51,257 nucleotides of DNA from the NCBI GenBank assembly GCA_003577105.1, contig QEUQ01000013.1, positions 1-51,257 of the forward strand, written 5' to 3'. A program made the position numbers and the translations under genes. Shown here in pieces: positions 1 through 51,257 of this stretch. How positions within the stretch are numbered: position 1 is the first letter of the stretch; every line of letters begins with the position of its first letter. The notes below the pieces were generated by a model, which worked only from the letters and a program-made list of their open reading frames with translations, made no database searches and was not told the DNA's origin. Source of the stretch: Acidobacteriota bacterium (GTDB lineage: Bacteria > Actinomycetota > Acidimicrobiia > ATN3).

Positions 1-1
1 G

Positions 2-91
2 TCCGGCTCTGCATCTGAGGGCCTCATCTTCACCTCGCCCTATGGGAAACGCTATGAGTGCGGGCCACTGGTATTCGCACAAGCCGGATAG
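2..91 (+). CDS. C-terminal end of an unidentified protein (5' partial)
   Basis: Frame 2 is open from the left edge to a TAG at 89-91 and encodes 29 residues ending GPLVFAQAG. About 62% of third positions are G or C, in line with the neighbours, and a hairpin follows before the convergent methyltransferase gene, which is the expected arrangement for a gene end. The fragment is too short to assign a family. It could also be a chance open frame. Confidence 0.3.
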   Translation, partial: SGSASEGLIFTSPYGKRYECGPLVFAQAG

Positions 92-105
92 CTAAGGCCC
101 AGATA

Positions 106-140
106 CGCCAATGATTCCCCTTCTTGGGGGGGACTTGGCG
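106..140. terminator. Hairpin between convergent gene ends
   Basis: A bipartite inverted repeat: CGCCAA (106-111) pairs with TTGGCG (135-140), and CCCC (117-120) pairs with GGGG (126-129), extended by T-G wobbles, around a TTCTT loop. It lies between the putative gene end at 91 and the methyltransferase stop at 157, so it could end transcription from both sides. There is no clear T-tract, so Rho-independent function is only inferred. Confidence 0.45.
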
Positions 141-156
141 CGCGTGGAATCCTGGG

Positions 157-801
157 TTAGCGGTACAAACCGCTCAGGGTCTTGCGAAGCAATGTGCACA
201 CCCCACGGTTCTCCGAGGTCGGTTCTGCAGATGGATCGTCGTGGTTGTAGATCTCGCGATCGATGACTTCATAAGTGCTGAGCGCGGTGAAGGCCGCCGC
301 GTAATCGGTCTTGAATGTGAAGACCGAATCATCCGGCAAGTGATGGTAAGGAACCTTTGTCGGGCGATCGGGCAGGAAGTCGCCAACGATGAGATATCCA
401 TCTGGCGCGACGCAGCGATCAGTCTCGGAAATCGCCGCGAGGATCGTGGATCGGTCGATCCAGTGAAAGACGTAGTTGACGATCACAAGGTCGAAGAATT
501 CCTCTTCAATTGGCAGCCGATCTGCCCGGCCAACGCTGAGATCGAGAGTTTGAGACACACCCGCGGAGATTGCCGCAGACGACACGTCGACCCCCACCAA
601 GCGTGGCGCGCCGCTCTCGGCAATGGCAGCAAGGCGCCATCCATTGGCACATCCGATTTCTAAGACCGACTCAGGGTGAAGCGCATTGCGCTCGATCAAA
701 CGGAGCGGCCAATCATCATGGCCTAGGGCATCCCGGTTCCGTTCGTACCAACGATCACCCTCTCCGGCTGCGAAAACGTCGTCTTGAATCGGACCGCTCA
801 C
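157..801 (-). CDS. Class I SAM-dependent methyltransferase
   Basis: A 214-residue Rossmann-fold methyltransferase. Motif I, VLEIGCANG, is at about 46-54, followed by the acidic end of beta-2 (LVGVDVS, about 68-74) and motif IV/post-I DLVIVNYVFHW (about 103-113), which resembles small-molecule methyltransferases. The start is GTG at 801-799 and overlaps the TGA of the upstream acyl-CoA ligase (GTGA), so the two are probably translationally coupled. It is the last gene of a seven-gene minus-strand run starting at the STAS gene. The substrate is unknown; the neighbouring ligase suggests a lipid or other carboxylic acid derivative, but that is inference. Confidence 0.8.
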   Translation of the reverse strand: MSGPIQDDVFAAGEGDRWYERNRDALGHDDWPLRLIERNALHPESVLEIGCANGWRLAAIAESGAPRLVGVDVSSAAISAGVSQTLDLSVGRADRLPIEEEFFDLVIVNYVFHWIDRSTILAAISETDRCVAPDGYLIVGDFLPDRPTKVPYHHLPDDSVFTFKTDYAAAFTALSTYEVIDREIYNHDDPSAEPTSENRGVCTLLRKTLSGLYR

Positions 802-2300
802 TGCTCTGACATCACGTTGAGCCGCAATTCCCGCTTGAGGGTCTTGCCGGCGCCCGACTTCGGCAGCGAGTCACGGAACTCGAAGGACCTTGGAATCTTG
901 TAACCGGCAATCTGGGCTCGGCAGTGGTTCATGAGGGCGTCCTCTGTTGTCGCAGCGCCATCGCGCAGTACCACGACCGCATGAACCCGTTCGCCCCACT
1001 TGGGATCCGCGACTCCTATTACTGCGGCCTCGAGCACATCGGGGTGCGAATACAGGGCACTCTCAACTTCGACCGAGTAAACGTTTTCGCCCCCCGAGAT
1101 GATCATGTCTTTAGAACGATCAACGATGAATACGTAGCCCTCATCGTCAGTGAACGCTAGATCTCCCGTGTGCATCCAGCCGTCTCGCAGAACGTTGGTC
1201 GAGTCCATGCCCCAGTAGCCCATCATCACGTTTGGCCCGCGGGCGACGATCTCTCCGACTTCTCCTGGCGGACAGATCTCGCCGTGCTCATCCACAATCC
1301 TGACCTCAGTCCCCACGATCGGACGACCTGCAGACGCGAGGCGTGCCCGCTCAAGGTTGGTAGCACCGGGACTTGAAAACCGTTGGTGCTCCTCAGGTGA
1401 GAGCGCAGTGAGGCGAGCCGAGGTTTCGGTCATGCCATAGCCCTGACCGATTTCGCAATCAAATGCGTCGAGTACGCGTTCAAGAAGTCCTGGAGGCATC
1501 GGTGAAGCAGAATAGAAGACACGCCTGAGACTCTTGAGGCGATCCGTGGAGAACTCGGGTGATTCAAGCAACATCGCGTACATCGTCGGCACCAAGGTCA
1601 TTGAGGTCACGCCATGAGACTCCACAGCGTCGAGGAGGACCTCCGGACTGAATCCGGGAATGAAGACATGGGATGCGCCGAGCCAGGTCGTGGCGAAACT
1701 ACCGCATCCGTCTGCGAGATGAAACATAGGCCCGGCGTGCAAGTAAATGTCGTCTTCGCGATACCCCATTGCGATGACGACGTTGATCGCACCCTCACAG
1801 ATGTTCCGGTGACTGAGCATGACACCCTTGGGCTGCCCTGTGGTGCCGCCCGTGTAGAAGATCCCGAACAATTCGTCTTCGCTCACCTCAACCGCGGGGG
1901 GAGCGCTTGCCGTTGACGTATCCCAATCATCGATACAGACAACTGAGTTCGAGATTTCGCTAGCGAGGTCCAGATGCTCGCGATCTGCGAGGAGCATCAC
2001 ACTGCCCGAGTCCTTCATGCAGTACTCGAGTTCGGGCTTGGCCAAGCGGTGATTGAGCGGGACGATTACTCCGCCGGCCCTTGGAATAGAGAAATACAGC
2101 TCGAAATACCGGGCGGAGTTCCTCGATATGACCGCTACTCGCTCCCCCAGACCAAGGCCGAGCTCTCTCAGCGCGCCGGCGTCACGCTCCACGTGCTCTT
2201 GAACTTCTGACCATGTCCGGCCTTGATCAACCAGAGCCGGCTTGCGCGGCCAGAGCGCGCACGGCCTTGCAAGTATCTCGCCGACGTTGCGCCCCATCAC
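798..2300 (-). CDS. AMP-forming acyl-CoA synthetase (FadD-like)
   Basis: A 500-residue member of the adenylate-forming ligases. It would activate a carboxylic acid to acyl-AMP and then acyl-CoA. The phosphate-binding loop YTGGTTGQPKG is at about 149-159, GYGMTET lies in the middle, the hinge region has HTGDLAF and DRSKDMIISGGENVYS, and the C-terminal catalytic lysine sits in PKSGAGKTLKREL. All core motifs are intact and length is normal. The first codon may be GTG at 2300 or ATG at 2297; both come directly after the holB stop (2303-2301), so it is co-transcribed with holB. Chain-length specificity cannot be read from the sequence. Confidence 0.9.
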   Translation of the reverse strand: MMGRNVGEILARPCALWPRKPALVDQGRTWSEVQEHVERDAGALRELGLGLGERVAVISRNSARYFELYFSIPRAGGVIVPLNHRLAKPELEYCMKDSGSVMLLADREHLDLASEISNSVVCIDDWDTSTASAPPAVEVSEDELFGIFYTGGTTGQPKGVMLSHRNICEGAINVVIAMGYREDDIYLHAGPMFHLADGCGSFATTWLGASHVFIPGFSPEVLLDAVESHGVTSMTLVPTMYAMLLESPEFSTDRLKSLRRVFYSASPMPPGLLERVLDAFDCEIGQGYGMTETSARLTALSPEEHQRFSSPGATNLERARLASAGRPIVGTEVRIVDEHGEICPPGEVGEIVARGPNVMMGYWGMDSTNVLRDGWMHTGDLAFTDDEGYVFIVDRSKDMIISGGENVYSVEVESALYSHPDVLEAAVIGVADPKWGERVHAVVVLRDGAATTEDALMNHCRAQIAGYKIPRSFEFRDSLPKSGAGKTLKRELRLNVMSEQ

Positions 2301-3302
2301 CTAGTGCTCCAGCGCGTGCAGCGCGACCATAAGACGCTCAAGCCATATCTCTTCTCTGGGGTTGCGCGCCCAGTCGCGTCGAGTCTGCGCAATGAAGTCC
2401 TGGGCGGCCAGGGGAGCCGAGTGCGGAAGCGCTCGAGCTTCAGCCGCCAGCTGATCTTTCCACTCGGGGTTGATCAAGAGTGCGTCATCTGCACCGGACT
2501 GAATCACCGCGACATCCCGATACCAGGAGGCCAGCGCGTCGAGGTACTCGGCAAAGAGCTCGCCCCTTGCTCTTCTTATTTCCCTCTTGTGCCTGTCCGT
2601 GTCGGACTCCGTGGCAACTTGCTCCTCTACGGCAGCTTTCAACTCGGCGGCCGAGTCAATCGCTGCGGCCAGTGGTCCCGCTCGCAGACGCGATGGGATT
2701 CCCAGTATTCGGTCACGGGCGGCGAGAGCCTCATCATCAAGGCGCTGCGCCCTGTCGATCCGGCCGCCCGAAATGCGAGCGGCTCGTCGAGCGGCATCGG
2801 AGTCGATTCCTTGGGCCTCTAGGGCAGCAATGATCTCGTCGGGGCTCATGTGCTCAAAAGCGACGACCTGACAACGCGAACTGATTGTCTCAAGCAACGC
2901 GCCAGGTGCCAGCAGTACAAATGTCACATTGCCCAGGGGCTCTTCGAGGGTCTTGAGCAACGCATTGGATGACGCCGGGTTGAGGCGCTCAGCTTCACGG
3001 ATGATCAGGAACCGGTGAGCGGCCTCGACCGGGGCAAGGCTCGCCTCAGGAACGATCTCGCTTCGAACCTGCTCCACAAGGTATGAGGTTCCCTCGGGCT
3101 CGAATATCAGCACATCGGGGTGAACACCGGACCAGATGCGTCTGCAAATCTCACAGTCCCGGCATGGGGCGCCGGAACTCTCGCAGAGCACCCCGGCCGC
3201 GAACTCGATAGCGGCTTCGTACTTGCCGCTCGCCGGGGGACCCGAGAACACATATGCATGCGAAGGACCTTGGTCGATCGCCCTGCGAATTGAGAGCTTC
3301 AT
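2301..3302 (-). CDS. holB: DNA polymerase III subunit delta' (clamp loader)
   Basis: A 333-residue AAA+ clamp-loader subunit, which opens and loads the sliding clamp together with delta and the tau/gamma ATPases. It has the four-cysteine zinc module CESSGAPCRDCEIC (about 39-52), the region LLKTLEEP and the SSRCQ (sensor/arginine-finger) motif. The Walker A equivalent reads GPPASGKYE at about 21-29, with Tyr in place of the usual Ser/Thr, in keeping with delta' being a non-hydrolysing subunit. It overlaps tmk by 4 bp (ATGA), and tmk-holB is a conserved actinobacterial pair. Confidence 0.9.
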   Translation of the reverse strand: MKLSIRRAIDQGPSHAYVFSGPPASGKYEAAIEFAAGVLCESSGAPCRDCEICRRIWSGVHPDVLIFEPEGTSYLVEQVRSEIVPEASLAPVEAAHRFLIIREAERLNPASSNALLKTLEEPLGNVTFVLLAPGALLETISSRCQVVAFEHMSPDEIIAALEAQGIDSDAARRAARISGGRIDRAQRLDDEALAARDRILGIPSRLRAGPLAAAIDSAAELKAAVEEQVATESDTDRHKREIRRARGELFAEYLDALASWYRDVAVIQSGADDALLINPEWKDQLAAEARALPHSAPLAAQDFIAQTRRDWARNPREEIWLERLMVALHALEH

Positions 3303-3931
3303 CTGCCGCCGCCCTCCGAATGTGCGCGGTCGGCGTCAGAGAGCGCGTGCACGGCATCCCATATGAGCTCAGCAACTCTTTCGACAGAATCTGTGGCATC
3401 GATCACAGAGAAGCGCTCGGGTTCGGCCGCTGCTAGGTCCAGAAACGCTTGGCGGACCCTGATGTGAAAGTCAATGCCTGCAGACTCGATGCGGTCAAAA
3501 GAACCGCCTATACGCTTCATTCCCAGCTCTACTGGAAGGTCCAAGACGATCACCAAATCGGGCTCAAGGCCGCATGACGCCCATGTCGAGATGGGGCCAA
3601 TGCCATCTAGACCGCGTCCTGCACCTTGATACGCACGGTAGGAATCGGAGAATCGATCGCATACCACCCAACGACCTGACTCAAGCGCGGGGCGCACTAC
3701 CTCGGCCACGTGTTCGGCCCGGTCAGCTGCATAGAGAAGAGCTTCAGCCCGCGGGCTCAGCTCTCGGGATGGGTCGAGAAGCAGCTCGCGAATCTTCTGA
3801 CCCTGAGCGGTCCCACCGGGTTCGCGGGTGAGAACAGCTTCTATGCCATTGGCATTGAGGCGTTCGGTAAGCAACGAAGACTGCGTGGACTTTCCGCACC
3901 CCTCAACGCCTTCGAGCGCGATGAAGGCCAT
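3299..3931 (-). CDS. tmk: Thymidylate kinase
   Basis: A 210-residue dTMP kinase that makes dTDP from dTMP for DNA synthesis. The P-loop GVEGCGKST is at about 8-16, the TREPGG motif follows, and the DRFSDSYRAYQGAGRGL substrate/LID region is near 96-112. The length is typical for a stand-alone enzyme. The ATG overlaps the TAA of the upstream MFS gene by one base (TAATG), and its own stop overlaps holB by 4 bp. In many actinobacteria the permease and kinase are one fused protein; here they are separate but maximally coupled. Confidence 0.95.
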   Translation of the reverse strand: MAFIALEGVEGCGKSTQSSLLTERLNANGIEAVLTREPGGTAQGQKIRELLLDPSRELSPRAEALLYAADRAEHVAEVVRPALESGRWVVCDRFSDSYRAYQGAGRGLDGIGPISTWASCGLEPDLVIVLDLPVELGMKRIGGSFDRIESAGIDFHIRVRQAFLDLAAAEPERFSVIDATDSVERVAELIWDAVHALSDADRAHSEGGGR

Positions 3932-5538
3932 TACCCGCCTCCAGAGTCACCGCGGCGCCAGCGTTCGCGCCGGGCGCGCCTGTCTTCATGACGCGACCTG
4001 ATCGGGTCGCGCGGAGCGACCGCTTCGACCGGAGTCCTTTCCGCATCCGACTCGGCAAGTGCCTCAAAACTCTCAACTGACAATTCAATGCTGCCAGTAG
4101 GCCGGAAGGGGTCGCCGCCTGCGGCCGGCATTTCCTTGCGACGAACGCGGCTTTCTTCCTCCGCGGTACGGGGGTGCTCGATCCCAGACCAAAAGCGCAA
4201 GCCCGTAACAACCCCGACGGCCATGACAATTGACCCTGAAAGCCAGAAGGTCATTCTCGTGCCTGACAGCTGCAACGCGAATCCAAAGACGTCAAGTGAG
4301 CCCGACGGTGCAATCAAGTTGGCGACGCCGTTGAGGGTGCCCGCGACCAGCGGGCTGATTGCCAGGGCCATCATGATAGATAGCCGTGTAAGAGAGAGGA
4401 GCGCTGCGAAGCTCCGCCCTCGGAACTCCTCGTCGGCGGATTCGTGCACCACTGTCAGACCCGAAATATAGGCCGGGGCCGCAAAGAAACCGACGAGGCC
4501 GACGAAAAGCGCTGCGACCTTCAGCGTCCCGGTGAGCGAGGACAAGAAAAGAAAGACCCCCGCCATGAGGATCGCCGTCGAAAAGAGCGCCTCGCGCCGG
4601 ATCTTCTTGCCGATTGTCTCAAGAAGTAACACCCCAATGGCCGCGCCGGTACCGAGAGTGGTCATCATCACTCCGAATCCGGACGGGCCACCGCTGAGGT
4701 CATTCTGGACAAAGATCGCACCAAGCGAGACTACTGACCCCGCACCGAAGACCGCCGTTGTCATCCCAAAGATGACGGTTCGCACGGTTACATTCCGGTT
4801 GATCTCCCGATAGCCCTCGCGCACCTCCCGGATTGCCAGAGTGAAGTCGAGTTTCCGAGCCGGGGCCTCTCGCCGAGGTAGGTCAAGTCCTGAGATCAAC
4901 AGGGCAGCTATGAAGAAAGTCGCCGAGTCCACGAAGAGAGCGAGCGACTCCTGATTCAGCCCGAACGCCTTGAAGAATGAGATCTCCCCTAGAACCGCGG
5001 CGAGCTGCGAGAGGCCCGCAAAGGCCAAGGCGCCGAGCGGGAAGGTTCCGTAGGCGGCCATTTGGCCAATCGAATTGATGCGTGAGATCTGCTCCTCGTT
5101 CTTGGCGACGTCTGGAACCGATGCCTCCTTGGCGGGCTGCCAAAGCATCGTCACGATTTCAAAGAGCAGTTGGTTGATCACGAGGATTCCGAGATTGGGA
5201 ACGAAGGGCAGCGCGGCGATCAGAAGGCCCCGGATCACATCGCAGATGACCATTACCTTGCGCCGGTCCCAGCGGTCGACCAGCGGGCCGGCAAGCTGGC
5301 CGAAGAGAAATCCCGGAAGGGTCCTGGTAATAAGGACGATTCCTGGACCAAAGATCGCCAGCCCCGTTCCGGCGGCCAGCCTCGCCGAGAGGGCGAGGAT
5401 CGCAACGAGGCCAATCCAGTCGCCAAGGCTTGACGCGAATTGCGCCCCCAGAAAACGCACGATTTGCTTGTCTTTGAAGAGCGAAGTCGACTCCGGCTTC
5501 TCGCCGGGCGGAATCACCTCGACTCGGTCGTCAGACAC
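3931..5538 (-). CDS. MFS transporter coupled to tmk
   Basis: A major facilitator permease, about 535 residues, with roughly 12 hydrophobic segments. The loop 2-3 motif GQLAGPLVDRWDRRKVM is clear, and the first half resembles EntS-like exporters (LGAQFASSLGDW, then WQPAKEASVPDV). A hydrophilic C-terminal tail of about 90 residues is rich in Arg and Glu. The frame is open to 5604, but that start would overlap topA by 62 bp without a ribosome site. GTG at 5538 falls just after the topA TAA (5545-5543) and has GGAGG about 15 nt upstream, so I prefer it; ATG at 5583 is an alternative. The substrate is unknown. Its fixed position before tmk matches the N-terminal half of actinobacterial bifunctional MFS/dTMP kinase proteins. 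Confidence 0.85.
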   Translation of the reverse strand: MSDDRVEVIPPGEKPESTSLFKDKQIVRFLGAQFASSLGDWIGLVAILALSARLAAGTGLAIFGPGIVLITRTLPGFLFGQLAGPLVDRWDRRKVMVICDVIRGLLIAALPFVPNLGILVINQLLFEIVTMLWQPAKEASVPDVAKNEEQISRINSIGQMAAYGTFPLGALAFAGLSQLAAVLGEISFFKAFGLNQESLALFVDSATFFIAALLISGLDLPRREAPARKLDFTLAIREVREGYREINRNVTVRTVIFGMTTAVFGAGSVVSLGAIFVQNDLSGGPSGFGVMMTTLGTGAAIGVLLLETIGKKIRREALFSTAILMAGVFLFLSSLTGTLKVAALFVGLVGFFAAPAYISGLTVVHESADEEFRGRSFAALLSLTRLSIMMALAISPLVAGTLNGVANLIAPSGSLDVFGFALQLSGTRMTFWLSGSIVMAVGVVTGLRFWSGIEHPRTAEEESRVRRKEMPAAGGDPFRPTGSIELSVESFEALAESDAERTPVEAVAPRDPIRSRHEDRRARRERWRRGDSGGG

Positions 5539-5542
5539 CGGG

Positions 5543-7780
5543 TTAGTTCGCCGCCTCCGCGCCGACCTCGGCTTCCTGCTCATCTGCGAAATCATCTTGA
5601 TCAAACATGGTTTCGCACTCTGAGCACCTGGCGCGTTTTCGATAGGGCGTCACAAGACCTCCGCACTCTGGGCATCGCTTAGCGTAAGGCTTCTGCCAAA
5701 GCGCGAAGTCGCAATCGGGATACTTGTTGCATCCGTAGAAGAACTTGCCTCGCCGGCTTCGCTTCTGAACCAGCTCTCCCTCATCACACTTGGGGCACTT
5801 GACGTCGATCTTGTTTTCCGTCTTCTTTATATACCGGCACTCCGGATAGCCCGAGCAGCCGACAAACGGACCGAACCGCCCCATCTTCTTGACAAGTGGC
5901 TGGTCGCACTCGGGGCACTTTTCGTCTAGGACCTCTGGCTCGGCAGCTTCGCCACGGTCGAGTTGCCTTGTGCCCTTGCACTCGGGGTAGCGGGAGCATG
6001 AGAGGAACTTGCCGTAGCGCCCAAGACGGATGACCATCTTGGCGTCACAGCCCTCCTCGGGGCACTCGATGTCGGTCTCCTCGACTGGGCGCTCAATCTC
6101 GTGCTCTTTCTTCTCAATCAGGCGGGCAAATGGGTCGTAGAAGTCCCGTAAGACGGGGACCCACTCCTTCTTCTGCTCCGCAATCTCGTCGAGGTTTTCC
6201 TCCATGCGCGCGGTGAAGCCAACATCGACGATGTCCGGGAAGTGCTCGGTAAGGAGATCGGTCACCACGACACCGACATCCTCAGGAAAGAATCGCTTCT
6301 CTTCGAGTCTGACGTAGCCCCGGTCGATGATCGTCGAGATGGTCGGAGCGTATGTCGACGGCCGGCCGATGCCATTCTCCTCGAGGGCCTTGACCAGAGT
6401 GGCCTCGGTGAAGCGAGGTGGCGGCTGAGTGAAATGCTGCTCCGGTCGGACCGCAATCAACTCGATCTCCTCCCGCATCTCCGGCAGGTACTTCTCACGG
6501 TCGTCATCGGCGCTGTCATCACGCCCCTCGGTATAGACACGCATGAAGCCGTCGAAGATCACCGTCTGACCAGTGGCGCGCAGCAGGTAGCCGCCGGTGG
6601 CGTTGATATCAACCGAAGTCTGATTGAACCGAGCATCTGACATTTGAGATGCAACCGCTCGCTGCCAGATCAGCCTGTAGAGGCGCTGTTGATCACGCTC
6701 CAGGTTCAGCGAGTCGGGGTCGCGGCGGGCCTCAGTCGGCCGGATCGCCTCATGAGCTTCCTGAGCGGACTTGGACTTGGTCTTGTACCGCCGCGCTTCG
6801 CCGTACTCGCTTCCGTATCGCTCGAGAACTACCCCGCCAATTTCCTCAATTGCTGACTCGGCGATATTGACGGAGTCAGTTCTCATGTAAGTGATTAGAC
6901 CGACCTGCCCCTCGCCCTCGATCTCGATGCCCTCATATAGCTGCTGAGCGACTCGCATCGTCTTCTTGGATGAGAAGCCCAGCTTGCGCGCCGCTTCCTG
7001 CTGGAGGGTGCTGGTCGTAAATGGTGGCGATGGGCGGCGCTTCCGCTCTTTCTGGCGAACCTCGCCGAGGCTGTACTCGGCGGATTCCAGTAATTCCTTG
7101 TGACGCGCAGCGTCATCTGCGTTGTCGACCTCGAACTTCTTGCCGTTGATCTTCGCTACCGACGCGACAAAGCTCTCCTTGTCCGGTCCGGTCGCAAGGT
7201 CAACCTCGATCGACCAGTACTCCCTGGCCTCAAAGGCCTCGATCTCACGTTCTCGGTCGACAATTAGCCGAAGTGCGACAGACTGGACTCGCCCAGCCGA
7301 CAAGCCACGTCGGACCTTGGTCCAGAGAATCGGGCTGATCTTGTATCCGACCAATCGGTCAAGGACGCGCCGAGCCTGTTGCGCATTTACGAGCGCCATG
7401 TCTATTTCGCGCGGATTCTCAAAAGCCTCGAGGATTGCCGCCTTGGTTATCTCGGTGAAGGTGACTCTGTTGGCGTGCTCAACGCCGAGGGCCTCTGCGA
7501 GGTGCCAAGCAATTGCCTCGCCCTCGCGGTCGTAGTCGGTCGCGAGGAAGACTGTCTCGGCGCCGGTCGCGGCCTTCTTGAGTTCGCTGATCGTCTTCTT
7601 GGAATCTGGTGAAATCTCGTAGGTCGGGGTGAAGGGACCCTCTGTGTCAACACCGAGTTTGGACTTTGGCAAATCCCTGACATGCCCCTTCGAAGCCTTG
7701 ACCGTGTACCCAGACCCCAGGTACTTCTTCAAGGTCTTCGCTTTAGTTGGCGACTCAACGATCACCAGGTTTTTCGCCAT
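5543..7780 (-). CDS. topA: DNA topoisomerase I
   Basis: A 745-residue type IA topoisomerase that relaxes negative supercoils. The Toprim domain begins VIVESPTKAKTLKKYLG and has DYDREGEAIAWHL at about 83-94. The catalytic tyrosine is Y298 in ITYMRTDSVN. After the core come three classic four-cysteine zinc ribbons (CPEEGC...CSRYPEC, CPECDQ...CSGYPEC, CPKCDEG...CNKYPDC) and a fourth, shorter one (CPECGG...CSEC). The acidic tail ends EAEVGAEAAN. The ATG overlaps the STAS stop by one base. The frame is intact throughout. Confidence 0.97.
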   Translation of the reverse strand: MAKNLVIVESPTKAKTLKKYLGSGYTVKASKGHVRDLPKSKLGVDTEGPFTPTYEISPDSKKTISELKKAATGAETVFLATDYDREGEAIAWHLAEALGVEHANRVTFTEITKAAILEAFENPREIDMALVNAQQARRVLDRLVGYKISPILWTKVRRGLSAGRVQSVALRLIVDREREIEAFEAREYWSIEVDLATGPDKESFVASVAKINGKKFEVDNADDAARHKELLESAEYSLGEVRQKERKRRPSPPFTTSTLQQEAARKLGFSSKKTMRVAQQLYEGIEIEGEGQVGLITYMRTDSVNIAESAIEEIGGVVLERYGSEYGEARRYKTKSKSAQEAHEAIRPTEARRDPDSLNLERDQQRLYRLIWQRAVASQMSDARFNQTSVDINATGGYLLRATGQTVIFDGFMRVYTEGRDDSADDDREKYLPEMREEIELIAVRPEQHFTQPPPRFTEATLVKALEENGIGRPSTYAPTISTIIDRGYVRLEEKRFFPEDVGVVVTDLLTEHFPDIVDVGFTARMEENLDEIAEQKKEWVPVLRDFYDPFARLIEKKEHEIERPVEETDIECPEEGCDAKMVIRLGRYGKFLSCSRYPECKGTRQLDRGEAAEPEVLDEKCPECDQPLVKKMGRFGPFVGCSGYPECRYIKKTENKIDVKCPKCDEGELVQKRSRRGKFFYGCNKYPDCDFALWQKPYAKRCPECGGLVTPYRKRARCSECETMFDQDDFADEQEAEVGAEAAN

Positions 7781-8097
7781 TAGTTCTCCGTTCGCGAGAT
7801 CTCAACGATCTCGGCAATCCTTGAGATGGCAAAGGCCTCTGCCACCGGCGGACTTGCACCCGTTATCGCAACATCGCCGCCGGCCGATCTCATCCGCCAA
7901 AGCGCTCCCGCGATGACGCCGAGCCCGGCCCAATCGATGAAATCGACCTCCGACAAGTCGAAGTTGACCTTACCTGCACCGACGGCCGCTGCTTCAAGCA
8001 GCCGCTGATTGACGCCAGGTGCGGAACCTATGTCGAGTGCCCCACGTATACGTATTACGGGTATGTTCCCAGACTCGTCAAGCTCTACTAAATCCAA
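7780..8097 (-). CDS. STAS-domain protein (BldG/SpoIIAA-like) lacking the phosphorylation site
   Basis: A STAS fold of about 105 residues, as in anti-sigma factor antagonists. It shows IPVIRIRGALDIGSAPG (strand and first helix) and VDFIDWAGLGVIAGAL (the switch helix). In SpoIIAA and BldG the switch reads D-S-S/T-G and the Ser is phosphorylated by the cognate anti-sigma kinase; here it is D-W-A-G, so neither Ser nor Thr is present. The frame reaches TTG 8151, directly abutting the divergent ATG at 8152, but TTG 8097 has GGGAG five bases upstream and precedes the first beta strand, so I chose it. It overlaps topA by one base (TAATG). Streptomyces bldG lies a few genes from topA (from memory), so it may be a positional relative. 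Confidence 0.8.
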   Translation of the reverse strand: MDLVELDESGNIPVIRIRGALDIGSAPGVNQRLLEAAAVGAGKVNFDLSEVDFIDWAGLGVIAGALWRMRSAGGDVAITGASPPVAEAFAISRIAEIVEISRTEN

Positions 8098-8151
8098 TGC
8101 TTCTCCCGAATTGCCAAACGTGGGCCCGCGCGGGAATGTAACTTTTACCAA

Positions 8152-8835
8152 ATGCGACTACGAATTCAGATCTTTATAGCGATCTCAATAGCTCTCCTTG
8201 CCGGGTGCTCCAAGTCGGCCGAAGAACCGGCGAAGGACCCCAACTCGGTGCCGATTTCGATCAAGTCGGTAGAGGTTCTAGGACCTGGAGCCAAGACAGC
8301 GTCGTCCTCGGACAAGACCGCGGAAGCGGCACTCGGTCCTGTGCGCAATTACTACGATGGCGCATTTTTCAAGGTGGAGCTGGCAACTCAAGACTTCGCC
8401 AAGGCGTTTGGTGACTTCACGCCCACGGTCGCCTCTCTTGCCCAGGGTGCCCAGAAATCAACCCTCACCCCAGATGACCCCAATATTGCGGCACTTTGGG
8501 CCGAACGCCTCGAAGCCAAGGTAAGCCTCTACGCAGATGCAGAAGGTGGTATCGAGGCCGGCATCATAAAGGTCTCGATGGTAGGCGGCGGCAAGCTAGT
8601 TGACGGATCACCCCTCTCGATCTCCCACATCGATGACTTCTATGTGGTCAAGTCAAAGGACAAATGGATCGTGACGGGATATGCCGTTCTTCAGCAGATT
8701 GACGCCCCGCCGGCGGGCCCGGTGACAGCAAGCGCATCGCCATCGGTATCGCCATCGCCATCGGCGAGCGCATCACCATCCCCGACCAAGTCGTCGACGA
8801 AATCTCCGACGAAATCTCCGACGAAGGGCCGCTGA
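8152..8835 (+). CDS. Secreted lipoprotein of unknown function
   Basis: 227 residues beginning with a lipoprotein signal peptide: MRLRIQ, a hydrophobic stretch, then the lipobox LLAGC with the modified Cys at about 19. A globular domain of about 160 residues has no family I recognise; it contains YYDGAFFKVELATQDFAKAF and ends in a strand-rich segment (DDFYVVKSKDKWIVTGY). The C-terminal 35 residues are low-complexity Ser/Pro then Lys-Ser-Pro-Thr repeats, probably a wall-spanning tail. No Shine-Dalgarno site is visible before the ATG; TAACTT seven bases upstream would fit a TAnnnT -10 of a leaderless transcript. Its TGA overlaps the next ATG (TGATG), so it is coupled to the LCP gene. Confidence 0.75.
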   Translation: MRLRIQIFIAISIALLAGCSKSAEEPAKDPNSVPISIKSVEVLGPGAKTASSSDKTAEAALGPVRNYYDGAFFKVELATQDFAKAFGDFTPTVASLAQGAQKSTLTPDDPNIAALWAERLEAKVSLYADAEGGIEAGIIKVSMVGGGKLVDGSPLSISHIDDFYVVKSKDKWIVTGYAVLQQIDAPPAGPVTASASPSVSPSPSASASPSPTKSSTKSPTKSPTKGR

Positions 8836-9722
8836 TGAAGAAGTTGACGAAGCCGGCGCTTGGACTCGTGCTTGCGGTAACCGCGAGCCTCATTGTCGCC
8901 TATGCCCCCGCATCAGCTCAGACTCCAGGGATCGAGATACACAGACGCTCCGACGGATCGGCTTTCGTATCGGACCGGAAGATCATACGAGTGCTAGTGA
9001 TGGGCTCCGACCGCCGCAAGGACAACTCGGTTGAGGGCCAGCGCGCCGATGCCATACATGTGATCAGCCTCAACACGGAGACTCATAAGGGGTCGGTCAT
9101 CAACATTCCCCGAGACAGCTATGTGGAGATCGCGCCGAAGCGAGGCAAGGAGCGCATCAACGCTGCCCTTGAGTTAGGAGGCATGGAAACCCAGATCAAG
9201 ACGATTGAAGACGTGGTCGGTTTTGAAGTGGACTTCTGGGCGATGACCGATTTCGACGGTCTCATCGGGCTCGTCAATGACATCGGTGGCGTGACCGTTG
9301 ATGTGCCCATCGATATGAACGATAAGGGCTCGGGAGCGATTTTCAAGGCTGGTCCGAACCACCTCGACGGCGACAAGGCGTTGGCGCTGTCGCGAAATCG
9401 GCATCTCGAAACAGGCGATTTCGAACGCACGACAAACCAGACGCTGCTGATGCTGTCGATCTTCAAGAAGCTGAGGGATGAGAGCGCCGGGCGGCCCAAC
9501 GTCGTGAGCTATATGGACATTCTCAGCCGCCATATCGAGACTGACTTGAAGCCGGCGGAAATGTTCCAGCTCATGTCCGTTAGCTTCCTCGCTGATCCCG
9601 CCAACATCGTCAACTACACGATGAAGGGCGGCACATCGACAGTTAATGGAGCGAGCGTCGTGATTCTCTCTAATAACGACTCCGCCCTCGAGAAGATAAA
9701 GAAGACGGGAGTGCCTGAGTAG
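8835..9722 (+). CDS. LytR-CpsA-Psr (LCP) family protein
   Basis: 295 residues. LCP proteins transfer polyprenyl-phosphate-linked glycopolymers to peptidoglycan. The family signature is present: VLVMGSDRR, the Arg-Ala-Asp of GQRADAIHVISL, then NIPRDSYVEI and RINAALELGG, and the C-terminal part DKALALSRNRHLETGDFERT. The N-terminus looks like a cleavable signal peptide (ASA before QTP, about residue 29) rather than the transmembrane anchor common in the family, so the enzyme could be released or held by its lipoprotein partner. No LytR C-terminal domain is present. Confidence 0.88.
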   Translation: MKKLTKPALGLVLAVTASLIVAYAPASAQTPGIEIHRRSDGSAFVSDRKIIRVLVMGSDRRKDNSVEGQRADAIHVISLNTETHKGSVINIPRDSYVEIAPKRGKERINAALELGGMETQIKTIEDVVGFEVDFWAMTDFDGLIGLVNDIGGVTVDVPIDMNDKGSGAIFKAGPNHLDGDKALALSRNRHLETGDFERTTNQTLLMLSIFKKLRDESAGRPNVVSYMDILSRHIETDLKPAEMFQLMSVSFLADPANIVNYTMKGGTSTVNGASVVILSNNDSALEKIKKTGVPE

Positions 9723-10184
9723 TCAGGTCCGTACATCGATTACCTCAATTTCAAAGGTTCCTGCCGGCGCCTCATATGAAACCTTGTCACCGACCTTGGC
9801 GCCCGCCAACGCCTTGCCCATTGGAGATTCTGGTGAGAGCGCGTCGAGCCCATCGCGAGCTTCCTCGCGCTCGGCATATAGATAGGTTCGCGGCTCTCCC
9901 CCGCCGCCCTGCTTGAAGGTGACGATCTTGCCGTGAGAGACGATGCCGTCGTCGACGACCTCGCCGACCTCGGTGACCTTCAAGCGCGCGGTTAGGTCAC
10001 GAATCTTTGCCTCGATCCGACCTTGCTCTTCTCTCGCTGAGTGATACTCGGCGTTCTCACTCAAGTCCCCGAGCTCACGGGCCTCCTTGATCCGTTTGAT
10101 GATGTCGGGGCGTGCCTTGGTCTCAAGTTCGTGAAGTTCCGCCTGGAGGCGCTCAAGTGCCTCTTTGCTCATTGTTCGCTTCAT
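9723..10184 (-). CDS. greA: Transcription elongation factor GreA
   Basis: 153 residues, normal for GreA, which stimulates cleavage of backtracked RNA in RNA polymerase. The N-terminal coiled coil carries the acidic tip and family motif GDLSENAEYHSAREEQG (about 47-63); the C-terminal FKBP-like half has SPESPMGKALAGAKVGD. ATG 10184 is the outer start and ATG 10172 is also possible. Its TGA directly abuts the TAG of the convergent LCP gene with no base between. Confidence 0.95.
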   Translation of the reverse strand: MKRTMSKEALERLQAELHELETKARPDIIKRIKEARELGDLSENAEYHSAREEQGRIEAKIRDLTARLKVTEVGEVVDDGIVSHGKIVTFKQGGGGEPRTYLYAEREEARDGLDALSPESPMGKALAGAKVGDKVSYEAPAGTFEIEVIDVRT

Positions 10185-10231
10185 GCGGGGCAGGATATAC
10201 CGATCTAGGTTGATCTATCAGAGGGAAATTC

Positions 10232-10708
10232 GTGAACGGACCAACGATCGCCGTGTGCGGCGGGCAGTTCTGTGAGGAGCCGTTTCTAGGCCATGCCGAG
10301 GAGGCCGGGCGCGCCATTGGGAAGGCCGGTGCAACGCTGATTTGCGGCGGACTGACCGGGGTCATGGAGGCCGCGTGTCGGGGCGCGGCGGAAAGAGGAG
10401 GGACCTCCATTGGTGTGCTGCCGGGAAGCGACCCCGGAAGTGCCAACCCGTGGGTCACTCATGCGATTGCCACTGGGATAGGACATGCGCGCAACTTGAT
10501 CATCGTCAACTCGGCCGATGCCGTCATTGCGATCGACGGGGAGTACGGCACGCTCTCAGAAATCGCGTTTGCGGTGAAGCTCGGGAGGCCAATAGTTGGC
10601 GTCGGTACTTGGAGCTTGATCGACCCCGGTGGTAGCCCGGCGCCAATTCACACCGCGCCCAGCGGCAAAGAGGCAGTTGCCATGGCGCTCAAGCTGATTG
10701 AGAAGTAG
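10232..10708 (+). CDS. LOG/TIGR00725-type Rossmann protein
   Basis: 158 residues of the SLOG superfamily (lysine decarboxylase-like/DprA-like fold). It begins IAVCGGQFCEE and contains the nucleotide-binding segment CGGLTGVMEAACRGA and the helix motif GEYGTLSEIAFAVKLG, close to the PGGxGTxxE signature of LOG nucleosidases but with GEYGTLSE. That variation is typical of the TIGR00725 group, whose substrate is not firmly known. GTG 10232 has GAGG six to seven bases upstream. It is divergent from greA and convergent with tadE. Confidence 0.82.
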   Translation: MNGPTIAVCGGQFCEEPFLGHAEEAGRAIGKAGATLICGGLTGVMEAACRGAAERGGTSIGVLPGSDPGSANPWVTHAIATGIGHARNLIIVNSADAVIAIDGEYGTLSEIAFAVKLGRPIVGVGTWSLIDPGGSPAPIHTAPSGKEAVAMALKLIEK

Positions 10709-10729
10709 TCGCCGGAATTGCGCGTGGAC

Positions 10730-11104
10730 CTATGGAATCTCAACCGGCATCGCCACATCCGCCGAAATGACGGTTCTGTCGCGCCAAAATTCCTCGAAGA
10801 TAGGAATCCGCACGTCGTAGCGGTATCTCGCCCTCACCCTAACAAGGCCTCCCTGGCGTCGCTCGCCTTCGATCTCGAAACTGAGGCGGTCTGGGGCGAG
10901 CCCAGGCGACGCCTCACGACCAGCTTTGTAAATCGCGTCGGTGCTCCCGGTAGTCATTGCAACTCTGGCCGCCGCGCGAGCCGAGTTAACCACGAGGACC
11001 TGATTGCGGGAGTACGCAACCAGGTGAATTCCGGCAGCGAAAATGAGCATCACAAGCGGCAGCACCAAGGCAAATTCGACTGTGGCCTGACCCGAGTCGT
11101 TCAT
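10730..11104 (-). CDS. tadE: TadE-like minor pseudopilin
   Basis: About 124 residues. The N-terminus MNDSGQATVEFALVLP is a type IV pilin-like leader: Gly at -1 and Glu at +5, followed by a hydrophobic helix, then a mainly beta C-terminal domain. TadE proteins are minor pseudopilins of the Tad/Flp machine. The longer open frame to 11179 would overlap the upstream gene; ATG 11104-11102 overlaps its TGA (ATGA). It is the last gene of the Tad run. Confidence 0.85.
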   Translation of the reverse strand: MNDSGQATVEFALVLPLVMLIFAAGIHLVAYSRNQVLVVNSARAAARVAMTTGSTDAIYKAGREASPGLAPDRLSFEIEGERRQGGLVRVRARYRYDVRIPIFEEFWRDRTVISADVAMPVEIP

Positions 11105-11307
11105 TCCCCCGCTGCCTCCTGCACCCGCGACATCACGAAGTTGAAGAGCTGCCCCATGGCGCCGGACTGCTTGGCCCACACGATCAACGTGCCAGCCAGC
11201 GCGACGGCAGCGAGGATCACGAGCGCGTACTCAGGCGTGGCCTGACCATCATCAGAGCGACCTCGCGCGCTGAGGCAGGCGAGTGCGTAATCAAACAGAA
11301 GTTCCAT
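11101..11307 (-). CDS. Small Flp-pilin-like protein (DUF4244-like)
   Basis: 68 residues. After a charged 26-residue leader it has DDGQATPEYALVILAAVALA, with Gly -1 and Glu +5 of a prepilin peptidase site and one hydrophobic helix, and it ends in a short amphipathic segment. Similar small proteins sit between tadC and tadE in mycobacteria and streptomycetes, so it is the best candidate for the major Flp pilin. ATG 11307 has GGAG seven bases upstream; the longer frame to 11400 runs into tadC. Confidence 0.8.
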   Translation of the reverse strand: MELLFDYALACLSARGRSDDGQATPEYALVILAAVALAGTLIVWAKQSGAMGQLFNFVMSRVQEAAGE

Positions 11308-11326
11308 TTGCTTTCTCCATCTCTGT

Positions 11327-12025
11327 CTAGGCCCTGACCACATTGAGCGTGTCAACAAAGACCGGTATGACGGCCAGCAACACGAATGCGGGCAGGACAC
11401 AGACGACCAAGGGGAAGAGAACTCTCACGGGGGCCTTGCGCGCAGCAGCTTCGGCCCGCCGGCGTCGCTGCTCGGCAAGGTCGCGACCCAGGCGCCGCAG
11501 TGCCGGTGCCAGCGGCGCTCCTTGGCGCTCGGAGGCTCCGAATGCTCGGGCCATCGAGCGAAACTCATCGAGTCCAGATGCTTCCGCAATACTCGTCAGT
11601 GATTCAGCTGCCGTGTAGCCCGCACGCGCCAATGTGCCCGCCCGGGCCATCAAAGGAGCGATAGGGCCATCGACAAGTTCGGATACCACCTGAATAGAGC
11701 GATGGGGATTAAGGCCCGCTGAAGCTGCAACACCGAGCAGACCAACCACTTCTGGAATTCCGCGACGAATCTCGTCAGTTTCGCGACTACGGGCAGCACG
11801 GTCGCGCATTGCCATGAATGCTCCGACCGCTATTCCGAGGATCAGCGCACCTGATGCCCCGAGAACTAGCGCGCCGACGAGCACCGCGCCCGCGACAACC
11901 AGCATGCGGCTGCCGAGATTTTCGACCTCAGACGCTTTTCGCTCGCGGGCGGCCGGAAAGAGCCGGCTGACAGCCGTGAATCCGATGCTCCCCACGAATT
12001 GCGACAGGATTCGCCAAGTCCTCAC
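11327..12025 (-). CDS. tadC: Tad pilus inner-membrane protein TadC
   Basis: About 232 residues with a T2SSF (GspF/PilC) domain. A transmembrane pair near the N-terminus is followed by the cytoplasmic helical part (EIRRGIPEVVGLLGVAASAG, then the segment ending RQGAPLAPALRRLG) and a C-terminal membrane helix. With TadB it forms the platform on which the TadA ATPase works. Tandem GTG codons at 12028 and 12025 lie at the tadB stop; GTG 12025 gives a GTGA overlap. The upstream ATG (12067) would overlap tadB by 46 bp, so I rejected it. Confidence 0.85.
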   Translation of the reverse strand: MRTWRILSQFVGSIGFTAVSRLFPAARERKASEVENLGSRMLVVAGAVLVGALVLGASGALILGIAVGAFMAMRDRAARSRETDEIRRGIPEVVGLLGVAASAGLNPHRSIQVVSELVDGPIAPLMARAGTLARAGYTAAESLTSIAEASGLDEFRSMARAFGASERQGAPLAPALRRLGRDLAEQRRRRAEAAARKAPVRVLFPLVVCVLPAFVLLAVIPVFVDTLNVVRA

Positions 12026-12774
12026 CACCGCACCTCGCAGATCTTGCGCATCCAGAGATATCCACAAAGATCAAGGGTGAGGCCTGCCACCAGCACGAAC
12101 ATGCCGACCGGATTGCGGATTAGGAATCCGCCACCCAGGCCAATGCTCTGTGTCAGCAGGGCAAATCCTGGTGCGCTCAACGCCATGACCAATCCGCTCA
12201 TGCGCCCTTGGGCCGTCATGGCGATGAGTTCCCGCTCAACCGAGAGGCCATCACGCGCCCGCTCGGCAACCAGCTCAAGTGACTCCGCCAGATTGCCGCC
12301 CGAGGCGAGATGCAGTCGCATCGCAAGAACCGCTTCTCGAGCCTCATCTGAGCCGAGTTCGTCAGAGAGCGAGCCAACTGCGCTCGCGAGATCGACTCCT
12401 GCCTCTAACTGTGTCTGAACGGAGAGGAACGATGCCCGCGCAGGGACGGGACCGGATTGCGCCAGCTCTGCAATCGCCAGCCGAAGAGAGCCTTTGGCTC
12501 TTACTGCGTCTGCAAGTGCTTCAAATGCCTCCGGCGTGCATGCATATCGCTCACGAGCCATGCGCGTCTTCTGTCGCCATCGAATCAGGCGATACAGGGC
12601 TGCGGGACCAAAGAGTCCCACGAGACCGAACGGGCCAAGCAGAAGAATGCCGAGTGATCCAGCCCCAATGCCTGCGAAGACAATCGCCTTTCCGTGGTTC
12701 TTACGATCGGTCAGGTATCGCCACGCAAGATAGAAACCGGCGACGCTCCCTCCGGTCAGCAAGATGGATTTCAT
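12022..12774 (-). CDS. tadB: Tad pilus inner-membrane protein TadB
   Basis: About 250 residues. Two N-terminal membrane segments (one is IVFAGIGAGSLGILLLGP), then a helical T2SSF domain with the typical stretch RLHLASGGNLAESLELVAER, and two C-terminal membrane segments. It is paralogous to TadC and forms the platform with it. ATG 12774 overlaps the tadA TGA (ATGA), preferred over ATG 12783. Confidence 0.85.
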   Translation of the reverse strand: MKSILLTGGSVAGFYLAWRYLTDRKNHGKAIVFAGIGAGSLGILLLGPFGLVGLFGPAALYRLIRWRQKTRMARERYACTPEAFEALADAVRAKGSLRLAIAELAQSGPVPARASFLSVQTQLEAGVDLASAVGSLSDELGSDEAREAVLAMRLHLASGGNLAESLELVAERARDGLSVERELIAMTAQGRMSGLVMALSAPGFALLTQSIGLGGGFLIRNPVGMFVLVAGLTLDLCGYLWMRKICEVRW

Positions 12775-13997
12775 TGAACCCATTGGTGACCTCTCCGTCG
12801 GCAGCGCTCGGGGGCGGAGAGGGCTGGAGCGACTGGTCTGAGCGACCTGGCCGATGAAGAGCCATCCATCTCGAAAAGGCTCCTAAAGGGCGGCCAATCC
12901 CCTGAATCGCTAATCTCCGCGATCTCCCAAACCGCGCGCTCACCGTTGGCAAATCGCGTGAGCTGAACCACGAGATCAATCGAGACCGCGATTTGGTGCC
13001 GTACCACCTCGGCGGCGAGTCCAAGATCGGCCATGAGGACCATCGCCTCGAGCCTGAACATAAGGTCACGAGCGGAGTTCGCGTGAACAGTCGTGAGGCT
13101 GCCCTCATGACCAGTGTTCATGGCCTGGATCATGTCCAGCGCCTCACCGCCGCGCACTTCGCCGACAATGATCCGGTCTGGCCGCATTCGCAAGGCCGCC
13201 CTTACTAGATCCCGAATCCCAATGCTCCCTGAGCCGTCAACATTGGGAGGGCGAGCCTCGAGGGTGACGACGTGAGGCTGACAAAGCTGAAGCTCTGCGG
13301 CATCTTCAACCGTGATCAGGCGCTCACCAGCTGGGATTTCAGCCGAAAGTGCGTTGAGCAAGCTCGTCTTTCCTGAAGAGGTCCCACCAGAGATGACCAT
13401 GTTGGCCCTCGCTCTCACCGCGGCCGACAGGAAGTCAGCCGCCTCGCCGCTGAGCGCGCCGCCAGAGACCAAATCGCTGAGAGAAAAGGCGCGCTCGCTG
13501 AACTTCCGGATGGTCACTATCGGGCCATTGCGAGCAACGGGGGGGAGCACGGCATGAAATCGAGATCCGTCTGGCAGGCGCGCATCAGCGATTGGATAGG
13601 AGTCGTCCACTCGCAGCCCGAGAGGGCCGACGGTGCGCTCGATCAGATGCCGCAAGCTCTGCGAGTCCTCGAACGAGGCCGTAGTTCTTTGAATCGAACC
13701 GCCTGACTCGATCCAGATCTCGTCAGGACCATTGACCATGACCTCGGTGACAGAGCGGTCCTCGAGAAACCGTTGCAGTGGTCCGAGCCCGGAGAGCTCG
13801 TCTGCCAGCTCAACGGCGAGTGCCGCGGCCTCGCCTTCGCTCAAGTGTGGATGCTCCCTGACGATCGTTTGAGAGACCAGCCCCCTGACTTCAAGGGTCC
13901 CTGGCGAATACCCAGCCGAGCAACGCGCAGCGATCGACTCTTGCACCGACCGACGTATCGCGGGCCTGAGATCGCCGAACTCCGAGATTGCGATCAC
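12771..13997 (-). CDS. tadA: Tad/Flp pilus assembly ATPase TadA (CpaF)
   Basis: A 408-residue secretion ATPase of the GspE/VirB11 superfamily that powers pilus assembly. Walker A is GGTSSGKTS, the Asp box is TVEDAAEL, Walker B is [15 protein letters not shown], and the His box follows ([14 protein letters not shown]). The N-terminal domain carries [20 protein letters not shown], typical of CpaF. All catalytic motifs look intact. The start is GTG 13997, overlapping the tadZ TGA (GTGA). Confidence 0.95.
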
Positions 13998-15091
13998 GCA
14001 GAGGCCGCCTTCGCTGCGACGAACTCGAAGAGCGAACCTATTCGCGACGCCTTTCGCCCGGCTTCCTCTCGCATTCCGGCCTTTGATGCGATGCGAATAG
14101 CAAGGTGTTCAATCTCTCTGCCATAGGGGGTTCCCGGCCTCGCCGAAAGGAGACGGCCTTCGTCAATCGCTTCCCCGAGAGCCTCACCGCCAAGAGGCAA
14201 GGTCCCGAGATGAGGCATGCCGATAGCTTCAATCGCCGAGTCCGGCGCTATCCCATGACGTCGCCGCTGAACCAGGAGGATTTCGAGGGCGGGCCTGGAA
14301 TGCTCGCCCCATGCCTCGGCAATGCGTTTTCCCCTTCGAACTCCGGGAAAATCAAGTGGCACTGCCATGATCAGCAGGTCAAGCCAGCCGAGCGCCCCCG
14401 GAAGAACATCACCGACGGCCGATAGCCACGCAGACGGAATATCAAATATCTCAATGCGAGCTTCGCAGCGGCCCCCCATCGCCACGTAGCTCTCGAGCGC
14501 ACCCATCGCCTCGGATGAGAGCTTGGTCCCTCCCGTCGCCGGCACGATCACCAGGTCACCCGCTTCTGCAATGGGGAGTTCGCACCCGGTAACCAAGGCG
14601 TCTTCAAGCGCCGGCGAAGGTTCGGTGTCGAGGAGCAGCCCCGTCAGGTCTGCGTGCGCCAAGTCGCAGTCAAAGGCTACGCAGTCGACGCCTGAGCGAA
14701 TCAAAGCTGATGCTAGATGGGCCACGAAGACGGTTGCTCCGCAGGATCGCGCCGAGGTGACGCCTATGCGATGCACATCGGATTGCACCTGCCGAGATGC
14801 AGCCGAATCAAGCGCCGCCGGGAGGAGACGACGCTCGACTGGCCACGCGATTGCCTCCCGCGCACCAATTCGCAAGGCAAAACGCAAGGCCTCCTCGGCC
14901 GTCTCGGCGATCACTACCGTTCGAGGTGCCAGATCACCGAGCGGATCTCGCAACTCCGGATCGCAGATGACCGCATCGCAGCGATCGTCACCGCTCCACT
15001 CCTTGACGGCTATCCACTGATGTTCCTCTATGAGCTTCGCGATCTCAAGAGAGGTCGCAGAGTCGGTTACTGCAATTCCGACCTTTCGCAT
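13994..15091 (-). CDS. tadZ: TadZ/Ssd-like protein with degenerate Walker A
   Basis: 365 residues: an N-terminal receiver-like region (about 1-100; DAVICDPELRDPLGDL) and a MinD/ParA-type C-terminal domain. TadZ localises the pilus machine; the mycobacterial relative Rv3660c (Ssd) affects septation. The deviant Walker A should read KGGxGKT/S but here is VTSARSCGATVFVAHLA at about 112-128: both signature lysines are missing. The later VDCVAFDCDLAHADL segment (Walker A' region) is kept. It is the first gene of the Tad run and divergent from the HAD-IB gene, as in Mycobacterium. Nucleotide hydrolysis is unlikely; binding is uncertain. Confidence 0.82.
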   Translation of the reverse strand: MRKVGIAVTDSATSLEIAKLIEEHQWIAVKEWSGDDRCDAVICDPELRDPLGDLAPRTVVIAETAEEALRFALRIGAREAIAWPVERRLLPAALDSAASRQVQSDVHRIGVTSARSCGATVFVAHLASALIRSGVDCVAFDCDLAHADLTGLLLDTEPSPALEDALVTGCELPIAEAGDLVIVPATGGTKLSSEAMGALESYVAMGGRCEARIEIFDIPSAWLSAVGDVLPGALGWLDLLIMAVPLDFPGVRRGKRIAEAWGEHSRPALEILLVQRRRHGIAPDSAIEAIGMPHLGTLPLGGEALGEAIDEGRLLSARPGTPYGREIEHLAIRIASKAGMREEAGRKASRIGSLFEFVAAKAASA

Positions 15092-15362
15092 ATGGCCAAT
15101 TTCTCCTGTCAGGTAGCGACGCGCTGGCGAAAGCTAGTTCAGGGAAGAAGGCGCGCCGAGGAAGATGGCGCGGGCCCGGGGACGGCGGGATGTGCCCGAG
15201 GAAGATGGCATGTGCCCGAAGCAACCGGCATGAGCCCGAGGGAAGCCCTGCGGCGCCGTAGGTGAGACGGGGGAATCCGCAGGCGCGGAAGATGCTAGAC
15301 CCCGCGCATCCACCTGTAAATAGCAATTTGTGGCAATTGAAACGTGCGATGATATTTGTCTG
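15092..15362. promoter_or_regulatory. Divergent intergenic region between tadZ and the HAD-IB gene
   Basis: At 271 bp this is the longest non-coding stretch in the window. It must hold promoters for the Tad run (leftward) and the HAD-IB gene (rightward). It contains the five-unit 20-bp tandem array (15153-15252). The 60 bp before ATG 15363 are AT-richer and include TTGAAA and GATATT, but I cannot place a promoter with confidence. No conserved RNA structure was recognised. Confidence 0.5.
15153..15252. repeat. Five tandem 20-bp units
   Basis: Exactly 100 bp made of five consecutive 20-bp units at 15153, 15173, 15193, 15213 and 15233. The best unit (15193-15212) is TGCCCGAGGAAGATGGCATG; unit 1 differs mainly at the ends, unit 2 matches it at about 14 of 20 positions, and units 4 and 5 share the GCCCGA start. 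The period is not a multiple of three and no credible gene covers the region, so it is probably non-coding. It may be a protein-binding array or simple slippage; direct copies without spacers exclude a CRISPR. Confidence 0.75.
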
Positions 15363-16157
15363 ATGCAAGCAGCATTCTTTGACCTGGACAAGACCGTCAT
15401 CGCAAAGAGCTCGATGCTCGTCTTCAGCCACTCATTCTTCAAAGACGGCCTTCTTTCACGAGCCACGCTCATCAGGGCTGCCTACGGTCAGCTCGCATTC
15501 ATGCTGGTCGGCGCAGATGAAGCCAAGATGGAAAAGGCCCGCCGCACGGCTCTCAAACTCACGGAGGGATGGGAGCAAGCACGCGTCAGGCGCCTCGTAA
15601 CCGAAACCATGGAAGAGGCCATTCGCCCCATCATTTTCAGCGAGGCGCTCGAGCTATTCGCGGAGCATCGCCGCGCGGGCCGAAGGATCTACATCATCTC
15701 GTCCGCACCCGAAGAAGTAGTCGAGCCGCTGAGCCGCATGCTCAAGGTTGACGACTACATCGCTACCCGATCGCGGGTTGTTGATGGTCGCTACGTCGGG
15801 GAACTCGATTTCTACTGCTATGGCGAAAACAAGGCGGTGGCAATCCGCGAACTAGCCGAATGGCGTGGCTTCGAACTCGACGAGTGCTACGCGTATTCCG
15901 ACTCGATCACAGATGTTCCGATGCTCGACGCGGTCGGAAATCCGTGCGCGGTCAATCCAGATCGTGAGCTTGAGAAGGTTTCAGAGGAGCGGGGATGGGA
16001 GATTCGGAAATTCACCGAGACCGCCCCGCTTGATCCGCGCCACTACCTATCCGAAAACAAGCACGGAATAGCGATAGCCGCAGGAGTCGCAGCTATCGCC
16101 TTAGCTGTAATTCTTCGCCGTTATTTGAGCGACACCGCAGAAAGCGATGCCGCCTAG
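15363..16157 (+). CDS. HAD-IB family phosphatase with C-terminal membrane helix
   Basis: 264 residues of the HAD superfamily subgroup IB (SerB-like). Motif I is FFDLDKTVIAKSS, with the Thr after DLDK marking the IB subgroup; motif II is IYIISSAPEEVVEPL; motif III/IV is CYAYSDSITDVPMLDAVG. A C-terminal hydrophobic helix (GIAIAAGVAAIALAVIL) suggests membrane attachment. ATG 15363 starts two residues before motif I; an upstream in-frame GTG (15330) is less likely. Position next to tadZ, in divergent orientation, mirrors Rv3661/Rv3660c. The substrate is unknown; related proteins act on phosphoserine or lipid phosphates. Confidence 0.85.
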   Translation: MQAAFFDLDKTVIAKSSMLVFSHSFFKDGLLSRATLIRAAYGQLAFMLVGADEAKMEKARRTALKLTEGWEQARVRRLVTETMEEAIRPIIFSEALELFAEHRRAGRRIYIISSAPEEVVEPLSRMLKVDDYIATRSRVVDGRYVGELDFYCYGENKAVAIRELAEWRGFELDECYAYSDSITDVPMLDAVGNPCAVNPDRELEKVSEERGWEIRKFTETAPLDPRHYLSENKHGIAIAAGVAAIALAVILRRYLSDTAESDAA

Positions 16158-16160
16158 CGC

Positions 16161-16244
16161 TCAGTAGGTCTCGCGACCCGTCACTGCCTTTGCAACCACG
16201 ACGCCGAGTGCGACGAGGATCAAGAGGACGATGAGCTTCTTCAT
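16161..16244 (-). CDS. 27-residue single-pass membrane micropeptide
   Basis: A short open frame starting MKKLIVLLILVALGVVVAKA and ending VTGRETY. Its ATG (16244-16242) overlaps the TGA of the fused ABC transporter (ATGA), and a full GAGGAGG ribosome site lies eight bases upstream, inside the end of that gene. The peptide is a basic N-terminus plus one hydrophobic helix and a short polar tail, so it should insert in the inner membrane. It is too short for most gene finders. A role as accessory subunit or regulator of the exporter is inference from coupling. Confidence 0.6.
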   Translation of the reverse strand: MKKLIVLLILVALGVVVAKAVTGRETY

Positions 16245-19200
16245 GTTGGCGGCCTCCTCAGGGGCTCCGATGGAGTGGGTTGGCTGAGCATATCAGCACT
16301 CGCGCCCGGCCCGCGCAGCCACTGCTCCCACATGCCCGCCCAAATTCCGCCCAACGCCACTAGCTCCTCATGAGTTCCGAATTCGGCGATCTTGCCCGAG
16401 TCGAGAACGGCTATGCGCGTCGATCGCCGCGCTGTCGGCAGCCGATGAGCAATGAGCAAAGTTGTCCGCCCCGACGCCAGCAATCCCATTGCCTTCTGGA
16501 CTCGCGCCTCGGTCGCAAGATCGAGGTTCGATGTCGCCTCATCGAGAAGAAGGAGATCCGGGTCAGCAAGGCATGCGCGCGCCAGGGCAATCAGCTGCCG
16601 CTCCCCTGCCGAGAGTGACCGACCCTCCTGGGTGACGAAGGTCGCGTAGCCGTCGGGAAGCGACTCGATGAACTTGTCGGCCCCCACGGCCTGGGCTGCG
16701 GACACGATCTCGGCATCAGTTGCCTCGGGCCTGGCATAGGCGATGTTGTAGGCGATTGTGCCCGTGAAGAGATAACCATCTTGGGGAACAAGGCCCAGGC
16801 GCGATCGGTAGGAGCCGACGCCTAGATCCCTGAGATCACATCCGTCCAACGTGATCGAGCCGGATTTCGGGTCGTAGAAGCGGGCAAGGAGCTTCATGAT
16901 CGTGGACTTCCCCGCGCCCGTAGGACCGACAAGGGCCACCGTCTCACCGGGAGCAATCTCGAGATCGACTCCCTTGAGCACCTCGCCGCCCCCATAGGAA
17001 AAGTGGATGTCGCTTAACTTGACCCCCGCGATTTCGCCGGCCTCACCCGCCTCAGGATTCTCCGGCGTCGAGGAGTCGGTCTCGATCAATTCGGTGAGCT
17101 TCGCCATAGCCGCCTTGGCCTGCTGGTAGGTATCGAATATCTGGCTCAGCTGCTGAATCGGCGCGAAGAAGGATGTGAGAAGCAAGATGAATGCGAGAAG
17201 ATCTCCCGACGTCAGCGAACCGGCCGCGTAGTAGTGCCCACCGACGCCGAGAACCAGTGCCGTGCCGACGACACCGAGGAATTCGACGAATGGGAAAAAG
17301 ATCGCCGAGATTCGGTTGCCGTCGAGGCGGGCGTCAAGGTGCTCGGCTGCTATGCGCCTGAAGTCCGCCTGGTTAATCCCCTCTCTGGTGAAGGCTTGCG
17401 ATACGCGGACCCCCGAGATTGACTCCTGAAGGTGAGCTAGGACTTCAGCGATCTTTTCCCGAATTCGTTCATAGGCCTTGTCAGAGGCACGGCGGAACCA
17501 GATCGCGACTCCAATAAGGGGAGGCACCACGGTCATTGTCACAAGCGCCAATCTCCAGTTCATGAGGAAGAGAAGCGCTGCGACGCCGACGAGTGTGAAG
17601 ACGTTGATGATGAGATTGATCAGACCCTCTTGAAGAAGCGAGGCCAGCGCGTCTATGTCGCTGGTCATGCGAGTCATGATCCGTCCAGCCATCTCCTTGT
17701 CGTAGAAGTCGAGTCCAAGCCGCTGGAGGTGCGCGAAGACCCGCAGCCGCATGGCGTACAAGAGGTTCTCGCCGGTGCGCCCGACCCACCGTGTTTGTGC
17801 CCACATGACCCACCAGTCAATGAGAACCACGGCTAGGTAGACACTGACGACACCCCAAAGCCTGCTCGGATCGCCAGACGATGCCGCGTCGGCTCCACTT
17901 CCCACGAGACGCGGCCCAGCCAGGGTTAGAAGCGCATCGGCTGCGACCAAGAGCATGCCTATTGCGAGCGGAAAGCGAAACGGCGCAATGACAGCGCCAA
18001 AGCTCATGCGCGCAGGTCGCTCAATTGCAGCTTCTCGGTCGGCAGATGGGGTATCGGTCGCGGGTGGAAGTGCGTCGATCTTGGCTCGCAACTCGGGCGT
18101 CATGTTCAGCCCGGCGACAATCTGGCCGACTCCGCCGATACCGACCTGAGCGCCGGGGCGCCCTTCGCGCATTCCGGCTCCGCCACCGCCGGCACCTGAG
18201 GCTGCACCCATGCCTCCCATGGCGCTGCCCGAGCCTTCACCCGCGCTGGCGACTGTTCTCACTACCCGGCCGAGCATTTCCTTGGCTTCCTGTGGATTAG
18301 CGAGCACTGCCGCAAAGCCCCCGGCTCCCTCATCTTCCTCGGTCGCCCCAAGGTTTTCGTCCATGAGCCTCCGGTAGGACTCACTTGCCTCCATGAGCTC
18401 GTCGCTTGTGCCTGTTGCACAGACCTTGCCATCTTCGACGAGCACGACCCTGTCCGCGAGTGCCACCGTGGACTTGCGATGCGCAACGATGATCGTCGTC
18501 CGCCCTTCGAGGACCTCCTTCAGCGAACGATGAATGGCCTCCTCGGTCGAGATATCGACGCTTGAGGTTGCGTCGTCGAGGATCAGGATCCTTGGGTCCC
18601 GAAGCAGCGCCCGTGCGATTGCGATTCGCTGCCTCTGACCACCAGAGAGCGTGAGCCCCTTCTCCCCCACCATGGCGTCGTAACCGTCTGGCAGTGACGC
18701 TATGAAGTCGTGAATGCCTGCCGCTCTCGCAACGGCCTCAACTTGTTCGCTGGTCGCATCCGGATGCCCAAAGGCGATGTTCTCTCCGATGGTCATTGAG
18801 AAGAGGAATGTGTCCTCAAAGACAATGCCGATCTGACGCCGCAGGGATTCAAGGGTGACATCTCTGATGTCCTGCCCGTCGATGCGAATCGCGCCGGTCT
18901 GGATGTCATAGAAGCGAGGAAGCAAGGCTGCAATCGTTGATTTACCTGAGCCACTCGCACCGACAAAAGCGACGGTCTCGCCGGGCTCGATTGTCAGCGT
19001 GAAATCGTCGAGAACGGGCTCGGAGCGAAGATAGCCAAAGCCGACATGGTCAAGGACAATTTCCCCTGAGGGCACCTCGAGCTCGATTGCACCGGCCTTC
19101 TCCGTGACCTCCGGGGTCGAATCGAGCAACTCGAAGACCCGTTCGGCGCCGGCGCGGGCGCGCTGACCGAGAGCGATCAGCATGACAATCATGCGGACCG

Positions 19201-20098
19201 GGGCGAGGATCATGACCAGCCAGGCCGTGAACGCGAGAAGGGTGCCAACGCTCATCACCCCCGTCGAGATGCGCCAGCCTGCATAGGCCAGAACGCCAAC
19301 TGCCCCGAATGCGGGAATCGACTGAATCGCAGCGAGATAGCGCGCCTGGATGCGCACGGTCCTCATTCGAGATGAGAAGACCTCTCGTGCGGCCTCATCA
19401 AGGCGCATGATCTCGCGGCGCTCCTGACCGAAACCTTTGACGACCTGGACTCCGGCGACCGCCTCATCGACGACATTGGCCACTACGCCGAGCTTCTCCT
19501 GATTGTCATAGCTCGCTGCGAAGATCCAAGTCCGCAGTCGCAACGCGAGCCACATGACAGGTGGGAGCGCCACCAATGAGACCAGCGTCAGCTCCCAGCT
19601 GACCGAGAGCATGAGCACCAAGGCGACCGCAAACATCAGGAAGCTACCGAGTACTAGGGGGAGCCATTGGTATAGGAACTGAAGAATCCGCAGATCCGTG
19701 TTGGCACGGGAGACGATCTGCCCCGTCTCCAACTCATCGTGGCGAGCGAAATCGAGCCGTTGGAGATGGTCGTAGATCTCGTTGCGCATGTCGTACTCGA
19801 AATCGAGGCTGAACTTGCCGCCTAACCACCGCCGTACAAATGCAGTCGCGAAGCGGATCACCGCGATTACCAGCAGCACAACCAAATAGGGAGCCAGCGA
19901 CTTGGACTTCGCAACAATGCCTTCGTCGATCGCGCTTCTGAGGACTAGGGGTGTATAGGCCGTTGCGGCCATGCCGACGGCTGACGCGCCAAATGCGGCA
20001 GCAGCCGATTTCCAGTGTGGCTTGATCCACGGGAGGGTCCGGCGCACCCAGCCGGGTGCGCGCCGGGGCGCCTTGCTGTCGTCGTCGGCAGTAGTCAT
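16241..20098 (-). CDS. Fused heterodimer-type ABC exporter (TMD-NBD-TMD-NBD)
   Basis: 1285 residues containing two complete ABC exporter halves. Half 1: six-helix TMD (about 25-330), Walker A GASGSGKST, signature LSGGQRQRIAIARALL, Walker B LILDDATSSVD. A Gly/Ala/Met-rich linker spans about 600-690. Half 2: TMD (about 700-990), Walker A GPTGAGKST, signature LSAGERQLIALARACL, Walker B LLLDEATSNLD. NBD1 has Asp for the catalytic Glu, and NBD2 has a non-standard signature (LSAGE). In the dimer these fall in the same ATP site, leaving the other fully canonical, as in TM287/288-type exporters. The ATG overlaps the nadE stop by one base. The substrate is unknown; drug or lipid export is likely. Confidence 0.93.
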   Translation of the reverse strand: MTTADDDSKAPRRAPGWVRRTLPWIKPHWKSAAAAFGASAVGMAATAYTPLVLRSAIDEGIVAKSKSLAPYLVVLLVIAVIRFATAFVRRWLGGKFSLDFEYDMRNEIYDHLQRLDFARHDELETGQIVSRANTDLRILQFLYQWLPLVLGSFLMFAVALVLMLSVSWELTLVSLVALPPVMWLALRLRTWIFAASYDNQEKLGVVANVVDEAVAGVQVVKGFGQERREIMRLDEAAREVFSSRMRTVRIQARYLAAIQSIPAFGAVGVLAYAGWRISTGVMSVGTLLAFTAWLVMILAPVRMIVMLIALGQRARAGAERVFELLDSTPEVTEKAGAIELEVPSGEIVLDHVGFGYLRSEPVLDDFTLTIEPGETVAFVGASGSGKSTIAALLPRFYDIQTGAIRIDGQDIRDVTLESLRRQIGIVFEDTFLFSMTIGENIAFGHPDATSEQVEAVARAAGIHDFIASLPDGYDAMVGEKGLTLSGGQRQRIAIARALLRDPRILILDDATSSVDISTEEAIHRSLKEVLEGRTTIIVAHRKSTVALADRVVLVEDGKVCATGTSDELMEASESYRRLMDENLGATEEDEGAGGFAAVLANPQEAKEMLGRVVRTVASAGEGSGSAMGGMGAASGAGGGGAGMREGRPGAQVGIGGVGQIVAGLNMTPELRAKIDALPPATDTPSADREAAIERPARMSFGAVIAPFRFPLAIGMLLVAADALLTLAGPRLVGSGADAASSGDPSRLWGVVSVYLAVVLIDWWVMWAQTRWVGRTGENLLYAMRLRVFAHLQRLGLDFYDKEMAGRIMTRMTSDIDALASLLQEGLINLIINVFTLVGVAALLFLMNWRLALVTMTVVPPLIGVAIWFRRASDKAYERIREKIAEVLAHLQESISGVRVSQAFTREGINQADFRRIAAEHLDARLDGNRISAIFFPFVEFLGVVGTALVLGVGGHYYAAGSLTSGDLLAFILLLTSFFAPIQQLSQIFDTYQQAKAAMAKLTELIETDSSTPENPEAGEAGEIAGVKLSDIHFSYGGGEVLKGVDLEIAPGETVALVGPTGAGKSTIMKLLARFYDPKSGSITLDGCDLRDLGVGSYRSRLGLVPQDGYLFTGTIAYNIAYARPEATDAEIVSAAQAVGADKFIESLPDGYATFVTQEGRSLSAGERQLIALARACLADPDLLLLDEATSNLDLATEARVQKAMGLLASGRTTLLIAHRLPTARRSTRIAVLDSGKIAEFGTHEELVALGGIWAGMWEQWLRGPGASADMLSQPTPSEPLRRPPT

Positions 20099-21726
20099 CA
20101 GCCGGCCGTCTCCCGCCCCGTACCGATGTAGTGATTTGTAATAGGCAGCCGACGGTCGCGTCCGAAGGCCTTTCGAGTGATCTTGATCCCGGGGGGCGAC
20201 TGGCGGCGTTTGTACTCGGCACGATCCACCATGGTGATGACACGCTCGACAACTCCCGGGTCGAAGCCATCGTCGACGATTGCGCCGGAGTCCATGTCGA
20301 GTTCGACATATCGCTCGAGAATCGGATCTAGGATCGCGTAGGGCGGGAGTGAGTCCTCATCGAGCTGATCTGGGCGGAGTTCAGCCGACGGGGGGCGTTC
20401 CAGTGTCGCGAGGGGGATCGGCCCCGTATCGGCCTCACCGCCGTTGCGGAAGCGCGCCAGCTCGTAGACAAGCGTCTTGGGCACGTCCTTGATGAGTGCG
20501 AAACCTCCGGCAAGATCCCCATAGAGGGTCGAGTAGCCGACCGCCATCTCGCTCTTGTTGCCCGTCGCTAGCACCAGCCAACCGAACTTGTTCGAGAGGG
20601 CCATGAGGTAATTGCCACGAATCCTCGCCTGGAGATTCTCCTCGGTCACATCAGGGGTGCGGTCCTCAAAGACTTCAGCCAATGCGTCGAGATATGCCTG
20701 AAATGGTCCCTCAATTGGCAACTCGATCAGACGGATTCCAAGGCGGGCAGCAAGCTCGAGCGCGTCGTCACGCGTCGCTGTCGACGTATAGCGAGACGGC
20801 ATCGTCACGCCCACCACGCGGTCGCTGCCAATTGCATCAACCGCGATGGTCGCAGTCAGCGCCGAGTCAACCCCGCCCGACAGACCCACGACAACTCCGG
20901 CAAAGCCGTTCTTCTCGATGTAGTCACGCGTCCCAAGTTCAAGGGCCCGATATACCTCACCGACCGGGTCGGGATCAGCTGACATCGGCCCTCCGGCCGT
21001 GCCGCGATCGACCTCCACAAAGAGGAGTTCTTCGCGAAATTGCTCAGCCCTAGCGACAAGATCCGGCGCCGCGAAGATCGATCCACCATCAAATACAAGC
21101 TCGTCTTGCCCGCCAACGAGGTTCACATAGCCGATCTTGAGTCCGGTCTCAGACGCAAGGCGCTCAAGCAGCTCTCGCCGCTCTTGGCCTTTGTTTCGAT
21201 GAAATGGCGACGCGTTGATATTGATGAGCACTTCGGCACCGGCAGCCGCCAGCCGTCTCGCCGGGCCTTCCGAAGACCAGATGTCCTCACAAATCGAGAC
21301 GCCGCATTTCAATCCGGCAATCTCGGAAATCACCAACTCGCTCCCCGCGGTAAACCAGCGCTGCTCGTCGAAGACCCCGTAATTCGGGAGGACTTGCTTT
21401 GTGTATATCGATTCGACCTTCCCGTCACGACAGATCGCTGCTGAGTTGCCAAGTTTCGAGCCAGTACTTGAGACAAAGCCGACGATCGCCGTTATCCCGA
21501 CCGCTGCTGACGCAATCTCTTCGAGCGACTCAAGATTGCCTGCGACGAAATCGGCCTTGAGCAGCAGGTCTTCAGGGGGATATCCCGTAGTTGCCAGTTC
21601 AGGTAGCGCCACCAAGTCAGCGCCCCCGGCGCGCGCGTCGGCAATTGCGCTGCAGATTGCAGACGCGTTGCGGTCAAGATCACCGACCGCAAGGTTCAAC
21701 TGGGCAAGTGCGATCTTCAGGGCCAT
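20098..21726 (-). CDS. nadE: Glutamine-dependent NAD+ synthetase
   Basis: 542 residues with an N-terminal nitrilase-fold glutaminase (KIALAQLNLAVGD at the start; PELATTGYPPEDL with the catalytic Glu; nucleophile in CGVSICEDIW) and a C-terminal ATP-pyrophosphatase domain with the loop GLSGGVDSALTATIA at about 279-293. It converts deamido-NAD to NAD using glutamine nitrogen. GGGAGGT directly abuts ATG 21726, much closer than usual, but no other start keeps the first beta strand. It is divergent from glnE with 57 bp between, so NAD and nitrogen-control genes share a small promoter region. Confidence 0.95.
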   Translation of the reverse strand: MALKIALAQLNLAVGDLDRNASAICSAIADARAGGADLVALPELATTGYPPEDLLLKADFVAGNLESLEEIASAAVGITAIVGFVSSTGSKLGNSAAICRDGKVESIYTKQVLPNYGVFDEQRWFTAGSELVISEIAGLKCGVSICEDIWSSEGPARRLAAAGAEVLININASPFHRNKGQERRELLERLASETGLKIGYVNLVGGQDELVFDGGSIFAAPDLVARAEQFREELLFVEVDRGTAGGPMSADPDPVGEVYRALELGTRDYIEKNGFAGVVVGLSGGVDSALTATIAVDAIGSDRVVGVTMPSRYTSTATRDDALELAARLGIRLIELPIEGPFQAYLDALAEVFEDRTPDVTEENLQARIRGNYLMALSNKFGWLVLATGNKSEMAVGYSTLYGDLAGGFALIKDVPKTLVYELARFRNGGEADTGPIPLATLERPPSAELRPDQLDEDSLPPYAILDPILERYVELDMDSGAIVDDGFDPGVVERVITMVDRAEYKRRQSPPGIKITRKAFGRDRRLPITNHYIGTGRETAG

Positions 21727-21783
21727 ACCTCCCTGTATCCGCGATCATTACCGCCCCGGCAGTTCGGCTCAACATCAAAGACC

Positions 21784-24726
21784 ATGACAGACGCTCCGAA
21801 ATCGTCACTCAAGGGCCTCAATCACGAGGCTGTAACACGCTTGGCAGGCGCGCTCGGTTCAGATCGTGACGAGACCGCTCCGTGGTGGCACTCACTTCTC
21901 GAGGAAATCAGGAGCTCGGCTGATCCGGTGGCGGTCCTGAACCGCCTCGAATCAATCGCCCAGGCCGCCGCGGACGCAGGCGGAGTAAAGTCCAGTTCAA
22001 CTGCAGATACAGACTCGCCTGGTGGAGGTGGGGAACGACTCCGCCTCTCCACGATCTTCGAAACGAATCCGATTTGCATCAAGGCGCTGGTAGCCGTCAC
22101 CGCCGCATCTGGCTCAATTGCACTTCATCTCAAGACAAGTCCTGACGACGTGGCGCTGCTCGCTACCCCAGGCGCACTTCCACCAAGCGACCCCGAGCAG
22201 GCACTCGAACGGGCACTCGCATCGATTCACGGAGACCCCGTCACCGCGCTTCGCATGCACAAGCGACGCGAGTACATTCGGATTGCAGCCGCTGATCTAC
22301 TTGGAATCCCCGACGTGGCAGAGGTGGGCGCCTCGCTCGCCGCACTGGCAGACGCCTGCCTCCAATGCGCGTCAAAGTTCGCTACCGATGAACTCGATCT
22401 CAACGACGCACCCACCGCGATCATCGCCATGGGGAAACTCGGCGGACAAGAGCTCAACTACGCATCGGATATCGATGTCATCTTCGTATCCAACGGCAAC
22501 GAAGATCTCGCTCGCCGCCACGCCGAGCGAGTAATTGCGATCATCGGTGGATCGACGCCGGCTGAGACGATCTTTCGAATTGACGTCGACCTTCGGCCAG
22601 AGGGAAGGGCCGGAGCGCTCACACGCTCGATTGAGTCATTCAAGGCCTACTGGGAGAAGTGGGCTCAGACTTGGGAGTTTCAGGCCCTCCTTAAGGCAAG
22701 ACCCGCGGCTGGCGATCTCGACTTGGGCGGGCGCTTTGTCGAGGCTGCTCAACCCTTCATCTGGCCCGAGCGGCTCGACCCCGAGGCAATTCGCTCGATA
22801 AGAGCGATGAAGGCCAGAACAGAGCGGGAACTCGTGAAGAAGGGCACATCGGAGAGGGAGGTGAAGCGCGGACCGGGGGGGATACGAGACGTGGAATTTG
22901 CCGTGCAACTACTCCAGCTTGTTCACGGCCGGGCCGATCCGACGCTTCGGGACCGCTCAACGCTTGGTGCCCTCGAGGCGCTGGCCGTCGGGGGGTATGT
23001 GGACACATCTGATGCATCGGCACTGCGAAACGCCTACAAGTTTCTTCGCACCGTCGAGCACCGACTTCAGATTCGCGATGAGCGCCAGGTCTACGCGCTG
23101 CCGACAAATCCAACTGAGCTCGAAGTGCTCGCAAAGACGCTCGGTATCCGTGGGCGCGCGGACATCAGCGCAATCGACATCTTTGAGAAGGCCTACAGAG
23201 ACAACGGCGCCGTTGTCCGCTCCATCCACGAGCGCTTGTTCTTCCGGCCCCTACTCGAAGCATTTGGAGCAGCTTCGGCTGACGACGGGGCCAACATCAG
23301 CGAAGAGGCCGCTGACGAGCGGCTAGCAGCCTTCGGATTCAGCGACATCAGGCGGGCTCGCGCCGGTCTAGCAGAGCTGACCCGGGGGCTTTCTCGGGCG
23401 AGCAGGCTCATGCAGCAGCTGCTGCCCCTCATGCTCGAATGGCTGTCAGAGTCGCCTAACCCTGATCTCGGCCTGACCGAGCTCAGGAATCTCGTCGACG
23501 CAGTCGGAGATCAGGCCAACTTGGTCACGACCTTCAGGGAGAACCCAACCGCAGCGCAGCATCTCTGCACGGTTCTCGGAACTTCCCGGGTATTGGCGGG
23601 CATCCTTACGCGCGAGCCAGAAGCACTGGGCGCGTACGAGGACGAAGCCAAGGGCCCGCAGGCAATTGTCAAGGAGGCGAGAAGCTTCACCTCGTGGCGA
23701 TCCGACCCCGCTGAGCAATTCGAAGCAATAAAGCGATTCCACCGGCGGGAGTTCCTCAGAATCGGCACGCGCGACATCATCTTCGGAGCGCCGGTCTCCG
23801 AGATCGGCAGCGAGCTTGCAGCGCTTGGGGATTCGGTCTTGGAGGTGGCACTCGAATCCGCTATCGAAGAAATTCCGGGGCCTGAGATGCGATTCGCCAT
23901 TGTCGCCATGGGGAGTTACGGCGGACAGGAGATGAACTACTCGAGCGATCTCGATGTCATCTTTGTGTTCGACGGCGGCAGCCCAGAGCGCGCGCTAGCA
24001 GTTGCCGCCCGGCTCTTCGAGAATTTCCAGGGCGTCGCTTCCCAGGGCGTCGCCTTCAAGCTGGATGCTGCGCTCAGGCCCGAGGGGAAGTCCGGTCCAA
24101 TCGCGCGCAGCCTCGATTCGACTCAGCTGTATTACCAGAAATGGGCCGAGACGTGGGAGTTCCAAGCGCTGACCAAGGCGCGACACGGCGCGGGCGACCC
24201 CTCGCTTACAGCGGCGCTACTCGAGTCAATTGAGCCACTGGTTTGGCCAGATCCTTTTCCCACCGAGCGGATCAGAGAGATCCGCATGATGAAAGCGCGC
24301 ATGGAACGCGAGCGCATCCCAGCCGGCGAAGACGCCGAGTTCCATCTCAAGCTGGGGCCAGGTGGATTGACCGACGTCGAGTTCGCCGTGCAACTCACCG
24401 CTCTTCGAAACAGCGGACGCGATCCGGAACTGAGACGCGGTAATACCCTCGATGCGCTGGCCGCCCTTGAGGCTGCCGAGGTCTTCGATCGAGGCACCGC
24501 TACGCGATTGCGTGAGGGTTACGAGTTCTGCACCCGCGTAAGGAATCGGCTCTTTCTGATCAAGGGGCGCCAACTCGACTCTCTTCCAAAGGACCCGCGT
24601 GAGTCAGCACAACTAGCCGAGAGCCTGGGGTGGCAGGAAAGCCCTCGGTCAGCCCTTAGAACCGAGTACAAGAAGTACACCCGGCGCGCACGGGCTGCCT
24701 TTGAGGAAGTCTTCTACTCCGACTGA
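21784..24726 (+). CDS. glnE: Glutamine synthetase adenylyltransferase/deadenylase
   Basis: 980 residues, standard for bifunctional GlnE, which adenylylates and deadenylylates glutamine synthetase according to nitrogen status. Two nucleotidyltransferase domains are evident: GKLGGQELNYASDIDVIFV (about 219-237) and GSYGGQEMNYSSDLDVIFV (about 711-729), each followed by the RxDxxLRPEG segment and by a KxGPGGxxDVEF segment. Both active-site Asp-x-Asp pairs are intact. No ribosome site is visible, so the mRNA may be leaderless. The last 13 bp overlap the convergent TetR gene. Confidence 0.96.
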   Translation: MTDAPKSSLKGLNHEAVTRLAGALGSDRDETAPWWHSLLEEIRSSADPVAVLNRLESIAQAAADAGGVKSSSTADTDSPGGGGERLRLSTIFETNPICIKALVAVTAASGSIALHLKTSPDDVALLATPGALPPSDPEQALERALASIHGDPVTALRMHKRREYIRIAAADLLGIPDVAEVGASLAALADACLQCASKFATDELDLNDAPTAIIAMGKLGGQELNYASDIDVIFVSNGNEDLARRHAERVIAIIGGSTPAETIFRIDVDLRPEGRAGALTRSIESFKAYWEKWAQTWEFQALLKARPAAGDLDLGGRFVEAAQPFIWPERLDPEAIRSIRAMKARTERELVKKGTSEREVKRGPGGIRDVEFAVQLLQLVHGRADPTLRDRSTLGALEALAVGGYVDTSDASALRNAYKFLRTVEHRLQIRDERQVYALPTNPTELEVLAKTLGIRGRADISAIDIFEKAYRDNGAVVRSIHERLFFRPLLEAFGAASADDGANISEEAADERLAAFGFSDIRRARAGLAELTRGLSRASRLMQQLLPLMLEWLSESPNPDLGLTELRNLVDAVGDQANLVTTFRENPTAAQHLCTVLGTSRVLAGILTREPEALGAYEDEAKGPQAIVKEARSFTSWRSDPAEQFEAIKRFHRREFLRIGTRDIIFGAPVSEIGSELAALGDSVLEVALESAIEEIPGPEMRFAIVAMGSYGGQEMNYSSDLDVIFVFDGGSPERALAVAARLFENFQGVASQGVAFKLDAALRPEGKSGPIARSLDSTQLYYQKWAETWEFQALTKARHGAGDPSLTAALLESIEPLVWPDPFPTERIREIRMMKARMERERIPAGEDAEFHLKLGPGGLTDVEFAVQLTALRNSGRDPELRRGNTLDALAALEAAEVFDRGTATRLREGYEFCTRVRNRLFLIKGRQLDSLPKDPRESAQLAESLGWQESPRSALRTEYKKYTRRARAAFEEVFYSD

Positions 24727-25358
24727 TCGGATCCGGTCGAAATTGAACCAACGATCCGATGAATCACGTCGCTCCACGCTGCCTCACTGGGCTGTTCGAC
24801 ACCGACCATCTCTAGCATCAGGAAGCCGAGCGCCAGAGCAATTGATAGGCGCGCGACCGCATCGGCGTCGGCATCCTCGACGATCGAGCCGTCATCTTTT
24901 CCGGCATTGACCAGCGAACAGAACGTCTCCGATATTTCACCAATACCGCTCTTCAGGGCCGCTGCGACATCTGGATCGCGGCGCGCCGCGGCAAACGCCT
25001 CAAAAAGCAGAACCGAACCCGTTCGGGGAGTCCCCTTGGCTAGCTCTTCGCCGATGGCAATCAACACGTTTGCCGCTGATCCCACTCCAGAACCCGTTGT
25101 AATCAGCCGGTCTAGTTCCGGGGTCGAGGCGAACGAAATCGCCTGCGCCAGCAGCTCGGTCTTGCCCTCGAAGTTTGCGTAAATCGCACCTGTCGTGAGC
25201 CCCGCCCGCCGTGCGATTTCCTGGACGCGCGTGCGGTCATAGCCCTGTTCGGCAAAGACCTCGGCCGCCGCCTCAACCAGGCGAGCCCGGGTCGATGCGG
25301 CTGTGCTTTCGGCCTTGTTCGAAGTTTCAGATCCCATTTTCACAGCCATAATAATCAC
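24714..25358 (-). CDS. TetR/AcrR family transcriptional regulator
   Basis: About 214 residues. An N-terminal helix-turn-helix domain (LVEAAAEVFAEQGYDRTRV, then GLTTGAIYANFEGKTELL) precedes a mainly helical ligand-binding domain. The start could be GTG 25358, ATG 25349 or ATG 25337; the HTH begins about 30 residues later in all cases. Its 3' end overlaps glnE by 13 bp on the opposite strand. Likely target: its own promoter or the HEAT/membrane/acyltransferase run behind it. The ligand is unknown. Confidence 0.88.
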   Translation of the reverse strand: MIIMAVKMGSETSNKAESTAASTRARLVEAAAEVFAEQGYDRTRVQEIARRAGLTTGAIYANFEGKTELLAQAISFASTPELDRLITTGSGVGSAANVLIAIGEELAKGTPRTGSVLLFEAFAAARRDPDVAAALKSGIGEISETFCSLVNAGKDDGSIVEDADADAVARLSIALALGFLMLEMVGVEQPSEAAWSDVIHRIVGSISTGSDQSE

Positions 25359-25363
25359 TATTA
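25349..25363. promoter_or_regulatory. Possible operator at the TetR gene start
   Basis: TAATA (25349-25353) and TATTA (25359-25363) form a perfect 5-bp inverted repeat around a 5-bp spacer in an AT-rich patch overlapping the possible start codons. The position would suit autoregulation, but the arms are short. Confidence 0.25.
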
Positions 25364-25396
25364 GGTGACAGACTGATGGACAGCGGCCGGCTTTGG

Positions 25397-25942
25397 CTAC
25401 CGGCTCTTCTCAAACCGCTCGACTTCCTCGATTGCCGACGGAATCCCCATTGACCTCAGCGCTCCGGCCGCCGCCCACTGGACATGATGATTCCCGTCGG
25501 ACTTCATGACTTCGACGAGCGCCGGTACCGCACGGACATCTCCGAGTTCACCCAGTGCTTTTGCCGCTGTCCATCGAATATGGCCGTTTGGGTCTTCGAG
25601 ACCCCTGCACAGGTGAACTGTCACAGCAGTCGTCCCCAGACGCCGAAGCGCCTCGACCGCCTGCCAGCGAACGTCGTCGTCTTCGTCGCCGAGTTTCAGA
25701 GACACCGACTCGATCACCGCCGGATCACCAGAGTCGCGAAGGGCCACAACAGCTCGCCACCTGACCTCGGATTCGGGATCATCCAGAGCACCGATCAAGG
25801 TCGGCGTCACATCTGCTCCTCCGATCTCGCCAAGCGCGGCAACGACCCGCCACCGAAGCTCGGCGTCGGAACTCTTGAGTAGCTCGGCGAGATGTCCCAC
25901 GTCACCGGCATCTCGAAGCCTCGCTATTTCTGCGTCATTCAT
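25397..25942 (-). CDS. HEAT-repeat protein
   Basis: 181 residues made almost entirely of about five 31-residue HEAT (PBS-lyase type) repeats, each with an [IVL]RW[RQT]A[VA]xAL core, e.g. VRWRAVVALRDSGDPAVI and IRWTAAKALGELGDVRAV. Such solenoids are protein-binding scaffolds; no catalytic motif is present. The tryptophan kept in every repeat suggests recent internal duplication. It overlaps the upstream membrane protein gene by 8 bp, so a role with that protein is plausible. Confidence 0.85.
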   Translation of the reverse strand: MNDAEIARLRDAGDVGHLAELLKSSDAELRWRVVAALGEIGGADVTPTLIGALDDPESEVRWRAVVALRDSGDPAVIESVSLKLGDEDDDVRWQAVEALRRLGTTAVTVHLCRGLEDPNGHIRWTAAKALGELGDVRAVPALVEVMKSDGNHHVQWAAAGALRSMGIPSAIEEVERFEKSR

Positions 25943-26954
25943 GCCCGGCTGACCTGCACTTGGGAATGAGCAGTAGAGCTGCCAGCAATCCGTTTAGTAC
26001 CGACAGGCCAATGCACTCAACACGGACCGACCAATTGGGGGCCAAGGGCAAATACGAAATGCACATAGCCGCAATTATCGCTGCGGTGACGTTCGTGACG
26101 ATCCGAGCCCATCGCTTTGCCATGAGAAGCCCAGTCGCACACGCGAAGGCCAAGAGGACCAAAGCTGATACGGCAGGGCTCGCGGCGAGCCAGTGAGGCA
26201 CCGGCGGTCTCTCGAAGGAGAACACACCGAGAAAATCCTTGCGAAGTAGCGCGTCGGGTAAGCGATACCAGGCCGTGGCCGCTATCAGGAGAGTCGCCGC
26301 GACGATCCGGCAAGACGCGCCTGCCAGACGCGCCTTGGTCTGCCCTTCTCCGGGCGCTGACTCCTGAACCGAGAGACCCATTTGATCCGGATGCACTACT
26401 CGTCCCGATGCCAATGTCACCCCGCCGTCAACAGTTCGTTCGATCAGCCGGCTGCCATTCAAACCACCGGTTTGCTCCGCCAGTGGGTTCCATTTCGGCC
26501 CACCCCAAATGAGAGTGGCAATTCCCGCCAGGTTCGCGATGAACATCACCAGGAAGACCAGGCGATAAGTGAAGCGGAACTCGGGATCGATTCGCACTAG
26601 GTTCTCGAGAGCGAAAGCGCCGAAGACGGCAAGAGCGGCGGGTGGCGCCCAAGGCCTCCCCTTGATCAACGCCAATCCCAAGATGACCCCAAAGCACGCG
26701 GGGATGAGAAGCAGCACGGCGTAGAGAATCCCCCTCCTGCACTCGGCGGCGCAGAAGGGTCCGGGCGAGAACCACGCCCGTAGTGCTGCAAACCCCACCC
26801 AGAATCCATAGACCGAAAGTGCCAGAGAAATCACACCAGGACCCCACCGCACTTGGCGCGAGACCGCCGGGGGTGGGACCTCATCGGCGAGTCCGTCGTA
26901 GAGATCATCTAACGCCGGTGGCGAGGGAACCTGATCGAGACCTTCGATCCCCAA
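25935..26954 (-). CDS. Membrane protein with two four-helix halves, unknown function
   Basis: 339 residues. A 40-residue acidic N-terminus is followed by about four membrane segments (ISLALSVYGFWVGFAAL, YAVLLLIPACFGVILGLAL, then two more), a soluble linker of about 60 residues (WNPLAEQTGG to KARLAGASC), and four further segments. The halves share a layout: a helix ending G-L-[AL]-x-x-K-x-R-x-[AW], a short turn, and a final helix. That points to an internal duplication. I do not recognise the family. The gene sits between the acyltransferase and HEAT genes and is almost contiguous with both. Confidence 0.75.
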   Translation of the reverse strand: MGIEGLDQVPSPPALDDLYDGLADEVPPPAVSRQVRWGPGVISLALSVYGFWVGFAALRAWFSPGPFCAAECRRGILYAVLLLIPACFGVILGLALIKGRPWAPPAALAVFGAFALENLVRIDPEFRFTYRLVFLVMFIANLAGIATLIWGGPKWNPLAEQTGGLNGSRLIERTVDGGVTLASGRVVHPDQMGLSVQESAPGEGQTKARLAGASCRIVAATLLIAATAWYRLPDALLRKDFLGVFSFERPPVPHWLAASPAVSALVLLAFACATGLLMAKRWARIVTNVTAAIIAAMCISYLPLAPNWSVRVECIGLSVLNGLLAALLLIPKCRSAGHE

Positions 26955-26961
26955 TTGTGAG

Positions 26962-28056
26962 CTACCAGCGGCTCGGGACTACGGGCTTGGGCGACGCGGT
27001 CCATCGCTTACCAAAAACGAGAATCACCGGAATCGTGGCAATCAGCGGGGCAATCAACCAGAAGGGCCGCCAGGCCCACCAGCTGAGTGTTGGCTCGGGC
27101 TCAGGCCGGTAGCCCAGCGCGAGCACCGCAGCCATAACGATTGCGTAGCCAGTTGAGTGAAAGAGGTACAGCGGGAGAGCAAATCGGTTGATCACATCGT
27201 TGACCCTCTCCCACCGGGGCCGCTCAAGGCGCTCGAGCACCCAGGCGCGAATCAGCAGAACCACACCAACCTGGAAGAAGAGCAAAGCAACGATGCACAG
27301 CGTTGGCGGCCCCATGTTGGAGAAGTCATCACCCGGAACTCCGACCATTGACCCGGGATAGATATTCGTGTTGACCAATGCGATGAGCGCGATCAGACCC
27401 CCTAGGGCCATGGCTAATGCAATCTTGCGGGGTGCGCTCACGAGCCGCTCGTAGTAGAAACCCAGCTGGTGACAGAGTCCCCAGACAATCACGAAGTTGA
27501 GCAGCGCCACCCAGGTGATCTTGTTGGCGAAGCGAGCAACATCAACGAGAATCGCGCATCCCGCGAGGAGGACAACCACAACTGGATCAGAGCGTTTGTG
27601 CGCCCAGATAGCGATCGGTGCGATCACGACCAGCATCATGTAAACGACGATGAACCAGAGCGGGCTGATAATCAGCAGGACTGTCTTGCCGAGCCACGGA
27701 GCATTGACCAGCGTGCCGACGATGATACCGAGGGCGATCCAGGTGCCGGCGAGGGCTGCTGACGGTATGAGAAGGCGCTTGGCCCTGCCCCCGACAAACG
27801 TCCAGTAGCCGCCGCCCGACGCTCGATTTTTCTCCCAGACTTTGAGATGCGCGAATCCGCCAACGAAGAAGAAGACCGGCATGACCTGGAGCAACCAAGT
27901 CAGGAGCCATAGCCCGTCGGTGAAGGCGATTGGGTTCGAGGCCGACGGTCCCGTTTCCGACCAGATAATGATTGTGAATACCCAGTGCCAGATGACCACG
28001 ACAATCAAGCTGAAGGCCCGGCAAAAATCTACGAACTCGTCGCGCGCCGCGCCCAT
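26962..28056 (-). CDS. Membrane acyltransferase (Acyl_transf_3/OafA-like)
   Basis: 364 residues with about ten membrane helices. The N-terminus has the family signature DFCRAFSLIVVVIWHWVF: Arg, then about ten residues to the catalytic-type His. MPVFFFVGGFAHLKVWEKN and the C-terminal LPLYLFHSTGYAIVMAA are also typical. These enzymes O-acetylate or acylate sugars and lipids at the envelope. There is no SGNH domain. It overlaps the upstream APH/P-loop gene by one base. The acceptor is unknown. Confidence 0.87.
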   Translation of the reverse strand: MGAARDEFVDFCRAFSLIVVVIWHWVFTIIIWSETGPSASNPIAFTDGLWLLTWLLQVMPVFFFVGGFAHLKVWEKNRASGGGYWTFVGGRAKRLLIPSAALAGTWIALGIIVGTLVNAPWLGKTVLLIISPLWFIVVYMMLVVIAPIAIWAHKRSDPVVVVLLAGCAILVDVARFANKITWVALLNFVIVWGLCHQLGFYYERLVSAPRKIALAMALGGLIALIALVNTNIYPGSMVGVPGDDFSNMGPPTLCIVALLFFQVGVVLLIRAWVLERLERPRWERVNDVINRFALPLYLFHSTGYAIVMAAVLALGYRPEPEPTLSWWAWRPFWLIAPLIATIPVILVFGKRWTASPKPVVPSRW

Positions 28057-29504
28057 CAGGGAAGGCAGCCCACGACTTGTTCAAGCGGTGAGGCCCCGTC
28101 ACCGGTATCGATCACAAGAGCCTCTGGCCAGGAATCGAACCGCATCTCTCTCGCCACACGCTCGTCTGCATCGGAAGGATCCATTCCCTCGGCGCGCCGC
28201 CTGCTTATCCGCTCCAAAGCCACATCTTCAGAACACCGGCACTCGGCCTCAATTATGTCGGCGTGGACTTCCGCTGCGGCGGCTCTGGCGATCACCCTCT
28301 CCTCGGCCCTGCTCCAAGAAGCATCGAGGATGACCGGCTCACCAAGTGACGCCAAGACTTTGGCTTGCTCGATCATCGCCTCGTATGTGCGGTGATTCCA
28401 CGATTCCGAGTAGATCCCCTCGCCGAGGTCAGACGCCCAATTCTCACCTGGGGGGACTCCCGCAAGCTCCTTGCGAATCACATCGGACCTCAACACCGGC
28501 CAGCCGAGATGCTCGGAGAGCGCAGCGGCGAGTGTCGACTTCCCGGTGCCGGGCCGCCCGCCAACTGTGAGGAAGCAGACTTGGGCGCGTCGAAGGTGAG
28601 CCTCGGAAATTCCAAGCAACTTTGCCGCTTGGCCAGATGAGTCAGCGTCGCCCTGCCCGAAGCGCAAACCGGCCACCTTTGAACGGATCAGCGCGCGCAA
28701 CGCTATGTAGTGGTGCATCAAGGTGTCTGGCGCAGTCTCGCCGGTGAACTCGTGATACCGACGCAAGAGGATCTGGGCGAGCTCAAGGTGGCCGAGCTGC
28801 TCGAGATCCATGACCAGGAAGGCTATGTCGGAGATGACGTCACCCCACCGCAGCCTGTCGTCGAACTCGATGCAATCGAGAATCACAGGCACGGGATCGA
28901 TGCAAAAGATGTCAGCTGCCAGCAAGTCGCCGTGGCCGTCCTTGATGCACCCGCTTCTGATCCGAGACTCGAACAAGGCCCTCCTCCCGAGGAGGTAGCG
29001 AGACGCAAGCTCGCGACATCTTCCAATTGAGTCCGCCTCCAGCACGGCGATCCCGGCCATCTCGTCGAGATTTGCCGACCAATTGGCCGCCAGAGCCTCG
29101 AGCGTGGCGACCGAAGAAATCTCGGCGGAGGTCAACGCCGACAAGTGGAACTCGGCAATCTTTCGCGCGATTGCAGTCATGCAGTCCTCGACGTCAGCAC
29201 CAGCCGAAACCAAGTGAGCTAGCGAGCGATTCGCGGGCATTCGCTTCATGACCAGCACAGGCTCAACGGCCTCGCCGTTGGAATCCACCAAGTCCATCAC
29301 GTCTAAATATGCCTCGGGGGAGATCCGGCTATTCAACTCGAGCTCCCTCACCAGGGCTGCCCGGCGCTTCTCCCTCGTCGAGAAATCCACGAATTCAAAT
29401 CGAACGGGCTTCTTGAACTTGTATGCGCGCTCACCGTTGAAGAAGACGACTCCGCAGTGAGTCTCCGCGACGCCTGCGCCTGCCTGTCCATATGATTCAT
29501 GCAT
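28056..29504 (-). CDS. Bifunctional APH-like kinase / P-loop ATPase protein
   Basis: 482 residues joining an aminoglycoside-phosphotransferase-like N-terminal part (COG2187 type; GHGDLLAADIFCID and ILDCIEFDDRLRWGDV give the catalytic and Mg loops) to a C-terminal nucleotide kinase (COG0645 type) with Walker A GGRPGTGKSTLAAALSEHLG and WPVLRSDVIRKELAG. This fusion is widespread in bacteria and often annotated with this name, but its substrate is not established. The first domain has GDLLAADIF, with Ala where many kinases have Asn, so its activity is uncertain. Confidence 0.83.
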   Translation of the reverse strand: MHESYGQAGAGVAETHCGVVFFNGERAYKFKKPVRFEFVDFSTREKRRAALVRELELNSRISPEAYLDVMDLVDSNGEAVEPVLVMKRMPANRSLAHLVSAGADVEDCMTAIARKIAEFHLSALTSAEISSVATLEALAANWSANLDEMAGIAVLEADSIGRCRELASRYLLGRRALFESRIRSGCIKDGHGDLLAADIFCIDPVPVILDCIEFDDRLRWGDVISDIAFLVMDLEQLGHLELAQILLRRYHEFTGETAPDTLMHHYIALRALIRSKVAGLRFGQGDADSSGQAAKLLGISEAHLRRAQVCFLTVGGRPGTGKSTLAAALSEHLGWPVLRSDVIRKELAGVPPGENWASDLGEGIYSESWNHRTYEAMIEQAKVLASLGEPVILDASWSRAEERVIARAAAAEVHADIIEAECRCSEDVALERISRRRAEGMDPSDADERVAREMRFDSWPEALVIDTGDGASPLEQVVGCLP

Positions 29505-29548
29505 CTGGCTGAACTCCCCCTTGCGCCAGAGCTCTGTAGCTAGGTGTT

Positions 29549-30127
29549 CTACTCTCGATCTACCCCGTCGAGGATAAGCGACACTGCCATCTTCGTAACG
29601 TCAGCTTTGGAATAGCCCTTTTCAATTTGCCAAATCGCCGAATCCACGATCCTCAGGATCATCATTGCCGTGACGTCTGGATTCTCGTCACCCAAGTCCT
29701 TGAGCGCCGCGGCCAGCGGAGCAATCAAATCCTGGACCATTTCGGTCAGCGACTTGATCACGAACTTGCTGAGATTGGATTGGCGCAAGGCTGCCGCAAG
29801 TTCCATTCCCCCGTCGGTCGCGATCCCCATCAAGGCTTCTATATAAGCCTCGACGCGGCCCCGCGGACTGGTAACTCCCTCAACACCTGCCTTGACCGCC
29901 GCTTCCCAAGTTGGAATGTCCTGTTCAAGTACTGCGAGAATGACGTCGTCCTTGTTGACGAAGTAGTCGTAGATGCTTGTCCTTGAGACTTTGGCCTTGG
30001 CTGCTACCTCGCCTAGTTTCAGATCTGCATAACCCTTGTCGATCAGAACTTCGCGAGTGCCTGCGACGATCGCAGCGATCACCCGCTCCCGGTGCTCAGC
30101 CACCGTGGGGGCCGATATCTTTGGCAT
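29549..30127 (-). CDS. TetR/AcrR family transcriptional regulator
   Basis: 192 residues. HTH domain: VIAAIVAGTREVLIDKGYAD, then KAKVSRTSIYDYFVNKDDV. The remainder is a helical effector domain. It is divergent from the MoxR operon with 167 bp between, so that operon is the most likely target together with itself. No ligand is inferred. Confidence 0.88.
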   Translation of the reverse strand: MPKISAPTVAEHRERVIAAIVAGTREVLIDKGYADLKLGEVAAKAKVSRTSIYDYFVNKDDVILAVLEQDIPTWEAAVKAGVEGVTSPRGRVEAYIEALMGIATDGGMELAAALRQSNLSKFVIKSLTEMVQDLIAPLAAALKDLGDENPDVTAMMILRIVDSAIWQIEKGYSKADVTKMAVSLILDGVDRE

Positions 30128-30294
30128 AAGACCTCCTGCCCCCAGCTTCCTGGTCCGCTATTTGCTTACTAATTCCTATCGGCAGGTCCGACACTCTCTG
30201 TACGGCGCAATTGCCCGTATTGATCAACTAGCCTTAACTGCTTCGACCGGTATCACGATTGTGCACCCCACTAGCCTAGAGGAGTCTCGACTAC
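30128..30294. promoter_or_regulatory. Divergent region between tetR and the MoxR operon
   Basis: 167 bp that should hold promoters for the TetR gene and the envelope operon. It includes an 8-bp palindrome GCAATTGC near 30206-30213 and the AT-rich TATTGATCAACTAGCCT. GAGGAG lies about ten bases before the GTG at 30295. No operator can be assigned confidently. Confidence 0.4.
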
Positions 30295-31275
30295 GTGTCT
30301 ATTGCAGAACAAGTAAGGCCCGAACTCGCGCCGAGAATTGGCTCCGCGATCGCCTCGGTGCTCAACGATGTAATCAAAGGCAAGTCGGGGCAGGTGGCGA
30401 ACGCAATCGTCGCGCTGCTCGCTGGTGGTCATTTGCTGCTCGAGGACGTACCTGGTGTTGGCAAGACCAGGCTGGCGCGCTCAATTGCAGTCGCTATCGG
30501 CGGGCAGTTCGCCCGCGTGCAGGCAACCCCTGACCTTCTGCCTCAAGATCTCACGGGGAGCAACATCTTTGACAGGTCAACCAATAGCTTCGTCTTCCAG
30601 CCAGGTCCGGTCTTTGCAAATGTGGTACTCGTCGATGAGCTCAACCGCACAACGCCCCGGACCCAATCAGCGCTGCTAGAGGCAATGGAGGAGCACCAAG
30701 TCTCAATTGAAGGGAAGTCCTACAAACTCCCTGTGCCGTTCTTTCTTGTGGCAACCCAAAATCCGCTCGAGCACCACGGCACCTATCCTCTGCCCGAGGG
30801 CCAGCTCGACCGCTTCATGATTGCGATGCAGCTTGGCTACCCGGATCACGCCGACGAGCTCTCAGTCCTCCAAGCAGGTGCCCAGGGCGCACTTCACGAT
30901 GCGCTCCGCCCGGCGTGCGCACTTGAGGATCTCATCGCCGCAAGGCGCGAGGTAAAGGGCATCCACGTCAGTCAGCCCGTGCTCGAGTATGTACTCAACC
31001 TGATCAAGGCGACGCGGACCGTTCCCGGCGTGATGATCGGAGCAAGTCCGCGTGCCGGTCTCGCGCTCGTCGCCGCATCGCAAGCCCGAGCGGCCATGCT
31101 TTCGCGTGGCTATGTGCTCCCAGATGACGTCAAAGCGCTCGCCCCCAATGTTCTTGCGCACAGAATCGTCTTTGCAGGAGCGGGGCAGTCCGATCATCGA
31201 TCGGGTGACGCGCTCATCCGTAAGCTGCTGACGACGACCCCCGTGCCAGTAGCGGCACAAGGTGCGCCCGTTTGA
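30295..31275 (+). CDS. MoxR-family AAA+ ATPase
   Basis: 326 residues. Walker A GVGKTRLARSIA, Walker B VLVDELNRTTPRTQSALLEA, sensor 1 LVATQNPLEHHGTYPLPEG and the arginine finger in QLDRFM are intact. MoxR ATPases act as chaperones that mature or activate partner proteins, usually with a DUF58/VWA protein, and that gene follows with a small overlap. The start is GTG 30295 with GAGGAG upstream. Confidence 0.94.
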   Translation: MSIAEQVRPELAPRIGSAIASVLNDVIKGKSGQVANAIVALLAGGHLLLEDVPGVGKTRLARSIAVAIGGQFARVQATPDLLPQDLTGSNIFDRSTNSFVFQPGPVFANVVLVDELNRTTPRTQSALLEAMEEHQVSIEGKSYKLPVPFFLVATQNPLEHHGTYPLPEGQLDRFMIAMQLGYPDHADELSVLQAGAQGALHDALRPACALEDLIAARREVKGIHVSQPVLEYVLNLIKATRTVPGVMIGASPRAGLALVAASQARAAMLSRGYVLPDDVKALAPNVLAHRIVFAGAGQSDHRSGDALIRKLLTTTPVPVAAQGAPV

Positions 31276-31297
31276 GGTTCAGGAGCTAGCGCTGCCG

Positions 31298-32488
31298 ATG
31301 AGCGGGAAGGCCAGGAGCGAGAAGCGCCCGATGCCACGGCCTACTGCGCTCGGAATTCTCATGATTCTGGCGGCCGCGGTGATGCTCGTAATTGGAGCTC
31401 GCTCCAGGAATCCGGCGTTGACGCTCTCTGCCGCGCTGCTGCTCGGGATCATCGGGGCATCTGCCTACCTGACAGTTCGCAATGTTGAGCGCGCGGTCGT
31501 CGAGCGAGACACCACGCTGAGGGGGCAGGTCGGCCATCCGGTGCCATTTCGCCTCGAAGTCACCTCACCTAGATCGCTTGGGGGGTTTCTGATTGCGAAA
31601 GACCGGAACTTCGGGGTGCGTCCAGCGCTCGTCCCGACAAAGGGCGGGCGCTACGAAGGGAGCTGGCTTCTCTTACTCACCCAGAGAGGGCGTTGGACGG
31701 AACTGCGGACGGCGCTCGCCTGCTCAATGCCGATGGGTCTATTCGTCGCAAAGCGTGAGTTCAAATCCGACGCAGATGTCGAGATAGGTCCTGCTACCTC
31801 AGAGGTCGAGCTGCCTGCCTTCCTCCAGCACGTCGATGGCCCCGGCGAGCGCCAGTCACGACCTCCTCGGGCCGGAAGAGGCATCGACTACTTGAATATC
31901 AGGGAGTACCGCCACGGGGATCGGATCCGTCACATTCATTGGAGAGCTTCGGCTCGCCACGACGATCTCCTGGTGAGGGAGTTTGAATCCGAGGGGCACG
32001 CGACTCTTGTAGTCGCGCTCGACACACAGGGAGTGTTTCGCCACTTTGAGACCGAGGAATCGAGCAGCTATTTCGATCTGACGAGCGTCACTCCGGCTGC
32101 TCCGAGCGTGAGCCTCGGCGATTACGCGAGTGAACGCGCCGTCTCGGTTGCAGCAAGCATCGCGCTCGCCGCACTCAGAGAGGGCGATGTGGTCTACCTG
32201 CTCACGGCCTCTCAGGGACTCGTCAAGGCGAGGTCCCGAGAAGAGGTCATGTCCTTCTGGGCGAATGTCGAATTCGGCATGCATCAACCGGTGACGCGCT
32301 TGATTGCGGACATCCCCCCACGGACGCAACTTGCCATTGTCGGAGCAGGTCCGCTGATTCCATACATCTCGGAAATCCCCGAATCCTCTGCTTTGTTTCT
32401 CGTGAGTCCGCCCGTCTGGTCACCTGTACCCACCTGGTACGTGCCAATGGAAGGTCCGCTGTGCTTCCTGCCTCAGCCGGCGGCGTGA
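31298..32488 (+). CDS. DUF58-domain membrane protein
   Basis: About 396 residues. Two N-terminal membrane helices (ALGILMILAAAVMLVIGA and ALTLSAALLLGIIGASAYL) precede an extended soluble region. The DUF58 signature is clear: GRGIDYLNIREYRHGDRIRH, IHWRASARHDDLLVREFE, then VVALDTQ. It is the usual MoxR partner. ATG 31298 follows AGGAG and gives a normal N-terminus; an in-frame GTG at 31262 would overlap moxR by 14 bp. Confidence 0.9.
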   Translation: MSGKARSEKRPMPRPTALGILMILAAAVMLVIGARSRNPALTLSAALLLGIIGASAYLTVRNVERAVVERDTTLRGQVGHPVPFRLEVTSPRSLGGFLIAKDRNFGVRPALVPTKGGRYEGSWLLLLTQRGRWTELRTALACSMPMGLFVAKREFKSDADVEIGPATSEVELPAFLQHVDGPGERQSRPPRAGRGIDYLNIREYRHGDRIRHIHWRASARHDDLLVREFESEGHATLVVALDTQGVFRHFETEESSSYFDLTSVTPAAPSVSLGDYASERAVSVAASIALAALREGDVVYLLTASQGLVKARSREEVMSFWANVEFGMHQPVTRLIADIPPRTQLAIVGAGPLIPYISEIPESSALFLVSPPVWSPVPTWYVPMEGPLCFLPQPAA

Positions 32489-34998
32489 AGACTGACGCGC
32501 AATACCGGATAGCGGTCCTCGTCGCCGCGGTCTGCTCGTTCCTCGGATATGCGATCGCGGGGCGATCGGGGGCGCTGACGTGGACCGCCGTAACCGGACT
32601 AGTTCTCTACATAGGTGGCTGGTTCGCCTCGCAGTACGTGAGAGCAGAGGTGGAGCGCTCGCAATCGGAACCCGTCAAGCTTCTGCGCAAGATCCGCACC
32701 GCAGTTCTGATAATCACCGGCTTTGCCGCAGTCGGATGCCTGGTGATTTTGCTTCGCAGAGCTGCGCCGGAGACCGCAATCGCGTCGGCGGTCTTTCTGG
32801 CAGGCGCGTTCGCGGCAGGGCAGTCCTTTGCGCTCTTCGAGCGCTCGGATCTGTCGGGATCCCTCTTGATTACCGCTCCGGGGGCAATTGTCGGCGCCGC
32901 CTCACGCTCTCCGCTCCCGGTTGTCATTTTCATAGCAATCGTCTGGCTCGCAGCGGTGGCCGTCGCTCTAACCCTGTTTCACGCATCCGAGCTTCAGTCC
33001 AGACTCGAGCACTCAGAGCCGGCCGTGGAGCAAGAAGGCAGGGACTGGTGGCCCTCTTTGTTTGCGAAGATCCTTCCCGTCATTGCAGTCATCGCATTGC
33101 TGATCGCGCTTCTAAGTCCGCTTCTCACATTTGAGCTCCCGAAGTTTGAGAGAGAGACCCCGACAATCGGTAAGCCACCACAGGGGAGAGATAGGACCCC
33201 TCAACCCGGAGGTACTGCCTCACCGTCCCGAACCCCAGGTGCCGACGACGGATCCGATTCCGGCAACGGCGGGGCGGGGGGAGGCTCAGGGAATCCGGAT
33301 TCAGGCGGCGGGGCCGGTGGTAGCGGCGGGGCCGGTGGTCGCGGAGACGACAGTGGAGCCGCCGGCGACCACGCTGGCGGTGAGCCCGGCCAGGAGGCGA
33401 GAGGACCGGGGGACGATCCCGGCCAGGAGCCCGGGGGTTCGGGGGACGATCCCGGCCAGGAGCCCGGGGGTTCGGGGGACGATCCGAACCAAGGAAATGG
33501 GAGCAACGGCGAGACGCCGGGGGGTAGCTCACCTGACGGAAGCACACCTGGGGGCGCCGAGCCGGGAAACTCGGGCGACTCGGGCGACTCCGGCAGCTCT
33601 GGCGGAGGCGCCACGGGAAGAACGCCCGCAAGCCCAACGTCGCCGCGGCCGCGCACACCCTCGATCGCGCCACAGATCACCGCCACTCCCTCTCCATCGA
33701 GTCAGCAGGGCGAGGAATTCGAACCGAGCCTGTCGCTTCCGTCTGGAGAAATTCGCTCTGACGACACTCCGGTCATGCGAATCAAAGCGCCATTTCCGTG
33801 GTACTGGAGAGGTGTGGTCTTTGACACCTACACAAACGGCACCTGGCAGCCAGGAGGTGGCGAGGCGAGGAAGCTCAAGTGGGGCGACGTTCCGGAGGAG
33901 GATGGGTCTTCTGGCTACGGGGGAAGCTTTGAGGGGCGCGTCTCGGTCTTCAACACCAGGTCAAGCGCCATATTCACCACGTATCGCACCGAATCGCTCA
34001 GCTTTGACGGTCCAAGTCCGCCAGCCATTTCAATTCGGCCGGACATGGTCATTTCGTCAAGCCGGCCTGCTAATGACATCACCTATACGGTCAAAGCGCT
34101 CATCCCAGACTCCAATCCAGATGTGCTGCGCGATGCCGACGGCAAGGCCCCGCCAGGTTTCGAGCGATACCTCCAGGTGCCCGACTCGATTTCGCCGCGA
34201 GTTTTCGAGCTTGCAGCCGAGATCACCAAGGGGCGCGATGGTCGCTACGAAAAGGCAGTTGCAGTAATCGAGTACCTGAGAAGTCAGTCGAGTTCCGCCG
34301 AACGAGTAGAGCCTCCCCCCGAAGGTGTTGATCCAATCGAGCACTACTTGTTCGAGGGAGGTTACGTCGGGTTTTCGAACCATCTCGCCTCGGCGACTGC
34401 AATTCTGCTCAGGGCGAATGGCATCGAAACCAGAGTGGTAAGCGGATACGTTCCGCGCAACCCGGCGGACCCCGACGGTTTCCTAATAAGACGTTCAGAT
34501 GCCTACGACTGGGTCGAGGTCTATTTCCCGGGATCGGGCTGGGTGACATTCGACGCCGGACTCGGTGCACTCAAACCTGATGTCCACATCTCAGGCTGGC
34601 AGCAATTTGTGAGGTGGCTCAAGAAGAACTGGTTTTGGCTGCTCGCAATTGCAATTGTCGCCGTGCTCATTGCGGCTGCGGGGCTGCGCGCGCTGAGGCG
34701 ACGCGTGGCGCAGACACCCGCGCGCACCGAGGCTCAGGACCTCCTCACCCGCCTCGAACGTGCCGCCCGCTATGGTCGCCTCGCGCCCCAGACGCCATTT
34801 GAGTACGCGCGCGCCTTGAGATGGAAGCTCCTCCCCGATGACGGTGCTCGCGCCGAATCGGTACTTGCCCTAATAGCCGAGGCCGCGTATTCGGGGCGAC
34901 CGATGACTCCCGAACAGCGTCAAGAAGCACTTGTTGCGGTCGAACGAATCAGGCACAACGAATCAAGGCGCCGAGGCGAAGATGACCAGGCCGGATAG
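32461..34998 (+). CDS. TgpA-like membrane protein with inactive transglutaminase fold
   Basis: 845 residues: six to seven N-terminal membrane helices (DUF3488-like), a low-complexity Gly/Pro/Asp/Ser segment (about 235-410), a periplasmic transglutaminase-like domain, one membrane helix (NWFWLLAIAIVAVLIAAAGL) and a cytoplasmic C-terminal DUF4129-like domain. In active TgpA proteins the core reads GxCEHFAS and later DAHAWVEV. Here the equivalents are GFSNHLAS (Ser639 for Cys) and DAYDWVEV (Tyr682 for His); only the Asp (698) is kept. The fold motifs LLRANGIETRVVSGY and GWVTFDAG are well preserved, so it looks like a pseudoenzyme. GTG 32461 follows GGAAGG; GTG 32485 (GTGA overlap with the DUF58 stop) is the alternative. 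Confidence 0.88.
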   Translation: MLPASAGGVKTDAQYRIAVLVAAVCSFLGYAIAGRSGALTWTAVTGLVLYIGGWFASQYVRAEVERSQSEPVKLLRKIRTAVLIITGFAAVGCLVILLRRAAPETAIASAVFLAGAFAAGQSFALFERSDLSGSLLITAPGAIVGAASRSPLPVVIFIAIVWLAAVAVALTLFHASELQSRLEHSEPAVEQEGRDWWPSLFAKILPVIAVIALLIALLSPLLTFELPKFERETPTIGKPPQGRDRTPQPGGTASPSRTPGADDGSDSGNGGAGGGSGNPDSGGGAGGSGGAGGRGDDSGAAGDHAGGEPGQEARGPGDDPGQEPGGSGDDPGQEPGGSGDDPNQGNGSNGETPGGSSPDGSTPGGAEPGNSGDSGDSGSSGGGATGRTPASPTSPRPRTPSIAPQITATPSPSSQQGEEFEPSLSLPSGEIRSDDTPVMRIKAPFPWYWRGVVFDTYTNGTWQPGGGEARKLKWGDVPEEDGSSGYGGSFEGRVSVFNTRSSAIFTTYRTESLSFDGPSPPAISIRPDMVISSSRPANDITYTVKALIPDSNPDVLRDADGKAPPGFERYLQVPDSISPRVFELAAEITKGRDGRYEKAVAVIEYLRSQSSSAERVEPPPEGVDPIEHYLFEGGYVGFSNHLASATAILLRANGIETRVVSGYVPRNPADPDGFLIRRSDAYDWVEVYFPGSGWVTFDAGLGALKPDVHISGWQQFVRWLKKNWFWLLAIAIVAVLIAAAGLRALRRRVAQTPARTEAQDLLTRLERAARYGRLAPQTPFEYARALRWKLLPDDGARAESVLALIAEAAYSGRPMTPEQRQEALVAVERIRHNESRRRGEDDQAG
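33412..33484 (+). repeat. 33-bp tandem repeat in the TgpA-like gene
   Basis: Two identical 33-bp copies (33412-33444 and 33445-33477) plus the start of a third encode DDPGQEPGGSG units in the low-complexity linker. The unit is a multiple of three, so copy number can vary without breaking the frame. Confidence 0.85.
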
Positions 34999-35090
34999 CT
35001 TTCACTGCTACCCTTAAGTGCCCCCGATCTAAAGGCACAGCGGCTCAAGTGCCGATCTCTCGGACCAGGACAGCGGGGAGGCTGCGCCAA

Positions 35091-36935
35091 ATGCTACGCA
35101 AGGCAATTTGCCTGTCAACTCTCATAGCCGCGCTACTCGCGCCACTCTTGGTGCCCGCTGCGGCTCATGCCGAAGTTGTACCGATCATCTTTCCGGTCAG
35201 CGGCGGCGCTTCATATTCAAACGACTACGGCGCCCCGAGATCCGGTGGCCGGACTCACGGCGGCAATGACCTCTTCGCCCCCAAACGCAGACACCTGGTA
35301 GCAGCCGAAAACGGCTACATCAACTGGTGGCTGAAGAATCAGGGGCTCTCAGGAAACATGTTGGAGCTCGTGGGCGAGTCGGGATACCGATACTGGTACA
35401 TCCACATCAACAACGACAATCCCGGTACTGACGACGGCGCCGGCGGGGACCGGTGGGCATGGGCTCCGGGAATCGAGCCGGGAGCTCCGGTGCGCGCCGG
35501 CCAATTCATTGCCTATCTCGGTGACTCCGGCAATGCGGAAGGCACATCCCCTCATCTGCATTTCGAGATCCACTACCCAGACGGAACGCGATTCAACCCT
35601 TACGACAGTCTCAACGCCGCCACGCACTGGGAAGAGCCGGATCCCACTGGCGGCTTTGCATTCCATGAATACCTGACGATTCAGAATCCGGGAAGCAGCA
35701 CCGCAACGATCGCTCCCAAGTACATCGTCAACGACGGCACTCCTCCGCAGACCGGTGACACGCTAGTCGTACCGCCCAAGTCCCGCCGCACCGTCAGAGT
35801 CAACGACGCGATACCCAACAAGGAGATCTCCGCAGAGCTCAGCTCGACTGTGCCAATAGTGGCCGAGCGCCCGATGTACTTCGGATATGGGCCGTGGATC
35901 TGGACCGGCGGGCATGTAGGCATGGGTCTGCAATCGCCACGAACTACGACATACTTCGCCGAGGGCTATACCGGCTCGGGATTCGAGCAGTACCTGACTC
36001 TCACCAACATGAACCCGACTGCCGCAACAGTCGACATCGAGTACTTGATTCGCGGCGGAGGCAACGTCAATCAGCAAGTTGTCGTGCCTCCAAATCGCCG
36101 CTCTACCGTCAATGTCAGGGGGCCAGTTGGTGACGACAAACATGTCTCGGCCGTGGTCCGCTCCGATATCCCAATCTTGAGCGAACGCCCGATGTACTTC
36201 GACTACAAGGGCTGGACCGGTGGGCATGTCGGTTCCGGGGTGCAAACCCCATCTCAGGCGTTTTATTTCGCCGAGGGCTACACGGGTGATGGATTCGACG
36301 AGTACCTGACGGTGGCGAATCCCACGACCGAGACTGCCCAAGTAACTGTCAACTTCTTGTTCAAGACTGGCTCGCCAATCCCCTACACCTTCTCGGTCGG
36401 GCCGCTTACGCGAGAGACGTTGGATGTGCGGGCGCTAGCCGGAAACAACAAAGAAGTATCCATGCGCGTCACGTCTGACACTCCGATCGTCGCCGAGCGA
36501 CCGATGTACTTCAATAACGGATGGAGCTATTGGCTCGGCCCTGTGAGTGGCGGACACGTCGCGGTTGGGGCTACGACGCCGCTGACGGAGTGGCTCTTCG
36601 CCGAGGGATACACCGGCACCGGATTCCAGGAGTACCTGACGCTGCAAAATCCCAATCCGACCTCTGCCTCAACAACAATCGAGTATCAGGGGCAGGGGGG
36701 AATCATCAAGACCTCGAACGTCTCAATCCCGGCCAATTCAAGATTCACCGTTGATGTCAACGGAGATATCGGTGACGGCCGGGAGGTCTCGGTTCGCATA
36801 TCGGCTAATCAGCCAATCGTGGCCGAGCGACCGATGTACTTCAGATATCTGGGGATTTGGACCGGTGGGCACGTCGCGGTCGGCGCACCTGCATCTGCTA
36901 ACACCTGGCTCTTCTCAGAGGGTTACACCGGCTAG
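35091..36935 (+). CDS. Secreted M23 (LytM-like) protein with four C-terminal repeat modules
   Basis: 614 residues with a signal peptide (hydrophobic core LIAALLAPLLVPA, cleavage near AHA). The M23 domain (about 30-175) has the zinc ligands in RTHGGNDLFAP and SPHLHFEI, plus WYIHINNDN, so it could cleave peptidoglycan or another peptide. After it come four modules of about 105 residues, each starting [YL]FAEGYTGxGFxEYLTLxNP (module 1 is shorter) and ending VAERPMYF. The protein stops just after a fifth module begins, at WLFSEGYTG. ATG 35091 has GGGGAGG about nine bases upstream; GTG 35049 is less likely. Expected location is the cell surface. Confidence 0.88.
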   Translation: MLRKAICLSTLIAALLAPLLVPAAAHAEVVPIIFPVSGGASYSNDYGAPRSGGRTHGGNDLFAPKRRHLVAAENGYINWWLKNQGLSGNMLELVGESGYRYWYIHINNDNPGTDDGAGGDRWAWAPGIEPGAPVRAGQFIAYLGDSGNAEGTSPHLHFEIHYPDGTRFNPYDSLNAATHWEEPDPTGGFAFHEYLTIQNPGSSTATIAPKYIVNDGTPPQTGDTLVVPPKSRRTVRVNDAIPNKEISAELSSTVPIVAERPMYFGYGPWIWTGGHVGMGLQSPRTTTYFAEGYTGSGFEQYLTLTNMNPTAATVDIEYLIRGGGNVNQQVVVPPNRRSTVNVRGPVGDDKHVSAVVRSDIPILSERPMYFDYKGWTGGHVGSGVQTPSQAFYFAEGYTGDGFDEYLTVANPTTETAQVTVNFLFKTGSPIPYTFSVGPLTRETLDVRALAGNNKEVSMRVTSDTPIVAERPMYFNNGWSYWLGPVSGGHVAVGATTPLTEWLFAEGYTGTGFQEYLTLQNPNPTSASTTIEYQGQGGIIKTSNVSIPANSRFTVDVNGDIGDGREVSVRISANQPIVAERPMYFRYLGIWTGGHVAVGAPASANTWLFSEGYTG

Positions 36936-36958
36936 GACCCGGCGGGGAACTCAGCCCC

Positions 36959-36990
36959 CACTCGCTTTCGTCACATCGCAGAAGCGAGTG
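36959..36990. promoter_or_regulatory. 9-bp inverted repeat before the DUF4349 gene
   Basis: CACTCGCTT (36959-36967) and AAGCGAGTG (36982-36990) are a perfect inverted repeat around a 14-nt loop. The downstream arm ends four bases before the AAGGAGG ribosome site (36995-37001). It could be an attenuator-like hairpin, a terminator without T-tract or an operator. It separates the M23 gene from the DUF4349 gene. Confidence 0.5.
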
Positions 36991-37007
36991 CACGAAGGAG
37001 GCGTTCG

Positions 37008-38015
37008 ATGCAACCCACCCCCCTTACTCCCGTCGTAAAGAAACGCTCACGGAAATGGCTAATTGCTGCCGGTATTCCGTTCGCACTAGTCGTAGTCGCG
37101 CTCATGGCCGGCACAGTTCTCAAGATCGCGGATCCCACATATCGCAGTGATTCCAGAACCGGAGGCGTCGCGCCGGAAGGCCCACAGAGATCCCAGCCGG
37201 CAGAGAAAGCTCCTTTAGCACCAGAAGGCGAATACGTCGCCTCAGACGAGACTGTAGGACGCGCCGGATCACCTGGTACGACGTCAAACACCCCTGATTC
37301 AGTCCCGGACTCATCGGGTCCTGAGCGCGTAATCAAGACCGGAGACCTCTCAATCGCGGTTCCTGACGGAGAAGTACAGCAGGCCTATACGAGGGCTGGC
37401 GCAATCGCCCGCGAGCTCGGTGGCTATGTCAGTTCGTCAGCCACGAGTACGGGTTCAAAGGGCGGCACGGCAAGCATCGTTGTGAGGGTTCCCGCCGAGC
37501 GGTTCGAAGAGATGGCGGAAAAAGCGTCGGCCCTTGGCGAGGTTCGCTCAATGAGCACATCGGGTCAGGACGTCTCGGCGCAGTTCGTAGACCTCGAGGC
37601 CCGGCTCAGAAACCTCGAAGCGCAGCGCGATCAGATCCTCACACTCATGTCGCAGGCCAAGACGGTTCAGGAGACGATCACGATCCAGGACCGCCTCTTC
37701 TCGGTCACGGAGCAGATCGAGCGGATTAAAGGCCAGCTGAAGACGCTCGAATCCAAGACCGCGTACTCGACACTCAACATCTCGATCAGTCAAGCATCGG
37801 CACCACCTGCCGGTGACGGTTGGGGCACAGGCAAGGCGCTTTCCCGTGCGGCGCATGCATTCGTTGACACCCTCAACGGATTCATCGTCCTCATGGGCCC
37901 GCTCGCGTTCCTCGGAATCCTTGCTCTCATGGTTTGGATCCCAGTACGAGCCGCCGTGCGCCGGCGCCGCCAAATCACACAGACAGCCGACTTGCCCGAG
38001 ACACCCGCAGCTTAG
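37008..38015 (+). CDS. DUF4349 membrane-anchored protein
   Basis: 335 residues. An N-terminal helix (AAGIPFALVVVALMAGTVL), a disordered acidic region, then the DUF4349 domain: RVIKTGDLSIAVPDG, GGYVSSSATS, VRVPAERFEEMAEKASALG, and a coiled coil with VDLEARLRNLEAQRDQI. A second membrane helix near the C-terminus (FIVLMGPLAFLGILALMVWI) precedes an Arg-rich tail. The function of the family is unknown. AAGGAGG is six bases before the ATG. Confidence 0.88.
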   Translation: MQPTPLTPVVKKRSRKWLIAAGIPFALVVVALMAGTVLKIADPTYRSDSRTGGVAPEGPQRSQPAEKAPLAPEGEYVASDETVGRAGSPGTTSNTPDSVPDSSGPERVIKTGDLSIAVPDGEVQQAYTRAGAIARELGGYVSSSATSTGSKGGTASIVVRVPAERFEEMAEKASALGEVRSMSTSGQDVSAQFVDLEARLRNLEAQRDQILTLMSQAKTVQETITIQDRLFSVTEQIERIKGQLKTLESKTAYSTLNISISQASAPPAGDGWGTGKALSRAAHAFVDTLNGFIVLMGPLAFLGILALMVWIPVRAAVRRRRQITQTADLPETPAA

Positions 38016-38042
38016 CGAGGACTTTCGGGCTCTCCGGCCGCA

Positions 38043-39575
38043 TCACCCGCCAAGAGCTGCCTTTGCCTCATCCCATAGAGCATCGAGCTCCTCGATGGAC
38101 ATGGAGGGCAGGTCAGCTCCGCGGGAGGCAGCCAGATTCTCGACGATCCGAAACCGGCTCTCGAATTTCTCACAAGCCTGTCGCAATGCCGCCTCGGGAT
38201 CGACGTTGAGTTTGCGAGAAAGGTTGACCGCTGAGAACAGGAGATCCCCGAACTCGGCGCTGACACCCTGAGAGGCCGCGGGGCCCGGGCCCTTCGCAAT
38301 CTCCTCTTCGAGCTCGGCGAGTTCTTCACGAACCTTCTCCAGCACCGGGGCGGCACTATCCCAGTCGAAACCCACTGAGGCGGCCCTGCGTTGCATCTTT
38401 CCGGCGTAAGCAAGCCCGGGCAGAACCACCGGAATGTCATCCATAAGCGAAGCCCGTTCCTTCTCACCCGCCTTGATCTGCTCCCAGTTCCTAACGACGT
38501 CTTCCGGACCATCGACCTCGACTTCACCGAAGACGTGGGGGTGCCGCCCGACGAGCTTGTCACGGATCCCGCGCGCCACATCCTCAAAGGTGAAGGCGCC
38601 GGCCTCCTTGGCAAGGGTCGCATGGAATGCAATCTGAAAGAGCAGATCCCCGAGTTCCTCTTCGAGCTTGGCATACGCCGCAAAGTCGACATCACCGCCG
38701 GGTGCATCCGGGCTGAGCCCGTCGATCGCCTCGAGCACCTCGTAAGCCTCTTCAAGAAGATGTCTGGTCAGTGAGTGATGCGTCTGGCGCGCATCCCAGG
38801 GGCAACCCCCCGGGCCGCGGAGCACCTCGACGAGATCGACGAAGGCCCTGAGCGCCTTGGTGGTGGGGAAGGGTCTCGCCGGCACGAAGATGGATGTGCG
38901 GGGCGTGAGATCGCGGTCAGACGAATCGATCTCAGCCAGGGGGCACCACTCGACTGCTTCGGCCTCGGACCCTGCATCTGTTACCAGAGCGACTTGGTGC
39001 TCGGGGTCAAAGATCTCCAGCAGCTCGAGTTTCGCCTCGGAAGCCACCAATCGGCTGTGGCACTGGGCGATCAAGAGCGCCCCATCACCAACGGGTTGCT
39101 CCGCGATTCGCTCGGCATCGACCACTTGAAGCGAGTCAGTCACCGGATCAATGCCTACAGCGAGCGACACTGCCTCGACGAAAGAGACTCCCGATATCAC
39201 CTCGAGGCAGATATCTCCGCCAGCTGCTGCTCCCCTCAGGTGACCGACGGCAATTTCGCCGGCCGCGGGGCTTCCAGGCACCGCGTAGCACACGTCGCCC
39301 TCTCGGGCGGCTGCGACGAGGCGGGCTGAGATCTCCAGATATACCTCGTCGAGCGTCTCAGCCTCTTCATAGACCTGGTCAAATGAGACGAAGTCAATGC
39401 CCTGCTCGGCGAGTTCGGTGACCGCCGGGTGGTGCGATGTCCTGCAATAGCGCCTATCTGGCGATACCGATTTGAGTGCAGCCAACGCCCGAACAGTGAG
39501 CAGATCCGCACCCGATGGACCGAGGCCCACGACCGTTACCTTGCCGGGTCCCGCCTCAGCCGCCCTGCTCGCCAC
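38043..39575 (-). CDS. mazG: MazG nucleotide pyrophosphohydrolase with N-terminal tetrapyrrole-methylase-like domain
   Basis: About 510 residues. The N-terminal SAM-dependent methylase fold (KVTVVGLGPSGADLLTVRA, then AVPGSPAAGEIAVGHL) is that of YabN-type proteins. Two MazG domains follow: the first with EEAYEVLEAI and EEELGDLLFQIAFHA, the second with EELAELEEEIAKG and EFGDLLFSAVNL. MazG hydrolyses non-canonical NTPs to NMPs. The open frame runs back to 39773, inside the PPIase-like gene; GTG 39575 has GAGG nine bases upstream and leaves a 20-bp overlap, so I chose it. Confidence 0.93.
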   Translation of the reverse strand: MASRAAEAGPGKVTVVGLGPSGADLLTVRALAALKSVSPDRRYCRTSHHPAVTELAEQGIDFVSFDQVYEEAETLDEVYLEISARLVAAAREGDVCYAVPGSPAAGEIAVGHLRGAAAGGDICLEVISGVSFVEAVSLAVGIDPVTDSLQVVDAERIAEQPVGDGALLIAQCHSRLVASEAKLELLEIFDPEHQVALVTDAGSEAEAVEWCPLAEIDSSDRDLTPRTSIFVPARPFPTTKALRAFVDLVEVLRGPGGCPWDARQTHHSLTRHLLEEAYEVLEAIDGLSPDAPGGDVDFAAYAKLEEELGDLLFQIAFHATLAKEAGAFTFEDVARGIRDKLVGRHPHVFGEVEVDGPEDVVRNWEQIKAGEKERASLMDDIPVVLPGLAYAGKMQRRAASVGFDWDSAAPVLEKVREELAELEEEIAKGPGPAASQGVSAEFGDLLFSAVNLSRKLNVDPEAALRQACEKFESRFRIVENLAASRGADLPSMSIEELDALWDEAKAALGG

Positions 39576-40635
39576 TTGGCGCAACCTCGACTGCCCCGCC
39601 GTCGAGGACATTGGGGACTGGCTCATCACAGGAGAGCATGATCGGATTCGTCTTGAATGGCCCGGAGTTGAACCACCGACCGACAGGGCAGACAGCGCGC
39701 ATATCCGACCTCTCGAGGGCCTTGACGTATTCGTCCTCGGCGAGCGCTCCACGAGCACCCTCGTATTGAGCAACTATCTGTGGTGTCGCAGATTCGAGAT
39801 CCCCACCGGCGTTTCCGGTCTCTGCGACCCTCACCCACCACGACAGGCCGGTGCCACCCTTGAATGGGCCGGTCGAGGTTCCCGGCGGGGTCTCCATTGC
39901 CACGCGGAAGACCGCGGGGTCTTGAAATATCTGAGTGGCCTCGGTGATCGTCAGGCATCCGACGTCCCCCTGGCGCGGCTTTGACGGCTGGTGATCGCTG
40001 AACTCTGCCGCGACTGCCTTGAAGCTCTCCTTCTTGGCGAGTCTCTCTGTGACCTGCGCGACCTTCTCCTGTGAATTCACCGCGATCACCGACATGCAGA
40101 CCTTGCGTCCGGCAACAGGGAGCTTCTCGAAAATCGTTGCAATCGCCTGGCGCGTAGGCTGATCGGGCAATCCCGTGGAAACGGCGACAAATGCCTTAGC
40201 AGTCGCGTTCCAACGGTTCAGAAGTTCAATTGCGCCTTGCGGCGGCAGCTTGCGCCCGCCGTACTGCGTCTGGACCGCCTGCTCCATCTTCGGCAAGTCG
40301 CGCTCGATCCAAGGCTCGGGGTCAAAGCCACGCTTGAAGATCTCGCTCTCGAAGAGCTGCGTGATCATCTCCCTCTCGAGAATCTTGCGCTCGAGATCGG
40401 CTCGGCTCGGCTCGCTACCCTGAACCTGACCTGTCGGGTCGGTGTATTGCGGCGGGCGAATCCCTGCAGCCGACTGCATCACCGGGTCACCCTCGAAATA
40501 CGAGACCGCCTGATTGAGCCACGCCTGAGACGTGACAGATGAATTAACGCTTGAAACAGCGGGAGACGTGAGCTCGCAGCCGCTGAGTAACAGGGCCGCG
40601 AGCGCAATAGGAATGAGCTTGAGGTGTTTGCGCAT
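39556..40635 (-). CDS. SurA/PrsA-like PPIase-domain lipoprotein
   Basis: About 359 residues. A lipoprotein signal with LLLSGC gives an acylated Cys near residue 20. The N-terminal helical part resembles SurA_N (DLERKILEREMITQLFESEIF) and the middle contains a divergent parvulin-like segment (AKKESFKAVAAEFSDHQ, then GDVGCLTITEATQIF). A corresponding lipoprotein is found between mfd and mazG in several actinobacteria. Chaperone or foldase activity outside the membrane is likely; enzymatic activity is unproven. ATG 40635 is preferred over TTG 40638. Confidence 0.85.
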   Translation of the reverse strand: MRKHLKLIPIALAALLLSGCELTSPAVSSVNSSVTSQAWLNQAVSYFEGDPVMQSAAGIRPPQYTDPTGQVQGSEPSRADLERKILEREMITQLFESEIFKRGFDPEPWIERDLPKMEQAVQTQYGGRKLPPQGAIELLNRWNATAKAFVAVSTGLPDQPTRQAIATIFEKLPVAGRKVCMSVIAVNSQEKVAQVTERLAKKESFKAVAAEFSDHQPSKPRQGDVGCLTITEATQIFQDPAVFRVAMETPPGTSTGPFKGGTGLSWWVRVAETGNAGGDLESATPQIVAQYEGARGALAEDEYVKALERSDMRAVCPVGRWFNSGPFKTNPIMLSCDEPVPNVLDGGAVEVAPSGEQGG

Positions 40636-40695
40636 CAATGGACCTAGGGTGCGGCTGACATCACGATAACACGAGCGCCGAGCCGCTCCCGATGC

Positions 40696-43600
40696 TCAAT
40701 CGAAGAGCTTGTGCAGCAACACAGAGAGCTCCTCGGCGGCTTGCGGACCGCCCTTCATGGGCGCTATCAGCTGACGCTGCTCGGGCTTATATGTCGCCCC
40801 TCTGGCGATGCGTTCAAGCCTCACCTGGCGCGACGCCTTGAGCTCGACGGGGAACAGCCGCATCTTGCCCCTGGTGAGAACTGCCTCGACAATCCCGTGC
40901 TTCGCACATTCCGCCTTGGCAAGTGCCACCTGGAAGAGGCTCTCCGCTTCTGGGGGAAGGGGGCCGAAGCGATCGATCCATTCGCTTCTGACATCGCCAA
41001 CTGCTTCGGCGCTGGCTGCCGATGCGAGGCGCCGATACGCCTCGAGTCGCGCCGACTCTTGCTCAATGTAGTCCTCTGGGATGTGCGCATCGACCGGCAA
41101 CTCGATCCTCACGGGAGCTGTTGCCCGAAGCGGAGTTCCCTTCCTCTCTTCGACGGCTTCGGAGACAAGCTGGCAATAGAGGTCGAATCCAACGGCTGCA
41201 ATGTGGCCAGACTGCGCCTCGCCCAACAGGTTGCCGGCCCCGCGGATCTCAAGATCCTTACGGGCAATTGCGAAACCTGATCCCAAATCCGTGTGCTCAC
41301 CAATGGTCTTGAGTCGCTCATAGGCCTCTTCGGTCAGCTCACGGCGCTTCGGATAGAAGAAATACGAGTAAGCACGGTCCCGCCCGCGCCCAACCCTCCC
41401 TCTGAGCTGGTAGAGCTGGGCCAGGCCGAGCATGTCGGCTCGCTCGACGATCAAGGTATTCACCGACTCGATATCGAGCCCGGACTCGACAATCGTCGTT
41501 GTCACCAGCACGTCAATCTCGCCGTGATAGAAGGCCATCATGGTCTTCTCGAGCTGAGCCTCCGACATTTGGCCGTGAGCGGGTGCAATCCGGGCCACCG
41601 GGGCAAGCTCGCTCACATGAGCTAGCGCGTGATCAATTGATCTGACTCGGTTGTGTACATAGAAGACCTGACCGTCACGGAGGATCTCACGCCTGATTGC
41701 GGCCGCAACCGCGCCTTCGTCGTACTCGCCTACATAGGTAATGACGGGGTGGCGCTCCTCAGGTGGAGTGGCGATGGTGCTCATGTCTCTGATGCCCGCG
41801 AGAGACATCTCAAGGGTGCGGGGTATCGGCGTCGCCGAGAGGACGAGCACGTCAACATTGCGCCGCTTCTCCTTGATGAGCTCCTTGTGACTCACGCCGA
41901 AGCGCTGCTCCTCGTCTATGACAAGCAGTCCCAATTTTGGGATCTCAATATCTTTTTGAAGCAGCCTGTGAGTTCCCACGACCACATCCACCGCGCCGCC
42001 GGCAAGCTCCCCAATGATTCGGCGCTCATCAGCTTTGGAGACGAAGCGACTGAGCATTTCGACTCTGACCGGAAACGGCTCGAAGCGCTCCGTGAACGTC
42101 TGATGATGCTGATGAGCCAGGAGCGTCGTCGGGGCAAGGATTGCCACTTGCATGCCGTCTTGAACCGCCTTGAAGGCCGCCCTCACCGCCAGCTCTGTCT
42201 TGCCAAAGCCGACATCACCACAAATCAGCCGATCCATTGGCTGGGGCGATTCCATGTCCTCTTTGATTTGGCGCAAAGCTACGGCTTGGTCCTGAGTGAG
42301 AACGTGGGGAAAGGAAGACTCGAGTTCGCGCTGCCACGGCGTATCGGGTGAGAACGCGTGACCTTCGAGCGTGATGCGATCCCGGTAGAGATCCACGAAC
42401 CTTTCGGCCACCTTTGCAGCTTCGGCCCGGGCCTTCGTTGTCGCCCTAGCCCAGTCAGATCCACCAAGCCTGCTGAGTCGCGGCTTCTCGCCCCCTGAAT
42501 ACTTGCGAATCGCATCAAGCTGGTCGGTTGGAACGTAGAGCTTGTCGTCACCGTGGTACTCAACGAGCAAGTAGTCCCTCTCAATACCACCGATGCTCTT
42601 GGTGACCATGCCCGCAAATCGGCCTATCCCATGCTGGTAGTGGACGACGTAGTCTCCGCTGGAGATATCCGCGAAGAACTCAGCAGCTTCTCTCCGCTTT
42701 GTTGCGCGCCCAGGCCGACGACTTCGCGCAGCACGGCCCTGAAGGTCGGCCAGGGTGATAAGGGCGATCTTGGCCTTCTTGGCCATGAATCCCGATTCGT
42801 AGGCAAGCCGGCCCACCCAAATTCCCGCCCCTTGGGCACGGGTAAGTGATGCGAGATCACCCCCGTCAGCCGCGACCAAACCCTCCGACACAATGGACTC
42901 GCGAAGACGGCGCGATCCGGTCTGGTCGGGAGCAGATACAAAGACCCTCCAACCATCGGCGACAAGCTGCGACGCCTCAGCGGCAAGGCGCGGCCCAGAA
43001 ACCGTCCACGGCAAAATCTCGGCCCTGCGTGTCGACGGTCCTTCCGGCGCGCCAAGCACCCTCAGCACTCTGAGATCCCGGTCCTCGAGCACCTTCTCGG
43101 GGTCGGCAAAGAGCCGAGGGAAATCGCTGCCGTCGCCAGTCAGATCCCAAGTGCCGAGAAGTGCATCGGCCAGTGCCTCCTCTTCACTCCTCAACATAGA
43201 TGCGCGGTCAAGAGCTGCCTTTGGATCAATCAAGGCGAGCACCGAGGCAGGGGGAATCAAATCGGCAATAGTTGGCGAGTCAGGCGCAACCCATGGCAAC
43301 CAGGACTCCATGCCCCCGAAGAAGATCCCCTCGGCGATCTTCTCCCATGCCGAATTCGTTCCACCCTGAGTCGCTGCGGCCGCTCTGACTTCTTCGGTAA
43401 GAAGTAACTCACGGCATGGAAACAGGCGGATTCCCCGCCCTAACTTCTTGGTGGCTCGCTGATCGCCAACCGAGAAGCTCCGAATTTCATCGATCTCGTC
43501 ACCCCAGAGCTCGACTCTGACCGGCTCGGGGTGCCCTGCGGGCCAGACATCGAAGATCCCACCCCTGACAGCGAACTCGCCGTGGGCTTCAACCTGATAG

Positions 43601-44082
43601 GCCCGCTCATAACCCCAGCTGCCCAAGAGTTCGATGACGGCATCGAGATCTAGCTCTGCACCGGCCTTGATCGCAAGGGGCTTGTCGATGAGGCAACCCG
43701 GGCCGATCGCCTGGAGCAGCGCCCGGATCGGCAAGATCACGGCATGCAAACCCTCGGGTCTTCGCCTCATGCGCCAGATGATCCGAGAACGCTCCCCCAC
43801 ACATTCCGTAGATGGGCTGACGTGCTCAAAGGGAAGGGTCTCCCACGCCGGAAGAGTCTCGACGGCACCCGCTGGAAGCAATGCGGCCATCTCCGCGCCA
43901 AGCCGCTCGGCGGTACCAGCGTTGGGCGCTACGACAAACATCGGAGCCGCCTCGGCCTCCCGGCTCGCAAGCATTGCGAGGCACGCAGAGCGGGCCGGTT
44001 CGGGGATTGCCAGAGCGTCGTCGTTACCTATGGAGGCCGCGAGCGCAGCATCGGCAAAAATGGCTTCGAGGATTGCCTTCAC
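40696..44082 (-). CDS. mfd: Transcription-repair coupling factor
   Basis: 1128 residues. Order: UvrB-like N-terminal domains, the RNA polymerase interaction domain ([19 protein letters not shown]), then the translocase with [52 protein letters not shown] and QLRGRVGRG, and the C-terminal TRCF domain. It removes stalled RNA polymerase at lesions and recruits UvrA. The start is GTG 44082 and no clear ribosome site is seen. Only six bases separate it from the chemoreceptor stop, so they are probably co-transcribed. Confidence 0.96.
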
Positions 44083-44088
44083 TGAGGC

Positions 44089-45654
44089 TCAGTCGAGACT
44101 GAAGCGGCCTAGGGATGAGCGAAGATCGTCTGACATGGCAGTCAGCTGGGCGGCAAGCTCCGCAAGCCGATCCGCCGCGCTCGACGCGTTGGCAGATGAG
44201 ACTGCCATCATTCCCATTTCGTGGACTACCTGGCTCGACGTGGCGCGCTGCTTCTCAGTCAGGCCTCTAATCTCACTGACTCGTCCCGCCGTGTCAGTAG
44301 CAGTCTCAGTGATCTTGTTCAGCGAACGCCCCGCATGCTGCACCAAGACAGAGCCTTGCCGTACTTCCGCGCTACCTCTCCCGCTGGCTTCAACGGCCGC
44401 GTGAGTCTGTTCCTGAACCTCAGTAATCAGCTCATGAATTTCCTTGGTCGCCTCACTCGATCGCTCCGCGAGCTTTCGCACTTCGTCGGCAACGACCGCA
44501 AAACCTCGGCCGGCCTCACCCGCCCTGGCTGCTTCGATCGCCGCATTCAGCGCAAGCAAGTTGGTCTGCGACGCGATCCCTTCGATTAGCTCGATGATTC
44601 GGCCGATCTCATCTGAAAGCTCTCCAAGCCGCTGCGCGCGCTCGGTCATCTGCCTCACAGAGTCTTCGATGAGGCGCATCTCCTCGATCGACTGCTCGAC
44701 AGATCGCTGCCCCTTCTCGGTGAGCTCGTCCGCGACTCCGAGGAACCGCTCAACGGCGGCATCGACGTTCAGGGCGATTTCATCGCTCTGGAGCGCAAGC
44801 GCGTCCAGCGAGACGCGGGTCGAGTCAATCGAGCCCATGTGGCCCTGGGCAGCAGAAAGGCTGACAGCTGCAGCATCTCCTATCTCGGCCGCCACGTTCG
44901 CCAGGGCATCACCGCTCGACCGAGCCCTGCCCACCAACTCGCGCAGGTCAGCCACAGTTGTGTTGAAGTTCTCTGCAACGGAGGCCATGAGAGCAGACGA
45001 TTCGTCGTCAGCGTCAACTGCCGTGAGGCGAGTGCTGGCACCAAGGTCACCGGCGGCGAGGCGCTCAAATGCCTCGTCGATCCTGTGCCCCACATCTTCA
45101 AGCGCCTCGGCTTGCGCTCGCACCTCCTCGCGCTTTCGAAGGAGTGCTCCAACTAGCAAGTTGACGTACTCGGGAAACGCAAGAAGAGACACGACCACAA
45201 GCGTGATGCTCCCGAGATTCTCGGAGACGAGCTGGTCGTTGTATCCGAGCGCACCTAGAAACGTACCGGCCGACAGAAGTCCGAAGATCACCGAGTCCAT
45301 GCGAGTTGTCAGCGCGGCAACAAGAATCAAGACCCAGAAGTAAGCCGCCCAATACGGCCGACTGAGCCCTCCGGCAGAGGCAGTCAGGGCGCCTGTGGTT
45401 CCAATGAGGGTAAGGCCAATCACCCACATGAATCCCCTGAACTTCAGGTTCGACTGGTCCGGAAGCTCCTCGCTGTCACCGAGAAAGCGCGGCACGAAGT
45501 AGCTGCCCGCTGAAAGAGCGATGAGAACCAGCGCAAAAAAGAGAGCCCACCCGAAATCGATGCCCTCACGAGACGGCAGCGACAATGCGATGACCACGGC
45601 CGCCAGGAAGGCGGCGCGAGGGAGCGCCCCGGAGCGCGTGATCACCTTCAGCAT
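44089..45654 (-). CDS. Methyl-accepting chemotaxis protein with polytopic membrane N-terminus
   Basis: About 521 residues. The N-terminal 190 residues hold six to seven hydrophobic segments ([51 protein letters not shown] and others) with no sizable extracytoplasmic domain. A HAMP-like region ([18 protein letters not shown]) follows, then a long coiled coil with the conserved tip [20 protein letters not shown] and the segment [19 protein letters not shown] 45654 has GGGGAG eight bases upstream, preferred over TTG 45693. No che or flagellar gene is in the window. Confidence 0.9.
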
Positions 45655-45706
45655 CTGCACAACTCCCCGTATGCGATCTGATCGAGACGCCAAGGGTACA
45701 GCTGCA

Positions 45707-46297
45707 TCAGTTGTACCTGTTCATCGCAGACTCGATACCTTCGCCAGCAATCGCCTCAACAGCATCCGCCGCGTCGCTTATCGCCAAGGCAATCTCATCT
45801 CGCTCAGACTTGGCGAAGCGGCGCAGGACAAAGTCGGCGGGGTCCATTTGCCCAGGTGGCCTTCCAATTCCGACTCTCACCCGGGCGAAATCATCAGTTC
45901 CAAGACGCTTCACAATTGACTCCAGACCCCTGTGCCCGCCGGTGCCTCCCTGGGCCTTGATTCGAATCTTGCCCAATGGCAGGTCCAGGTCATCGTGGAC
46001 AACGACTAACGATTCGGGACTCGCCGAGAAATGCTTGAGGATGCGCGAAACCGGTTCGCCGCTCTCATTCATGTACGACGAGGGAATTGCCAGGCAGATG
46101 TGACCGGATCGTGCCGCGCGCGCCTTGGATCGAATCGACTTGAGCTTGAGATCCAGACGCCTCACAAGCTCTTCAAGCACCATGGCACCGGCGTTATGGC
46201 GCGTATCGGAATACTCGGGGCCGGGATTGCCCAAGCCGACTACGACAATCCCACAAGTCGTCTCTGAATCTCTGGCACCGGAATCCATTGTGGACAA
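45707..46297 (-). CDS. pth: Peptidyl-tRNA hydrolase
   Basis: 196 residues. It frees tRNA from aborted peptidyl-tRNA. [20 protein letters not shown] holds the catalytic-type His and the Asn; [24 protein letters not shown] and [12 protein letters not shown] are conserved. TTG 46297 is four bases after GGAGG; ATG 46288 is thirteen bases after it, so either may be the start. The gene follows rplY by 30 bp, the usual rplY-pth pair. Confidence 0.94.
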
Positions 46298-46327
46298 GGC
46301 GCCTCCAGCGACCTCGGCCCGTCGGCC

Positions 46328-47014
46328 TCAGCCTTCGGCTTCTCCGCCGCCTTCCCCGCCCTCGGTGGCAGGTGCTGCCTCGGCTTCGCCCGCTTCGCCC
46401 GCTTCGCCTTCGAGCTCCACACCTTCGCCCTCGAGCTCTTCCTCGAGCTCGACAACCGGAGGTGGAACGACTACTGCGATCGACTCATCTTGGTCCGTAA
46501 CGAGAAGAACACCTTCGGGCATCTCGATGTCGCCCGCCTTGAGGGAGTCGCCCACTTCGGCCATTGAGTCGAGTGGGAGTTCTAGCGCCGAAGGCACCTC
46601 TGTCGGGAGGCAGCTCACCACTACCGACACCGCGTGGGTCTCGATGATCATGCCCAGTCCCACGGCGGGCGAATCGCCCACGAGGTGCACCGGAACATTG
46701 GCTTCAATCGCCTCAAAGCGGCTGATCGCTACGAAATCGACATGCAGAAGGTCTCCCCTGACGGGGTCTCTTTGAAGCTCGCGGGCCAAGGTCAGCGCGG
46801 GTTCAGAAGTGCCCTCAACCTCAAGATTGATCAGCACGTTCTTGCCCGCCTCGGTTGACAGGGCGGCGTTCAGTTCACGCCTGTCCACAGATACCGATAC
46901 TGGTTCGGAGCCACGGCCGTAAACAATTGCTGGTACCTGGCCTTGGCGGCGCAATCTACGGGATGCGCGCGTTCCGCCTTCGCGTCCTGTGTTTGCCTTT
47001 AGAGTTATTTCCAC
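46328..47014 (-). CDS. rplY: 50S ribosomal protein L25/general stress protein Ctc
   Basis: About 228 residues of the long Ctc form: an N-terminal 5S rRNA-binding domain (ITLKANTGREGGTRASRRLR, GQVPAIVYGRG), the TL5-type C-terminal domain (DSMAEVGDSLKAGDIEMPEG), and an acidic Glu/Gly/Ala tail. The open frame extends to 47320, but GTG 47014 has AAGGGG six bases upstream and starts exactly at the domain. It is divergent from the membrane protein at 47156. Confidence 0.92.
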   Translation of the reverse strand: MEITLKANTGREGGTRASRRLRRQGQVPAIVYGRGSEPVSVSVDRRELNAALSTEAGKNVLINLEVEGTSEPALTLARELQRDPVRGDLLHVDFVAISRFEAIEANVPVHLVGDSPAVGLGMIIETHAVSVVVSCLPTEVPSALELPLDSMAEVGDSLKAGDIEMPEGVLLVTDQDESIAVVVPPPVVELEEELEGEGVELEGEAGEAGEAEAAPATEGGEGGGEAEG

Positions 47015-47068
47015 TTGAGTCCCCTTGGGGGCGCGATCGGTCGTCCTTGACGAGTGTGGGTGAGACAC

Positions 47069-47099
47069 ATTATCAGCGAATTGGGTGCGCCACGTCCAA
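47069..47099 (-). promoter_or_regulatory. Possible promoter for rplY-pth
   Basis: On the minus strand GATAAT (47074-47069) matches five of six bases of the -10 consensus. TTGGAC (47099-47094) lies 19 bases upstream and is a weak -35. Distance to GTG 47014 is about 55 bases. It is plausible in the 141-bp divergent region but unproven. Confidence 0.3.
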
Positions 47100-47155
47100 G
47101 TTCCTGGTTGATGTGCGTACCGTGGCGCAAGCAAGGGGCGAGCGCTGAGATCCTG

Positions 47156-47743
47156 ATGACGGCCAGCTCTCCCCCGCAGCCCTTGGTTGTGCCGCAAGCA
47201 GTTGCGGGCGCGAATGAGGACGCGCTCCGATGGACAGCGCAAATCGCAACTGGCGGTGAGACCCCCTACGACTCCCCCAAGATCACGGGCGACATTGCGA
47301 CAGTTGAAATGCGTCCGCACGTACCCTCACCTGCGACTCCGGGGTATCTGTGGTTTCCTCTCGAAGCTTTCTCCCGACGCGGCCTCCGCGATCGGCAGAT
47401 GCGCCAGATTGCCCTTGCCGTGTGGCGGGCATCGGTTTGGAATACATGGCGGTCTCACTACCGAAGCTACTGCGCTTCTGCCTGGGTAGCCTGGTTCTTC
47501 GCCGCGTGGATTGCCATGTCCTCGGGTGGTGATCGACTCGCAGGTATCGAAGCGATCTCGTTCCTGTTTGAGATGACCCTTCTCTTCACGCCTGCCCTAT
47601 CATTTGCCGCGCTTTGCCTTGCAGCCTGCCGGACGATTCGCCAGGTGATCTTGTCCAAGGTCTTCGCCGTGCTTGCTGTTGCGTTCTGCGGGCTGACACT
47701 CTTCGCATTGTCGGTCCCGATGCTCAATTCCTGGGTCGGGTAA
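47156..47743 (+). CDS. Membrane protein of unknown function
   Basis: 195 residues. A soluble N-terminal 90 residues is followed by a Trp/Arg-rich amphipathic stretch (WRASVWNTWRSHYRSY) and about three membrane helices (SAWVAWFFAAWIAMSS, FTPALSFAALCLAACR and VFAVLAVAFCGLTLFALSV). No family recognised. ATG 47156 has GAGA upstream; the open frame back to 47054 enters the rplY leader. It ends just before the vapBC operator. Confidence 0.6.
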   Translation: MTASSPPQPLVVPQAVAGANEDALRWTAQIATGGETPYDSPKITGDIATVEMRPHVPSPATPGYLWFPLEAFSRRGLRDRQMRQIALAVWRASVWNTWRSHYRSYCASAWVAWFFAAWIAMSSGGDRLAGIEAISFLFEMTLLFTPALSFAALCLAACRTIRQVILSKVFAVLAVAFCGLTLFALSVPMLNSWVG

Positions 47744-47744
47744 T

Positions 47745-47769
47745 CCGAGTACTGGTGTATACTCGGTGT
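47745..47769 (+). promoter_or_regulatory. vapBC promoter with overlapping operator
   Basis: A perfect inverted repeat, CCGAGTA (47745-47751) and TACTCGG (47760-47766) with an 8-bp spacer, overlaps a -10 hexamer TATACT (47758-47763). The ATG of vapB starts six bases after that hexamer, where transcription should begin, so the mRNA would be leaderless. An operator covering the -10 fits autorepression by the VapBC complex, the usual control of these modules. Confidence 0.6.
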
Positions 47770-47973
47770 ATGTCACGCACCAACATCGACATCGACGACG
47801 ATGCCTGCAAAGCAGTCATTGACCGCTACCACCTAAAGACAAAGCGGGAGGCTGTCAATCTCGCCTTGCGTCTGATTGCCGCAGAGCCACTTGACCTAGA
47901 TGAAGCACGGTCTCTCAGAGGCTCCGGGTGGGACGGCGACCTCGACGAAATGCGTTGCGGCCAACCCGGGTGA
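47770..47973 (+). CDS. vapB: VapB-family antitoxin
   Basis: 67 residues: an N-terminal ribbon-helix-helix DNA-binding part (MSRTNIDIDDDACKAVIDRY, then TKREAVNLALRLIA) and an acidic toxin-binding tail with ARSLRGSGWDGDLDEM, the motif that reaches into the VapC active site in this antitoxin group. The start ATG is at the predicted transcription start. Its TGA overlaps the VapC GTG (GTGA). It is expected to neutralise VapC and repress its own promoter. Confidence 0.9.
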   Translation: MSRTNIDIDDDACKAVIDRYHLKTKREAVNLALRLIAAEPLDLDEARSLRGSGWDGDLDEMRCGQPG

Positions 47974-48359
47974 TCCTTCTCGACACATCGGCCTGGGTCG
48001 AGTTCTTACGGGATACGGGCAGCAGAGTCTGTGAGCAAGTTGATCAACTTCTCGAAGCCGAGATTGCAACGTGTGACGCCATACGAATGGAGGTGCTCGC
48101 TGGGGCGCGCAATGCGAGACACCTCACCGAGCTTCGCCGCTTGCTCGCACGAGCCTCGCTACTCCCAATCGAGCCTGCCGACTTTGAGGAAGCTGCCGCT
48201 CTCTACAGATCCTGTCGCGAGAATGGCGAAACGGTTCGCAAGTTAATGGACTGCCTGATTGCGGCCGGTGCGATCCGAGCAGGGGTGCCAGTGCTCCAAG
48301 CCGACGTGGATTTCGAGACCCTGGCCCGCCACACCCCTCTTCAGCTCTACGGGGATTAG
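47970..48359 (+). CDS. vapC: VapC PIN-domain ribonuclease toxin
   Basis: 129 residues. The PIN acidic residues are present: Asp5 in ILLDTSAWVEFL, Glu in RMEVLAGARN, Asp in MDCLIAAGA and Asp in QADVDFETLA. VapC toxins cleave tRNA or rRNA. The start is GTG 47970 in a GTGA overlap with vapB. The reading frame and active site look intact, so the module is probably functional. Confidence 0.92.
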   Translation: MILLDTSAWVEFLRDTGSRVCEQVDQLLEAEIATCDAIRMEVLAGARNARHLTELRRLLARASLLPIEPADFEEAAALYRSCRENGETVRKLMDCLIAAGAIRAGVPVLQADVDFETLARHTPLQLYGD

Positions 48360-48375
48360 GCGCAGTTGATGTACT

Positions 48376-48395
48376 CCCGGCCGGGCACGGCCGGG
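48376..48395. terminator. GC hairpin between vapC and the RelE remnant
   Basis: CCCGGCC (48376-48382) and GGCCGGG (48389-48395) form a perfect 7-bp stem with a 6-nt loop, between the vapC stop (48359) and the convergent RelE remnant stop (48405). No T-tract follows, so it is probably a transcription block or mRNA 3' stabiliser. Confidence 0.5.
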
Positions 48396-48402
48396 TCCTC
48401 AT

Positions 48403-48510
48403 TCACCGTGTTCGGTAGATGTCACTGCGATGCGCGATCGACTCGATGTAGACGGTACGGTCCCGCTCGTCAATGCGATAGATAACGCGAAAATCCCCTC
48501 GTCGCGACAT
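48403..48510 (-). pseudogene. C-terminal remnant of a RelE/ParE-type toxin
   Basis: The frame GDFRVIYRIDERDRTVYIES, then IAHRSDIYRTR and TGA (48405-48403) is the C-terminal half of a RelE/ParE toxin: the RGD[YF]RV strand and the HRxDIYR end. The N-terminal half and any antitoxin gene are missing. The match ends at the left inverted repeat of the ISL3-family element, and an ATG inside that repeat gives a 35-residue open frame. The toxin gene was probably broken by the insertion or a later deletion. Confidence 0.72.
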
Positions 48511-48517
48511 CGTGGGA
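48496..48517. repeat. Left inverted repeat of the ISL3 element
   Basis: 22 bp matching the right end at 18 positions; the perfect core is TCGCGACATCGTGGG. It forms the junction with the RelE remnant. Confidence 0.78.
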
Positions 48518-48543
48518 TGATCGCTCCATCTCGGTGAAGAACA

Positions 48544-49761
48544 TCATGCAGCAGCCGGGCTGATCAAGAGAGTCCTCGCCGCAAAGTTGTCTGGATTCTT
48601 GAAGCCGTAGGCCGTCCGTTTCAGCACCTCTACCTTGGCCATCCGCCCCTCCAGGGGTCCGTTGGTCCTCCTGTCGACCTCATGGAAGGCGACGATCTCG
48701 TCGGCCCAGGCGGCCAGGGTCTTGATGACAGTGCGGAACTCCGCAATAGGGTTCTCGGTCATGTGAATCGCCCAGTCATCTAGCGCGGAGTCAGCCGCGG
48801 TCTCATCGCCGGCCTCATAGAAGCGATGGAACCTTTGGACAACCTCCCAGGCTCGGGCGAGCTCGGGGTATCGGCCAAGGACGCGTGCAACTGCCTCGGC
48901 TTCCTTTGATGTCAGGTGATCGGCCCGCTTGGCTGTGAGGTAGCGGGTTGCAAAGACCTCAGGCTCAAACGCTGGGCGAGTCCCCTTCGGACCCCGGCGC
49001 TGGATGCGCCGTCGAACCTCGGTCCGGGCGCCAAGGACGAGGCGGACGACATGGAATCTGTCGACGACATGGGTTGCACCGGAAAGATGGCGTCTGATCG
49101 CGGCCCGATACGAAGACGACATGTCGGTGACGACCACATCTACACCCTTACACCACTTCGGACCGCGCTCGGCGAGCCAGGTGCCGACCTGTAGTGAGGT
49201 ACGGCCACGGATCATCGCTATCACCGCGCCACTCTCGCCGTCAGAGAAGACCGTCATGTAGCGGTGACTCCCCTTTCTCATCGACTTCTCGTCGATCAAC
49301 AGGACCTTGGGGGCCTTGGCGCGGCGGCGCTTCGCCGCGATCTCTGCGGCGGTCTTCACCCAGGCCATCACGAGAGCCCAACAAAGGAAGTAGCGACGGG
49401 AGACTGCACTGATCGTCGACTCCCTCGCTTCACGCGTCGCTGTTGTCTGGAGCCGACGGGTAACAAGGCGCCGGGTGCCGACAAATTGGGGATGACATTC
49501 GGTGTGGCGCTCGGAACAGTTCGCGCAGGAGAAGCGACGGCGATGCCAGATGAGCGTCGCCTGCCTCCCGCCATAGGGGAGATCGCGCACCTTGGTCCGC
49601 TTCACCTCGTGCACCTTGTTTGTCTTCCACCCACACCACGGGCATCTCGAGACCGAGGAGATCGACGCGACCTCAACACTGAGCTGGTTGTCTTGGTCGT
49701 CCACGTCAAGAACGCGCACGCCACTTATCCGAAGACGTATATTCATCGAGTCGACTGCCAC
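48544..49761 (-). CDS. ISL3-family transposase
   Basis: 405 residues. An N-terminal zinc-finger region (CPWCGWKTNKVHE, then CANCSERHTEC) precedes the catalytic core with LLIDEKSMRKGSHRYMTVFS, VVTDMSSSYRAAIRR and a C-terminal acidic helix region (TNGPLEGRMAKVEVLKRTAY, NPDNFAARTLL). These fit the DDE ISL3 group. The frame is intact, so it could still act. It reads away from the RHS side and ends just inside the left terminal repeat. Confidence 0.92.
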   Translation of the reverse strand: MAVDSMNIRLRISGVRVLDVDDQDNQLSVEVASISSVSRCPWCGWKTNKVHEVKRTKVRDLPYGGRQATLIWHRRRFSCANCSERHTECHPQFVGTRRLVTRRLQTTATREARESTISAVSRRYFLCWALVMAWVKTAAEIAAKRRRAKAPKVLLIDEKSMRKGSHRYMTVFSDGESGAVIAMIRGRTSLQVGTWLAERGPKWCKGVDVVVTDMSSSYRAAIRRHLSGATHVVDRFHVVRLVLGARTEVRRRIQRRGPKGTRPAFEPEVFATRYLTAKRADHLTSKEAEAVARVLGRYPELARAWEVVQRFHRFYEAGDETAADSALDDWAIHMTENPIAEFRTVIKTLAAWADEIVAFHEVDRRTNGPLEGRMAKVEVLKRTAYGFKNPDNFAARTLLISPAAA

Positions 49762-49860
49762 GGGGCTCTCCTTGGTCTTGGTGTGTTTCCACTTACCAAG
49801 ATGGAGGGCCTTGTGGCGTTAAGGGCGGATTTCGAGATCAGCCGCTCACACCAGGGCCGA

Positions 49861-49882
49861 CCCCACGATGTCGCGAAGAGCC
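49861..49882. repeat. Right inverted repeat of the ISL3 element
   Basis: Reverse complement begins GGCTCTTCGCGACATCGTGG, typical of ISL3-type ends in actinobacteria (from memory). It lies 100 bp before the transposase start. Confidence 0.78.
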
Positions 49883-50004
49883 CGATTCACTACGGTGACC
49901 GGATTGCGAACAACATTTGATGATGAGCATCACGTCCGTTTACACAGACAATCTGACAGTCCCGTTCTTGGATCAGGTTCAGGACCGGCAACCACGCGGC
50001 ACAG
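49883..50004. other. Flank between the IS element and the four-TM gene
   Basis: 122 bp with no credible gene, repeat or antitoxin remnant. The minus-strand reading does not continue the RelE frame found on the other side of the element. Confidence 0.5.
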
Positions 50005-50430
50005 CTACTCGGACCCCCTCTCCACCTGAACGCCAATCCGCCTCCACGAGTACGTCAACAACACCATAATCCCGCTGCCCGCGATTACGGCTACTAGTGG
50101 TCGAACGTACCCTCTACTCGGCTCAATAACCAGTACTAATGCGAGAAACGCCGATGAGCCCGCCAACACCGAAACAATTCTTTGGGTTCCTCCATGCACT
50201 CCGTTGCGGCCAGTCGCCCGCGCGACAACGTCCACCATGAGAGCGAGGCACGAACCAAACGACAAGACCACTCCCATTCGAATTGCCTCGTCGTGACCTG
50301 GAGCGATCGCTCCGGCCATCACAATCAAGACGACTGTCAGGATGTCCGCGAAGCTGAGCCCTCTTCCGCCATGAACGGCCCGTTTGACGAGGGCGTCGTT
50401 GCTACGTTCAGCGCGGCCATTGCCCTCCAT
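50005..50430 (-). CDS. Four-TM protein beside the RHS gene, candidate immunity protein
   Basis: About 141 residues with a basic N-terminus and four membrane helices (FADILTVVLIVMAGAIA, VVLSFGSCLALMVDVV, IVSVLAGSSAFLALVLVI, LVAVIAGSGIMVLLTY). No family recognised. ATG 50430 lies 11 bp after the RHS stop, on the same strand; the longer frame to 50514 overlaps the RHS gene. Small unrelated proteins directly after an RHS C-terminus are usually immunity proteins, and a membrane immunity would suit a membrane- or periplasm-acting toxin. That role is inference. Confidence 0.6.
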   Translation of the reverse strand: MEGNGRAERSNDALVKRAVHGGRGLSFADILTVVLIVMAGAIAPGHDEAIRMGVVLSFGSCLALMVDVVARATGRNGVHGGTQRIVSVLAGSSAFLALVLVIEPSRGYVRPLVAVIAGSGIMVLLTYSWRRIGVQVERGSE

Positions 50431-50441
50431 CGGTGGCACGC

Positions 50442-51257
50442 CTAACCGCGAATCATTTGCGAGTTTGCCTGTACAAATGCTCCTCCAGCACACGCCACGA
50501 CAAAGCCCTTCCACCCCGTGGCGGCACTAACGACCGCATTGATTCCTAAGTCGACCCAGTCAATCCTGGGTTCGCGCCAGTATGAAGTGCGAGGAGAGAG
50601 ACATGCCCTGGCAACCTTTGCGAAATTGACACGGTCTCCTCTAAACCACCCAACGGGTCCAAACAGAGAACCAGCGACGTATCGCTTCAGATCTCGCCCA
50701 AACATCTCTGGCCAGTCAATACCGCCCCTCCCCGACGTAGGATCACCGAAGCTAGCACCGCTACCGTCACCAGCATCGCCGAAGTGACATGCCGCATCGA
50801 TAATCTCCTGCACACCGGCGGCAATCCCCTGTTCACAAATCACCCTATCGACCTCAGGGGATGTCTGGCAGTTCGGGTTCTGATAGACAGTGCAAATGTG
50901 ATGCATCCCACTCACATCGAGCCGATTGATCGGATCGCCGCTCGTGTACTCATAATCATTGGCAGATCCGCCGGTGATCGGATCACGGGATAAGAACCGC
51001 CCCAACTTGGGCTGATACATCCTTGCTCCCATGTGAATGAGCCCGGTTGCCGGATTGGTGATGCGCTTATGTGCCCCTACGAATCCATATTGGGGAAGCT
51101 GTGAGCTCTGAGATGTGATCTCACCGTATTCGGAGTAGTTGGCTTGGAATCCGACGTTACCGGCTCCATCGGCAATTGCCCGTGTATCTCCACGCTGGTC
51201 GAAGTAGTGATATGCAATCTCGGTCTCTTGGCCTGATGTAGATGCCGTTGCGATGAG
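50442..51257 (-). CDS. C-terminal part of an RHS-repeat protein with variable tip (5' partial)
   Basis: The frame is open to the window edge, 271 residues visible. The RHS-associated core is clear: YHYFDQRGDTRAI, the LPQYGFVGAHKR segment, TGLIHMGARMYQPKLGRFLS, RDPITGGSANDYEYTSGDP and NRLDVSG. After the core (about residue 117 of the visible part) comes a 154-residue variable domain with six cysteines (HIC, PNC, VIC, AAC, RAC, VAC) that I do not recognise. In RHS polymorphic toxins this position holds the toxin. The hydrophobic C-terminal part (VVSAATGWKGFVVACAGGA) could be membrane-active. The protein start lies beyond the window. Confidence 0.88.
   Translation of the reverse strand, partial: LIATASTSGQETEIAYHYFDQRGDTRAIADGAGNVGFQANYSEYGEITSQSSQLPQYGFVGAHKRITNPATGLIHMGARMYQPKLGRFLSRDPITGGSANDYEYTSGDPINRLDVSGMHHICTVYQNPNCQTSPEVDRVICEQGIAAGVQEIIDAACHFGDAGDGSGASFGDPTSGRGGIDWPEMFGRDLKRYVAGSLFGPVGWFRGDRVNFAKVARACLSPRTSYWREPRIDWVDLGINAVVSAATGWKGFVVACAGGAFVQANSQMIRG

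Follow-up and report, generated by a model that had tools for sequence, protein, structure and literature searches.

The window analyzed here, a stretch of 51,257 nucleotides, encodes a TgpA-family membrane protein in which the catalytic cysteine and histidine of the transglutaminase domain have both been replaced. Its operon is kept, and an orthologue at the syntenic locus in a different family of the order also lacks both residues. Loss of these residues suggests that the protein is non-catalytic, and its probable role is to hold or bind some target in the cell wall, not to cut or cross-link. The explanation that we favor, with moderate confidence, is that an operon was duplicated and that its TgpA copy turned into a wall-facing subunit that binds without catalysis, with the adjoining M23-DUF5719 protein as a possible partner.

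A TgpA-family protein without the catalytic Cys and His

Membership in the TgpA family is established by three Pfam domains found in order, namely TgpA_N, Transglut_core and DUF4129 (45.1, 70.7 and 32.0 bits, with Pfam cut-offs of 30, 23 and 24.8), by the genes for MoxR and DUF58 directly upstream (the earlier note had placed the gene in a MoxR-DUF58 operon), and by a predicted extracytoplasmic TgpA fold. The reading frame begins with GTG and has no internal stops (Table 1). An alternative start, a GTG at 32485 that overlaps the DUF58 stop codon, leaves the residue finding unaffected.

Table 1. Coordinates of the window TgpA, its parts and its operon neighbors
Feature	Position in window	Strand	Basis or remark
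MoxR-type AAA+ ATPase (AAA_3), first operon gene	30295..31275	+	Pfam; 71% identity to G001 orthologue
DUF58 protein, overlapping both neighbors	31262..32488	+	Pfam; 45% identity to G001 orthologue
TgpA-type membrane protein, transglutaminase domain predicted non-catalytic	32461..34998	+	845 aa
N-terminal membrane bundle	32503..33147	+	Hydrophobic segments aa 15-36, 77-102, 107-125, 142-178, 196-229 (simple hydropathy)
Gly/Pro/Ser/Asp-rich stalk, aa 230-418	33148..33714	+	33-bp repeats at 33385-33485
TgpA_N match, aa 397-550: stalk end and extracytoplasmic beta domain	33649..34110	+	Pfam PF11992, predicted model
Transglut_core, aa 584-699	34210..34557	+	Pfam PF01841, predicted fold
Ser639 codon TCG, at catalytic Cys position	34375..34377	+	Alignment
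Tyr682 codon TAC, at catalytic His position	34504..34506	+	Alignment
Asp698 codon GAC, third triad residue, retained	34552..34554	+	Alignment
C-terminal membrane helix, aa 719-747	34615..34701	+	Hydropathy
DUF4129, aa 759-827	34735..34941	+	Pfam PF13559
M23 peptidase fused to DUF5719 repeats	35049..36935	+	Pfam; 50 bases downstream of TgpA; candidate partner

The transglutaminase region aligns with TgpA of Pseudomonas aeruginosa (PDB 6g49; phmmer E-value 3.5e-15), which reads GFCAHYAG and DAHAWVEY at the sites in question. This alignment and the codons confirm the replacements that the earlier note had read, Ser639 for Cys and Tyr682 for His. An active transglutaminase or cysteine protease of the TgpA type requires Cys, His and Asp, and of these the window TgpA keeps only Asp. 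Motif positions adjoining residue 639 are altered as well (CEQ to SNH). A cysteine elsewhere in the pocket, a possibility named in the earlier note, was looked for in the whole protein; the sole cysteines are residues 25 and 93, and none lies outside the membrane part. The part of the earlier pseudoenzyme reading that concerns loss of both residues stands, and its further claim that the protein binds rather than cleaves is one that we adopt only conditionally. The intact paralogue operon, the stalk and the M23-DUF5719 neighbor described below go beyond the earlier note.

Orthology, a probable operon duplication and the fate of the head

The only other genome of the order that was compared, G001, belongs to another family of that order. 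Both genomes share the arrangement kinase-MoxR-DUF58-TgpA-M23/DUF5719, followed by a MazG gene and a SurA-like gene, and the two TgpA genes are orthologous by synteny. The earlier note had raised the possibility that frame correction in relatives might restore the active residues; the one syntenic orthologue instead has an open frame and other non-catalytic residues at both sites (Gly for Cys, Thr for His). Its head also carries about 34 inserted residues. Signs of a pseudogene, such as a broken frame or neighbors decaying alongside, were sought in both genomes and were not found.

Each of these genomes also has a second MoxR-DUF58-TgpA operon, with an intact TgpA. Identities between the window genome and G001 are 71% for MoxR, 45% for DUF58, 26% for TgpA and 58% for M23-DUF5719 in the operon under study, and 66% for MoxR, 36% for DUF58, 43% for TgpA and 46% for a PGRP-like-DUF5719 protein in the intact operon. 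Drift in the former operon is selective, as TgpA alone has diverged and the other genes are conserved.

The head of the window TgpA was predicted with a pLDDT of 85.1 and a pTM of 0.86, in a model that was built with active relatives and leans toward their fold. Its best structural match is 6g49 (Z 26.4, 261 residues aligned, 2.9 Å rmsd), which agrees with the earlier statement that the fold motifs are kept; erythrocyte protein 4.2 (7uzs) is among the weaker matches (Z 8.6). The stalk is exceptional, with 209 low-complexity residues (rank 1 of the 120 proteins compared). The G001 orthologue ranks second with 87, barely above an intact relative (L103) with 85; neither intact paralogue has any, and the same is true of 82 of the 120 proteins.

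These observations bear on whether the head is a relaxed remnant, that is, a passenger drifting toward loss in an operon whose work is done by MoxR, DUF58 and the membrane and DUF4129 portions of TgpA. The window TgpA is indeed the fastest gene of its operon, and the transglutaminase-domain end branches of the two Cys-less orthologues are 1.93 and 2.24, compared with a median of 0.58. Because this domain evolves fast, part of the change may reflect relaxed constraint. However, both genomes have an uninterrupted frame, the head in the window is predicted to fold confidently with its core motifs kept, conservation of MoxR and DUF58 exceeds that seen in the intact operon, and a stalk that is the longest of 120 is an addition, not a loss. 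We therefore regard the remnant explanation as unlikely.

In a quick MoxR tree, the MoxR copies of the two Cys-less operons are joined (support 100) and adjoin the two intact-operon copies (SH-aLRT 82), which fits an operon duplication; we infer the duplication from this one moderately supported tree. A MoxR of the class (G108) groups there with a named Acidimicrobiia MoxR, which suggests that the class is Acidimicrobiia. Transglutaminase trees are less decisive. A first, quick tree (122 rows) places the two orthologues in a polytomy without joining them, and a careful tree (51 rows) joins them (97/95) with the warning that long branches meet there. When either orthologue is omitted, the remaining one comes out in a polytomy, at the root of the same group in both cases. 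Synteny is therefore the main argument for orthology. We also considered whether the gene is a recent copy of the intact TgpA of the same cell; a clade of the window gene with that intact gene is rejected (p-AU 0.003), and a single clade of all four TgpA genes in the order is not (p-AU 0.093).

Relatives and the remaining alternatives

For the class, 138 ORF hits were reduced to 122 rows by dropping those that were identical or shorter than 110 residues; the rows are best matches and represent part of the matches in the 296 class genomes. Within this best-match set, 118 of the 122 transglutaminase domains keep both Cys and His. Apart from the two orthologues, the Cys-less domains are two of the G224/G137 lineage, which keep His and also reside in MoxR-DUF58 operons. 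Across bacteria, the best 80 named MoxR loci (of 591) include 42 with a transglutaminase ORF; Cys and His are kept in all 42, one of which was aligned in two pieces. Adding 28 new loci from a phylum draw of 396 genomes to 4 further loci gave 32, all of them intact, again with one aligned in two pieces; as throughout this survey of MoxR and TgpA loci, these are best matches and not random draws. A first scan of genome contigs found no further dead relatives. Among the matches listed in literature searches that covered mostly openly accessible papers, none describes an inactive member of the TgpA family.

At least two losses probably occurred in the class, one in the window lineage (both residues lost) and one in the G224/G137 lineage (Cys lost, His kept). 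A single Cys loss common to both is not rejected by the transglutaminase tree (p-AU 0.128), but in the quick MoxR tree the two operons are separate; two losses are therefore preferred, not proven.

An intact TgpA is also present in each of the four genomes in which a Cys-less copy was found, as might be expected if the window TgpA were a regulatory subunit of the same cell's intact enzyme, pairing with it or competing for substrate in a pseudoenzyme-enzyme pair. Yet two TgpA rows per genome are common anyway (at least 26 of the 96 genomes in the set), and the presence of separate MoxR and DUF58 genes in each operon argues for separate clients, so that we find this arrangement quite improbable.

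An alternative nucleophile, such as Ser639 with His641 acting as its base, could keep the head enzymatic, but this is highly improbable. Papain-like families with Ser or Thr in the site, or with a displaced His, are described in PMC10318531, and His641 lies two residues past Ser639. However, the G001 orthologue has Gly at 639 and Asp at 641 (GTGDDAV), so neither residue is kept, and TgpA reads Cys-Ala-His at the same place, which makes His641 an ordinary family residue. Finally, although Tyr TAC is one base away from His CAC, an artefact of sequencing, assembly or frame at the two codons can be practically discounted, because Ser TCG is two bases away from either Cys codon, neighboring motif positions have changed too, the different replacements in the orthologue argue against a sequencing slip, and the window genome has a listed completeness of 95% and contamination of 0.42%.

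Proposed role and comparison with known systems

Duplication, inactivity, peptide binding, the partner and the direction of control are the inferred elements of the scheme that we favor; it builds on the residue loss, the syntenic orthology, the preserved operon, the stalk and the predicted fold. After duplication of a MoxR-DUF58-TgpA operon, its TgpA member would have lost Cys and His and retained the membrane bundle, beta domain, transglutaminase fold and DUF4129, with a very long flexible stalk in the window genome. The stalk would hold the folded head out in the wall, where the head would most likely bind a peptide that an active TgpA would process, either in a protein or as a wall stem peptide. 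On the inner side, MoxR and DUF58 would control the state of this TgpA. The likeliest client would be the M23-DUF5719 protein, and the operon would then be a control device for one wall hydrolase.

Five neighbors of the window TgpA were scanned with Pfam (TetR, MoxR, DUF58, M23-DUF5719 and DUF4349). The M23-DUF5719 protein has a signal-peptide-like start (judged by eye) and retains the M23 motifs HxxxD, YIH and HLHFE. Against it as the client, its adjacency to TgpA is observed in only two genomes of one order, and the FAEGYT motif is absent from four other class TgpA neighborhoods. A search of the class with the M23 domain matched 200 of 296 genomes, with 74% identity for the G001 copy and 58% for the next. 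DUF5719 is common in the window genome (26 matches in 15 frames, 12 of them above cut-off), which also weighs against this partner.

Operons of the MoxR-DUF58-TgpA type are found in many phyla, with no settled view of what DUF58 or the operon does. In the operon described here, evolution has apparently removed the chemistry and conserved MoxR, DUF58 and the adjoining wall hydrolase, a natural experiment that could separate the catalytic role from the rest. Intact and dead TgpA copies in one genome allow direct comparison, and the M23-DUF5719 protein is a testable candidate partner. We entertain only tentatively the broader idea that TgpA enzymes in such operons have repeatedly become sensors or adaptors in the wall that lack catalysis. 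If this is true, the core job of the whole system would be to capture substrate and to let MoxR exert mechanical or regulatory control, and transglutaminase chemistry would be optional.

Inactive bacterial transglutaminases are already known, and Pfam has a model for one fused to seven membrane helices. The RloB-type family is absent among the four families that the window TgpA matches at E-values up to 1, and none of the five scanned neighbors is an ATP-grasp or retropepsin-like gene. RloB, an inactive transglutaminase fused to seven membrane helices, is another family, with ATP-grasp and retropepsin-like partners and 96% of hits in Proteobacteria; it is reported to share a pathway with secreted proteases, one of them from its own operon (PMC12239564).

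TgpA of P. aeruginosa (PA2873; PF11992 and PF01841; 6g49) has the same domains and the fold predicted for the extracytoplasmic part of the window TgpA, and it, too, sits in a gene cluster; transglutaminase activity was measured for its purified domain, which has the conserved triad (PMC3507681). Unlike it, the window TgpA lacks Cys and His and has a long stalk. Inactive transglutaminase domains of polymorphic toxins have likewise lost at least one triad residue, and surface anchoring by peptide binding has been proposed for them (PMC3482391); they occur in fusion with RHS repeats and toxin domains, whereas the window TgpA is the product of a MoxR-DUF58 operon. Erythrocyte protein 4.2 (band 4.2, EPB42) also has a catalytically inactive transglutaminase fold (PMC10318531) and is termed an inactive structural protein (PMC13073648), but it is an animal protein without a MoxR operon.

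The mycobacterial moxR1 operon differs in having NlpC/P60 hydrolases where M23 is found here, and a vWA protein, not TgpA, after DUF58. Like the operon of the window TgpA, however, it places MoxR-DUF58 beside a wall hydrolase: moxR1 adjoins ripAB, and an interaction of MoxR1 with RipA, a wall hydrolase, has been reported (PMC12067865).

Replacement of the catalytic residues

The TgpA-like gene encodes 845 residues without a stop, and three Pfam domains in the protein score above their cut-offs (Table). In a search of the sequences of solved structures, its top match was P. aeruginosa TgpA (6g49; E 3.5e-15). This alignment pairs GFCAHYAG with GFSNHLAS and DAHAWVEY with DAYDWVEV, and therefore Ser639 (TCG) stands for the catalytic Cys and Tyr682 (TAC) for the His, as the earlier note had claimed; Asp698 is retained. 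A substitute Cys in the pocket was sought and none was found, since the protein's two Cys residues, Cys25 and Cys93, both lie within the membrane bundle.

An AlphaFold model of the head (the extracytoplasmic beta domain and transglutaminase fold; pLDDT 85.1, pTM 0.86) was built with an alignment of 33 relatives, and leans towards the fold of active relatives because these made up the alignment. In the model, Ser639 (model residue 228), the first residue of a helix, and Tyr682 (271), on a strand, are placed at the alignment's nearly invariant Cys and His. The closest structure is TgpA 6g49 (Z 26.4, 2.9 A, 261 residues), and weaker matches include protein 4.2, an inactive transglutaminase (Z 8.6).

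The stretch from the membrane bundle to the transglutaminase domain spans 337 residues, of which 209 are of low complexity, by far the highest count among 120 proteins. The stalk in this stretch consists partly of 33-bp repeats, which could make its length vary from strain to strain.

Features of the TgpA-like operon and related loci
Feature	Position	Strand	Remark
Kinase-like two-part protein	28056-29504		by eye; 5' of operon
TetR	29549-30127		between kinase-like gene and MoxR
MoxR	30295-31275	+	overlaps DUF58
DUF58	31262-32488	+	overlaps TgpA-like gene
TgpA-like	32461-34998	+	Cys and His replaced
TgpA_N	aa 397-550		Pfam
Transglut_core	aa 584-699		Pfam
DUF4129	aa 759-827		Pfam
33-bp repeat	33385-33485		three copies, inside stalk
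M23 domain, then DUF5719 repeats	35049-36935		50 bases 3' of TgpA-like gene
Cys-less TgpA, Ala	L167 8215-10233	-	MoxR-DUF58 operon, other family of class
Cys-less TgpA, Pro	L168 3259-5616	-	MoxR-DUF58 operon, other family of class
Intact tgpA and facing DUF5719 gene	L035 4398-9424		source genome; 13-base tail-to-tail overlap

Operon context and a counterpart in a second family

The proposed MoxR-DUF58 setting is confirmed by two overlapping upstream genes on the same strand. In the M23-DUF5719 protein, the M23 motifs HxxxD, YIH and HLHFE are all intact; a DUF4349 protein gene follows. The source genome (2.87 Mb) holds 15 DUF5719 frames (FAEGYTG motif), the M23 fusion among them, and 12 of the 15 are over the cut-off; no paper using the term DUF5719 was found in the literature searched.

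Within the order, the comparison was with one other genome, G001, from a different family. Both genomes share the order kinase, MoxR, DUF58, TgpA-like, M23-DUF5719, MazG and SurA-like (kinase, MazG and SurA-like by eye). The kinase-like protein is 46% identical between them, and TetR is not among the G001 ORFs listed. The suggested check of relatives found the loss shared but the residues different: G001 has Gly at the Cys place (RGTGDDAV) and Thr at the His place (ERTTWVEV), with Asp kept. A loss common to two families, with differing residues, excludes a sequencing slip and speaks for transglutaminase chemistry having long been absent. The G001 protein ranks second in low-complexity residues (87, near the 85 of one intact relative); the count is zero in either intact paralogue of this order and in 82 of the 120 proteins.

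Rarity of the loss and the intact operon

Our class set, which was not a random draw, comprised 122 best-match rows; they cover 96 genomes in 43 families. Cys and His are kept in 118 rows, and every one of the 122 has an Asp or a Glu as the third triad residue. Besides the TgpA-like proteins of the window and of G001, the exceptions are those of G224 and G137, genomes of other families, with Ala and Pro, respectively, at the Cys place and His and Asp kept. Their transglutaminases cluster (100/99), MoxR and DUF58-like genes precede them (by eye; MoxR also by tree), and each genome also has an intact TgpA. Genes resembling tig and clpX (by eye) adjoin the Ala-bearing gene. Cys and His were kept in all 42 transglutaminase ORFs found at the best 80 of 591 named MoxR loci, and in 32/32 further loci from a phylum draw plus four handles.

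A second MoxR-DUF58-TgpA operon, with intact motifs (GFCEQ and DAHAW), lies on another contig of the source genome, and G001 likewise carries both operons. The two TgpA proteins account for every PF01841 match in the own-genome search, which gave no third. Facing the intact TgpA is a DUF5719-repeat protein that, from its sequence alone, is read as peptidoglycan-recognition amidase-like; in G001 the corresponding genes are likewise oriented towards each other, with a gap of 29 bases.

In a quick tree, MoxR proteins of the two TgpA-like operons cluster (100), and those of the two intact operons lie next to them (SH-aLRT 82), which fits an operon duplication in this order or before. Rates in the transglutaminase trees vary too much for these to decide the origin. 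Between the two genomes, identities are 71% (MoxR), 45% (DUF58), 26% (TgpA-like) and 58% (M23-DUF5719), versus 66%, 36%, 43% (TgpA) and 46% (amidase-like protein) for the intact operon. The TgpA-like protein is thus the sole member less conserved than its counterpart, the others being at least as conserved; by this measure, the operon is not decaying.

Putative role and known systems

The TgpA-like protein has lost its catalytic residues and has retained its architecture, partners and stalk. We infer that it is non-catalytic, that its head would bind a peptide, and that MoxR and DUF58 would control it. The M23-DUF5719 protein is a candidate client, because its gene adjoins the TgpA-like gene in two genomes and because a DUF5719 protein adjoins both operons, though such frames are fairly common. 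Two precedents also suggest this by analogy. Mycobacterial moxR1 adjoins ripAB, and an interaction of MoxR1 with the wall hydrolase RipA is reported (PMC12067865); P. aeruginosa RloB, an inactive transglutaminase, is placed in one pathway with secreted proteases (PMC12239564).

Among the literature matches listed, with subscription papers mostly outside the search, no report describes a MoxR-DUF58 operon whose TgpA is inactive. Inactive transglutaminase domains are already known from the RloB type, from animal proteins and from polymorphic toxins (PMC3482391); the case added here is an apparently inactive TgpA within a MoxR-DUF58 operon.

Follow-up and report, generated by a model that had tools for sequence, protein, structure and literature searches.

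Does the RHS gene that runs off the end of this contig encode a polymorphic toxin, is the small membrane protein beside it the cognate immunity protein, and where would such a toxin act? The window (the whole stretch of 51,257 nt that was analyzed, contig C80 of a 2.87-Mb assembly in 104 contigs) ends inside an RHS ORF that extends on the minus strand from 51257 to 50442 and remains open at the contig end, its N-terminus lying outside the window (Table 1). A preliminary description of this DNA had taken the variable tip of the ORF and its neighbor for a candidate toxin-immunity pair. Our results support this interpretation through a natural swap of the tail together with its neighbor, through the same cassette layout at about 24 loci and through co-variation of neighbors with tips, the roles themselves being predicted from sequence. 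In our judgement a toxin-immunity pair is very probable. For the fuller reading, in which the locus comprises the 3' part of a polymorphic RHS toxin gene and the matching immunity gene, with a membrane-acting tail and a jointly swapped cassette, we estimate a probability of about 0.65.

Table 1. Features at the RHS end of the window and in the adjoining mobile elements
Feature	Coordinates	Strand	Remarks
RHS core, C-terminal 117 residues	50907..51257	-	Gene runs on beyond contig end; TIGR03696 E 3e-18
Front module of tip, ~51 aa, four Cys	50754..50906	-	Common to cassettes with other tails; 92% DNA identity to C77, dN/dS 0.05, phmmer links among A-type tips
Variable tail of tip, 103 aa + stop, predicted toxin	50442..50753	-	One moderately hydrophobic segment near end
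Four-TM protein, 141 aa, ATG start	50005..50430	-	11-nt gap from tip; predicted N-in/C-in, short loops; predicted cognate immunity protein
IS256/mutator-type element end, 81 bp	49883..49963	-	Downstream of immunity gene; 96% identical to C77:763-843
ISL3-family transposase	48544..49761	-	PF01610 E 2.5e-57; beside cassette

The core ends at NRLDVSG, as the preliminary description had it: in an NCBIfam profile search TIGR03696 (Rhs_assc_core) covers residues 41-118 of the ORF over the full length of the model and stops exactly there. Two aspartates, D92 (DPITGG) and D114 (LDVSG), are retained at the core end with a spacing of 22 residues, and the frame is unbroken up to the contig end. This core type is present in six copies within the genome. 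Comparison of two of them, C80 and C77, gives dN/dS of 0.125 for the core and 0.05 for the front module (the variable tail has no homologue to compare, so that these values cover core and front module only), and synonymous changes prevail up to the boundary between front and tail. The reading frame is therefore not a product of chance, and the pattern shows purifying selection on both core and front module; with synonymous changes so dominant, the latter is a selected protein segment.

The tip itself (residues 118-271, 154 aa, six cysteines) was said to match no toxin family, and this is borne out by the searches: Pfam gives no match at E 0.5 or below, NCBIfam and PADLOC give none at E 1 or below, and PDB gives no significant one, its best hit, a hydrolase at E 0.14, being judged due to chance, like a weak match to C65 within the genome itself (E 0.06). 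A phage search with the RHS end gave matches essentially to the RHS core and no relative of the tip. The variable tail (codons 50445-50753 without the stop) has no homologue in its own genome, in 296 genomes of the class, or among plasmids, viral contigs and genome contigs. Two properties ascribed to the tip stand only in part. The count of six cysteines is correct, but four of them fall within the first 49 residues, which are common to another cassette, and so are not distinctive; the hydrophobic end is indeed a moderate segment, the only one in the tail, but its Kyte-Doolittle peak of 1.32 is below the TM threshold of 1.6 and not above that of shuffles of the same composition (z 0.27). Glycine zippers (GxxxG) are not enriched in the tail (small-residue zipper count 1 versus 2.2 in shuffles), and no catalytic motif was seen in it by eye. 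AlphaFold2 run without an alignment yielded no usable model for the RHS end (pLDDT 30) and a five-helix low-confidence model for the neighbor (pLDDT 53), and given these values fold search was skipped for both. Codon bias is weak for tip and neighbor and does not separate coding from non-coding frames; it was left out of the evidence.

The neighbor is, as described, a small four-TM protein on the same strand directly past the tip. Its hydrophobic segments above 1.6 lie at residues ~26-44, 52-70, 84-102 and 108-126, and its ends are positively charged. No match was found in Pfam, NCBIfam, PADLOC or PDB; an LptG match at E 0.016 was judged accidental. Neither relatives nor plasmids, viral contigs or other genomes searched contain a homologue, with or without RHS genes, the single 27%-identity match (E 0.007) being inside an unrelated frame of 1259 aa.

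The strongest indication of how tip and neighbor belong together comes from C77, which carries a second copy of the locus. Over 500 bases, from the core to ~50 residues into the tip, as far as HFGDAGDG, the two copies are 92% identical in DNA; the similarity then breaks off abruptly at window position ~50758, and beyond it C77 has an unrelated tail followed by an unrelated membrane neighbor. Swapping of tip and immunity gene, which the preliminary description had proposed to look for in related genomes, is thus seen within one genome, where core and front persist while both the tail and the membrane neighbor are replaced. Since similarity holds through the front and both parts are replaced thereafter, tail and neighbor were exchanged together, as a single block. 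Conservation of the core does not extend to the tail, and a four-TM homologue turned up nowhere in the searches, the opposite of what the preliminary description had named as arguing against its reading. The toxic part would then probably be the last ~103 residues only, and the front, shared with C77 and in part with C33, is a probable linker or entry module.

Cores of C80, C77, C79 and C18 are 91-98% identical (at the DNA or protein level) while their tips differ. A module centred on FVIxTRTG is common to C79, C33 and C77, all of the same core type as the window, and a GNPT...GRGG motif is common to C18, C33 and C80; as modules and motifs are shared in different combinations, the tips of this type are mosaics. 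The C77 tip is apparently frameshifted: at ~3040-3260 of the locus (L029) another frame ends in GGASLW. The same letters end the C33 tip, whose neighbor is the closest relative of the C77 neighbor. C33 (L028, 2489-3331) has an in-frame fusion of a beta-propeller-like segment with an RHS core that is truncated at its 5' end, and the truncation point, ASPTSVPRSGPGG, recurs in C77 beside an IS256-type element.

A core search of the genome found 25 places with two core types, A and B. Type A occurs, besides the window, at C77, C79, C18 (twice) and C33, where in addition two displaced A-type tips stand in tandem, each with a small membrane gene of its own behind it; type B cassettes are found at C81 (five in a row), C11, C55, C26, C58 and others. 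Near the tip stop codon all 24 closed cassettes examined (24/24) have a same-strand ORF that encodes one or more TM segments or a lipobox, a somewhat favorable count, as in some cassettes the membrane ORF was preferred over an overlapping alternative frame. The weakest neighbor, at C18, passes at a threshold of 1.5 only. By the same simple 19-residue hydropathy count, 5 of 18 ordinary window genes of similar size have a TM segment, and against the uncorrected rate of 56% over all window genes the odds of an all-positive outcome are near 1e-6.

Neighbors also co-vary with tips. When the tips were grouped into five families by phmmer all-against-all, and the similarity of neighbors was scored against block-preserving shuffles that discount hydrophobicity alone, mean z was 1.54 within tip families versus 0.19 between them, an excess reached by none of 5000 label permutations (p < 0.0002). 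The best within-family pair is that of C77 and C33, which have the tail-side module in common, while C80, with only core and front in common with C77, has a neighbor unrelated to that of C77. It follows from this pattern that the neighbor travels with the tail, as is required of an immunity gene, and at the level of sequence such co-variation looks like the signature of cognate toxin-immunity cassettes.

The sister tips are diverse. Inspection of type B tips by eye points to four hydrolase-like (GHSxGG) sequences, metallopeptidase-like ones (HExxH) and one that is lysozyme-like, and two further tips, alike, are Gly/Ala-rich and hydrophobic; none of ten B tips (0/10) has a Pfam match at E 0.01. 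The four alpha/beta-hydrolase-like tips are related (L035 3317-3862, L038 202-750 and 1812-2369, L040 145-693, in coding-strand coordinates) and might form a family of lipase toxins; three have four-TM neighbors and the most divergent one a one-TM neighbor. Another family of ~190-residue tips (L031 2003-2530 and 10954-11532, L032 763-1341, L037 2448-3029, in coding-strand coordinates), with no Pfam match for the one member scanned, is in every case followed by a single-TM or lipobox protein with an extracytoplasmic domain. Five tandem cassettes of tip and membrane neighbor lie in C81:1-12661 (L031), including metallopeptidase-like, lysozyme-like and other tips, one of them beside a clear lipoprotein; of the tips scanned there against Pfam, 0/4 matched. 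At least three successive RHS tip cassettes are present in another genome of the class (G173, L071).

RHS N-termini with DUF6531 were found at two places only, C7 and C39, versus about 25 tips, each with a different membrane or lipoprotein gene behind it, which has the appearance of a silent-cassette arrangement, though a repeat-collapsed assembly may hide further N-termini, several short contigs ending inside the core. At the start of the C39 gene stands a Sec-type signal (by eye), and a beta-propeller-like stretch and RHS repeats come after it. Since the T6SS marker VipB/TssC is absent from the genome and the actinobacterial T7SS marker EccC gave nothing above the cut-off (one marker for each system), Sec export would be the most probable route, in analogy to WapA-type proteins. 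Among core relatives in other genomes of the class are long genes whose N-termini have a hydrophobic, signal-like segment, and distant core relatives carry mostly Gly/Ala-rich hydrophobic tips beside small TM genes. Downstream of the cassette the window contains remains of mobile elements; the C77 counterpart of the IS256-type end (C77:763-843) is matched, as an inverted repeat, by the opposite end of an IS encoding a mutator-type transposase (type assigned by eye). A VapBC type II toxin-antitoxin pair (47614-48359, plus strand; VapB E 6e-12, PIN E 4e-17) adjoins the ISL3 element and the RHS locus.

We propose that the RHS core would form a shell from which the aspartyl-protease pair D92/D114 releases the 154-residue tip, as in other RHS proteins. 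The front module would link the tip or guide it to the recipient cell, and the variable tail would be a toxin that reaches the recipient cytoplasmic membrane from outside and works at or in it, most likely through insertion and loss of ion gradients, whereas the four-TM protein in the membrane of the producer would block the cognate tail. Recombination within the conserved parts, core and front module, would swap tail and immunity gene jointly as a cassette, with promoterless cassettes serving as the reservoir. It is the short-loop four-TM neighbor that suggests a threat met within the membrane, and because of it a membrane target, perhaps a pore, is proposed; we judge the target itself to be reasonably probable, and a pore as the mode of action to have slightly less than even chances. 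The step to the membrane is weakened by the single moderate hydrophobic segment of the tail and by the failure of AlphaFold2.

The kind of system is known, while the pair in the window is new. Rhs-CT/RhsI modules of Dickeya and E. coli likewise have a C-terminus that becomes abruptly variable after the RHS core, a small immunity ORF directly downstream and silent orphan CT/immunity modules (PMC3150448), but here the context is one of signal peptides and not of T6SS, neighbors are almost all membrane or secreted proteins, and the swap boundary is ~50 residues past the core end. In Tse5/Tsi5 of Pseudomonas aeruginosa an RHS tip of 149 aa, close in size to ours, is released by paired aspartates 23 residues apart (22 here, where cleavage is predicted), and Tse5-CT depolarises membranes (PMC9637101). 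Tsi5 is integral to the membrane, as is predicted for the candidate immunity protein here, with two TM helices in Tsi5 versus four predicted here. Tse5 relies on T6SS and a PAAR-like domain for its delivery, whereas the present genome lacks VipB/TssC, and our tail has a single moderately hydrophobic segment; the likeness to Tse5 is one of anatomy. A two-part tip with a swappable front is also known from CDI ionophore toxins of the CdiA-CT(EC93) type, in which an entry domain precedes a variable ionophore domain and CdiI is a small, hydrophobic, polymorphic membrane protein (PMC11630599); there the carrier is CdiA rather than RHS, the toxin is a five-helix bundle with a glycine zipper, here not enriched, and the immunity protein has two TM segments. 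Tox-WTIP, a predicted pore-forming, membrane-spanning polymorphic toxin tip sometimes found on RHS proteins (PMC3482391), resembles our tail in its predicted action on membranes, but Wx[ST]IP was not seen in the tail by eye, and Tox-WTIP is proteobacterial and PVC- or T2SS-linked.

The same neighbors could be read in another way. The tail might be a small extracytoplasmic enzyme acting on lipid, peptidoglycan or a membrane protein, and the four-TM protein might inhibit it or protect a substrate in the membrane. Several sister cassettes with TM neighbors have enzyme-like tips, so a TM neighbor alone does not imply a pore, and the hydrolase-, metallopeptidase- and lysozyme-like tips with TM or lipoprotein neighbors, including the three of four GHSxGG tips beside four-TM proteins, fit this explanation well. 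A tail of only ~103 aa, in which neither a catalytic motif nor a family match was found, fits it poorly, and we regard an enzyme as rather improbable. The idea of antigenic variation, in which the tips would serve as variable domains of the surface or adhesin kind and the membrane proteins would be unrelated downstream genes, fares much worse. Secreted RHS proteins of other bacteria can serve surface roles, but adhesins need no cognate membrane partner, whereas here neighbors change along with the tails and follow the tip families, and several sister tips are enzyme-like; we consider it very unlikely.

A different question is whether the cassette still works. With the 5' end of the gene missing, the window gene could itself be a silent cassette, in which true toxin and immunity sequences by descent are now left without expression or delivery, an outcome compatible with the toxin-immunity interpretation. 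The contig breaks off within the gene, the assembly has no more than two RHS N-termini, the C77 and C33 copies lack the 5' part of the core, the C77 tip looks frameshifted, and IS debris adjoins the locus. Set against this are the intact C80 frame, the purifying selection on core and front and the chance that the missing N-termini are an artefact of a repeat-collapsed assembly; decay therefore seems to us a minority prospect, if a more serious one than an enzymatic tail.

Read as a toxin-immunity cassette, the locus adds an unclassified pair to those described, and its sister loci contribute several tip families that match nothing in Pfam. The exact boundary of front and toxin can be read from the natural swap between C80 and C77, so that the ideas of a front module and of a cognate immunity protein become directly testable. 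Across the genome the topology of the predicted immunity proteins (multi-TM, single-TM with a domain, lipoprotein) predicts toxins that act at the envelope and not in the cytoplasm. Taken further, and this we put forward tentatively, the organism may own an arsenal aimed almost wholly at the cell envelope: some 25 interchangeable tips on as few as two trunks, nearly all paired with an immunity protein of the membrane or lipoprotein type, and with several undescribed toxin families among them, in which the window tail would represent a new family of membrane-acting toxins and its 51-residue front an entry module for different tails.
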